DNA from: Flavobacteriales bacterium
GTDB taxonomy: Bacteria; Bacteroidota; Bacteroidia; Flavobacteriales_D; Sanyastnellaceae
Length of the DNA stretch: 38,446 nucleotides
NCBI GenBank assembly: GCA_020437755.1
Contig: JAGQVX010000020.1
Location: 1 to 38,446, forward strand
Direction of reading: 5' to 3'
Shown: positions 1 to 38,446 of the stretch, in pieces
How the letters are laid out: each line of letters begins with the position of its first letter
Numbering within the stretch: the first letter of the stretch is position 1
Notes under the pieces: generated by a model
The model's input: the letters and a program-made list of their open reading frames with translations, nothing else
Told to the model about the DNA's origin: nothing
Databases searched by the model: none
Program-made: the position numbers and the translations under genes

Positions 1-372
1 GGTGATGTAGTTATTCCTTTTGTTTACCGAATTGTTGATGACTTTGGCGCTGGTGAAAAGGAACTTACGCTTCATCAGGGTGTCGTTGATGAGGGCAAGG
101 TTGTTTTGTAAGTCTACAAATGAAGAAATCTCACGATTCTTGAGCTGGGCATTTTCCCAGGCAAGTGTGTCGTTGATCTCGTTTAATCTCAAATAGTCCG
201 AAAGCAAATCTCGTTGCTCGTACAACTGACCGGAAATTGTTCGTGATGAGTTTACAAAGATGGATTTGTGAAACTTGTTGTGCTGAAAAAGGAAATAAAT
301 GCAAATTCCCTGAAGTAGCAGAAAAATCAGGCCTATGTGAAATCTATAAATGAACTGGACAAGGCTACGCAT
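1..372 (-). CDS. mreC: MreC, rod shape-determining protein (partial, cut by left edge)
   Basis: This is the first 124 codons of MreC, read leftwards from an ATG at 372; the rest lies outside the window. MreC is a bitopic inner-membrane protein that links the MreB cytoskeleton to the periplasmic cell-wall elongation machinery. The sequence shows a short cytoplasmic start, one hydrophobic segment at about residues 12-29, then a polar helical stretch (about 40-95) fitting the MreC coiled coil. It ends with AKVINNSVNKRNNYIT, the start of the conserved first beta domain. It begins 27 bases after the mreB stop on the same strand, the usual mreB-mreC order. The identification rests on topology, the NNSVNKRNNYIT motif and context. 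Confidence 0.9.
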   Translation of the reverse strand, partial: MRSLVQFIYRFHIGLIFLLLQGICIYFLFQHNKFHKSIFVNSSRTISGQLYEQRDLLSDYLRLNEINDTLAWENAQLKNREISSFVDLQNNLALINDTLMKRKFLFTSAKVINNSVNKRNNYIT

Positions 373-399
373 TTCAGGAAACGGAATCGGTGGCGGTCC

Positions 400-1425
400 T
401 TAATCTCTCATCAGGAATTGGAACCTTCCCACATTTTTCAAGGCTATATTCGTCCCACGCGCAACTGCACGCAAGGGATCTTCAGAAACGTGAACCGGAA
501 GCTGCGTCTTCATACTGATACGCTTATCCAGCCCTCTGAGCAACGCACCTCCGCCGGCCAGATAAATACCTGTCTTGTATATGTCCGCCGATAATTCGGG
601 AGGGGTGTTTTCCAGACAAGTCAGAATGGCCTCTTCAATCTTCGAGATCGATTTATCGAGCGCATGGGCGATTTCAGAGTAAGTGACATGGATTTCCTTG
701 GGGATTCCGGTCATAAGGTCGCGACCACGTACTGCAAAATCTTCAGGTGGATTCTCCAAATCGGGTAACGCCGCACCTACTTCAATCTTGATTTGTTCAG
801 CGGTACGCTCTCCAATCAGAATGTTGTGTTGGCGACGCATGTACTCCTCAATATCCTGGGTAAACTCGTCTCCTGCAACGCGAATGTTCTTATCGGTCAC
901 AATTCCACCAAGCGCAATAACCGCGATCTCGGAAGTACCACCACCGATATCGATAATCATATTTCCCATAGGCTCTTCCACATCGATACCGATACCGATT
1001 GCGGCTGCCATGGGCTCATGAATGAGGTAGACTTCTTTACCTCCGGCATGTTCTGCAGAATCACGAACGGCACGTTTCTCAACTTCTGTGATGCCTGAAG
1101 GAATGCAAATAACCATGCGCAATACCGGTGAAAACCAGCTTCTGCCACGGTTCATCATTTTGATCATGCCTTTGATCATCTCTTCAGCCGACTTAAAATC
1201 TGCGATCACTCCATCTTTTAGCGGACGAATGGTCTTGATGTTTTCGTGGGTCTTGCCATGCATTTGCTGTGCCTGTCGGCCAATAGCTACTACTTTCGTC
1301 GTAGCACGGTCGATAGCCACAATGGACGGCTCGTCCACCACAACTTTGTCATTGTAATAAATCAGGGTATTGGCAGTACCCAAGTCGATTGCCAGTTCTT
1401 GTGAGAAAATATCAAATAACCCCAT
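400..1425 (-). CDS. mreB: MreB, actin-like rod shape-determining protein
   Basis: MreB forms membrane-associated filaments in the cytoplasm that direct lateral cell-wall synthesis. The 341-residue product has the actin-fold nucleotide motifs in order: phosphate-1 loop DLGTANTLIY near residue 15, phosphate-2 loop DIGGGTSEIAV near 165, and the adenosine motif LAGGGALLRGL near 290. The length is normal for the family (about 340). It lies between purH, 113 bases upstream, and mreC, 27 bases downstream, all on the minus strand. A weak -7-like box (TATATTTA at 1475-1482) sits about 50 bases upstream and may give it its own promoter. Confidence 0.97.
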   Translation of the reverse strand: MGLFDIFSQELAIDLGTANTLIYYNDKVVVDEPSIVAIDRATTKVVAIGRQAQQMHGKTHENIKTIRPLKDGVIADFKSAEEMIKGMIKMMNRGRSWFSPVLRMVICIPSGITEVEKRAVRDSAEHAGGKEVYLIHEPMAAAIGIGIDVEEPMGNMIIDIGGGTSEIAVIALGGIVTDKNIRVAGDEFTQDIEEYMRRQHNILIGERTAEQIKIEVGAALPDLENPPEDFAVRGRDLMTGIPKEIHVTYSEIAHALDKSISKIEEAILTCLENTPPELSADIYKTGIYLAGGGALLRGLDKRISMKTQLPVHVSEDPLRAVARGTNIALKNVGRFQFLMRD

Positions 1426-1538
1426 GTCCGGTCATCCTTGGCTTCATGTGAATATGCAGGTGCTAATATGCGACTAAATATAGGAATATAATCCTGTGGC
1501 GTCGGTAGCTTTTAACAATTGTCGTGTAGTTTCCAGTA

Positions 1539-3077
1539 TTAGTGCTTAAAATGGCGGTTTCCGCTGAAGTACATCGACATTCCGTGCTCTTCGCAGTAAT
1601 CGATACTCAGTTGATCTTTAATGGATCCCCCGGGCTGAATGACCGCTGAAATCCCGGCATTGTCGGCCAACTCTACGCAATCAGGAAATGGAAAAAATGC
1701 ATCGCTTGCCATCACTGCACCCTGCAGCGACAGATTGAAACGATCAGCCTTTTCAATCGCTTGTCGGCAGGCATCTACTCGTGATGTTTGTCCGGTGCCA
1801 CTAGCACACAATTGCTTGTTCTTGGCAAAAACAATGGTATTTGATTTTGTGTGTTTCGCAATTTTATTCGCGAAAATCAAATCTTCAAGTTCTTGTTCAG
1901 ATGCGGTTTTGGTTGTTTTTAACTCCAGATCACCAACCTTCTCGGCCAATCGATCGGCATCTTGAACCAAGTATCCGTTCAAAGCCGTGCGCACCTGAGT
2001 TTTAGGCAAATTGAATTGCAGCTGCTTGAGCAATACACGGTTCTTCTTGGTCATCAACAAGTCCTTTGCGTCCTGATCAAAGCCAGGAGCAATTACGACT
2101 TCGCAGAATAAATCATTAATCTGGTTGGCAGTCGCCAAATCGATGGTGCGGTTGGCAATGAGAATTCCACCGAAGGCGGAGACGGGGTCACCCGCCAGGG
2201 CGGCTTCATATGCTTTGGCCAATGTAGGCCGTGTAGCGATGCCACAGGCATTGTTATGCTTCAGTATAGCGAAGGTTGGATCATCTTCAGCAAACTCACT
2301 CATGAGGTTTACTCCGGCGTCAATGTCGAGAATGTTGTTGTATGACAATGCCTTGCCATGGAGTTGCTCAAACATTCCGTCCAAATCTCCATGGAATATC
2401 CCTTTTTGGTGAGGGTTCTCTCCATAACGCAACACCGTATGGTTCATTTCGCTGATTTTCAGGTCAAATTTCTCTCCCTGATTCAAGTATTCGAAAATCT
2501 TCGTATCGTAGTGTGAACTGATGTTGAATGCATCTCGCGCGAATGCCTTGCGCTGTGCAATGTCCGTGAATCCTCCTTGTGTGTCGAGGATCTGCTGGAA
2601 TTTGGCGTAGTGGGCCATTGACGGAATGATGAGCACATCTGAAAAGTTTTTGGCGGCTGCCCGGATCAGGGAAATTCCACCGATGTCAATCTTCTCAATG
2701 ATGTCGGCATGAGAGGCACCGGAAGCTACTGTATCCTCGAAGGGATACAAATCCACTACCACCAGGTCGATTTCAGGAATGGCATACTCTTCCAGTTGTG
2801 CCACATCTTCAGCCAGGTTCCTGCGGCCAAGTATACCGCCAAATACCTTTGGGTGCAAGGTCTTTACCCGCCCACCCAAAATGGAAGGGTACGTAGTGAG
2901 GTCCTCAACCGGAATTACCGAAATGCCCAATCCTTCAATAAATGATTGTGTTCCTCCCGTCGAATAAATCACTACTCCAAGTGAATCCAGTTTGCGAACC
3001 AAAGGTTCAAGTCCGTCTTTGTGATATACCGAAATAAGCGCGCCGCGAATGGCCTTTTGTCCGTTCATGTCCGTCAA
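1539..3077 (-). CDS. purH: PurH, bifunctional AICAR transformylase / IMP cyclohydrolase
   Basis: PurH catalyses the last two steps of de novo IMP synthesis: formyl transfer from 10-formyl-tetrahydrofolate to AICAR, then ring closure. The 512-residue protein has the N-terminal cyclohydrolase (MGS-like) domain with STGGT near residue 40 and RVKTLHPK near 70. The transformylase domain shows LRYGENPHQKG near 215, the catalytic KHNNACG near 270 and GDPVSAFGG near 295. Length matches the family. The annotated ATG gives MTDMNGQK; the second ATG three codons on is also possible. A -7 box TACTTTTG lies 17-24 bases upstream of the start. The downstream mre genes may be partly co-transcribed. Confidence 0.97.
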   Translation of the reverse strand: MTDMNGQKAIRGALISVYHKDGLEPLVRKLDSLGVVIYSTGGTQSFIEGLGISVIPVEDLTTYPSILGGRVKTLHPKVFGGILGRRNLAEDVAQLEEYAIPEIDLVVVDLYPFEDTVASGASHADIIEKIDIGGISLIRAAAKNFSDVLIIPSMAHYAKFQQILDTQGGFTDIAQRKAFARDAFNISSHYDTKIFEYLNQGEKFDLKISEMNHTVLRYGENPHQKGIFHGDLDGMFEQLHGKALSYNNILDIDAGVNLMSEFAEDDPTFAILKHNNACGIATRPTLAKAYEAALAGDPVSAFGGILIANRTIDLATANQINDLFCEVVIAPGFDQDAKDLLMTKKNRVLLKQLQFNLPKTQVRTALNGYLVQDADRLAEKVGDLELKTTKTASEQELEDLIFANKIAKHTKSNTIVFAKNKQLCASGTGQTSRVDACRQAIEKADRFNLSLQGAVMASDAFFPFPDCVELADNAGISAVIQPGGSIKDQLSIDYCEEHGMSMYFSGNRHFKH

Positions 3078-3379
3078 TTGCTAATAATTCGTGCAAAAGT
3101 ATTGATTTGTCGCTACCTTCAGGGCGATTGTGGGGGGATTTGGCTATTTGTTGATAATTCCCATTTTCAATATCAACTTTGCATCTTTCGAAGGACATCA
3201 CATCATACTTGGGATAATTCGTCCCCTCCTTTTTCGGAGTAGTTGGCATGAGGAGAAGGAAGCTTTGATGGTGATTGGTGTTGTACCCAATGATCATTTT
3301 GATGCAACCGTCAAAATTGGCATGGTTTAACCAAATAAAGCCGCTGTTTCTGAGGGAAAATTGTTTCATTTGAAGGCTC
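3078..3379. other. Divergent intergenic region between purH and the permease gene
   Basis: This 302-base gap holds the purH -7 box on the minus strand. On the plus strand there is a possible promoter, TTG at 3151-3153 and CAACTTTG at 3174-3181 (7 of 8 bases, 20-base spacing). It would give the permease gene a leader of about 190 bases. I see no convincing ORF, tRNA or strong hairpin in that leader; only 4-base-pair stems occur. Confidence 0.4.
3094..3101 (-). promoter_or_regulatory. Putative -7 box of purH promoter
   Basis: On the minus strand this reads TACTTTTG, a perfect match to the Bacteroidetes primary-sigma -7 consensus TAnnTTTG, and it ends 17 bases before the purH ATG. No clear -33 TTG is seen at the usual distance, so only the -7 half is supported. 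Confidence 0.45.
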
Positions 3380-4627
3380 ATGAATAAGTCCATCATTCAG
3401 TTTCTGGAAAGTTTTGCTTTCGCCACCAAGGCGCTTAGAGCCAACCTCATGCGCACCATACTTTCGCTGTCGGGCATTACCGTTGGTATTTTCCTGATCA
3501 TTGCAGTGCTAAGTCTGGTGAGCAGTCTGGAAAGTGGCGTCAAAGCGAGCTTCGACATGCTTGGAGACGACGTGCTGTTTATTCAGAAATGGCCCATGGG
3601 ACCGGAAGAAGGTGATGAAGAATATGCTTGGTGGAAGTACATGAGCCGAAGGCAACCACGGGTACGTGATTTTGAGGATCTCGAAGACCGTTTGGCGTAT
3701 GCCGAAGCCCTTGGATTCCAATCTGCGGCCATAAAGACAGCGAAGTACGCTAACAATTACATGGAAAATGTAGCCGTCGTTGGGGTGTCATACGGCTATC
3801 AGGATGTAATAGAAATTAACCTGGAAGATGGGCGGTTTTTCACCGATGAAGAAGCGGCTAGTGGCAGAAATGTGGCTGTTTTAGGAGCAACCACGGCCTC
3901 GCAACTTTTTCCAGACGGGCAGGCGGTAGGGAAAAGCATTAAAGTGGGTGGATTGAAAGTAGAAGTTATCGGTGTGATACTGAAAGAAGGAAACTCTCTG
4001 CTTAAGAATGGATTCGATGAGAGCATTGTAGTGCCCGTGAACTATGCCACACGGCTTTACGACGTGGATGAAGTAGATTGTTCCATTATCGTGAAGGCCA
4101 AGGAGGGTGTTCCGACCGAACAACTGAAAGACGAAATAATCGCCAATTTCCGGGCAATACGCGGTATCAAACCTACGCAAGGCAATGATTTCTCCATCAT
4201 TGCCGCCACAATGATTGGCGAGTTTATCGATGGGGTGTTCGGAATTATCAGTGGTATTGGTTTCGGGATCGGGCTGATTTCGATTTTCGTGGGTATGTTC
4301 GGAATTGTCAATATCATGTTCGTGTCCGTTAAGGAGCGCACACCTCAAATCGGTATTCAGAAGTCCCTCGGAGCGAAGCGAAGCTTCATCCTCAATCAGT
4401 TCCTGATCGAAAGTATGATTCTCTGTCTGATTGGTGGAGTGGTTGGTTTATCCCTCGTGATATTGGTGCTGTATGGATTGTCGGTGCTGACGGAAGTAAA
4501 TTTCTTCATGTCTTGGACCAATGCGGCTATCGGCATCGGGATGTCAGCCTTGATCGGTATTCTCTCCGGTATTCTGCCGGCGCATCGGGCAAGCAGATTG
4601 AACCCGGTTGAAGCCATGCGGGCATAG
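3380..4627 (+). CDS. MacB/FtsX-like ABC transporter permease
   Basis: This 415-residue membrane protein has the MacB architecture. A first transmembrane segment (about residues 28-50) is followed by a large periplasmic MacB_PCD domain (about 50-270). An FtsX domain then has three more membrane segments (about 285-315, 340-370 and 385-405), with the family signature KERTPQIGIQKSLGAKR between the second and third. The family uses mechanotransmission to export substrates or move lipoproteins and peptides with a separate ATPase. No ATPase gene lies beside it, so the partner must be elsewhere. The start is the ATG at 3380, which puts the first membrane segment at the normal position. The substrate cannot be inferred. 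Confidence 0.88.
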   Translation: MNKSIIQFLESFAFATKALRANLMRTILSLSGITVGIFLIIAVLSLVSSLESGVKASFDMLGDDVLFIQKWPMGPEEGDEEYAWWKYMSRRQPRVRDFEDLEDRLAYAEALGFQSAAIKTAKYANNYMENVAVVGVSYGYQDVIEINLEDGRFFTDEEAASGRNVAVLGATTASQLFPDGQAVGKSIKVGGLKVEVIGVILKEGNSLLKNGFDESIVVPVNYATRLYDVDEVDCSIIVKAKEGVPTEQLKDEIIANFRAIRGIKPTQGNDFSIIAATMIGEFIDGVFGIISGIGFGIGLISIFVGMFGIVNIMFVSVKERTPQIGIQKSLGAKRSFILNQFLIESMILCLIGGVVGLSLVILVLYGLSVLTEVNFFMSWTNAAIGIGMSALIGILSGILPAHRASRLNPVEAMRA

Positions 4628-4649
4628 AAAAAGGGAGCCGGAGCTCCCT
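4626..4649 (-). terminator. Rho-independent terminator of the 4724-8533 gene
   Basis: The stem GGGAGC/GCTCCC (4633-4638 with 4643-4648, loop CGGA) is followed on the minus strand by five T residues (4632-4628). It lies about 75 bases after the stop of the minus-strand gene and just after the stop of the plus-strand permease, so it may act in both directions. The T-run favours the minus strand. Confidence 0.7.
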
Positions 4650-4723
4650 CTTCCCATATTAATTGCGGGTAGGTAATAGTATGTCTTGGATTCCCCGGGT
4701 GATCAACAACCGGGAATCATGCA

Positions 4724-7700
4724 TTAGTTTTTCACGAATTTCTCCGACTTAATCTGCTTGCCTTCGGTAACCACGGTGAGGTGAAATGCTCCTTGAGCAA
4801 GATGTGAAGTGGGTAGCGTGTAGGATTGGTCGAATTCCTGCACTTTTTCCTCCAAAACGAGCTGTCCTGCCGTATTAAAAATGCGGAAGACCACTTCCTG
4901 CTGCAATGCTACTTTAGTCTTGACAGTAATCGTGGTTGGTCCGTAATTGACATCAACCTTATCGTCCCAATCGGCAAGTTGGACCCCTGCCACTACATCG
5001 TACAGTGCATTGTAGTTCTCGTTTTGCTCTGCTTCCTCTTCTTCAGGTGTCAGATCTACAACGGTGAACGAATGATGCGTTGTTGAGGTACAAACAAGGT
5101 TATATGCGGTGAGCGTCACATCGTACGTGCCGGGCTGAGTATATTGGTGTTGTCCGTCGATATTGAGTGAATCGATGGTTCCATCGCCAAAGTTCCATAC
5201 AAAGTTGAGGGCGTTGGAAGAGCTGTTGTAGAAGGTCACGCTATTGGTTTCGTACAGATTCAGGGAATCTGAATCGGCCTCGAATGCGGCAACTACCGAC
5301 TGAGGGTGAATCAGGTCGAGATTGTTGATGGCAAAGTCATTTCCACATGACGAAATACCAATTACTCTGTACACATCCGGAGGCAAGTTACTGATAGCAG
5401 TATCCGACTCTTGATCATCAATAGTCCAAATCAGTTGATTCTCGTCATCGAGAAGGGTAAGTGTCCAGGTGTAGTCTCCGTCCAGGTCAATTTCAATGCT
5501 TCCTTCTTCTGCACCAAGGCAAGATGCTTCAGCCACAATCGCCTGAAGACTTTCTTCCCAGGCATCGGCAATTTCGACCAAGGTAGTCGCACTGTTACAC
5601 TGTGTTGAGGTGTTTTCCACCAAAACTTCATAGAACCCGGGTGCCAAATTATTCATGACATCGGCTTCCGACTGGTTTTCATGTTGTTGAATGATGTTCC
5701 CTTCCATGTCGGTCCAGGTGAAATTCCATGGTGCCTGTCCGAATCCATCAACCGTAGCCGTTCCATCATTTAGATCAGGGCAGGTCTCATCTGATTTTTC
5801 CACTTGTAATGGTGCACTCACGTGTAGCGCAAATCGTGTTTCGAGGGATTCCTCTGACATAGTAAACGCATAGGTCTCTCCTTCACCGAAAGGGACAAAA
5901 GTTTGAAGTTCTTTGTCTTCCAGCACAAGGCAAATGTTATCATCGTAGGTATCCACGAGTACATTGCTCAGTGACATTTCAGTGTTGTTTCCTTTCTTGA
6001 CAATCAAGTCAACGGCGAGTTCTTCTTCAGGTGTTGGAAACATACTGATTCCCATTTCATTGGATGCCTCATCGGTGGCCTCAGCTACTGAAGCGAGGTT
6101 GGGTTTGTTGGCATTGGGTGAATAGAACTTGTAGGCGTCATATTTTTCATCAAAACCTGTTGAAGCCAGGGAATGAAATCCAAGCACGGTTTGGTCGGTA
6201 CCATTGGCCCCGGCAAGTTCAATGCGAATCACGGTCTCCGTGTTGAGGTCTTCGGCACGCATGTGTACCCCGGTTTCGTTGATCTTTGCAGCTTCTCCCA
6301 AAGTCATTTCCGGACTACCTGATTCAGATTTCACCCAAAAGGCTTGGGTACTTGCAATGGTACCATCCAAGGCGCCGATGGAAATGCCATTAACGTAGCT
6401 GGAATATTGTCCAATAATAGGATCATAGGCATACACTGCTTCGTTCAAATCGGTTCTCGACCAGCCGCTGCCATTGTCCCAACTAATAGCCGATGGATAG
6501 GGATTTGCCACCAGGTTCCATCCGTCATAAAAAGGGTCGGTATTGGATTCAGAGAAATCCAGATTGTAGCTCTGGTCATATTTTCTCCATGCTCCGGTAA
6601 CGTCAATGGTTGTCGGTCCGGGTGCGAAGTACACGAAATACCCTCGAGAATTACCTATGGTGTCGGTGATATTATCAATAGAATAGAATCCTGAGTCGAG
6701 GTAGGAAGCTTGTCCGGCTGTGAGCGTTTCATCGTAATAGCGGATGTTGCTCCAGGGATTGCTGGCACTGGGGTAATTCGGATAATTGGAACCGGTAAAC
6801 CCGGTTGTAGGAATGTCATCGTTCCACTGTTCAAAGGTGGCATCCATAATAGGAGTAGAAAGCATACGCCAACTGCCCGAAGCTGCCGGGAAGTATCTAT
6901 GGATTGTGATGGTGTCACCTATTACTTCTGCGGCCGGTTTAATTTCACCAATGCTACCGGTATGATCAGCATCCGACACAAGAACAACGTCTTTTCCATT
7001 GAAATCAAAGACTCCGGAATGCGGGACAAGGGGTCCTCGGAACTCCACGTCTGTGAGGAGTCGGACGGAATCATTGGTGTTGATCTTCAATTCGTAGAAT
7101 GTTGGCACCGAAGTACCCTTAACGTACTGTGTCTGACTGCCCTGCATTACAATTTTACCGGCGTCCACATCAAGGGTTCCGTTGTTGGTGAGGTGTCCGT
7201 TCACTTTGAGGATACCCGAAGAATTGCTAAATTCTACGGCTGATCCTGAATTGATGGTGATGTTGTTGATAGTCACGTTCTCATCCATTGAGGGCGGATA
7301 GGTGATTTGATCAATAATCACATTACTTGTTGAATTGGGAACCACGTTGTCTTCCCAGTTTCCGGCATTTTGCCAGTCGGAATCAAGAATTCCTTTCCAA
7401 ATGTATAGGTAGCTGATGCATTCCTCAGCAGAGTAAGAGTATCCAAAATCCGGAGTATCCGAGAATTCTCCGAATACATTACCTTCTGAATCTTCAAACC
7501 AATAAGTTCCATCTTCGTCACAATACCAGTATTCATCGCCTTCAAATCCATCTCCGTAAGAGTCAACAAATTCGATGGTGTAACACCCATTTGTCAGACA
7601 AAAATCTTCTCTGATTTCTTCCGTGAATTCGGGGAATTCATCGATGTAGGTATCAACCGGTACGGTTTTCAGTACGACATCGTTTTCATCTGTCAGAGTC

Positions 7701-8533
7701 CATCCAAGTTCGGTACCCCAACAGTCGGGACTTATGACCAGTGTAATCCAGGTACCATCCTCTCCAAGGTCAACCGTAATGCTTTCCGTTGCAGTGTTGC
7801 TGCCTGATCCGTTTGTAGCGGTAAGCGTTACTGCAAAGGTTCCACCGCTGGGAAAGGTTACGGTGGGGTTGGCAGCGGTTGAACTAGCCGGACTGCCATT
7901 CTGGAAGGTCCATGCGTAGGAAGTTGCAGTTGTGGAGGTGTTGGTGAAGGTTACGGTTGCATAACCACATTCAGGATCACTTACTGAACTGCTGAATGAT
8001 GCAGTAGGCGGTGCATAACTACAAGAGCCATCATCGATATTGGCCGATGAATTATAGTTCGAGGCGTCTGAATCGGTACATCCGGGTGTAAGGCAGAACG
8101 CGTAGGTGTCGCTATACCCAAATCCGGGATTGTCCATTTCAGCCAAAACCAATCCGCTTGAGGTAGTAAAGGTAAACGTACCGTCCACATTACAACCTCC
8201 CCAAATACTTCCTTCCATTCCGTCGCCATAGGCATCGTTGATGGTAAAGGTGTAGCAGGTATTGGCACTCAGGTTAAATGTTTGAGTGCTTGCTCCTGGT
8301 CCGTTTGGCCAACCGGTACCATACGTGTTGGTTGATGCCTGACCGATGGTGCCTCCACCGTCCTGGGTGAGGGTCCATGATGTTTCATAACCCCAACAGT
8401 CAGGGGTGATGGAGAATTGAACTTCGTAAGTCTGGCCGTTCATGATTTGAAAAGCCCCGAAGAATAGAATCAGCAACAATATCAATCCTTTTACATGATC
8501 GACAGGGTGCATGCCTGAACCACTTGTATACAT
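4724..8533 (-). CDS. Large secreted PKD / SprB-like protein with type A T9SS sorting domain
   Basis: A secreted, probably cell-surface protein of about 1,269 residues. Seen in order: signal peptide (about 15-33, cut near NGQ); an acidic Cys/Trp-rich module (about 37-150) with DCWG and AYGDGMEG; a calcium-binding-like CTDSDASNYN...DDGSC motif; a PKD domain (about 175-256); a second copy of the Cys/Trp module (about 260-375, DCWG and DSYGDGFEG); a beta-helix-like region starting NAGNWEDNVVPN; two SprB-like units (about 905-1070); a second PKD domain (about 1080-1160); and a C-terminal type A sorting domain (about 1190-1269). No enzyme motif was recognised. The frame is open to 8614, but a -7 box at 8593-8600 implies the ATG at 8533, or the one at 8512. 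Confidence 0.88.
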   Translation of the reverse strand: MYTSGSGMHPVDHVKGLILLLILFFGAFQIMNGQTYEVQFSITPDCWGYETSWTLTQDGGGTIGQASTNTYGTGWPNGPGASTQTFNLSANTCYTFTINDAYGDGMEGSIWGGCNVDGTFTFTTSSGLVLAEMDNPGFGYSDTYAFCLTPGCTDSDASNYNSSANIDDGSCSYAPPTASFSSSVSDPECGYATVTFTNTSTTATSYAWTFQNGSPASSTAANPTVTFPSGGTFAVTLTATNGSGSNTATESITVDLGEDGTWITLVISPDCWGTELGWTLTDENDVVLKTVPVDTYIDEFPEFTEEIREDFCLTNGCYTIEFVDSYGDGFEGDEYWYCDEDGTYWFEDSEGNVFGEFSDTPDFGYSYSAEECISYLYIWKGILDSDWQNAGNWEDNVVPNSTSNVIIDQITYPPSMDENVTINNITINSGSAVEFSNSSGILKVNGHLTNNGTLDVDAGKIVMQGSQTQYVKGTSVPTFYELKINTNDSVRLLTDVEFRGPLVPHSGVFDFNGKDVVLVSDADHTGSIGEIKPAAEVIGDTITIHRYFPAASGSWRMLSTPIMDATFEQWNDDIPTTGFTGSNYPNYPSASNPWSNIRYYDETLTAGQASYLDSGFYSIDNITDTIGNSRGYFVYFAPGPTTIDVTGAWRKYDQSYNLDFSESNTDPFYDGWNLVANPYPSAISWDNGSGWSRTDLNEAVYAYDPIIGQYSSYVNGISIGALDGTIASTQAFWVKSESGSPEMTLGEAAKINETGVHMRAEDLNTETVIRIELAGANGTDQTVLGFHSLASTGFDEKYDAYKFYSPNANKPNLASVAEATDEASNEMGISMFPTPEEELAVDLIVKKGNNTEMSLSNVLVDTYDDNICLVLEDKELQTFVPFGEGETYAFTMSEESLETRFALHVSAPLQVEKSDETCPDLNDGTATVDGFGQAPWNFTWTDMEGNIIQQHENQSEADVMNNLAPGFYEVLVENTSTQCNSATTLVEIADAWEESLQAIVAEASCLGAEEGSIEIDLDGDYTWTLTLLDDENQLIWTIDDQESDTAISNLPPDVYRVIGISSCGNDFAINNLDLIHPQSVVAAFEADSDSLNLYETNSVTFYNSSSNALNFVWNFGDGTIDSLNIDGQHQYTQPGTYDVTLTAYNLVCTSTTHHSFTVVDLTPEEEEAEQNENYNALYDVVAGVQLADWDDKVDVNYGPTTITVKTKVALQQEVVFRIFNTAGQLVLEEKVQEFDQSYTLPTSHLAQGAFHLTVVTEGKQIKSEKFVKN

Positions 8534-8592
8534 CGTTTTGCGTTTTACGTGGATGTAGTCAGTGAATTCAAGTGATAATCCATTGGTAAGAC

Positions 8593-8600
8593 CAAATGTA
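8593..8600 (-). promoter_or_regulatory. Putative -7 box for the 4724-8533 gene
   Basis: The minus strand reads TACATTTG, a perfect TAnnTTTG match. Transcription would start near 8586, inside the longest open frame. This argues against a start at 8614 and for 8533, and gives a leader of about 50 bases. No clear -33 TTG is seen. Confidence 0.45.
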
Positions 8601-8706
8601 GATATCAAAATCACCCGAAAAAGAGGAATTGACCGAATCAGGAGCGTCCTACGCTACGTAGGGAAAAGGTTTACATCAGACGGTTCATTGGTCTGATCGA
8701 TACGGG

Positions 8707-9435
8707 CTAGAACTCGATGGAAAAACCCAACTGGAACGTTTGCATCGTCGTATTCAAATGGGTGTTTTCAAAGCTGGTTTGGCCATTGGAATCAACATGG
8801 AGGCTTGATGGTGCAATGATTTTAGCATCGATTCCATTGATGTACTGGTAACGGCTTTCGGCCATAAGCCATGATGTGATTTTCCATTTCAATCCAAAAC
8901 CAAATCCACCGATTGGGGAGATGTGCTGCATTAACGTTTCTTTGGCGTAGATCTCGGAATAACTTCCTTTATCAATCTCCAGTACTTGTCCGGTGCTGAA
9001 TCGTTGCAAACCCAGGAATGCATCGGCATAGGGTTGTATTCGGGTAGTTAGGGGTTCAAATCGGCCCACAACATATGCGCGTTGATGATCGAAGTTTAGT
9101 GTTGAATTACCGGCGCTGTAGAAGATTTCGCCATTGCCTTCTCCGGTGGGAAGCGCGACATTTCGTTGTGTGTTTCCCATAGAATTCCACGCGTATCCGG
9201 CACCAATTTCAAGAGGAGTTTGTCCGAGATTGATGAGCAGTTGTCCTTCAAATCCGGGATAAATGGAGTGGAAGTGCTGATTCAGATTTTCCATCGGGTC
9301 GGCTACCTGGAATCCAAAACTCAGTGAAGGCTTTCGGCGGTCATTTCGATTTTGGTTTCGGTCGTTTCGTTGTGCATTTGATTGTAGCACAAGGCAAATG
9401 AGAACGGAACAAAGGAGGATTGACGGAATTCGCAT
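8707..9435 (-). CDS. Outer-membrane beta-barrel protein, function unknown
   Basis: The 242-residue product starts with a signal peptide (about 1-21, cut after SNA). An unusually basic, Asn/Arg-rich linker (RNDRNQNRNDRRKP) follows, then alternating hydrophobic/polar strands ending in an aromatic residue (FQLGFSIEF). That pattern fits a small OmpA/OmpW-type beta-barrel in the outer membrane. It is third in a minus-strand cluster, 48 bases after the PorP/SprF gene, and could help anchor or secrete the adhesin encoded upstream. That role is inferred from position only. No specific family was recognised. Confidence 0.75.
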   Translation of the reverse strand: MRIPSILLCSVLICLVLQSNAQRNDRNQNRNDRRKPSLSFGFQVADPMENLNQHFHSIYPGFEGQLLINLGQTPLEIGAGYAWNSMGNTQRNVALPTGEGNGEIFYSAGNSTLNFDHQRAYVVGRFEPLTTRIQPYADAFLGLQRFSTGQVLEIDKGSYSEIYAKETLMQHISPIGGFGFGLKWKITSWLMAESRYQYINGIDAKIIAPSSLHVDSNGQTSFENTHLNTTMQTFQLGFSIEF

Positions 9436-9483
9436 GATTTCACATTTGGCGAATGCCGTGCAAGCAATGTGCCAAAAAGCGCG

Positions 9484-10368
9484 CTACAAATGATACGTGT
9501 ACACCCGACGCCGATTTTTACTCACTTCATAACGGAACGTAATTTCATGTGAGGTTCCCAACATAGCGTAGTTGTAGCGGTTCATGACATCAACTGAGTA
9601 ACCCACGTAATATTGGGGTGAAATAACATACTGGAAATAAAGACCATATTGTTGCGTACCGTAATGGGTACCAACCCAGAGCTTTCCGCCAAAAAGAGCC
9701 GATGCGTTGAAGTCGAGCAATAAGGGAGATTGAGTGTCCCATCCTGAGAAGAACGCGAATCGGTAGCGAAAGGCGTTACTTACCGTCTCCGCATAACCTG
9801 CGCTAAGGTAGTACCATGACAAACTTTCCATCCCTAAAACATTTCGATGTCGTATCATTCGGGGTGTGGATAGGCCAATGTAGTAGTTGTCATTGAACAC
9901 ATAAACACCAAAACCAACATTGGGAATGAGTTTTTTCCCTTGGTAATTTTGCCAGGCAGGGTCAAGTTCCTGTAGCTGGGTATCCGTGAGACTGTTATTC
10001 TCAAACGTACCGCTCAACTTGGTTCCCATATGCACCTGAAAGGAAGGGAAGCGCAAGCGATAGGCAAAATTAGCATCGAGTCCCACAGAGGTTACCGGTC
10101 GAGCAAAGACACTGCGCACACCCAACCCGTAGGATAATCTGCGGCTGAGCATGGGCTTGTGAGCTTGCAGCAACTGTATAGCAGGAGCGCCGTCGAAGCC
10201 GGTCCATTGATTTCGGAAAATAGCCGCAGCACTCAAATCAAGTGATTTTCCTGCTACAGCCGGATTATATTCCATCATGCCCGTGATCCAATTGGAGGTA
10301 TAGACCTCCGTCTGGCTCCGGACCTGCAGAAAGGTGATTGATAAGATCAGTATGAGAATTCGGTTCAT
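9484..10368 (-). CDS. PorP/SprF family T9SS-associated outer-membrane protein
   Basis: The 294-residue protein has a signal peptide (about 1-18) and the family hallmarks near the N terminus: YNPAVAGKSLDL followed by FRNQWTGFDGAP. The rest is beta-strand-rich and fits an outer-membrane barrel. PorP and SprF are needed to secrete or display particular T9SS cargo; SprF, for example, is needed for SprB in Flavobacterium johnsoniae. The gene begins 2 bases after the stop of a giant protein with a type B sorting domain, so the two are almost certainly co-transcribed. I infer that this is the adhesin's dedicated partner. Confidence 0.93.
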   Translation of the reverse strand: MNRILILILSITFLQVRSQTEVYTSNWITGMMEYNPAVAGKSLDLSAAAIFRNQWTGFDGAPAIQLLQAHKPMLSRRLSYGLGVRSVFARPVTSVGLDANFAYRLRFPSFQVHMGTKLSGTFENNSLTDTQLQELDPAWQNYQGKKLIPNVGFGVYVFNDNYYIGLSTPRMIRHRNVLGMESLSWYYLSAGYAETVSNAFRYRFAFFSGWDTQSPLLLDFNASALFGGKLWVGTHYGTQQYGLYFQYVISPQYYVGYSVDVMNRYNYAMLGTSHEITFRYEVSKNRRRVYTYHL

Positions 10369-10370
10369 GG

Positions 10371-13300
10371 TCAGCGATTCAAAAGTGTGTATCCTTTGCG
10401 GATAAGAGAGTTGTAAGGGATTTCGAGGATGTAATAATATTTGCCGGATGGCAAAGCCCGATGACTTAGAATTCCGGTATTCGCATATCCATCCCAGTCA
10501 TTTTTGTATGCCTCACTGAAAAATACACGCACCCCTTGTTCATTAAACACATTCAGTGTGCATCCCGTGAAGTCATCCAGCCCTTCAATAACAAACTGGT
10601 CATTGATGCCATCGTTATTGGGTGAGAACCCTTCAGGAATCACCAGGTTTTCGGGACACAGCAATTGAATGAGGATATACGAAGTATCGGTCAAGCCATG
10701 AACGTCCTGAATAACATAGGATATGGAGTCGTCGCGGCAACGCTCTTTATCGGGAAAGTAACTGATGGTATGGTCATATTCCAGACGAGCATTTTCAGGT
10801 AGATCGGCACTCAAAAGCAGGATTGGGTCGCCGTCCGGATCATAGTCGTTTTTCAGGGGTTCCAGATTGATATAGTTCAAGTGTGTAGTTACGGCATGAG
10901 GAACTGCAACAGGTGCTGAATTGATATAAACGTCCAGTATACACGTTGCGGAATTTCCGGAGGGATCGAGTGCCAGGAATTCAACTGTATTCAACCCCGG
11001 AGGAAAATTGGAGCCGCTGGGTAGTCCTTCTAATACCATCACTTCTACATCATCGCAATTGTCTGTAGCCATGGGCAGATTATAAGCTACTGACGGATTG
11101 TTGGAAACTATAGAAGGGGGACACCAGATTTCAGGGGCTTCTTCATCAAAGACCTCAATGGTGAAGGAACATGTTGAGGTGTTTCCCGCAGGATCAATCG
11201 CCTCATATACGATTTCGTGCAATCCGGCGGGGAAATAGCTTCCGCCGGGGTTTCCTTGAATTCGATGAAGGGTAAGATCACTGCAATTGTCACTGGCTGA
11301 AACATCATAGTCGACCCAAGCTCCGCAGAAGCCGGAGGCGTTGGGCACAGCAATACTTTCCGGGCACTGTATTGATGGCGCAAGAGTGTCCAGTACTTCT
11401 ACGGTGAAGCTGCAGGTATCCGAGAGACCTGATGCGTCAATGGCTACAAAGCTGATGGCGTGTGTGCCGGGTGGGACATTGGAGCCCGAAATAGGTCCCT
11501 CAATTTGTTGGACATTTTGTACAATGCAATTGTCTGAAGCTTGTGGTGAATTGAATGAGTAAACAATGTCGCAGTCACCTTCTCCAAGATATAAGATGTC
11601 ATTGGGTGTGTCGCATGCAAGGGTAGGTGGTTGATTATCAATAACTTCAATTTCAAAAGTGGTCGCCGCAATGTTTCCTTGATTGTCAGTGGCTTCAAAA
11701 GATACTTCGTAGGTCCCTACATCCAGCCACTCTCCTGAAACGGGTCCGGAGGTTTGGGAGATGGTCGTTTCTCCACAATTGTCGGTGGCGATTGGAGATT
11801 GGAATTCAACTGTGGTACCACACGTTTGATTTTCAGTGAAAAAGGTGAGGTTAACCATGGGTTCAAATACAGGAGGCTGCAGATCTGTAAGATTTACAAC
11901 CGTAGCACAAGTTCCTGTGTTACCGTTGTCGTCGGTGAGGGTAAATACGATCTCTACAAAGCCCTGTTCAAGGGTGTACAAGGTGCCGGCCGGGGGTTCT
12001 TGATTAATGAATCCTGTATATGAGCAATTCTCAATGATGTCGATTGTTTGCGACATATCGGGCAAAACCGCGGAACAGCTTTGTTCAACTTCCAATTGCA
12101 ATGGAGCCGGACAGGTAAGAGTAGGAGGGGTGAGGTCCTGGAAAGTCACCGAAGCAGAACTAACTACTGTATTTCCGGCTTCATCAATCGCTGTGATTGT
12201 TACCTCATCAAGTGTAGTTGGATCTACAACCGTTTGGGGCGACGGGGATTGAGATATCTCTAATGTGCCGATGCAGTTGTCTGTTGCCTGAAAATCCGGT
12301 GTCAAATCCGGCAATGAAAAAGCACAATTGTCGTCGAGTTCAAAAAGGTATTCCGTCGGACCGGAAAGCGAGGGTGAGATGGTGTCGATGTAGTTCAGCG
12401 TGGTGGTACACGATGAGGCATTACCCCAGCTATCGGTCACAGAAATCACAATGTTGTCTGGAAAAAACCCGGTATAAATTCCGGGAGCAGGTTCCTGTAT
12501 TTCCTGATCAATTATTGAACAATTGTCCTGAATCGTTGACTGGTCCAATACGTTTGGAATCTCAATTCCACAGGTTTCGTCGGGATAAATAAGCAGACTG
12601 GTAGGGCAGTCAACTTCGGGTGAAATTCCGTCGGAAAGATGGATCGTGACGGTGGCCTCATTGCTGTTTCCGGACACATCCGTAGCGGTGAGGGTAACTT
12701 CCACGTCGCCATCGGACAAGCTTATCAAAGTGCCGATAGGAGGGTATTGTGTTATACTGGAGACTGTGCAATTGTCTGTGATTGTTGCCCATGAAGCGAT
12801 GTTTTCCAGCGCGTATTCGCAGTTGTTGTCCACTTCCCTGTTGACCTGAACCGGCATGACAATCTGTGGCGCAGACGTATCTTGAAGATGCAAGGCCGAT
12901 GTACAGAAGTCGGTGTTCCCGGCGGCATCGGTGATGGTAAACGTGAGGTTTACAACGCCTGCACCGGAGAGCTGAGTCCCCGGAGCCGGGCTCTGCATGA
13001 GGGTAATTGAATTGGTGCAGTTGTCCTGATAGGTGAGGGTAGACGTATAATCGGGTAGTAAGGCCTCACAGTTGGAGTCAAGAGCGAGGTACAGGTTGGC
13101 GGTACAATTAATTACCGGTGCCTGATTGTCGGTAACTTCCAACAACATGGAGCAGGTGGTGGTTAGCCCGCCGGCATCGGTTACAACGAATTGAACCGTA
13201 TAGTTTCCCGGCATATTGATAGTGCTTCCAACAGCAGGGATTTGTTGTATTGAGTTCACTCCACAGTTATCGGAATACTGCAGTTGATTCTCAAAGTTTT

Positions 13301-14567
13301 CGACGATGTATTCACAGTTGGATCCCAGGTCTACTATGGCATTCGCCAAACAGGTAGCCTGAGGAGGTGTTGTATCCGTGGGTATGATTTCGATGAAATG
13401 CTGTGTAAGATTACCGTATACATCTTGCGCAATCAGTTCAATTGTGGTGTTGCCTTCAATCAAGGTCCCCTGCGGAGTCATTTGCTCGTATGAGCCCAAA
13501 CCACAATTATCAGCAGCCGGGTACAATTCTGTAAGGTTCTCCAGGATGTAACTACAATTGCTGTTCACTGGAACATCCAGAGATGCAGGTGCATCAATCA
13601 CAGGGGGAATGGTATCAATAACATAGATGGTTTGACTGCATGTTTCAGTCCACCCCAATGCATCCGATGAAGTCATGGTGAGCTGATAGGAACCAACATC
13701 GAGTGGTGTACCCGGTGCAATGGATTGAGTGACTGATCCTCCCGGTACGGCTGCCCATCTTAGATCGGGCATAAGGCCCTGGCAACTTTCGGTGGCATAG
13801 ATCAATGTGTCCGTGGGGCATAGCAGGTTCAAATCCAGCACTCCCAACGATCCACCAATCCCTTCGTTCCATTCGAATTCTACCAGACTTGCATTGTCCA
13901 AGAATCCGGTAAATACATCGTAGTGCTGCAGGTTGAATCCGTCATGACCAAAGACCAATGCTTCATCAATGTACAGTCGAACTTCGTTGTCGTGGTTGAG
14001 AATGTCGAGTTGATACGTGCCACTGGGAAATCCGCGGCGGCGGTAAACCACGGTATGCTGGTCAAATTCCACGTCGCAACCGATGTATTGCGGATGCCAG
14101 GAAGGCGAAACGCCAATGTCCCACAGTTGCCATGAACTGATGTCGAGGTTGGGCTCGTGATAGTAGCCGCGAAAAACATCCTGATTGAGGATGTGCTTTC
14201 CGTTGTAGCAATAAGCAATCCATGCGTCTTGTGGGACAGTAGGAAGAGGGGGTGCAAACATGGCCAAAAACGTGCACTGTTCCACGTCGCTGCCATTGTC
14301 GGCCTGAAGCAAGATCTCCAAAGCGGAGTTTGTACTCCCGTCAAAAGTTGATCCGGCGGCAGGCGTTTGCGTTACGGTGTATCCGGTGGAATTGTCAGCA
14401 AGGTAGGTGAAGTCGGGCACCAGGGAGCTGCAAGACTCCATATCCAGGAGTACAGACAAGGTGTCGGGACAACTGGAAAAGACCTGGCTCCATCCTGGCA
14501 ATGTTGCGATAGAACAACCTGTCAGGAAGAGAAACCGAAATAGAAGTGGTTGTAATGAAGTGTTCAA
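10371..14567 (-). CDS. Giant HYR-repeat adhesin-like protein with type B T9SS (gliding-associated) C-terminal domain
   Basis: A 1,398-residue secreted surface protein. The signal peptide covers about residues 1-28 (cut after GWSQ). A PA14-like or lectin-like region (about 110-250) contains PSGTYQLDILNHDNEVRLYI. About twelve HYR-type Ig-like repeats of roughly 80 residues follow (about 250-1210); eleven show DNC or ENC, usually with a later DxxGN. An Ig/cadherin-like module (about 1215-1310, NDYDPDGDP) and a CHU_C/type B sorting domain (about 1312-1398, FSPNNDGINDQF) complete it. HYR domains are usually adhesive; no catalytic motif is seen. No ATG or GTG exists between the upstream in-frame stop and the signal peptide, so TTG at 14567 is the likely start. 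It heads an operon with PorP/SprF. Confidence 0.9.
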   Translation of the reverse strand: MNTSLQPLLFRFLFLTGCSIATLPGWSQVFSSCPDTLSVLLDMESCSSLVPDFTYLADNSTGYTVTQTPAAGSTFDGSTNSALEILLQADNGSDVEQCTFLAMFAPPLPTVPQDAWIAYCYNGKHILNQDVFRGYYHEPNLDISSWQLWDIGVSPSWHPQYIGCDVEFDQHTVVYRRRGFPSGTYQLDILNHDNEVRLYIDEALVFGHDGFNLQHYDVFTGFLDNASLVEFEWNEGIGGSLGVLDLNLLCPTDTLIYATESCQGLMPDLRWAAVPGGSVTQSIAPGTPLDVGSYQLTMTSSDALGWTETCSQTIYVIDTIPPVIDAPASLDVPVNSNCSYILENLTELYPAADNCGLGSYEQMTPQGTLIEGNTTIELIAQDVYGNLTQHFIEIIPTDTTPPQATCLANAIVDLGSNCEYIVENFENQLQYSDNCGVNSIQQIPAVGSTINMPGNYTVQFVVTDAGGLTTTCSMLLEVTDNQAPVINCTANLYLALDSNCEALLPDYTSTLTYQDNCTNSITLMQSPAPGTQLSGAGVVNLTFTITDAAGNTDFCTSALHLQDTSAPQIVMPVQVNREVDNNCEYALENIASWATITDNCTVSSITQYPPIGTLISLSDGDVEVTLTATDVSGNSNEATVTIHLSDGISPEVDCPTSLLIYPDETCGIEIPNVLDQSTIQDNCSIIDQEIQEPAPGIYTGFFPDNIVISVTDSWGNASSCTTTLNYIDTISPSLSGPTEYLFELDDNCAFSLPDLTPDFQATDNCIGTLEISQSPSPQTVVDPTTLDEVTITAIDEAGNTVVSSASVTFQDLTPPTLTCPAPLQLEVEQSCSAVLPDMSQTIDIIENCSYTGFINQEPPAGTLYTLEQGFVEIVFTLTDDNGNTGTCATVVNLTDLQPPVFEPMVNLTFFTENQTCGTTVEFQSPIATDNCGETTISQTSGPVSGEWLDVGTYEVSFEATDNQGNIAATTFEIEVIDNQPPTLACDTPNDILYLGEGDCDIVYSFNSPQASDNCIVQNVQQIEGPISGSNVPPGTHAISFVAIDASGLSDTCSFTVEVLDTLAPSIQCPESIAVPNASGFCGAWVDYDVSASDNCSDLTLHRIQGNPGGSYFPAGLHEIVYEAIDPAGNTSTCSFTIEVFDEEAPEIWCPPSIVSNNPSVAYNLPMATDNCDDVEVMVLEGLPSGSNFPPGLNTVEFLALDPSGNSATCILDVYINSAPVAVPHAVTTHLNYINLEPLKNDYDPDGDPILLLSADLPENARLEYDHTISYFPDKERCRDDSISYVIQDVHGLTDTSYILIQLLCPENLVIPEGFSPNNDGINDQFVIEGLDDFTGCTLNVFNEQGVRVFFSEAYKNDWDGYANTGILSHRALPSGKYYYILEIPYNSLIRKGYTLLNR

Positions 14568-14642
14568 AACTGCGTTCTTGCTGTTTGAGCGAAAGGCAGA
14601 AATACAGTCGCTTCTTTATATGCGCAGAAGGCAAAATGTGTT

Positions 14643-17105
14643 TCAGAAATGATGTAGGAATAGCGGTGTAAACGGGTAGGTGAATTCTGAAAGCGATAAA
14701 CTTTTGGCTGCTGCCTTAAGCATGTGAGCATCTTCTAGAACCCGCTGAATTTCGGAGATTTTGAAGGGCTTCTGGATGAAGTCGTTCATCCCTGCTTTAC
14801 GACATGTTTCTTCGCTTTCATTCACCACATTGGCCGTTAGTGCTACAATGTGCGGGGCACGTTGTTGTGGGGGAGCATGTTCTCTGATTATACGAGTAGC
14901 TTCCAGTCCGTCCATTTCCGGCATGTGGATATCCATGAAAATGATGTCGAAATTTTTCCTCGTTGCCGCTTCCACTGCTTCTTTTCCGTTGGAAACCAGG
15001 GTAACAGTGTATCCCATTTTTTCGAAGACTTGTTCGGCAAGTTTTTGATTGATAAAATTATCTTCTGCAATCAGAATTTGAAGGGGAAAAAGTCGGGCAA
15101 ACGAATCATCGAGAGGGGGTGGGGGGATTGCTGAGGAGTCTTCATCTTCCTCTCCCGGAATTTCAATGGTTGTGAGGCTGAGAGAAAACGTAGATCCCTG
15201 CTCGAGAGTACTTTCGACGGTTATATCGCCTTGCATCAATTCTGCCAGGCGTTTGCTAATGGTCAAACCCAAGCCTGTACCACCGTATTTACGCGAGGTA
15301 GATGAATCGGCCTGTGTGAAGGGACTGAACAGGTTGTCCAGTTTTTCGGCAGATATACCAATGCCGGTATCTGAAATGGCAAAAGTGAGTTTGAATTCTC
15401 GGAAGTTCTCGGTTGGAACAGCCGTCACATCGAGCCTTACATTCCCACTCTCTGTGAACTTGATGGCATTACTGAGTAGATTGTTGATGATTTGCGTGAG
15501 TCGGCCATAGTCCCCAAGTATGAAAGCGGGCACGCCGGCATCAATACGGCTGGTGAGCGTGTTGTTCCTGATGGAGGCCCGGTGAGTGGCCAGATTCATT
15601 GCGTTTTTAACCAATTTGCGCACACTCATTTTTGAGTACGCCATCTCCATTTTTTCGGCTTCGATTTTAGAAAAATCCAAGATCTCGTTGATGATTCCCA
15701 GTAGGTTTTCTCCACTGTGGCGAATAGTATCCAGGTACTCCGTTTGTACTCCGGTAAGTTCGGTGGTGGCCAGCAAGGTTGCCATACCCAGCACACCATT
15801 CATAGGTGTTCGGATTTCATGACTCATCGTAGCCAGAAATTCGGACTTGGCACGGGTTGCTTCCTCCGCTGTTTGGCGCGACTGGATGAGCATGCGTTGA
15901 TATTCCTTGATTCCGGTATTATCTTTCACATAGCATACTATTCGGGCACCAGGCAAGCGGGTAAAGGTGAGGTCGGTTTCCAGTGTGGATCCATCTTTTT
16001 TCAGACATAGTGCTTCACCCCGCCACACATGCTCCAATAAGATTTGAGGCATTATCTGATGCTGAAAATCCTCGTACCATTCAGGGGAACAGTATTTTTT
16101 CCAATGAGTATTGATGAGCAGTGCAGGGTGGGCATATTCGAGCATAAAGCCAAATGATTTATTGGCGTAGATGAGTGTGCCCTCTTTGTCCATGATGAAA
16201 ACCCCGTCGGCCGCCAGGTCAATAGCACTGTTCAGATCTTTTACCTGTTCCAGTGCAACTTCAATTTCAGTAATATCCTCACCGTATAAATTGACAAATT
16301 CACCCTTGTCGCCGCGCACAAGTGAGATCTTGATGCGTCGGTTTTTAATGGAGGTTACCAGCTCTTGTGCTTCACCGGTTTCGAATACAACCATGAGCAT
16401 CTGACTGAGACCGGGTGGGAAGATCATCCGACCTTCATCGGTGAGAAGTTGTCTTGCGGCGTCATTCATAAGCAAGACTTCACCATTGATGTTGAGGCGG
16501 AGCAAAGGCAAGGGGCTGTCGTTCACAAACTGCACAAATGCATTCAGTCGGGTGTATTTATCTTCAACTTGTTCTTTCTGATTTTTCCAACGCGCTGCGA
16601 ACAGAAACATATGTGCAGAGATCGTTGACAAACAAAGCGAGGTACAAAAAAACTGGAGGTAAGGATTTGCCACAGTAATCGTACTCACTCGAATTCCAAA
16701 CCGTGCTCCCATATAAACCGCAAAAGAAAGGAGTCCGATAATGATCAAATTTCTGGCTGTCTTGCGCTCACGCTCGGTAAGGATAATGGCCGATAACAGA
16801 ACGGGGTAGCAGAATACGAGTCCGTTTTCAAAGGCGGTGAACGCCCCGATGGTGTTGATCAGTACCATAATAAGAACATAGGCTATGACACGCTGAGCGC
16901 GATGTGAGGACCGAATGAACTTATATGATATTCCGGTAAAAACAAGGATCATTAGCACGGATCCTATCTGGAAAATTGAATCGAGATTGAAAAGTACAAT
17001 GGATGTTGTTGATGCTGTGATTCCTATAGTCAACCAGGCAAGCGAAATTACAGCCGATTTCAATTGCCTTGAATTGTTTACAGAAAATCGCAACCAGCGA
17101 GTCAT
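14643..17105 (-). CDS. Membrane-bound hybrid sensor histidine kinase
   Basis: An 820-residue sensor kinase. The N terminus has about six hydrophobic segments (about 15-175), with no large periplasmic loop. Two PAS-like domains follow (about 190-285 and 290-405). The HisKA box [13 protein letters not shown] has its phospho-acceptor at His429. The ATPase domain shows [17 protein letters not shown] and GGTGLGL. A C-terminal receiver domain (about 675-795) has [13 protein letters not shown] with the acceptor at Asp725 and the usual Lys in FIQKPF. There is no HPt domain in the chain; two separate HPt proteins are encoded just upstream, 50 bases away. The expected relay is His429 to Asp725 to an HPt. 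The signal and the final response regulator are unknown. Confidence 0.95.
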
Positions 17106-17155
17106 ACCTTGTTAGTTTAACAAGCTACGCGTAAGTGGTATAAGTTTTTGGAGGG

Positions 17156-17515
17156 TTAAATGAGCTGTGTGAATTGCTCCCGAACGATGAAAAGTGACCG
17201 TTCAACACGAGTAATAATATCTGACATCTCACTGGAATGACTTCCTTGCTCGGTCAGGTGCTCCAGCACTCTGATTTCACCGGCTACTTCATTCAAGCAA
17301 TACAAGTCCAGACTGGATTTCATCTTGTGGGCGCAACGGTTTAATTCTGACATGTTACGCTCATCATAGAATTTCCGAAGCGACGAGACATCTTTAGTCA
17401 GCGTTTCATTCAGGAAAACCCTGTTGAAATGCCGAATGGCCTGCTCATCTCCCGAAGTGATGGACTCGAGTTTGTGCAAGCTGTACGACTCATTAATGGC
17501 TTCGTTGTTATTCAT
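17156..17515 (-). CDS. Single-domain HPt phosphotransfer protein B
   Basis: This 119-residue all-helical protein contains the HPt signature CAHKMKSSLDLY, with the phospho-accepting histidine at His63. The family moves phosphate between the receiver of a hybrid kinase and a response regulator. It lies 15 bases after its relative at 17531-17896 and 50 bases before the hybrid kinase, forming one operon. Its motif is closer to consensus than that of protein A. Shared patterns (ETLTKD with NTLGKD, AHKMK with AHKLK, SLxxY after the histidine) indicate that A and B are paralogues. Confidence 0.83.
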   Translation of the reverse strand: MNNNEAINESYSLHKLESITSGDEQAIRHFNRVFLNETLTKDVSSLRKFYDERNMSELNRCAHKMKSSLDLYCLNEVAGEIRVLEHLTEQGSHSSEMSDIITRVERSLFIVREQFTQLI

Positions 17516-17530
17516 ACAATACGAAGTTAA

Positions 17531-17896
17531 CTAATCAAGAAGTGTAATGACCATTTTAAAATCATCAATCATCTGATTCTTAACCCTGCGCAAGTGGTTT
17601 TTAATATTATTGATCAACGGTCCAATTTCACTGAAGTGTTCCGATGACTGGCACAGTAATTCAATTTTATCGAGATCCTTTTGAATGGAATGTACACCGT
17701 ACATATACAGCGAGAATTTCAGCTTGTGAGCCATCTGATGTGTTTGGTACTTCTGTTGTTGCGCGTAGGACAATTGCAGCGCATGGAAGTCTTTTCCTAA
17801 CGTGTTGGTTATGAAATCCTGAATGTAAGGTGGGATATTAGCATCCTTTCCAATTTCCTTTTTCAAATTGTCCAGGTCGTACAACTTGTCTTGCAT
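17531..17896 (-). CDS. Single-domain HPt-like phosphotransfer protein A
   Basis: A 121-residue helical protein with MAHKLKFSLYMYG, fitting the HPt signature with His57 as acceptor, though Phe61 replaces the usual small residue after the Lys. It is the first gene of the HPt-HPt-kinase operon. It starts at ATG 17896, 21 bases after a perfect 8-base-pair hairpin in the presumed leader. It probably serves the same phosphorelay as protein B, or one of the pair could serve the second hybrid kinase at 20827-22716. Assignment rests on the motif and context. Confidence 0.75.
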   Translation of the reverse strand: MQDKLYDLDNLKKEIGKDANIPPYIQDFITNTLGKDFHALQLSYAQQQKYQTHQMAHKLKFSLYMYGVHSIQKDLDKIELLCQSSEHFSEIGPLINNIKNHLRRVKNQMIDDFKMVITLLD

Positions 17897-17917
17897 GATG
17901 GATCGTTTTTAAATGAA

Positions 17918-17937
17918 GGGAGCGGCTCCCCGCTCCC
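17918..17937 (-). promoter_or_regulatory. Perfect GC-rich stem-loop in HPt operon leader
   Basis: GGGAGCGG (17918-17925) pairs fully with CCGCTCCC (17930-17937) around a 4-base loop. It ends 21 bases before the HPt A start codon. No T-run follows on either strand, so it is not a standard terminator. It may affect stability or translation of the mRNA, or be a protein-binding palindrome. Confidence 0.5.
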
Positions 17938-18164
17938 CTCGTACCTAACTTAAACTATTCAACTTCACAAATTCAACCTCTCTGTATGAAAAAATTCTAC
18001 TCTGTATCGAGTGTTGAGCGAATTTACGCAGGTCGCTTGCCCACGTTCATCAGTCTTTGGCAGATTCGCATGTAGGACAAATCAGCAAAGGCAATTAGCC
18101 TCTGAGTCTGCCCCCCCCGAGTTGTCCACACTTCAAAGCCCATTAAATCCTTGCATTGCATGGC

Positions 18165-18192
18165 TTGCTTCGATTCGTATCATATAAATTAG
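18165..18192 (+). promoter_or_regulatory. Possible rfbD promoter
   Basis: TTG at 18165-18167 and TAAATTAG at 18185-18192 (7 of 8 matches to TAnnTTTG) are 17 bases apart, slightly short of the usual 19-21. Transcription would start only a few bases before the rfbD ATG at 18204. Confidence 0.3.
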
Positions 18193-18203
18193 CCCCTGCA
18201 AAC

Positions 18204-19103
18204 ATGAACCAATCACCATCTCCATACTCGCGAATATTGGTTACCGGTGCCGCCGGTCAATTGGGCAGGGATATCTGTCGACAGTTGAACATTCGGCTGC
18301 CTGAAGTTGAGGTGGTGGCTGCAAGCCGAAAGGAGTTGGACTTGACATCAGAACGTGAAATCCACGAGGTGATATCAACGCTTCAACCCGGAATGGTGAT
18401 CAACTGTGCAGCCTACACTGCGGTGGATGCTGCAGAAGATCATTTGGCGGATGCCGAATTGATCAACACCAAAGCGCCCGGTTGGATTGGAAGTGCATGC
18501 CGTAAAATCGGGGCTCGCGTTATACATATCTCTACCGATTATGTATTCGAAGGAAATGCCCCGAGCCCACGCACGGAAAACGACGAGACCGCGCCACTGA
18601 ATATCTACGGAAAAACCAAGTTGGCTGGAGAACAAGAACTTCTTCGCGCACAACCCGAGAGCTTGATTTTGCGGTCTTCATGGCTGTATGCGGCTCACGG
18701 TCACAATTTCGTTCAAACAATGCTGCGCCTTGGTCGTGAGAAGGATTCTCTTCGTGTCGTTGACGATCAGATATCCTCGCCCACATACACCTTAGATTTG
18801 GCGAATGCCATCATTTCCATACTCACCACTGAAAACTGGACAAGTGGTATTTTCCATTTTTCCAACGCCGGGGAAACCTCCTGGTGCCGGTTTGCTATGG
18901 AAATCATGCGGTTTAGCGAATTGGATTGTAAGATAATTCCTACAACAACAAAGGAATTTGGAGCAAAGGCATCCCGACCGCTTTATTCTAAACTTGATTG
19001 CACAAAATTGAAACGCGTCTTTCACATTGAAAGCCGACACTGGCAAGAGGCTCTTGTGGAATGCCTCGCTGAAATTAAAAAAAAGGACCTCAACCATGGA
19101 TGA
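18204..19103 (+). CDS. rfbD: RfbD, dTDP-4-dehydrorhamnose reductase
   Basis: RfbD reduces dTDP-4-dehydro-L-rhamnose to dTDP-L-rhamnose, the last step of rhamnose donor synthesis for surface polysaccharide. The 299-residue short-chain dehydrogenase has the nucleotide-binding loop GAAGQLG near residue 15, NCAAYTAVDAAE near 75, STDYVFEG near 110 and the catalytic YGKTK near 140. Length is normal. An open frame extends to 18156, but the ATG at 18204 places the Rossmann strand at the usual position and follows a possible promoter. No other rfb genes are nearby. The phosphohexomutase gene overlaps its last 8 bases. Confidence 0.93.
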   Translation: MNQSPSPYSRILVTGAAGQLGRDICRQLNIRLPEVEVVAASRKELDLTSEREIHEVISTLQPGMVINCAAYTAVDAAEDHLADAELINTKAPGWIGSACRKIGARVIHISTDYVFEGNAPSPRTENDETAPLNIYGKTKLAGEQELLRAQPESLILRSSWLYAAHGHNFVQTMLRLGREKDSLRVVDDQISSPTYTLDLANAIISILTTENWTSGIFHFSNAGETSWCRFAMEIMRFSELDCKIIPTTTKEFGAKASRPLYSKLDCTKLKRVFHIESRHWQEALVECLAEIKKKDLNHG

Positions 19104-20820
19104 ACAGGAAGTTAGAAGCAGAGCGCAACTTTGGTTAACCGATCATTTCGATGAGCATACCCGCAACGAAGTGCAACGCATGCTCGATCATGATGCGAAT
19201 GAACTCAAAGAATCTTTTTACACCGATCTTGAATTCGGAACCGGAGGTCTACGAGGAATTATGGGTGTTGGAACCAATCGTGTAAACGTCTATACTATCG
19301 GTCTGGCAAGTTTAGGACTGGCCAAATATGTTCGTAAGAATGGTAATCAAACAAGCCCCTCGCTGGCCATAGCGCATGATTCGCGCAACAATAGTCCGCT
19401 CTTTGCGCGCAAGGCGGCGGAGATTTTTGCCTCTCAGGGGATCAAAGTGTATTTGTTTTCCGCACTCCGACCTACCCCTGAACTTTCATTTGCCGTGCGG
19501 CATCTCAAATGCGATGGTGGTGTAGTCATTACTGCATCGCACAACCCGAAAGAGTACAACGGATACAAAGTGTATTGGAATGATGGCGCCCAGGTGATTC
19601 CGCCTCACGACAAGGGAATTATTGAAGAAGTGCGACAGGCGCGTATCGAGGATCTCGACTTCAATTCCAATCACGAACTGATACAACTCATCGACAAGGA
19701 AGTCGACGAGCCCTACCTCCACGCGGTCATGAATCAGCAACTTGCGCCAGAGGTGGTCAAGGAGCAGCATGATCTCAAGATTGTGTACACAGCGCTGCAT
19801 GGCACGGGCATTACCTTAATTCCGGAGGTCCTCAGCCGTATGGGATTTACCCAGGTGCGTTGTGTACCCCAGCAGGATATACCCGACGGCAACTTTCCCA
19901 CTGTTGATTCACCCAATCCCGAAGAACGGGAGGCACTTTCGCGAGGTTTGGAGATGTGCAGAGAGTGGGATGCTGATCTTTTATTGGGCACCGATCCGGA
20001 TACCGATAGAGTGGGACTGGCTGTCAAGAACCACAAAGGTGATTTTGTCCTGCTCAATGGCAATCAAGCCGGGAGCTTGTTGGTCTTCTATCACCTCATC
20101 AAGTGGCATGAACAAGGGCGCCTCAACGGCAAGCAGTTTATTGCCAAAACCATTGTCACCACCGAGTTGATTCGTCGCATTTCGAGTGATTTCGGAACGA
20201 AGACCTATGATACATTGACGGGCTTCAAGTACATCGCCGGACTGATTGCTGATCTGGAAGGTAAGGAAGAATTTATCACCGGTGGAGAAGAGAGTTATGG
20301 CTACCTCATTGGCGACTTTGTGCGCGATAAGGATGCCGTGTGTTCTGCGGCGTTGTTTTGCGAAATGGCGGCCTGGGCACGTTCCAAAGGCCAAACATTG
20401 TTTGACGTTTTGATGCACATTTATAAGTCATTTGGCCATTTTCAGGAGGATCTGGTTTCGATCACGAAAAAGGGAATTTCAGGCAAAGAAGAAATTGCTG
20501 CTATGATGACCCGTCTGCGCAGTGAAACGCCCCGTGAGTTGGATGGAAGTCCGGTTATTCTGGCCCGCGATTATCAAAAAGGCGAAGAGCGAAATTTGGT
20601 CACCGGACATGTAACACCTATTGAATTGCCCGCTTCGAACGTGCTCCAGTTTGAAACTGCCAATGGTTCGGTCGTAACTGCGCGACCTTCAGGTACGGAA
20701 CCCAAAATTAAATTCTATTTTAGTGTGCGTGAGCCCATTACGGAGCAATTCGAGTATGATGCCAGTCTGGAAAAACTCACCGGGCGTATCCAAAGGCTCA
20801 AAGAAGTGTGGTCATCGTAG
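19096..20820 (+). CDS. Phosphohexomutase (phosphoglucomutase / phosphomannomutase family)
   Basis: The enzyme interconverts hexose 1- and 6-phosphates (glucose and/or mannose), feeding nucleotide-sugar synthesis. The 574-residue product has all four active-site elements: TASHNP with the phosphoserine at Ser148, the metal loop GTDPDTDRVG, the sugar-binding GGEESYGY and the phosphate-binding RPSGTEPK. Length and layout resemble PgcA-type phospho-sugar mutases. The chosen ATG at 19096 overlaps the rfbD stop by 8 bases and follows AGGA within an A-rich stretch, a likely ribosome-binding site, so it is probably translationally coupled to rfbD. Glucose 1-phosphate would supply the same dTDP-rhamnose route. 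The exact sugar preference cannot be read from sequence. Confidence 0.93.
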   Translation: MDEQEVRSRAQLWLTDHFDEHTRNEVQRMLDHDANELKESFYTDLEFGTGGLRGIMGVGTNRVNVYTIGLASLGLAKYVRKNGNQTSPSLAIAHDSRNNSPLFARKAAEIFASQGIKVYLFSALRPTPELSFAVRHLKCDGGVVITASHNPKEYNGYKVYWNDGAQVIPPHDKGIIEEVRQARIEDLDFNSNHELIQLIDKEVDEPYLHAVMNQQLAPEVVKEQHDLKIVYTALHGTGITLIPEVLSRMGFTQVRCVPQQDIPDGNFPTVDSPNPEEREALSRGLEMCREWDADLLLGTDPDTDRVGLAVKNHKGDFVLLNGNQAGSLLVFYHLIKWHEQGRLNGKQFIAKTIVTTELIRRISSDFGTKTYDTLTGFKYIAGLIADLEGKEEFITGGEESYGYLIGDFVRDKDAVCSAALFCEMAAWARSKGQTLFDVLMHIYKSFGHFQEDLVSITKKGISGKEEIAAMMTRLRSETPRELDGSPVILARDYQKGEERNLVTGHVTPIELPASNVLQFETANGSVVTARPSGTEPKIKFYFSVREPITEQFEYDASLEKLTGRIQRLKEVWSS

Positions 20821-20826
20821 CAATTT

Positions 20827-22716
20827 ATGGAGCTTCCCTATAAACAGATTATCGAAGGGCTTGGCAGTTCAACCATGTTGTTTGCAATCAACAAGGAGGG
20901 CAATGTCATTTGGTGTTCCGGGAAGTTTGCTCAGTTGGTTCAGCATGAACCGGAGCAATGCCTGGGGCTTCCCGTGACAAGCATTCTAGGCGGGGATGAA
21001 TTTGTGGAGGCATTCGCCAAATGGAAAAACGGCTCTACCCAGGGTAGTCTGCGTGTCAATGTTATCACCAGTATGGGTACTTCTATACCCTGTGTAGCTT
21101 ATCGTGTTCCTCTTGATACTGAGGATGGTATATGCATGATGCACATTGAGGTAGAACAGCTGGATCCTGAAAATGTTAGGGAGGCCGAGCTGCTCAAAGC
21201 CCTATACCACAACCTTCGGGAAGGGCTTTACCGATCAACGGAAGATGGCCGACTGGTCCACACCAATCAGGCTTTTTTGGATATGCTGGGGTATGAATCT
21301 TTTGAAGATGCGTCGCATATTCATACTTCCGAACTCTATGTGCAACCCGATTTGCGCAAAGAATTGCAGCGAAAACTTGATGAAGACGGCTTTATAAGGA
21401 ACGAAGAAGTCTTGCTCAAGAAAAAAGACGGCACTGTTTTTTGGGGCTGGATTTCCGCTACTAAGTCGCTCGATCGCAACGGCCATGCCTTATATGATGG
21501 AGTCATGCGCGATATAAGTGCCCGTAAGGAAATGGAGCAACAACTGCGCATTCAAAAAGCACGTGCCGAACAAGCAGCGCAGGCTAAGGAGCTTTTTCTC
21601 TCCACCATGAGCCATGAACTGCGAACTCCCATGAACGCTGTGATCGGCATGACACATTTGCTGCTGGCGAGAAACCCCAAGCCTGAGCAGATCACAGATT
21701 TAAATACGCTGAAATTCTCTGCTGAGAATCTGCTGCATATCATCAATGATATCCTCGATTTCTCTAAAATCGAAGCCGGAAAAATTGAATTGGAGGAGAC
21801 CGTGTTTGACCTGCACCAGTTGATGCATCAAACACTCGAAACCCTCAAGTTCCGAGCCGACAATAAAGGGATTCAGCTTCGGCTAAAACTGGATCCTGAA
21901 TGCCCTGCAAAAGTTCGGGGGGACAGCACTCGTTTGGCTCAAATCCTCAACAATCTCATCAGCAACGCCATTAAATTCACGTATCACGGTGAGGTGATAC
22001 TTGCCGTGCGGGTATTGAAACTCGAGGATACGGATGTTCGTTTGCATTTTTCCATACAGGACACGGGAATCGGGATTCCCAAGGAAAAGCTCAATAGCAT
22101 ATTCGACTTGTTTACTCAAGCAAGCTCCAGCACCACCCGGCAGTTTGGAGGAACAGGACTCGGTCTTACCATTACCAAAAGCTTGCTTGAGCTCCAGGGC
22201 TCTCAATTGCAAGTGGAGAGTCAGCCGGGTTTCGGATCGAATTTTTTCTTTGAAATCAACTTTCATCTATCTGAAGGCACGGGTTCCGACCGGAAATCTC
22301 CGGAAGAAATGGAGGGAAAGCTCATTGGTTACCATGTGCTGATCACTGAAGACAACGAGGTCAACCAAATATTGGTTCGGAAGTTCCTGAATATGTGGGG
22401 CGCCACGTGCGATATTGCCAGAAACGGCCTGGAAGCCATTGAAATGATTCAGGCCAGACAATACGACCTGGTACTGATGGATTTGCAGATGCCCGTGATG
22501 GATGGTTACACGGCTTCGCGTAAAATCAGACAAATTCCGGGTTATTCCGTGGATGAACTGCCCATTATCGCGGTTACCGCTTCTGCACTTATTGAAGTGA
22601 GGAAGAAGGCATTGGAGGCGGGTATGAATGACTACGTAAGCAAGCCTTTTTCGCCCGAACAATTGTTCGAACGCATGAGCAAGTACTTCAATGCCGGTCA
22701 GCGAACCTCCAGCTGA
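20827..22716 (+). CDS. Soluble PAS-PAS hybrid histidine kinase
   Basis: A 629-residue kinase without signal peptide or membrane segments, so probably cytoplasmic. Two PAS-like domains (about 5-115 and 120-240) precede HisKA (STMSHELRTPMN, His263), the ATPase domain ([25 protein letters not shown]) and a C-terminal receiver (about 500-620, VLMDLQMPVMDG, Asp552; YVSKPF). It begins 6 bases after the phosphohexomutase stop, suggesting one transcript with rfbD. Like the kinase at 14643-17105 it has no HPt domain, so it needs a separate one; two are encoded 3 kb away on the other strand. Its 3' end overlaps the convergent cvpA-like gene by 19 bases. Confidence 0.95.
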   Translation: MELPYKQIIEGLGSSTMLFAINKEGNVIWCSGKFAQLVQHEPEQCLGLPVTSILGGDEFVEAFAKWKNGSTQGSLRVNVITSMGTSIPCVAYRVPLDTEDGICMMHIEVEQLDPENVREAELLKALYHNLREGLYRSTEDGRLVHTNQAFLDMLGYESFEDASHIHTSELYVQPDLRKELQRKLDEDGFIRNEEVLLKKKDGTVFWGWISATKSLDRNGHALYDGVMRDISARKEMEQQLRIQKARAEQAAQAKELFLSTMSHELRTPMNAVIGMTHLLLARNPKPEQITDLNTLKFSAENLLHIINDILDFSKIEAGKIELEETVFDLHQLMHQTLETLKFRADNKGIQLRLKLDPECPAKVRGDSTRLAQILNNLISNAIKFTYHGEVILAVRVLKLEDTDVRLHFSIQDTGIGIPKEKLNSIFDLFTQASSSTTRQFGGTGLGLTITKSLLELQGSQLQVESQPGFGSNFFFEINFHLSEGTGSDRKSPEEMEGKLIGYHVLITEDNEVNQILVRKFLNMWGATCDIARNGLEAIEMIQARQYDLVLMDLQMPVMDGYTASRKIRQIPGYSVDELPIIAVTASALIEVRKKALEAGMNDYVSKPFSPEQLFERMSKYFNAGQRTSS

Positions 22717-23231
22717 TCGTTTTTCCACTCTTCAAACTTTCCGTACCACGGAGAATCCTCAATGGCCGGGAGGATGACCAGAGGCAGAGAACTCAAAGGT
22801 TCAAACAACAGCGATTCTTCAAGGAGTTTTTCTGGCACAAGGCCAAATCGGGTATTAAGTGCTTTGAAGCAAAGCAGCACGATGCACAGTATCAACAATC
22901 CTTTGAGTGCAGCGAAGATGGCGCCAAATATTTTATTGAACAGCTCCAATGCTGCCATCTTCACCAGCGAATGAATCATCTTTCCGAGAAAATGAACCCC
23001 AATCAACACCGCAACGAAGGTGAGCAGAAAGGCAGCGATAGGAATATACTCGGATTTCAACTGCACATGGTCGGTGAGCAGGTTTGCGATATAGTCGGAA
23101 AAGTGGATGGCAAGGTAAATACCGGCAAACAGCGCAAGTAGTGAAAACACTTCAATAACCAACCCCTTCCGGAATCCTTTCCAGGCTCCCAATGCTATGG
23201 GAATGATCAAGAGGAGGTCAATGTAGTTCAC
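22698..23231 (-). CDS. CvpA family membrane protein
   Basis: A 177-residue inner-membrane protein with four hydrophobic segments (about 5-22, 27-47, 65-85 and 100-125), starting with the family pattern NYIDLLLIIPIALGAWKGFRKGLV. CvpA was first linked to colicin V production in Escherichia coli; its molecular role is unsettled. The frame starts with GTG at 23231: the nearby ATG at 23233 is in another frame and runs into an immediate stop. A perfect -7 box TATATTTG lies 5-12 bases upstream. It converges on and overlaps the hybrid kinase gene by 19 bases. Confidence 0.9.
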   Translation of the reverse strand: MNYIDLLLIIPIALGAWKGFRKGLVIEVFSLLALFAGIYLAIHFSDYIANLLTDHVQLKSEYIPIAAFLLTFVAVLIGVHFLGKMIHSLVKMAALELFNKIFGAIFAALKGLLILCIVLLCFKALNTRFGLVPEKLLEESLLFEPLSSLPLVILPAIEDSPWYGKFEEWKNDQLEVR

Positions 23232-23235
23232 ATCT

Positions 23236-23243
23236 CAAATATA
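23236..23243 (-). promoter_or_regulatory. Putative -7 box of cvpA-like gene
   Basis: The minus strand reads TATATTTG, a perfect TAnnTTTG match, 5-12 bases before the GTG start. This implies a nearly leaderless mRNA, or a slightly later true start. No good -33 TTG is visible. Confidence 0.38.
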
Positions 23244-23315
23244 CCGTGGCCGCTGCGAAAAGTGGGGTGTTCATAACGAATACTATGAACGGAATTTTAA
23301 ACAGCAGTATCCTCT

Positions 23316-23323
23316 TATACTTG
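23316..23323 (+). promoter_or_regulatory. Putative -7 box for GNAT-aspartate kinase operon
   Basis: TATACTTG matches TAnnTTTG at 7 of 8 positions and ends 7 bases before the GNAT ATG. The bases around it closely resemble the promoter of the RNA candidate at 25151-25158 (both continue TGTC). No -33 TTG is clear. Confidence 0.33.
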
Positions 23324-23330
23324 TGTCGTC

Positions 23331-23819
23331 ATGTCTGAAGCATTCGAATTTCAAATCCGCCGGGGCAAAATAACCGACCTGCAAGCTGTACTCGATCTGA
23401 TCCGGGAGTTGGCCATTTATGAGAAATGTCCAAATGAGGTGACTTTGACTATAGAACAACTGGAGCAAGATGGATTTGGTAATGCGCCTGCCTACTTGCT
23501 GTGGGTGGCAGAAGTCGCTGAAGAAGTGGTGGGTTTGGCGTTGTGTTACCCCAAGTACAGCACCTGGAAAGGGCGTTGCTTGTATTTGGAAGATCTTGTC
23601 GTCAAAGAGGAATTTCGTGGAAAGGGCCTTGGAGGTGCATTGTTCAAAGAGGTTGCTACATTCAGCGCCAATGTTGGAATGGCCCGACTGGAGTGGCAGG
23701 TGCTTGATTGGAATGAACCGGCTATCAGGTTCTATGAGTCCCTCCATGCCCATTTGGATTCGGAATGGGTGAATTGCAGACTAACAGGTGAGTCATTAAC
23801 GAGATACGCGAGTATATGA
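23331..23819 (+). CDS. GNAT family N-acetyltransferase
   Basis: The 162-residue protein has the GNAT fold: acetyl-CoA loop FRGKGLGGALF near residue 100 and the late motif NEPAIRFYESL near 130. Its N terminus (RRGKITDLQAVLDLIRELAIYEK) resembles the spermidine/diamine acetyltransferase branch, which acetylates small amines, but the substrate is uncertain. Its stop overlaps the aspartate kinase start (ATGA at 23816-23819), so the two genes are probably co-translated. A near-consensus -7 box TATACTTG lies 8-15 bases upstream. Confidence 0.9.
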   Translation: MSEAFEFQIRRGKITDLQAVLDLIRELAIYEKCPNEVTLTIEQLEQDGFGNAPAYLLWVAEVAEEVVGLALCYPKYSTWKGRCLYLEDLVVKEEFRGKGLGGALFKEVATFSANVGMARLEWQVLDWNEPAIRFYESLHAHLDSEWVNCRLTGESLTRYASI

Positions 23820-25093
23820 AGGTTTTCAAGTTTGGTGGAGCCTCGGTGAAAAGTGCCGATGCGGTTAGAAACATAGTTGATATTCTGAGGAAGTTTGAAC
23901 ACACGAAGATCATAATCGTGGTGAGCGCAATGGGCAAGATGACTAATCTATTGGAGAAAGCCGTTGAAGCCCATCGCAATGGATCGCCTTATGATTCGGT
24001 GGTTGCCGAGTTCAGACACTACCACAGCGAGATTATTCATGAGCTCGGCGGACTAAGTCAGGATGTGCAGTCGCGGATTGATGGATTTATGGAAGAGTTG
24101 GATCAGCTCTTGAGCTTGCCGGTGGCATCCGACTACGGGATGGACTATGACCGAATCGTGTCGATAGGGGAACTGGTTTCCACATCCATCATTGAGGGCT
24201 TCCTGAAATCATCCGGATTCAGATCGGAGTGGCTGGATGTACGCAATGTGATTGTAACGGATCAGAAGCATCAGAATGCCGATGTGAATTGGACACGATC
24301 ATCGGCCAATGCCGATATCATGCACCATCACCTAAACGAAGGTGATACCGATATGCTCGTGACTCAAGGGTTTATTGGTCGCAGCGCTTTGGGCAATACC
24401 ACAACCCTGGGTCGGGAAGGTTCCGATTTTTCGGCGGCCATCCTGGCCTATCTGTGCGACGCAGAGGATGTGACCATTTGGAAGGATGTTCCCGGAATGC
24501 TGAATGCCGATCCCAAGTGGTTCAACAATACGATTAAGTTGGAAGAGGTGTCATACAGAGAAACCATCGAGCTTAGCTACTATGGGGCATCGGTGATTCA
24601 CCCCAAAACCATCAAGCCTCTTCAAAACAAGAATATTCCTTTATATGTAAAGTCGTTCCTTCATCCCGAAGATCCCGGCACGTCTATTCGCGATGGAGCC
24701 ACCTGTGTGCCTGAAGTGCCCTCGTACATCTTCAAAGCCGATCAGGTGTTGATTTCCATTTCACCCAAAGACTTTTCATTCATAGTGGAACAGAGTCTGA
24801 GCGAGATTTTCCAGGCCATTTCTGATTGTGGTATGAAAATTAACCTCATGCAGAATTCGGCGCTTAGCTTTTCGATCGTAGTTGATAATCAACCTGCTCG
24901 TCGCCAGCAACTCATGGAGTTGTTGTCGGGGTCATTTTCAGTGAGGTACAATGAAGGTCTCAAGTTGCTGACCATTCGCCATTACGACAAGAAAATTGCC
25001 GACAGCCTCACTCAAGGCAATGAAATACTGGTTGAACAACGCAGCCGACACACCTGGCGAATCGCCATGCGTGAGCTCTCCAAAAGCGAATAG
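23816..25093 (+). CDS. Aspartate kinase
   Basis: The enzyme phosphorylates aspartate, the first step toward lysine, methionine, threonine and diaminopimelate. The 425-residue product starts with the kinase motif KFGGASVKSADAV. It shows the amino-acid kinase core with TLGREGSDFSAAILA near residue 200 and WKDVPGMLNADPK near 220, then C-terminal ACT-like regulatory sequence (about 300-410). It appears monofunctional: no homoserine dehydrogenase domain follows. The ATGA overlap with the GNAT gene fixes the start. Confidence 0.95.
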   Translation: MKVFKFGGASVKSADAVRNIVDILRKFEHTKIIIVVSAMGKMTNLLEKAVEAHRNGSPYDSVVAEFRHYHSEIIHELGGLSQDVQSRIDGFMEELDQLLSLPVASDYGMDYDRIVSIGELVSTSIIEGFLKSSGFRSEWLDVRNVIVTDQKHQNADVNWTRSSANADIMHHHLNEGDTDMLVTQGFIGRSALGNTTTLGREGSDFSAAILAYLCDAEDVTIWKDVPGMLNADPKWFNNTIKLEEVSYRETIELSYYGASVIHPKTIKPLQNKNIPLYVKSFLHPEDPGTSIRDGATCVPEVPSYIFKADQVLISISPKDFSFIVEQSLSEIFQAISDCGMKINLMQNSALSFSIVVDNQPARRQQLMELLSGSFSVRYNEGLKLLTIRHYDKKIADSLTQGNEILVEQRSRHTWRIAMRELSKSE

Positions 25094-25126
25094 GATTACT
25101 AGGATTTTGGAAAATGGGTCCGGAAC

Positions 25127-25158
25127 TTGACCGGTAACCGAAAATATCCTTATATTTG
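25127..25158 (+). promoter_or_regulatory. Promoter of small RNA candidate
   Basis: TTG (25127-25129) and a perfect TATATTTG (25151-25158) are separated by 21 bases, fitting the Bacteroidetes promoter consensus TTG-N19-21-TAnnTTTG. Transcription would begin at about 25164. It is one of only two boxes in the window with both halves well placed. Confidence 0.7.
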
Positions 25159-25163
25159 TGTCA

Positions 25164-25289
25164 TCTGTAGGGCCTCTAATCCCTACAAATAAGGCAAATT
25201 TTCATAGTTTACAATGTACTAATTGTAATGGTAGTTTTAGTTTAATGTTAAGTGGAATAGGGACTGAGCGCAGTCCCTATTTCTTTTTT
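25164..25289 (+). ncRNA. Candidate structured small RNA (or terminated leader)
   Basis: About 125 bases bounded by a good promoter and a textbook terminator, with no ORF. Three perfect hairpins are seen: TGTAGGG/CCCTACA (25166-25172 with 25181-25187, 8-base loop CCTCTAAT); TTACAAT/ATTGTAA (25209-25215 with 25222-25228, 6-base loop GTACTA); and the terminator stem (25256-25281). The 5' hairpin begins within 2-3 bases of the predicted start. It could be a free-standing small RNA or an attenuated leader of the ExbD-like gene, which starts 125 bases after the terminator. TAGGG in the terminator's left arm could also pair with CCCTA at 25181-25185, a weak possible antiterminator. I did not recognise a known RNA family. 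Confidence 0.65.
25256..25289 (+). terminator. Strong rho-independent terminator of the RNA candidate
   Basis: An 11-base-pair perfect stem AATAGGGACTG/CAGTCCCTATT (25256-25266 with 25271-25281) around AGCG is followed by TC and six T residues. It lies well beyond the aspartate kinase stop, so it fits best as the end of the RNA candidate, although read-through from aspartate kinase would also stop here. Confidence 0.88.
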
Positions 25290-25414
25290 AACACCGTTGG
25301 TTTTCTGCACACTACCGATGCCTTTTTATCCCTATCCGTTGCTTGGTTTTTGGTGTTTTCTTTCAATAATGTTCTGGTATTGTGGGTTTTATGATTGTAT
25401 TAAACCGTATAATC
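25290..25414. other. T-rich gap upstream of the ExbD-like gene
   Basis: This 125-base stretch follows the terminator. It is T-rich and pyrimidine-biased, with no clear TAnnTTTG box, hairpin or ribosome-binding site. The promoter of the ExbD-like gene was not identified, leaving open that it depends on read-through from the RNA upstream. Confidence 0.4.
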
Positions 25415-26050
25415 ATGAAAACCAAAATGCCCTCCCTCAATGCCGGAAGTATGGCCGACATTGCTTTTCTCCTGCTTGTATTCTTCCTGCTTGTGACTAC
25501 CATCTCATCCGACAAGGGAATCCTGAAAATACTGCCGTCCCAGGATGGAGAGGCAGCCCGCATTCCCGATCAAAATGTGTTAGAAATCCAACTTAATGAA
25601 GCCGGAAATTACCTCGTTGAAGGTTCGCCTATGAAGGAGGATAGCATCCGACATATCCTCCGATTGTTTTATACCAACGGAGGTGTATGGAGCGAGGAAA
25701 TTCCGCTTGTCAACTTTCCGGTGAGGCGTGCGCTTGATGAAGATCGCTTGAGGGGGGAAACAGACAATGACACGGCCTTTGCGCTTCAAACCTTCGGTTC
25801 CTTCCGACGAATGCCTGGCAGCGCGGTCATCATGTTTACATTTGACGAACACGTCTCCTACAATGACTATGTCCATACATTGGATATGGTGGACGGAGTT
25901 GTGAATGGGTTAAGAGATGAACTATGCCTTCGGAAACTGGGCATTTCCTACCGTCAACTGCAGCCATCAATTCCGGAACAACTAGCGCTTATCCGAGCTG
26001 CTCAGCAAGTATTTCCTCAATGTCTTGCAGAGCAGGAACTTCAGCCGTAG
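25415..26050 (+). CDS. ExbD/TolR-like biopolymer transport protein
   Basis: A 211-residue protein with one N-terminal membrane segment (about 12-32, MADIAFLLLVFFLLVTTI). It includes the ExbD signature Asp in ADIAF, the residue that conducts protons in ExbB-ExbD and TolQ-TolR motors. The remainder is periplasmic, with a longer insert (about 75-150) than the short classical ExbD. These proteins use the proton gradient to energise TonB-dependent uptake or outer-membrane tasks. No ExbB or TonB gene is adjacent. The frame is open from 25382 and has an ATG at 25391, but the ATG at 25415 gives the typical start, MKTKMPSLNAGSMAD. Confidence 0.86.
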   Translation: MKTKMPSLNAGSMADIAFLLLVFFLLVTTISSDKGILKILPSQDGEAARIPDQNVLEIQLNEAGNYLVEGSPMKEDSIRHILRLFYTNGGVWSEEIPLVNFPVRRALDEDRLRGETDNDTAFALQTFGSFRRMPGSAVIMFTFDEHVSYNDYVHTLDMVDGVVNGLRDELCLRKLGISYRQLQPSIPEQLALIRAAQQVFPQCLAEQELQP

Positions 26051-26185
26051 CGAAGTGCCATTCAGTTCGATCACCATGGTTCATATTTTATCGGTAGGGA
26101 ACTCTGAAGACCAGGAATCTCATTCCATACCTCCTCAACAAGGAGCATATGATGAAATGAAGGCGATTACCACAGAGCTACGAGC

Positions 26186-26214
26186 AAAAAAAAGGGTGAA
26201 CCAAAAGTTCACCC
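26186..26214 (-). terminator. Rho-independent terminator of the DUF2795 gene
   Basis: An 8-base-pair perfect stem GGGTGAAC/GTTCACCC (26194-26201 with 26207-26214) is followed on the minus strand by eight T residues (26193-26186). It lies 28 bases after the stop of the minus-strand gene at 26242. Confidence 0.88.
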
Positions 26215-26241
26215 TGTATTCCGAATATTAGTGAGAGATCG

Positions 26242-26463
26242 TCAGTATTCGTCTTCGTTAAAGAAGAAGTCTTCCTTGGTCGGATAATCCGGCCATATCT
26301 CTTCAATGCTTTCGTATTGTTCGCCCTCATCCTCTATTTGTTGAAGATTCTCAACCACTTCCAAAGGGGCTCCTGTTCGCATAGCGAAGTCAATCAACTC
26401 ATCCTTGGTTGCTGGCCATGGGGCGTCTTCCAGATATGAAGCAAGTTCCAGTGTCCAATACAT
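26242..26463 (-). CDS. Small conserved DUF2795 protein
   Basis: A 73-residue acidic protein beginning MYWTLELASYLEDAPWPATK and ending in an acidic, aromatic tail (DYPTKEDFFFNEDEY). It matches the DUF2795 proteins that are strongly conserved across Bacteroidetes; no function is established. It has no signal peptide or membrane segment. It is a single-gene unit with its own promoter at 26500-26529 and terminator at 26186-26214, which suggests independent and possibly high expression. Confidence 0.9.
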   Translation of the reverse strand: MYWTLELASYLEDAPWPATKDELIDFAMRTGAPLEVVENLQQIEDEGEQYESIEEIWPDYPTKEDFFFNEDEY

Positions 26464-26499
26464 TTCCTAATAATTTAGTCCTTCTAAAAAAATAGTACG

Positions 26500-26529
26500 C
26501 AAAAATATACTTTTTGTTATCTCAGTCAA
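26500..26529 (-). promoter_or_regulatory. Promoter of the DUF2795 gene
   Basis: The minus strand has TTG (26529-26527), 19 bases, then a perfect TATTTTTG (26507-26500). Both elements and the spacing fit the Bacteroidetes consensus. The start would be near 26493, giving a leader of about 30 bases. Confidence 0.65.
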
Positions 26530-26592
26530 TTTCAGAAACTTATATTTCGAAAAAAGTTTCAACATATTGATAATCAGTGTGATAGAAATAGC

Positions 26593-27138
26593 CTATTTTG
26601 GAATCCAGGGAATTTCACGTGCATTTGTCACCTTGGTAAGCAGTCGGGAAAGCACGAAAAGGTAGTCGCTGAGGCGATTTAGGTACTTTAAAACGAGTAT
26701 TTCCACTTCAAATTCATGTGCCATTTCAACTACAAGCCGCTCTGCCCTGCGACAAACACAACGTGCCACATGAGCACTTGAAACTGCCAGGTGTCCTCCG
26801 GGAAGTACAAAATTTCTCATAGGTTCCAATTGTTCTTCCATCTCATCAATGGCCCGTTCCAATCGTAATACGATGTCGTCCGTAATTTCGGGCAAGGTCA
26901 TGCGCGATTTTGAAGCGTCGCTGGCCAGATGACTGCCTATGGTAAACAAACTGTTCTGAATCTCCAAAAGGATTTCCTCAAAAGCCTTCGCAGCTTCATG
27001 ATCCCGAATCATTCCAATCCAAGAGTTCAGTTCGTCTACAGTGCCATAGGCGTGTATGCGGATTTCATCCTTTCCAACTCGTGTTCCACCTATCAATCCG
27101 GTCTTGCCTTCGTCTCCCTTGCGCGTGTAGATCTTCAT
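26593..27138 (-). CDS. PduO-type corrinoid adenosyltransferase
   Basis: The enzyme transfers adenosyl from ATP to cob(I)alamin, making coenzyme B12. The 181-residue product has the family start KIYTRKGDEGKTGLIGG (ATP-binding), then YGTVDELNSWIG near residue 38, CRRAERLV near 135 and YLNRLSDYLFVLSR near 155, all conserved in PduO/MMAB enzymes. The frame is open to 27282, but the extra 48 residues look unrelated and the ATG at 27138 gives the canonical start. It suggests that the organism uses an adenosylcobalamin enzyme such as methylmalonyl-CoA mutase; none is in this window. Confidence 0.93.
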   Translation of the reverse strand: MKIYTRKGDEGKTGLIGGTRVGKDEIRIHAYGTVDELNSWIGMIRDHEAAKAFEEILLEIQNSLFTIGSHLASDASKSRMTLPEITDDIVLRLERAIDEMEEQLEPMRNFVLPGGHLAVSSAHVARCVCRRAERLVVEMAHEFEVEILVLKYLNRLSDYLFVLSRLLTKVTNAREIPWIPK

Positions 27139-27309
27139 GTTTCTGTTGTCTTTCCCGCCAACTAAAAGTCTGGTTTTCGATTCCGAGTATTCCGTCTTGT
27201 GCCCAACCAGGGACCTAAGTTGACGAGGTGGTTTTCCGGCAAAAGTAACAGGATCAGCAGGTGTTCCAACGAAAATGGTCATCTTCGTGCAAACAATCTA
27301 CTTGCACGT

Positions 27310-28044
27310 ATGCCTGTTAACACGCAACTCTCTTTGCTCATCGCCTCCACGTCCAAAGTTCACGGTATGGGGTACCTTGAATATGCAAGGGATATTATTA
27401 TGGATCATTTCAGCCATTCGGCAAATGTGTTATTCATTCCTTTCGCTCGTCCCGATGGGATGTCACACGACGATTATACCGAGGTGGCGCGCTCATTTTT
27501 CAAGTCACTGGGCAAAGGTTTAAGAGGAGCGCATGAGTTTGATACTGCCCATGCGGCGCTCGATTGGTGTGATGGGATTTTCACCGGAGGGGGCAACACA
27601 TTTGTGCTTGTCACGGAATTATATAATCGGGGATATATGGACGCTTTGCCAACCAGAGTAAGAAGCGGATTGCCATACATGGGAACGAGTGCCGGTTCCA
27701 ACGTCACCGGGCTGTCGATGATGACCACCAACGATATGCCGATTATGTATCCTCCATCATTCATCACATTTGGCCTTGTGCCTTTCAATATCAATCCTCA
27801 TTACCTGGATCCTGATCCCGGGAGCACTCACATGGGAGAAACACGCGAAACGCGGATTCGGGAATTCCATGCTTTTAATGCCACGCCGGTTGTTGGTTTG
27901 CGCGAAGGAAGCTGTATCTGGGTCAGAAATGGACAAGCCACACTCACCGGCCAACACCGCATGCGTCTGTTCGAACAGGGTAAGGAAGCACGTGAGGTTG
28001 AGGCGGGTGCTGACCTGAATTTTCTATTTGATAACACACTTTAA
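27310..28044 (+). CDS. pepE: PepE, dipeptidase E (Asp-X dipeptidase, family S51)
   Basis: Cytoplasmic serine peptidase that cleaves dipeptides with N-terminal aspartate. The 244-residue product shows FTGGGNTFVL near residue 91, the nucleophile elbow GTSAGSN with Ser127, and the NPHYLD histidine near 155, the order seen in family S51. Length is slightly above the roughly 230 of enterobacterial PepE. The frame is open to a GTG at 27199, but the ATG at 27310 (PVNTQLSLLIASTSKVHG) gives the usual N terminus. It is divergent from the adenosyltransferase gene. Cyanophycinase belongs to the same family, but the length and GTSAGSN motif favour PepE. Confidence 0.92.
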   Translation: MPVNTQLSLLIASTSKVHGMGYLEYARDIIMDHFSHSANVLFIPFARPDGMSHDDYTEVARSFFKSLGKGLRGAHEFDTAHAALDWCDGIFTGGGNTFVLVTELYNRGYMDALPTRVRSGLPYMGTSAGSNVTGLSMMTTNDMPIMYPPSFITFGLVPFNINPHYLDPDPGSTHMGETRETRIREFHAFNATPVVGLREGSCIWVRNGQATLTGQHRMRLFEQGKEAREVEAGADLNFLFDNTL

Positions 28045-28077
28045 GAGAATTAGCGTGGAGCCTTGCCCGCGAGATGT

Positions 28078-28085
28078 TAATTTTG
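28078..28085 (+). promoter_or_regulatory. Putative -7 box of dCMP deaminase-protease operon
   Basis: TAATTTTG is a perfect TAnnTTTG match and ends 7 bases before the deaminase ATG. There is no well-placed -33 TTG. Confidence 0.4.
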
Positions 28086-28092
28086 TGGTCCT

Positions 28093-28542
28093 ATGACGGA
28101 GGGATTTGTAAAGTACGATGATCCGGTAAAGCAAATGCGCTATGATCGGGCGTACCTAAAAATGGCGGTAGAATGGGCGGAGCTCAGTCACTGTCAGCGA
28201 AAGAAAGTGGGTGCTATTCTGGTGAAAGAAGGAATGATCATTTCCGATGGCTACAATGGCACGCCCAGTGGCTTCCCAAATGAATGTGAAGATTGTGATG
28301 GAGCTACCCATTGGTGCGTGCTGCATGCCGAGGCAAATGCGATTATGAAAGTTGCCAAGAGTCACAATAGTGCCCGCAATTCAACCCTCTATATTACATT
28401 GTCTCCCTGTAAAGATTGCAGTAAACTCATCCATCAGGCCGGCATCAGGCGATTGGTGTACCTGAACGAGTACAAGGATAACTCCGGACTGGACTTTTTA
28501 CGAGAGGCGGGTGTTGAAGTGGTTCGCATGGAGAACCCTTGA
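28093..28542 (+). CDS. dCMP deaminase family protein
   Basis: A zinc-dependent cytidine-type deaminase; the family converts dCMP to dUMP for thymidylate synthesis. The 149-residue protein has the zinc and catalytic motif HAEANAI (His78, Glu80) and PCKDC (Cys106, Cys109). It also has the NGTPSGFPNECED loop typical of deoxycytidylate deaminases and the related ComEB proteins. The next gene, for the processing protease, starts 24 bases later with no obvious promoter, so they likely share a transcript. Confidence 0.92.
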   Translation: MTEGFVKYDDPVKQMRYDRAYLKMAVEWAELSHCQRKKVGAILVKEGMIISDGYNGTPSGFPNECEDCDGATHWCVLHAEANAIMKVAKSHNSARNSTLYITLSPCKDCSKLIHQAGIRRLVYLNEYKDNSGLDFLREAGVEVVRMENP

Positions 28543-28566
28543 GCGCTTGTGTTGTTATACCATTAA

Positions 28567-30222
28567 ATGAGTAGTATGAAATCTTCCGTATTTCAGCCGG
28601 TTATGTTTGCCATCATCTTGGTTCTGGGCGTGTACATCGGCACCAACCTGAACGATGGTCCGTTGGTGGTGTTTGACCATTCCCAAACTCAGGGAGCCAA
28701 TAAGTTGGTGAATGTCATCGAATACATCGATGATTACTATGTGGATGAGGTGAAGAAGGACGAGATCATTGAGCACGCTATTGAGACCGTTTTAGAGGAG
28801 CTAGATCCGCATTCTTACTACATATCGGCCGATGAGTATCGGTCGGTGCATGAACGTATGGAAGGTAATTTTGAGGGAATTGGTGTGGAGTTCATGATTC
28901 AGCGGGATACCCTGATGGTCGTCAGTGCACTGGAAGGCGGACCGTCGTTCCGCGCCGGGATTCAGCCGGGCGACAGAATCGTGAAGGTGGAAGGTGAAGA
29001 GATTTCGGGTGAAGACCTCAACAATGAGCGTGTTATGGAACTACTGAAAGGGGAAGCGGGTTCGGTGGTGCATTTGTCGGTTGAACGCACGGGCAAGTCC
29101 AAATTACTCGAGTATGATCTAACCCGAGAGCCCATACCTATTTATAGTGTAATAGCCGATTTTACCGTTTCGGATGACATTGGCTACGTGAAAATTGTGC
29201 GCTTTGCCCGACATACGTACGAAGAATTCGTAGAAGCGGTTGACGCTCTTCGGGATCAAGGAGCCAGCAAAGTTATACTGGACTTAAGGGGTAACGGCGG
29301 GGGATACCTGGAACCTGCGACACGCATGGTAGAGGAGTTTTTGGAACGCAATGAGTTGATTGTTTATACCAAAGGACGGAAGTCGGGTGAAGAACGCATG
29401 CTCTCATCGCGCAACGGCAAGTACCGCGATATGGATTTGGTGATTCTTATCGATCAGGGGTCGGCATCGGCTAGTGAAGTGGTAGCCGGAGCGTTGCAAG
29501 ATCACGATCGTTCCATTATTGTGGGACGGCGGTCGTTTGGCAAAGGATTGGTGCAAAACGAAAAACCGTTCTCCGACGAGTCGGCTATTCGACTCACAGT
29601 GGCACGGTATTATACGCCTACGGGCAGGTGTATTCAAAAGCCTTACGGCGATGGAATTGAGTATGACGATGACTACGCCCAACGCTATGAAAGCGGGGAA
29701 CTCATGCATCGTGATTCCATTCATGTGGCGGATTCCCTCAAGTACACTACTCCCGGTGGGCGCACGGTGTACGGAGGTGGAGGCATTGTGCCCGATGTGT
29801 TTGTCCCCTTGGACACGTTGGGTTCTTCTGCATATTTGTCAGAAGTAGTGTATTCAGGTGTGGTACGTGAGTTCGGCTTCAATTTCACCGATCAGCATCG
29901 CGAATCCCTTTTGGCGTATGCCGATTTCAAGCAATTCGACAAGGAATTCAGGCTTTCCAATGCCGACATGAAAGCATTTACCGACTTCGCTGTAGACGCT
30001 GGAATTCCCTTTCGCGAAGAGGAGTACAAACACTCTCGGGAAGTATTGGAGATCCGCATCAAAGCGCAGATTGCCAAGAATATTTTTGACGACAATGCCT
30101 ACTACTATGTAGTTCTGGCCGATGATCCGGAGTTTGACAAGGCGCTGGAGGTGATCCGCGATTATAAGCGGTTTTTCGCCGCGGGCCTAACTTTGACCGA
30201 AATGGAAGGACATGCGCAGTAG
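28567..30222 (+). CDS. S41 family C-terminal processing peptidase (CtpA/Prc type)
   Basis: A membrane-anchored periplasmic serine protease that trims C termini. The 551-residue product has one N-terminal hydrophobic segment (about 9-27) and a PDZ domain (about 90-175, SFRAGIQPGDRIVKVEGEE). The S41 core (about 190-400) has the catalytic Ser/Lys dyad at Ser301 (GSASASE) and Lys326 (SFGKGLVQ). The 25-residue spacing matches Escherichia coli Prc (Ser430 and Lys455). The C-terminal 150 residues are helical and less conserved. Bacteroidetes often carry several paralogues, so the specific target cannot be named. Confidence 0.94.
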   Translation: MSSMKSSVFQPVMFAIILVLGVYIGTNLNDGPLVVFDHSQTQGANKLVNVIEYIDDYYVDEVKKDEIIEHAIETVLEELDPHSYYISADEYRSVHERMEGNFEGIGVEFMIQRDTLMVVSALEGGPSFRAGIQPGDRIVKVEGEEISGEDLNNERVMELLKGEAGSVVHLSVERTGKSKLLEYDLTREPIPIYSVIADFTVSDDIGYVKIVRFARHTYEEFVEAVDALRDQGASKVILDLRGNGGGYLEPATRMVEEFLERNELIVYTKGRKSGEERMLSSRNGKYRDMDLVILIDQGSASASEVVAGALQDHDRSIIVGRRSFGKGLVQNEKPFSDESAIRLTVARYYTPTGRCIQKPYGDGIEYDDDYAQRYESGELMHRDSIHVADSLKYTTPGGRTVYGGGGIVPDVFVPLDTLGSSAYLSEVVYSGVVREFGFNFTDQHRESLLAYADFKQFDKEFRLSNADMKAFTDFAVDAGIPFREEEYKHSREVLEIRIKAQIAKNIFDDNAYYYVVLADDPEFDKALEVIRDYKRFFAAGLTLTEMEGHAQ

Positions 30223-30238
30223 GCTTTTTGATTTGAAC

Positions 30239-30246
30239 TATCTTTG
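30239..30246 (+). promoter_or_regulatory. Putative -7 box of sod promoter
   Basis: TATCTTTG is a perfect TAnnTTTG match 37-44 bases before the superoxide dismutase ATG, leaving an A/T-rich leader. No clear -33 TTG is seen. Confidence 0.42.
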
Positions 30247-30282
30247 AAATGAATATTACAATTAACCCTAAAAACCTATTAT

Positions 30283-30891
<609 letters not shown>

Positions 30892-30943
30892 TTGCGAATT
30901 ACACATTTCCTCGATGCCGCTTTGTAATGCGGATTTGAGGCAG

Positions 30944-30970
30944 AAACGGAGGCATTGGCCTCCGTTTTTC
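30944..30970 (+). terminator. Rho-independent terminator after sod
   Basis: The stem AACGGAGGC/GCCTCCGTT (30945-30953 with 30958-30966) around ATTG runs into five T residues. A weaker imperfect hairpin (CCTC...CCGC with GCGG...GAGG, 30909-30940) precedes it. The ispD GTG start follows 14 bases later. Confidence 0.88.
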
Positions 30971-30983
30971 GTATCATTGAATC

Positions 30984-31664
30984 GTGAAAGATGTAGTCAT
31001 TATTGTAGCCGGTGGAGTGGGCGATCGCATGCAAGCCGACATGCCCAAGCAGTTTTTGGAATTGCGGGGATTGCCCGTGATATTCCATACCCTAAAGCGT
31101 TTTGCTGATTACCATGCCGGATTGGAATTCATCGTGGTGATTCATCCGGAGTACATAGAGTTCTTTGAAGAATTATGTAAACGTTACCACTTTGAATTCA
31201 ATGGACAGGTTGTAGCCGGCGGAAGGACGCGTTATGAGTCGGTGCAAAATGGGATTCGTGCCATTCAGGGCGACGTGAGCGTTGTGGCCATTCACGATGC
31301 AGTGCGTCCATTTGTGTCGGGGGAAACACTCGACCGCTGTTTTGGCGGGGCACGGGCGCATGGAACGGCTATTCCTGTTGTGCCGGTGTTTGACTCTCTT
31401 CGTCAATTTGAAGGGATATTCAGTGAACCCGTCAACCGGGAGTTGTATCGCATTGTGCAAACCCCACAGTGTTTTGACGCCAAGTTGATCAAAGACGCTT
31501 ACAATCAGGAATACAGGAAATCGTTTACTGATGATGCCTCAGTAGTGGAGCACATGGATATCCGGCTTCATCTGGTGGAGGGAAATCGATTGAATTTTAA
31601 GCTTACCACTCGCGAAGATATGGAGCTTGCGCAAGCTATATGTGGTGAGGCTTCGTATCTGTGA
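30984..31664 (+). CDS. ispD: IspD, 2-C-methyl-D-erythritol 4-phosphate cytidylyltransferase
   Basis: Forms CDP-methylerythritol from CTP and methylerythritol 4-phosphate in the non-mevalonate isoprenoid pathway. The 226-residue product has the CTP-binding start VAGGVGDRMQADMPKQFL (Gln where many homologues have Gly after RM), GGRTRYESVQNG near residue 75, IHDAVRPFVS near 100 and FTDDASVVE near 180. The start is GTG at 30984; no in-frame ATG precedes the CTP-binding strand. It begins just after the sod terminator. Its 3' end overlaps the convergent CPBP gene by 29 bases. Confidence 0.95.
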   Translation: MKDVVIIVAGGVGDRMQADMPKQFLELRGLPVIFHTLKRFADYHAGLEFIVVIHPEYIEFFEELCKRYHFEFNGQVVAGGRTRYESVQNGIRAIQGDVSVVAIHDAVRPFVSGETLDRCFGGARAHGTAIPVVPVFDSLRQFEGIFSEPVNRELYRIVQTPQCFDAKLIKDAYNQEYRKSFTDDASVVEHMDIRLHLVEGNRLNFKLTTREDMELAQAICGEASYL

Positions 31665-32577
31665 GTACCATTTGCCGAATGGCTGACCATGGACCGGCAC
31701 GACGCATCCATGACAACAAAACGACTACCATTGCCAAAGACAACAGGGCATAAGGCCACGTTGCAACATGCTCTTCCAGACCACCCTCAAGGGGTTCAAG
31801 CGATTGATTCATGTACACGGCAAACACAGCCAAGGCATTGTTGAGAAAGTGCGCCACAATTGCCGACCACAACGATCCGGAATAAACCACCAGATAACCG
31901 AATACAGCTCCTAGCAGCATGCGGGGGATGAAGCCATAAAACTGCATGTGTATGGCACTGAAAATGGCCGCGGAAACCCAAATTCCGACATGGATATTAC
32001 CAAATAGTTTGACACTTTGCGATTGAATAATGCCTCGAAAAGCAACCTCTTCACAAACCGCAGGTATTAACGCAAACAACACCAAATTACTGATCAACAG
32101 CCCCTTGCCTTCACCGCGCATCATGATCAAGGTAAGGTTGTCGGTGAGTTCTTGAAGAGGCTTCAACTGCTCGGCCAGCCAGCTATTTTCCGGTATCATT
32201 TGTTCGTTCCAGGTGATTGTCAACTCCAGTAGGGGCATACTAACCAAAAGCACCAAAGGAGCAAGGAGAATCCAGCGGGAAGGACGCAACATGAAGCCGT
32301 TCACTGACTCAGAGCCAAAGAGCAGCACATATAGGACCGCTGCCCCAAGGAATCCAAATAGCTGATTAATCGACTGAGACAATCGCAGTGATTTGATGTC
32401 AACAGGGGTGAGGCTTTCAAGGTTCATATTCATGACATCGGGCCCCGGCGTGCCGAGAATCCATTCGCTCACAAGGGTTGCCAATCCGGCCGAAATTCCG
32501 GTCATGACGACAAAAGCCACAATAAAGAAAAGCAGTCGGAGAAGGGGAGTCGAAAGAGCTTGAGCTGTGCGATTCAT
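31636..32577 (-). CDS. CPBP family intramembrane metalloprotease
   Basis: A 313-residue inner-membrane protein with about eight hydrophobic segments. The CPBP (Abi/CAAX-like) motifs are present: EEVAFRGIIQS near residue 185, His in AIHMQFYG near 220 and HFLNN near 255; these Glu and His residues form the predicted metal site. Bacterial members are implicated in membrane protein or peptide processing, but most, like this one, have no known substrate. The frame is open to 32619; the ATG at 32577 (MNRTAQ) is preferred because the extra 14 residues run into the divergent dusB promoter. Confidence 0.92.
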   Translation of the reverse strand: MNRTAQALSTPLLRLLFFIVAFVVMTGISAGLATLVSEWILGTPGPDVMNMNLESLTPVDIKSLRLSQSINQLFGFLGAAVLYVLLFGSESVNGFMLRPSRWILLAPLVLLVSMPLLELTITWNEQMIPENSWLAEQLKPLQELTDNLTLIMMRGEGKGLLISNLVLFALIPAVCEEVAFRGIIQSQSVKLFGNIHVGIWVSAAIFSAIHMQFYGFIPRMLLGAVFGYLVVYSGSLWSAIVAHFLNNALAVFAVYMNQSLEPLEGGLEEHVATWPYALLSLAMVVVLLSWMRRAGPWSAIRQMVLTDTKPHHI

Positions 32578-32594
32578 GAAGCGACTCGAATTTG

Positions 32595-32602
32595 TAATTT
32601 TG
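32595..32602 (+). promoter_or_regulatory. Putative -7 box of dusB promoter
   Basis: TAATTTTG is a perfect TAnnTTTG match. The predicted transcript start, near 32609, lies downstream of the ATGs that begin the longest dusB frame, supporting the GTG start at 32630. The bases TAATTTTGCAC also occur before rbfA. Confidence 0.45.
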
Positions 32603-32629
32603 CACTCCAAATATGGCACTTATTCGCAC

Positions 32630-33622
32630 GTGGTAAAAATTGCAAACATAGAACTGCCGGATTTTCCGCTATTGCTCGCTCCAATGGAGGATGTGAGCGA
32701 TCCACCTTTCCGGGCCCTCTGCAAGGAACACGGAGCGGATTTAATGTTTACGGAGTTTATTTCTTCCGAAGGTCTGATCCGTGATGCTGCCAAAAGCGTC
32801 ATGAAGCTAGACATATACGAGGCGGAGAGGCCTGTGGGAATTCAGATTTTTGGGAGTGAGATTGACTCCATGAAGCAAAGCGCGGAAATCATTGAAGCCT
32901 CCAGGCCCGATATTCTGGATATCAACTATGGTTGTCCGGTAAAGAAAGTTGCCTGTAAAGGCGCCGGCGCCGGGATATTGCAGGACATACCCCTGATGGT
33001 GAAAATGACGGCCGAGATCGTGAAAAGCACCAATTTGCCGGTGACAGTGAAGACCCGATTGGGTTGGGACGACAATACCCGCTACATTGTAGACGTGGCC
33101 GAACGGCTGCAGGATGTGGGAATTCAAGCCATATCCATTCACGGACGAACGCGCAAGCAGATGTATAAGGGAGAAGCTGATTGGAGTTTGATTGGCGACG
33201 TGAAGAACAATCCACGGATGAAAATCCCTGTTTTTGGCAATGGCGACATTGACTCACCTGAGAAAGCTGTGGAATACGGCCAGCGCTATGGCGTGGATGG
33301 TGTTATGATTGGAAGGGCGTCGATTGGCAATCCGTGGGTGTTCAGGGAGATTAAGCACTTTATGCGTACAGGACAGCATCTTGAAAAGCCCACGATTGCA
33401 GAGCGGGCGGCAGCCGCCAAACAACATTTGCTGATGTCAGTAAAATGGAAAGGAGAGCGACTGGGAGTAGTGGAAATGCGTCGCCACTATGCGAATTACT
33501 TCAAAGGCATACCCGACTTCAAAGCGCACCGTATGGACCTGGTTACCTTTATGGATGCCCCGGAAATTGTGGCAAAGTTGGACGCGATTGCGGCTGAATT
33601 CGGGGACTATATCGTGACCTGA
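32630..33622 (+). CDS. dusB: DusB-like tRNA-dihydrouridine synthase
   Basis: An FMN-dependent enzyme that reduces uridine to dihydrouridine in tRNA D-loops. The 330-residue product has the TIM-barrel motifs of the Dus family: LAPMEDVSDPPFR near residue 17, INYGCPVKKV near 100 with the catalytic Cys, TVKTRLGWD near 140, IHGRTRKQMYKG near 170 and NGDI and GRASIGNPW near 205-230. The frame opens at 32567, but those first 21 codons include the putative promoter. GTG at 32630 gives the family-typical start VKIANIELPDFPLLLAPM. Confidence 0.93.
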   Translation: MVKIANIELPDFPLLLAPMEDVSDPPFRALCKEHGADLMFTEFISSEGLIRDAAKSVMKLDIYEAERPVGIQIFGSEIDSMKQSAEIIEASRPDILDINYGCPVKKVACKGAGAGILQDIPLMVKMTAEIVKSTNLPVTVKTRLGWDDNTRYIVDVAERLQDVGIQAISIHGRTRKQMYKGEADWSLIGDVKNNPRMKIPVFGNGDIDSPEKAVEYGQRYGVDGVMIGRASIGNPWVFREIKHFMRTGQHLEKPTIAERAAAAKQHLLMSVKWKGERLGVVEMRRHYANYFKGIPDFKAHRMDLVTFMDAPEIVAKLDAIAAEFGDYIVT

Positions 33623-33682
33623 GGTGTCTTCTTTTTTCCGCTAGACATCTGTGAATTACACCTATGCTGTTTATCTAATTGG

Positions 33683-34936
33683 CTAGGCACTTACGAACCG
33701 CTTAACGAGGTAACGCACCAATACGATGGAGAACAAGATTCCCACTGCCATTACCGAGAAGGTAACGTTGAGTAAATCACCCCATTCAACGGCCACCGGG
33801 TAATACGGAATCATGGCTCCTTCGAGTCTGATCAAACCAAATTGTTGCTGCAGGACGCACAAGAGCACTCCCAACCCGATTCCTACCAGGGCTCCAATGA
33901 AATAAATAAAGACACTATCCAGAATGAAAATGCGATTGATTGCGGTGCGGGTGGCACCCATACTTTGGAGAATGAAAATGTCGCGCTTCTTTTCAATTAT
34001 GAGCATGGTAAGAGAGGCCACAATGTTGAAGGCTGCGATGATCAAAATGAACAACAAAATGAGAAAGGTGGCCCATTTTTCGGATGCGTTGGTCTGATAA
34101 ATGATCATGTTCTTATCGTAGCGCGTGTGCACTTCAACTGTCAAACCCAATGTTTGTCTTAAACCATCGGCAACTTCATCGGCATCGGCTTCGGGGCCAA
34201 TACTCACCTCAAACGCGCTGACCTCATGGTCATATCCAAATAAATCTTTGCAGAATCCAATTCCGGCAAGCAGATATTTTACGTCCAGGTCGGCATTCAC
34301 CGAATACACTCCGCCAACCATGATGGGAGCTGAATTGAAGGATTTCTCCTTGTCTTTTTTTAGTTTCTTACCCCGGATAGGAGCGTGAATATGAATTACG
34401 GGATACTCACCTTCTTTAAAACGCAGCCCCAATTCACTTCGGATTCCCCTGCCTACCACACAGTAATTCAAATCTCCTTCCATGAGCCGGAACTCGCCGG
34501 TGTACATCATGGTGTCAATAGTACTCATTTCGGCATAGTTGGGATCTACGCCTTTGATGGTGGCTACAGTGTTTTGGTCGCCATAGTTAATCCATACATC
34601 ACCTTCCACGATTTCTGAAACCATGGCCACTCCGGGAACGTTTTGTATCAGGGTAATATCAATACTGTCGGTATCAATGGTTTTGCCGCTGGCAGGAACA
34701 ATGGTGATTTCTGCATCAAACGAGCTGAAGAGGTCACTTACGAGGTTCTCGATACCGTTGAAAGCGCTCAATACGATGATCATTGCGGCGGTAACAGCGG
34801 CCACAACAAACATCGAGATCATCGAAATGAAATTGATGATGTTTCGTGACTTCCTGGAAAAGAAGTACTTCCGGGCTATAAATGCTGGGATATTCAACGG
34901 AATTCGATCTGAGCTATCATTTGAGGAATCGCTCAA
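33683..34936 (-). CDS. LolC/E-like ABC transporter permease
   Basis: A 417-residue inner-membrane protein with the LolC/LolE layout: FIARKYFFSRKSRNIINFISMISM, a first membrane segment (about 40-60), a large periplasmic domain (about 65-280), three more membrane segments (about 285-310, 330-365 and 380-405), and the FtsX signature ILQSMGATRTAINRIF. The family moves lipoproteins out of the inner membrane with a LolD ATPase, which is not encoded nearby. No ATG is available: an in-frame stop lies just upstream, so the start is TTG at 34936 or, giving the family-typical MNIPAFIARKYFF, TTG at 34897. It is third in an operon after rbfA and the methyltransferase. Confidence 0.9.
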   Translation of the reverse strand: MSDSSNDSSDRIPLNIPAFIARKYFFSRKSRNIINFISMISMFVVAAVTAAMIIVLSAFNGIENLVSDLFSSFDAEITIVPASGKTIDTDSIDITLIQNVPGVAMVSEIVEGDVWINYGDQNTVATIKGVDPNYAEMSTIDTMMYTGEFRLMEGDLNYCVVGRGIRSELGLRFKEGEYPVIHIHAPIRGKKLKKDKEKSFNSAPIMVGGVYSVNADLDVKYLLAGIGFCKDLFGYDHEVSAFEVSIGPEADADEVADGLRQTLGLTVEVHTRYDKNMIIYQTNASEKWATFLILLFILIIAAFNIVASLTMLIIEKKRDIFILQSMGATRTAINRIFILDSVFIYFIGALVGIGLGVLLCVLQQQFGLIRLEGAMIPYYPVAVEWGDLLNVTFSVMAVGILFSIVLVRYLVKRFVSA

Positions 34937-34960
34937 AGATAATCAGCCTTTCCGAATGGA

Positions 34961-35770
34961 CTACTGCTTCCATGCCAACACAATCAACCCTGTGCCCGTG
35001 TCGTGTGCTGAATGGCTGTCCATAAAGTTGAGAACGTAAGCTATGGGGTAAAAGATGAGGTAGTAGAACGGAAGAATAAGGAGAAAAGCTTTTGAAAAAC
35101 TCAACATCTTCATGGGCCATTTCATGGATAGTTTCCAGGATATTTTTCCCGGCGCACCATACTGGTAGTGGCATTTCACCTTGTTGAAACCGGCTGTTTT
35201 AAGCTTTTGCTTGATTTCCTGCATTCCATATCCATCGCGCACATGCTCTTCGATGAATGAAGATGCATCGTCATCATGTACATCGGAACCACCCTGATCG
35301 GAAGGCGTGCTTATGAGCACCATGCCGCCTTTTTTCAAACTGTTGTAATAGTTGGTGAGCACTTGAACATCTTCTTCAATGTGCTCCATAACATCCACAC
35401 ACAAGATGAGGTCGAAGGCATCAGGTTTGCAGAATGTAACCAGATCATCTACTTTGAAAAGCACATTCTCCTTGCCAATGGCGTGAAAGAAATTGTTGCA
35501 ATCAGCTACCTGCTCGTCTTTAACGTCAATTGCCAGAATGCAGCTTTTTTCGCTCCAGCGACTCATATAATAAGTATACTGACCAAATCCGGCGCCGGCA
35601 TCCAGGATATGGGCTTTTTCCGGAGCCGTCTTTCTCCATTTTTTCAATTCGCGATGCACGTGCCAAGCACGCAGCAACAGCAAGTCGAGGAGTTTGTAGA
35701 AGACTTTTCTCAGGGCGGGTGTTTGGTTGAAAAATTCACCCAGAGTGCGTTTTATTGGATCGTAATGCAT
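34961..35770 (-). CDS. Class I SAM-dependent methyltransferase, membrane-associated
   Basis: A 269-residue protein with the Rossmann methyltransferase core: SAM loop ILDAGAGFGQYTYYM near residue 55, acidic motif AIDVKD near 80, LILCVDVMEHIEED near 115 and KKGGMVLISTPSD near 145. A hydrophobic stretch near the C terminus (about 222-245, FLLILPFYYLIFYPIAYVL) suggests membrane attachment, so the substrate may be a lipid or membrane-bound molecule; this is inference. It sits between rbfA, 4 bases upstream, and the LolC/E-like gene, 24 bases downstream, on one strand. Confidence 0.88.
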   Translation of the reverse strand: MHYDPIKRTLGEFFNQTPALRKVFYKLLDLLLLRAWHVHRELKKWRKTAPEKAHILDAGAGFGQYTYYMSRWSEKSCILAIDVKDEQVADCNNFFHAIGKENVLFKVDDLVTFCKPDAFDLILCVDVMEHIEEDVQVLTNYYNSLKKGGMVLISTPSDQGGSDVHDDDASSFIEEHVRDGYGMQEIKQKLKTAGFNKVKCHYQYGAPGKISWKLSMKWPMKMLSFSKAFLLILPFYYLIFYPIAYVLNFMDSHSAHDTGTGLIVLAWKQ

Positions 35771-35774
35771 GCGT

Positions 35775-36113
35775 CTATTTCTTGAGCAGACGGTCTATTT
35801 CATCATAGTAGTCCAAAGAATCATCAATAAAGAAAGCCAGTTCCGGAATCTTGCGTAGTTGTTTGCCCACTTTAGATCCCAGTTGTTGTCGAATCTTCCA
35901 GCTTTGATCTTTAACCATGTCCAAAGCGGCCTCCTTATCGGCCACCGCCATAAATGAAAGGTACACTTTACAGTTGCCGAGATCGGGGGATACCCTCACG
36001 GTGGTAACCGTAATAAAGGCGCCCTGAAACAAGCCTCTGCTTTCCTGCTGAAAGATCTGAGCCAGTTCGCGCTTGATCAGACTGTTGATTTTTTCTTGAC
36101 GTATGCTGCTCAT
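35775..36113 (-). CDS. rbfA: RbfA, ribosome-binding factor A
   Basis: Binds the 30S subunit during late assembly and 16S rRNA 5'-end maturation, and is important for growth in the cold. The 112-residue product has the single KH-like fold: SIRQEKINSLIKRELAQIF, TVTTVRVSPDLGNCKVYLSF and the C-terminal LRKIPELAFFIDDSLDYYDEI, all canonical. The frame is open to 36194, but the ATG at 36113 gives the normal N terminus and follows a -7 box at 36122-36129. It probably starts an operon with the methyltransferase and the LolC/E-like permease. Confidence 0.94.
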   Translation of the reverse strand: MSSIRQEKINSLIKRELAQIFQQESRGLFQGAFITVTTVRVSPDLGNCKVYLSFMAVADKEAALDMVKDQSWKIRQQLGSKVGKQLRKIPELAFFIDDSLDYYDEIDRLLKK

Positions 36114-36121
36114 AAAGCGTG

Positions 36122-36129
36122 CAAAATTA
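36122..36129 (-). promoter_or_regulatory. Putative -7 box of rbfA operon
   Basis: The minus strand reads TAATTTTG followed by CAC, a perfect TAnnTTTG match 9-16 bases before the rbfA ATG. A TTG lies 15 bases upstream, shorter than the usual 19-21. It argues against a start at 36194. Confidence 0.45.
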
Positions 36130-36223
36130 GGAAGAATACGCGGACAATCGCAGGTTTTTGACGTTGTGTTGTAAGGTTTTACGGTAATGCGCATTTTGGG
36201 GTTATGCTATTGAAACATTTATC

Positions 36224-36231
36224 TAAATTTG
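36224..36231 (+). promoter_or_regulatory. Putative -7 box of gdhA promoter
   Basis: TAAATTTG is a perfect TAnnTTTG match 32-39 bases before the gdhA ATG. The nearest upstream TTG is 25 bases away, longer than usual. Confidence 0.48.
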
Positions 36232-36253
36232 CCGCCAATTATTTTTACTGTAA

Positions 36254-37615
<1,362 letters not shown>

Positions 37616-37633
37616 TGCGATTGAGAAATATTC

Positions 37634-37664
37634 AAAAAAGCGGATCAACGATCCGCTTTTTTTT
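37634..37664 (+). terminator. Strong rho-independent terminator of gdhA
   Basis: A 7-base-pair stem GCGGATC/GATCCGC (37640-37646 with 37650-37656), preceded by six A residues that extend the pairing and followed by eight T residues, lies 18 bases after the gdhA stop. The A and T runs would let it work in both directions. Confidence 0.92.
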
Positions 37665-37725
37665 GATCCAATATTCTCTTTCAGTAGATAAATCGTAACT
37701 TACGCCATACCAAATTGCTGAAAAC

Positions 37726-38446
37726 ATGCGTGTGCTATTTACTCTTTGTGCCTTGTGGCTGGGCACTGCTTTGTACGCTCAAGAAGTGTTCTGGACAGAG
37801 GACTTCGGGACGGGGTGTAATCAGGGGCAGGTTGTCTCTTCTTATTCAGGAACCAACGGAGCATGGACTCTTGCCAATTCAGGTTCTAATCAAACAGCAT
37901 CCAATACTTTCTACGTAAGTGCAATGGAAAATGGCAATGCACCGGGAGAGTGCGGTTCTTCATGTGGAAACGATCGCTCTCTACACGTGGGAAATGTCTT
38001 TATCGATGCTATTCTCATTCAGATTCCGGCCGATCAAGGGGCTTCCTATTACGACTCCGGTGCGGCCGGGTTGTGTGGGTTTATTGATTGCTCAACGACT
38101 GATAAACGAGCCCAATCTCCTGTCATCGACTGTACCGGCTATGAGAATATCGAAGTGACGTTCTCCTACCTGGAAGGCGGGAACGGGATTACCGATAACG
38201 CCGTGCTTCAGTACAATACCGGATCGGGCTGGCTGGTGCTTCAGGATTTACCCAAAACCACCTGTTGCGGTGGCCCTTGCAATGGTACCAATCAGGGACT
38301 GTGGTCGGAACTTACAGTGACACTGCCCGAGGAAGCTGCTGATAACCCTAATGTTCAACTGGGAATTCGCTGGGTGAATAATGACGATGGTGTGGGTACC
38401 GATCCTTCCTTTGCAATCGACGACATTTCGCTCAGTGGTACACCTA
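37726..38446 (+). CDS. Secreted Cys-rich protein, N-terminal part (cut by right edge)
   Basis: An open frame starts at ATG 37726 and runs without a stop to the window edge (240 codons). It opens with a signal peptide (about 1-19, RVLFTLCALWLGTALYAQ). The mature start VFWTEDFGTGC is followed by glycine/asparagine-rich, beta-strand sequence with many cysteines (CGSSCGND, TTCCGGPC). The region EVTFSYLEGG to FAIDDISLSG resembles the jelly-roll or MAM-like modules that open many Bacteroidetes T9SS cargo proteins. A C-terminal sorting domain would be expected beyond the window but cannot be seen. The gene follows the gdhA terminator and so is probably transcribed separately. Confidence 0.85.
   Translation, partial: MRVLFTLCALWLGTALYAQEVFWTEDFGTGCNQGQVVSSYSGTNGAWTLANSGSNQTASNTFYVSAMENGNAPGECGSSCGNDRSLHVGNVFIDAILIQIPADQGASYYDSGAAGLCGFIDCSTTDKRAQSPVIDCTGYENIEVTFSYLEGGNGITDNAVLQYNTGSGWLVLQDLPKTTCCGGPCNGTNQGLWSELTVTLPEEAADNPNVQLGIRWVNNDDGVGTDPSFAIDDISLSGTP

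Follow-up and report, generated by a model that had tools for sequence, protein, structure and literature searches.

A new family of structured small RNAs, candidate regulators, in a family-level clade of Flavobacteriales

Results

A small RNA gene between lysC and exbD

The window, by which we mean the whole stretch of 38,446 nucleotides of Flavobacteriales bacterium DNA that was analysed, contains a small RNA gene at 25163-25289 on the forward strand, with a promoter, three hairpins and an intrinsic terminator. It lies between the aspartate kinase gene lysC (AA_kinase; 23816-25093, forward strand) and an exbD gene on the same strand, the window genes being named from Pfam. The promoter (25127-25158, forward strand) is of the Bacteroidota type, with TTG at 25127-25129, a 21-nt spacer and TATATTTG at 25151-25158, which bears out the original prediction of a TTG/TATATTTG promoter ahead of the hairpins. 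The position of TATATTTG places the transcript start near 25163 and the T-tail gives its end, so that a forward-strand transcript of ~127 nt (25163-25289) is predicted. The start near 25164 proposed earlier is thus closely matched, although it remains a reading of the -7 box. As had also been noted, the gene contains no conserved ORF; the long listed frame at 25158-25394 reads straight across the terminator.

The predicted transcript begins with a 7-bp hairpin, H1 (25166-25187), which forms a 5' cap with the arms TGTAGGG (25166-25172) and CCCTACA (25181-25187). Next comes the linker AAGGCAAATTTTCATAG (25191-25207), which is confined to a close group of homologues and is present, exactly or with one mismatch, at the RNA locus in all 11 of the close-group genomes scanned. 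Hairpin H2 (25209-25228) also has 7 bp, mostly A-U, between TTACAAT (25209-25215) and ATTGTAA (25222-25228). It is followed by a conserved single-stranded core, TGGTAGTTTTAGTTTAATGTTAAGTGGA (25229-25256), part of which, resembling AGTTYAAYGYYAAGTG, is common to nearly the whole family; in nearly all copies a core like AGUUYAAYGYYAAGUG lies directly 5' of the terminator. The terminator itself (25257-25289) consists of hairpin H3, with arms at 25257-25266 and 25271-25280, and a tail of six Ts (25284-25289); the apical sequence CTGARCGCAG of H3 is kept in the close group. All these elements are on the forward strand. Three perfect hairpins of 7, 7 and 11 bp and a T-tailed terminator had been described. 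All are indeed present, but the H3 stem has 10 pairs counted across homologues and up to 13 in the window sequence, not 11.

The window RNA folds with a predicted energy of -41 kcal/mol, against -24.9 for shuffled sequences (z -4.72; none of 200 as good). The z scores of 17 homologues lay between -2.8 and -6.2 in 15 cases and were weaker, about -1.6, in the remaining two (L052 and L161). In single-sequence folds H2 may be lengthened by a UCAU/AUGG pairing, in columns that hardly vary.

Distribution of the RNA

A DNA search matched the central ~100 nt strongly in eight further genomes of this family, and less strongly in one more. A covariance model, R1, was run on 299 genomes of the order and gave 12 strong single-copy matches, every one of them in family f1. 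In DNA downstream of lysC from genomes without R1 matches, G075 and G003 have a motif in common before a terminator; when GTTYAAYGTYAAGTR was used as a search pattern, it appeared at this locus in four genomes of genus g3, and also in g9. A second model, R2, built solely from g3 and g9 copies and containing no close-group sequence, found members in g3, g9 and g5 and independently re-found the close-group copies of G025 (E 4.9e-4) and G006 (E 6.4e-3), the E-values of such home-made models being rough. A third model, R3, built from both the close group and the diverged members, matched 27 f1 genomes, with two marginal matches elsewhere in the order. Together with G018, which was found by R1, these make 28 genomes in nine genera of one family-level clade. 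Each has one copy at one conserved locus, although G025 has a second, marginal match. Most of the genomes are metagenome-assembled, and the copies, being kin, are not independent observations.

Neither R1 nor R3 found a convincing copy across the order outside f1, and R2 found nothing convincing outside f1 in 296 genomes of the phylum. The RNA is absent from other f1 genera, such as g4 and g14, in which the DUF2795 gene follows lysC almost directly. Weak R1 matches in g8 and f9 (L053, L054 and L056) were rejected, as they resemble unrelated terminators; L055 is a further weak match of this set. Phage and plasmid collections contained no match to the RNA, and two pattern matches in viral contigs were judged coincidental. 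A contig titled Chryseobacterium gleum (CAMCHP010000001.1, L059) carries a lysC-RNA locus identical to that of the f1 genome G015, and its label looks wrong.

The RNA is under selection for structure

The central ~100 nt of the RNA are 86-98% identical in close relatives and 78% identical in the outlier G018. For comparison, the third codon positions of lysC, in the window versus the other genomes, are only 31-39% identical and essentially saturated. Among 11 distinct sequences, 93.9% of pair cells were paired, eight of the 21 pairs had changed on both sides and 26 cells were doubly changed; none of 500 shuffles reached this cell count or the covariation score. In the close group, changes on both sides affected all four of the counted pairs of H1 and four of the ten pairs of H3, in which 97% of cells were paired. 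H2 is nearly invariant there, and in sister genera its place is taken by another hairpin. In the wider family, double changes occurred in 25 of 28 pairs (81 cells; 0/500 shuffles), in an alignment that was itself fitted to the structure. Sliding the partners by 1-3 columns abolished the covariation signal in both alignments. Sequence conservation resides mostly in the unpaired stretches, and H1 is free in sequence while its shape is kept. For R2, RNAalifold suggested that the core pairs over a long range with an upstream motif; we discarded this pairing, since in g5 and g9 the motif lies ahead of the predicted start and shares positions with the -7 box. The H1 loop, GGAUUGGUCUCC, is nearly invariant in g3, g5 and g9 (L151-L162), unlike in the close group, and may thus represent an additional functional site there.

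Most of 22 homologues likewise have a -33/-7 pair of the Bacteroidota type ahead of H1 (combined p ~7e-7 against shuffled upstream DNA, a value that is indicative only since the sequences are kin). The best pair ends 4-16 nt 5' of H1, and thus the transcript would begin at or shortly before this hairpin. The g5 and g9 promoters have TAACATTG or TAACCTTG in common, with TTG mostly 19 nt upstream.

These results show that 25163-25289 is a real RNA gene under purifying selection, with a conserved structure and independent of its neighbours. The original prediction would have failed had the stems decayed while the surrounding genes were conserved. The outcome was the opposite: compensatory changes have preserved the stems, and the RNA outlasts lysC.

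Independence from the neighbouring genes

In the close group, 44-126 bp always separate the RNA from the aspartate kinase gene upstream, which has the same orientation, and lysC precedes the RNA in g3 too, as in most copies. This arrangement might suggest that the RNA is a 3' UTR element of the lysC mRNA or the product of processing at its 3' end, which we consider very unlikely: the -33/-7 promoter stands between lysC and H1 in most copies, and g5 and g9 (L158-L162) have lost lysC from the otherwise conserved GNAT-lysC-RNA-DUF2795-adenosyltransferase locus and kept the RNA. There the RNA is flanked on one side by GNAT acetyltransferase/CvpA and on the other by convergent DUF2795 and cobalamin adenosyltransferase genes. 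Since the RNA persists where lysC is lost, it is not a lysC 3' element.

The original proposal allowed for either a terminated leader or a new small RNA. In the window and in G001, its sister genome, exbD comes next on the same strand, as expected of an attenuator controlling it. This reading is contradicted by synteny, which makes it extremely improbable: exbD adjoins the RNA in these two genomes only, and is absent from the other copies examined, in which the downstream neighbours are the convergent DUF2795 and cobalamin adenosyltransferase genes. Since exbD is usually absent, the RNA is not an exbD leader. The small RNA half of the proposal, in contrast, is supported by the RNA's own promoter and terminator, by the compensatory changes and by the lack of an Rfam family.

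Comparison with known RNA families

The first inspection had not recognised the family, in agreement with Rfam 15, which gave no family at gathering score for the window or for eight homologous loci, and none for the RNA at relaxed thresholds. The best weak match was FopS (RF04319; 25.1 bits, E 0.11, against a gathering score of 56), and the RNA was the only match to this model at E<=1 in the window genome. When 11 genomes from the family and the order were searched with the FopS model, no match passed the cut-off; across the phylum, only two genomes of one genus and the Bacteroides control exceeded it.

FopS of Bacteroides is an RNA of ~65-75 nt with a single hairpin and 12-15 copies per genome; it is bound by the RRM protein RbpB and represses susC-type mRNAs (PMC11697453). 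GibS of Bacteroides thetaiotaomicron is a base-pairing sRNA that has an R1 seed in common with FopS (PMC7366714, PMC11697453), and the window RNA is related to it only through the FopS comparison. The window RNA resembles FopS in several respects: it stands alone, its promoter is of the Bacteroidota type, it has an intrinsic terminator and a conserved unpaired stretch, and the blocks UUUUCAUAGU and UUUAA-GUUAA are similar. It differs in its length of ~127 nt, its three hairpins, its single copy per genome and its score of 25 bits. The uninterrupted FopS seed, UUUUUCAU(A/G)GUAUUAGAUUUAAGG, is not found, H2 separating the blocks. Genes for an RRM protein occur in G000 and nine of 12 other genomes.

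Rfp18 of Flavobacterium psychrophilum is likewise a flavobacterial sRNA with conservation beyond the species and a strong predicted secondary structure (PMC9723704), the comparison being with its description; within the order, R1 and R3 have no convincing copy outside f1. In common with structured bacterial sRNAs in general, the RNA has its own promoter and terminator, compensatory changes and no conserved ORF.

Discussion

On balance, we favour a reading in which this single-copy intergenic RNA of ~127 nt represents a new family of regulatory sRNAs that probably act by base pairing in trans. Indeed, the location of the conserved parts, mostly unpaired, together with an H1 conserved in shape only, suggests that the sRNA acts by base pairing, its 5' end protected by a hairpin and its 3' end formed by a terminator. 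The Bacteroidota-type (primary sigma) promoter would start the RNA at or just before H1, H1 would probably shield its 5' end and the intrinsic terminator would end it. The unpaired AAGGCAAAUUUUCAUAG and UUUAGUUYAAUGYYAAGUGG would most likely be the mRNA base-pairing sites, and an RNA-binding protein may assist the pairing. Duplex energies with 617 start-codon regions, taken from 0.8 Mb of one relative (G012), did not exceed those of shuffled seeds, and antisense pattern scans found no near-perfect or long antisense site across genera, only the RNA gene itself recurring; short seeds would slip past both searches.

A short seed would not require ~90 nt of near-invariance, and a stretch of this length could reflect protein binding or several targets. 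In the main alternative, which is possible but clearly less probable, the partner of the conserved core and hairpins is a protein, which they bind, sequester or scaffold, rather than an mRNA, in a logic like that of 6S or CsrB. The very long conserved stretch, invariant H2 included, would fit this, as would the lack of excess start-codon complementarity and the survival of the common core beside the terminator when H2 is fully replaced. However, neither a repeated binding motif nor a promoter-mimic structure is visible, and no known protein-binding RNA family matches. We think it unlikely that the RNA is a core RNA specific to the clade, binding protein mainly through the AGUUYAAYGYYAAGUG core and the terminator hairpin, as a global regulator without counterpart in other bacteria. 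It is more doubtful still that it is a true distant member of GibS/FopS whose seed has been split by an inserted hairpin and which represses mRNAs of outer-membrane transporters. Apart from the sole E<=1 match noted above, this is favoured by UUUUCAUAGU and UUAG-UUUAAKGUUAA, which flank H2 in the FopS order, an arrangement reached by 0-2 of 500 shuffles, and by none in most close-group copies. Yet this two-block test was devised after the match had been seen, and the plain FopS profile was not significant (in 11 of 12 copies, 62-119 of 1000 shuffles did as well; the twelfth had no match). Since, in addition, the first block is missing in sister genera and copy number and architecture differ, we do not claim membership.

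We regard the preferred base-pairing sRNA as a new family of a known kind, structured small regulatory RNA, absent from Rfam. Bacteroidota lack the classical sRNA chaperones of Pseudomonadota (PMC11697453), and few small RNA families have been described in the phylum outside Bacteroides. In these uncultured flavobacteria, a single-copy RNA that is better conserved than the adjacent protein genes clearly qualifies as a candidate for an important regulator, and the covariance model makes its annotation possible across the clade. It is possible that the RNA works like FopS; if the partial likeness is real, the regulatory principle would reach beyond gut Bacteroidaceae.

Finally, two minor observations concern FopS. 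Two loci of genus g6, L033 and L265 (in G006 and G025), both contain TTTGCACATAGTTTAAAGTTAGGTTAGGCAGGGCAG followed by a terminator and represent a second possible FopS-like RNA. Weak matches to the FopS model (L031 and L035) can be antisense to ATGAAAA gene starts of signal-peptide proteins; were FopS seeds to mirror starts of this type, such matches would be expected.
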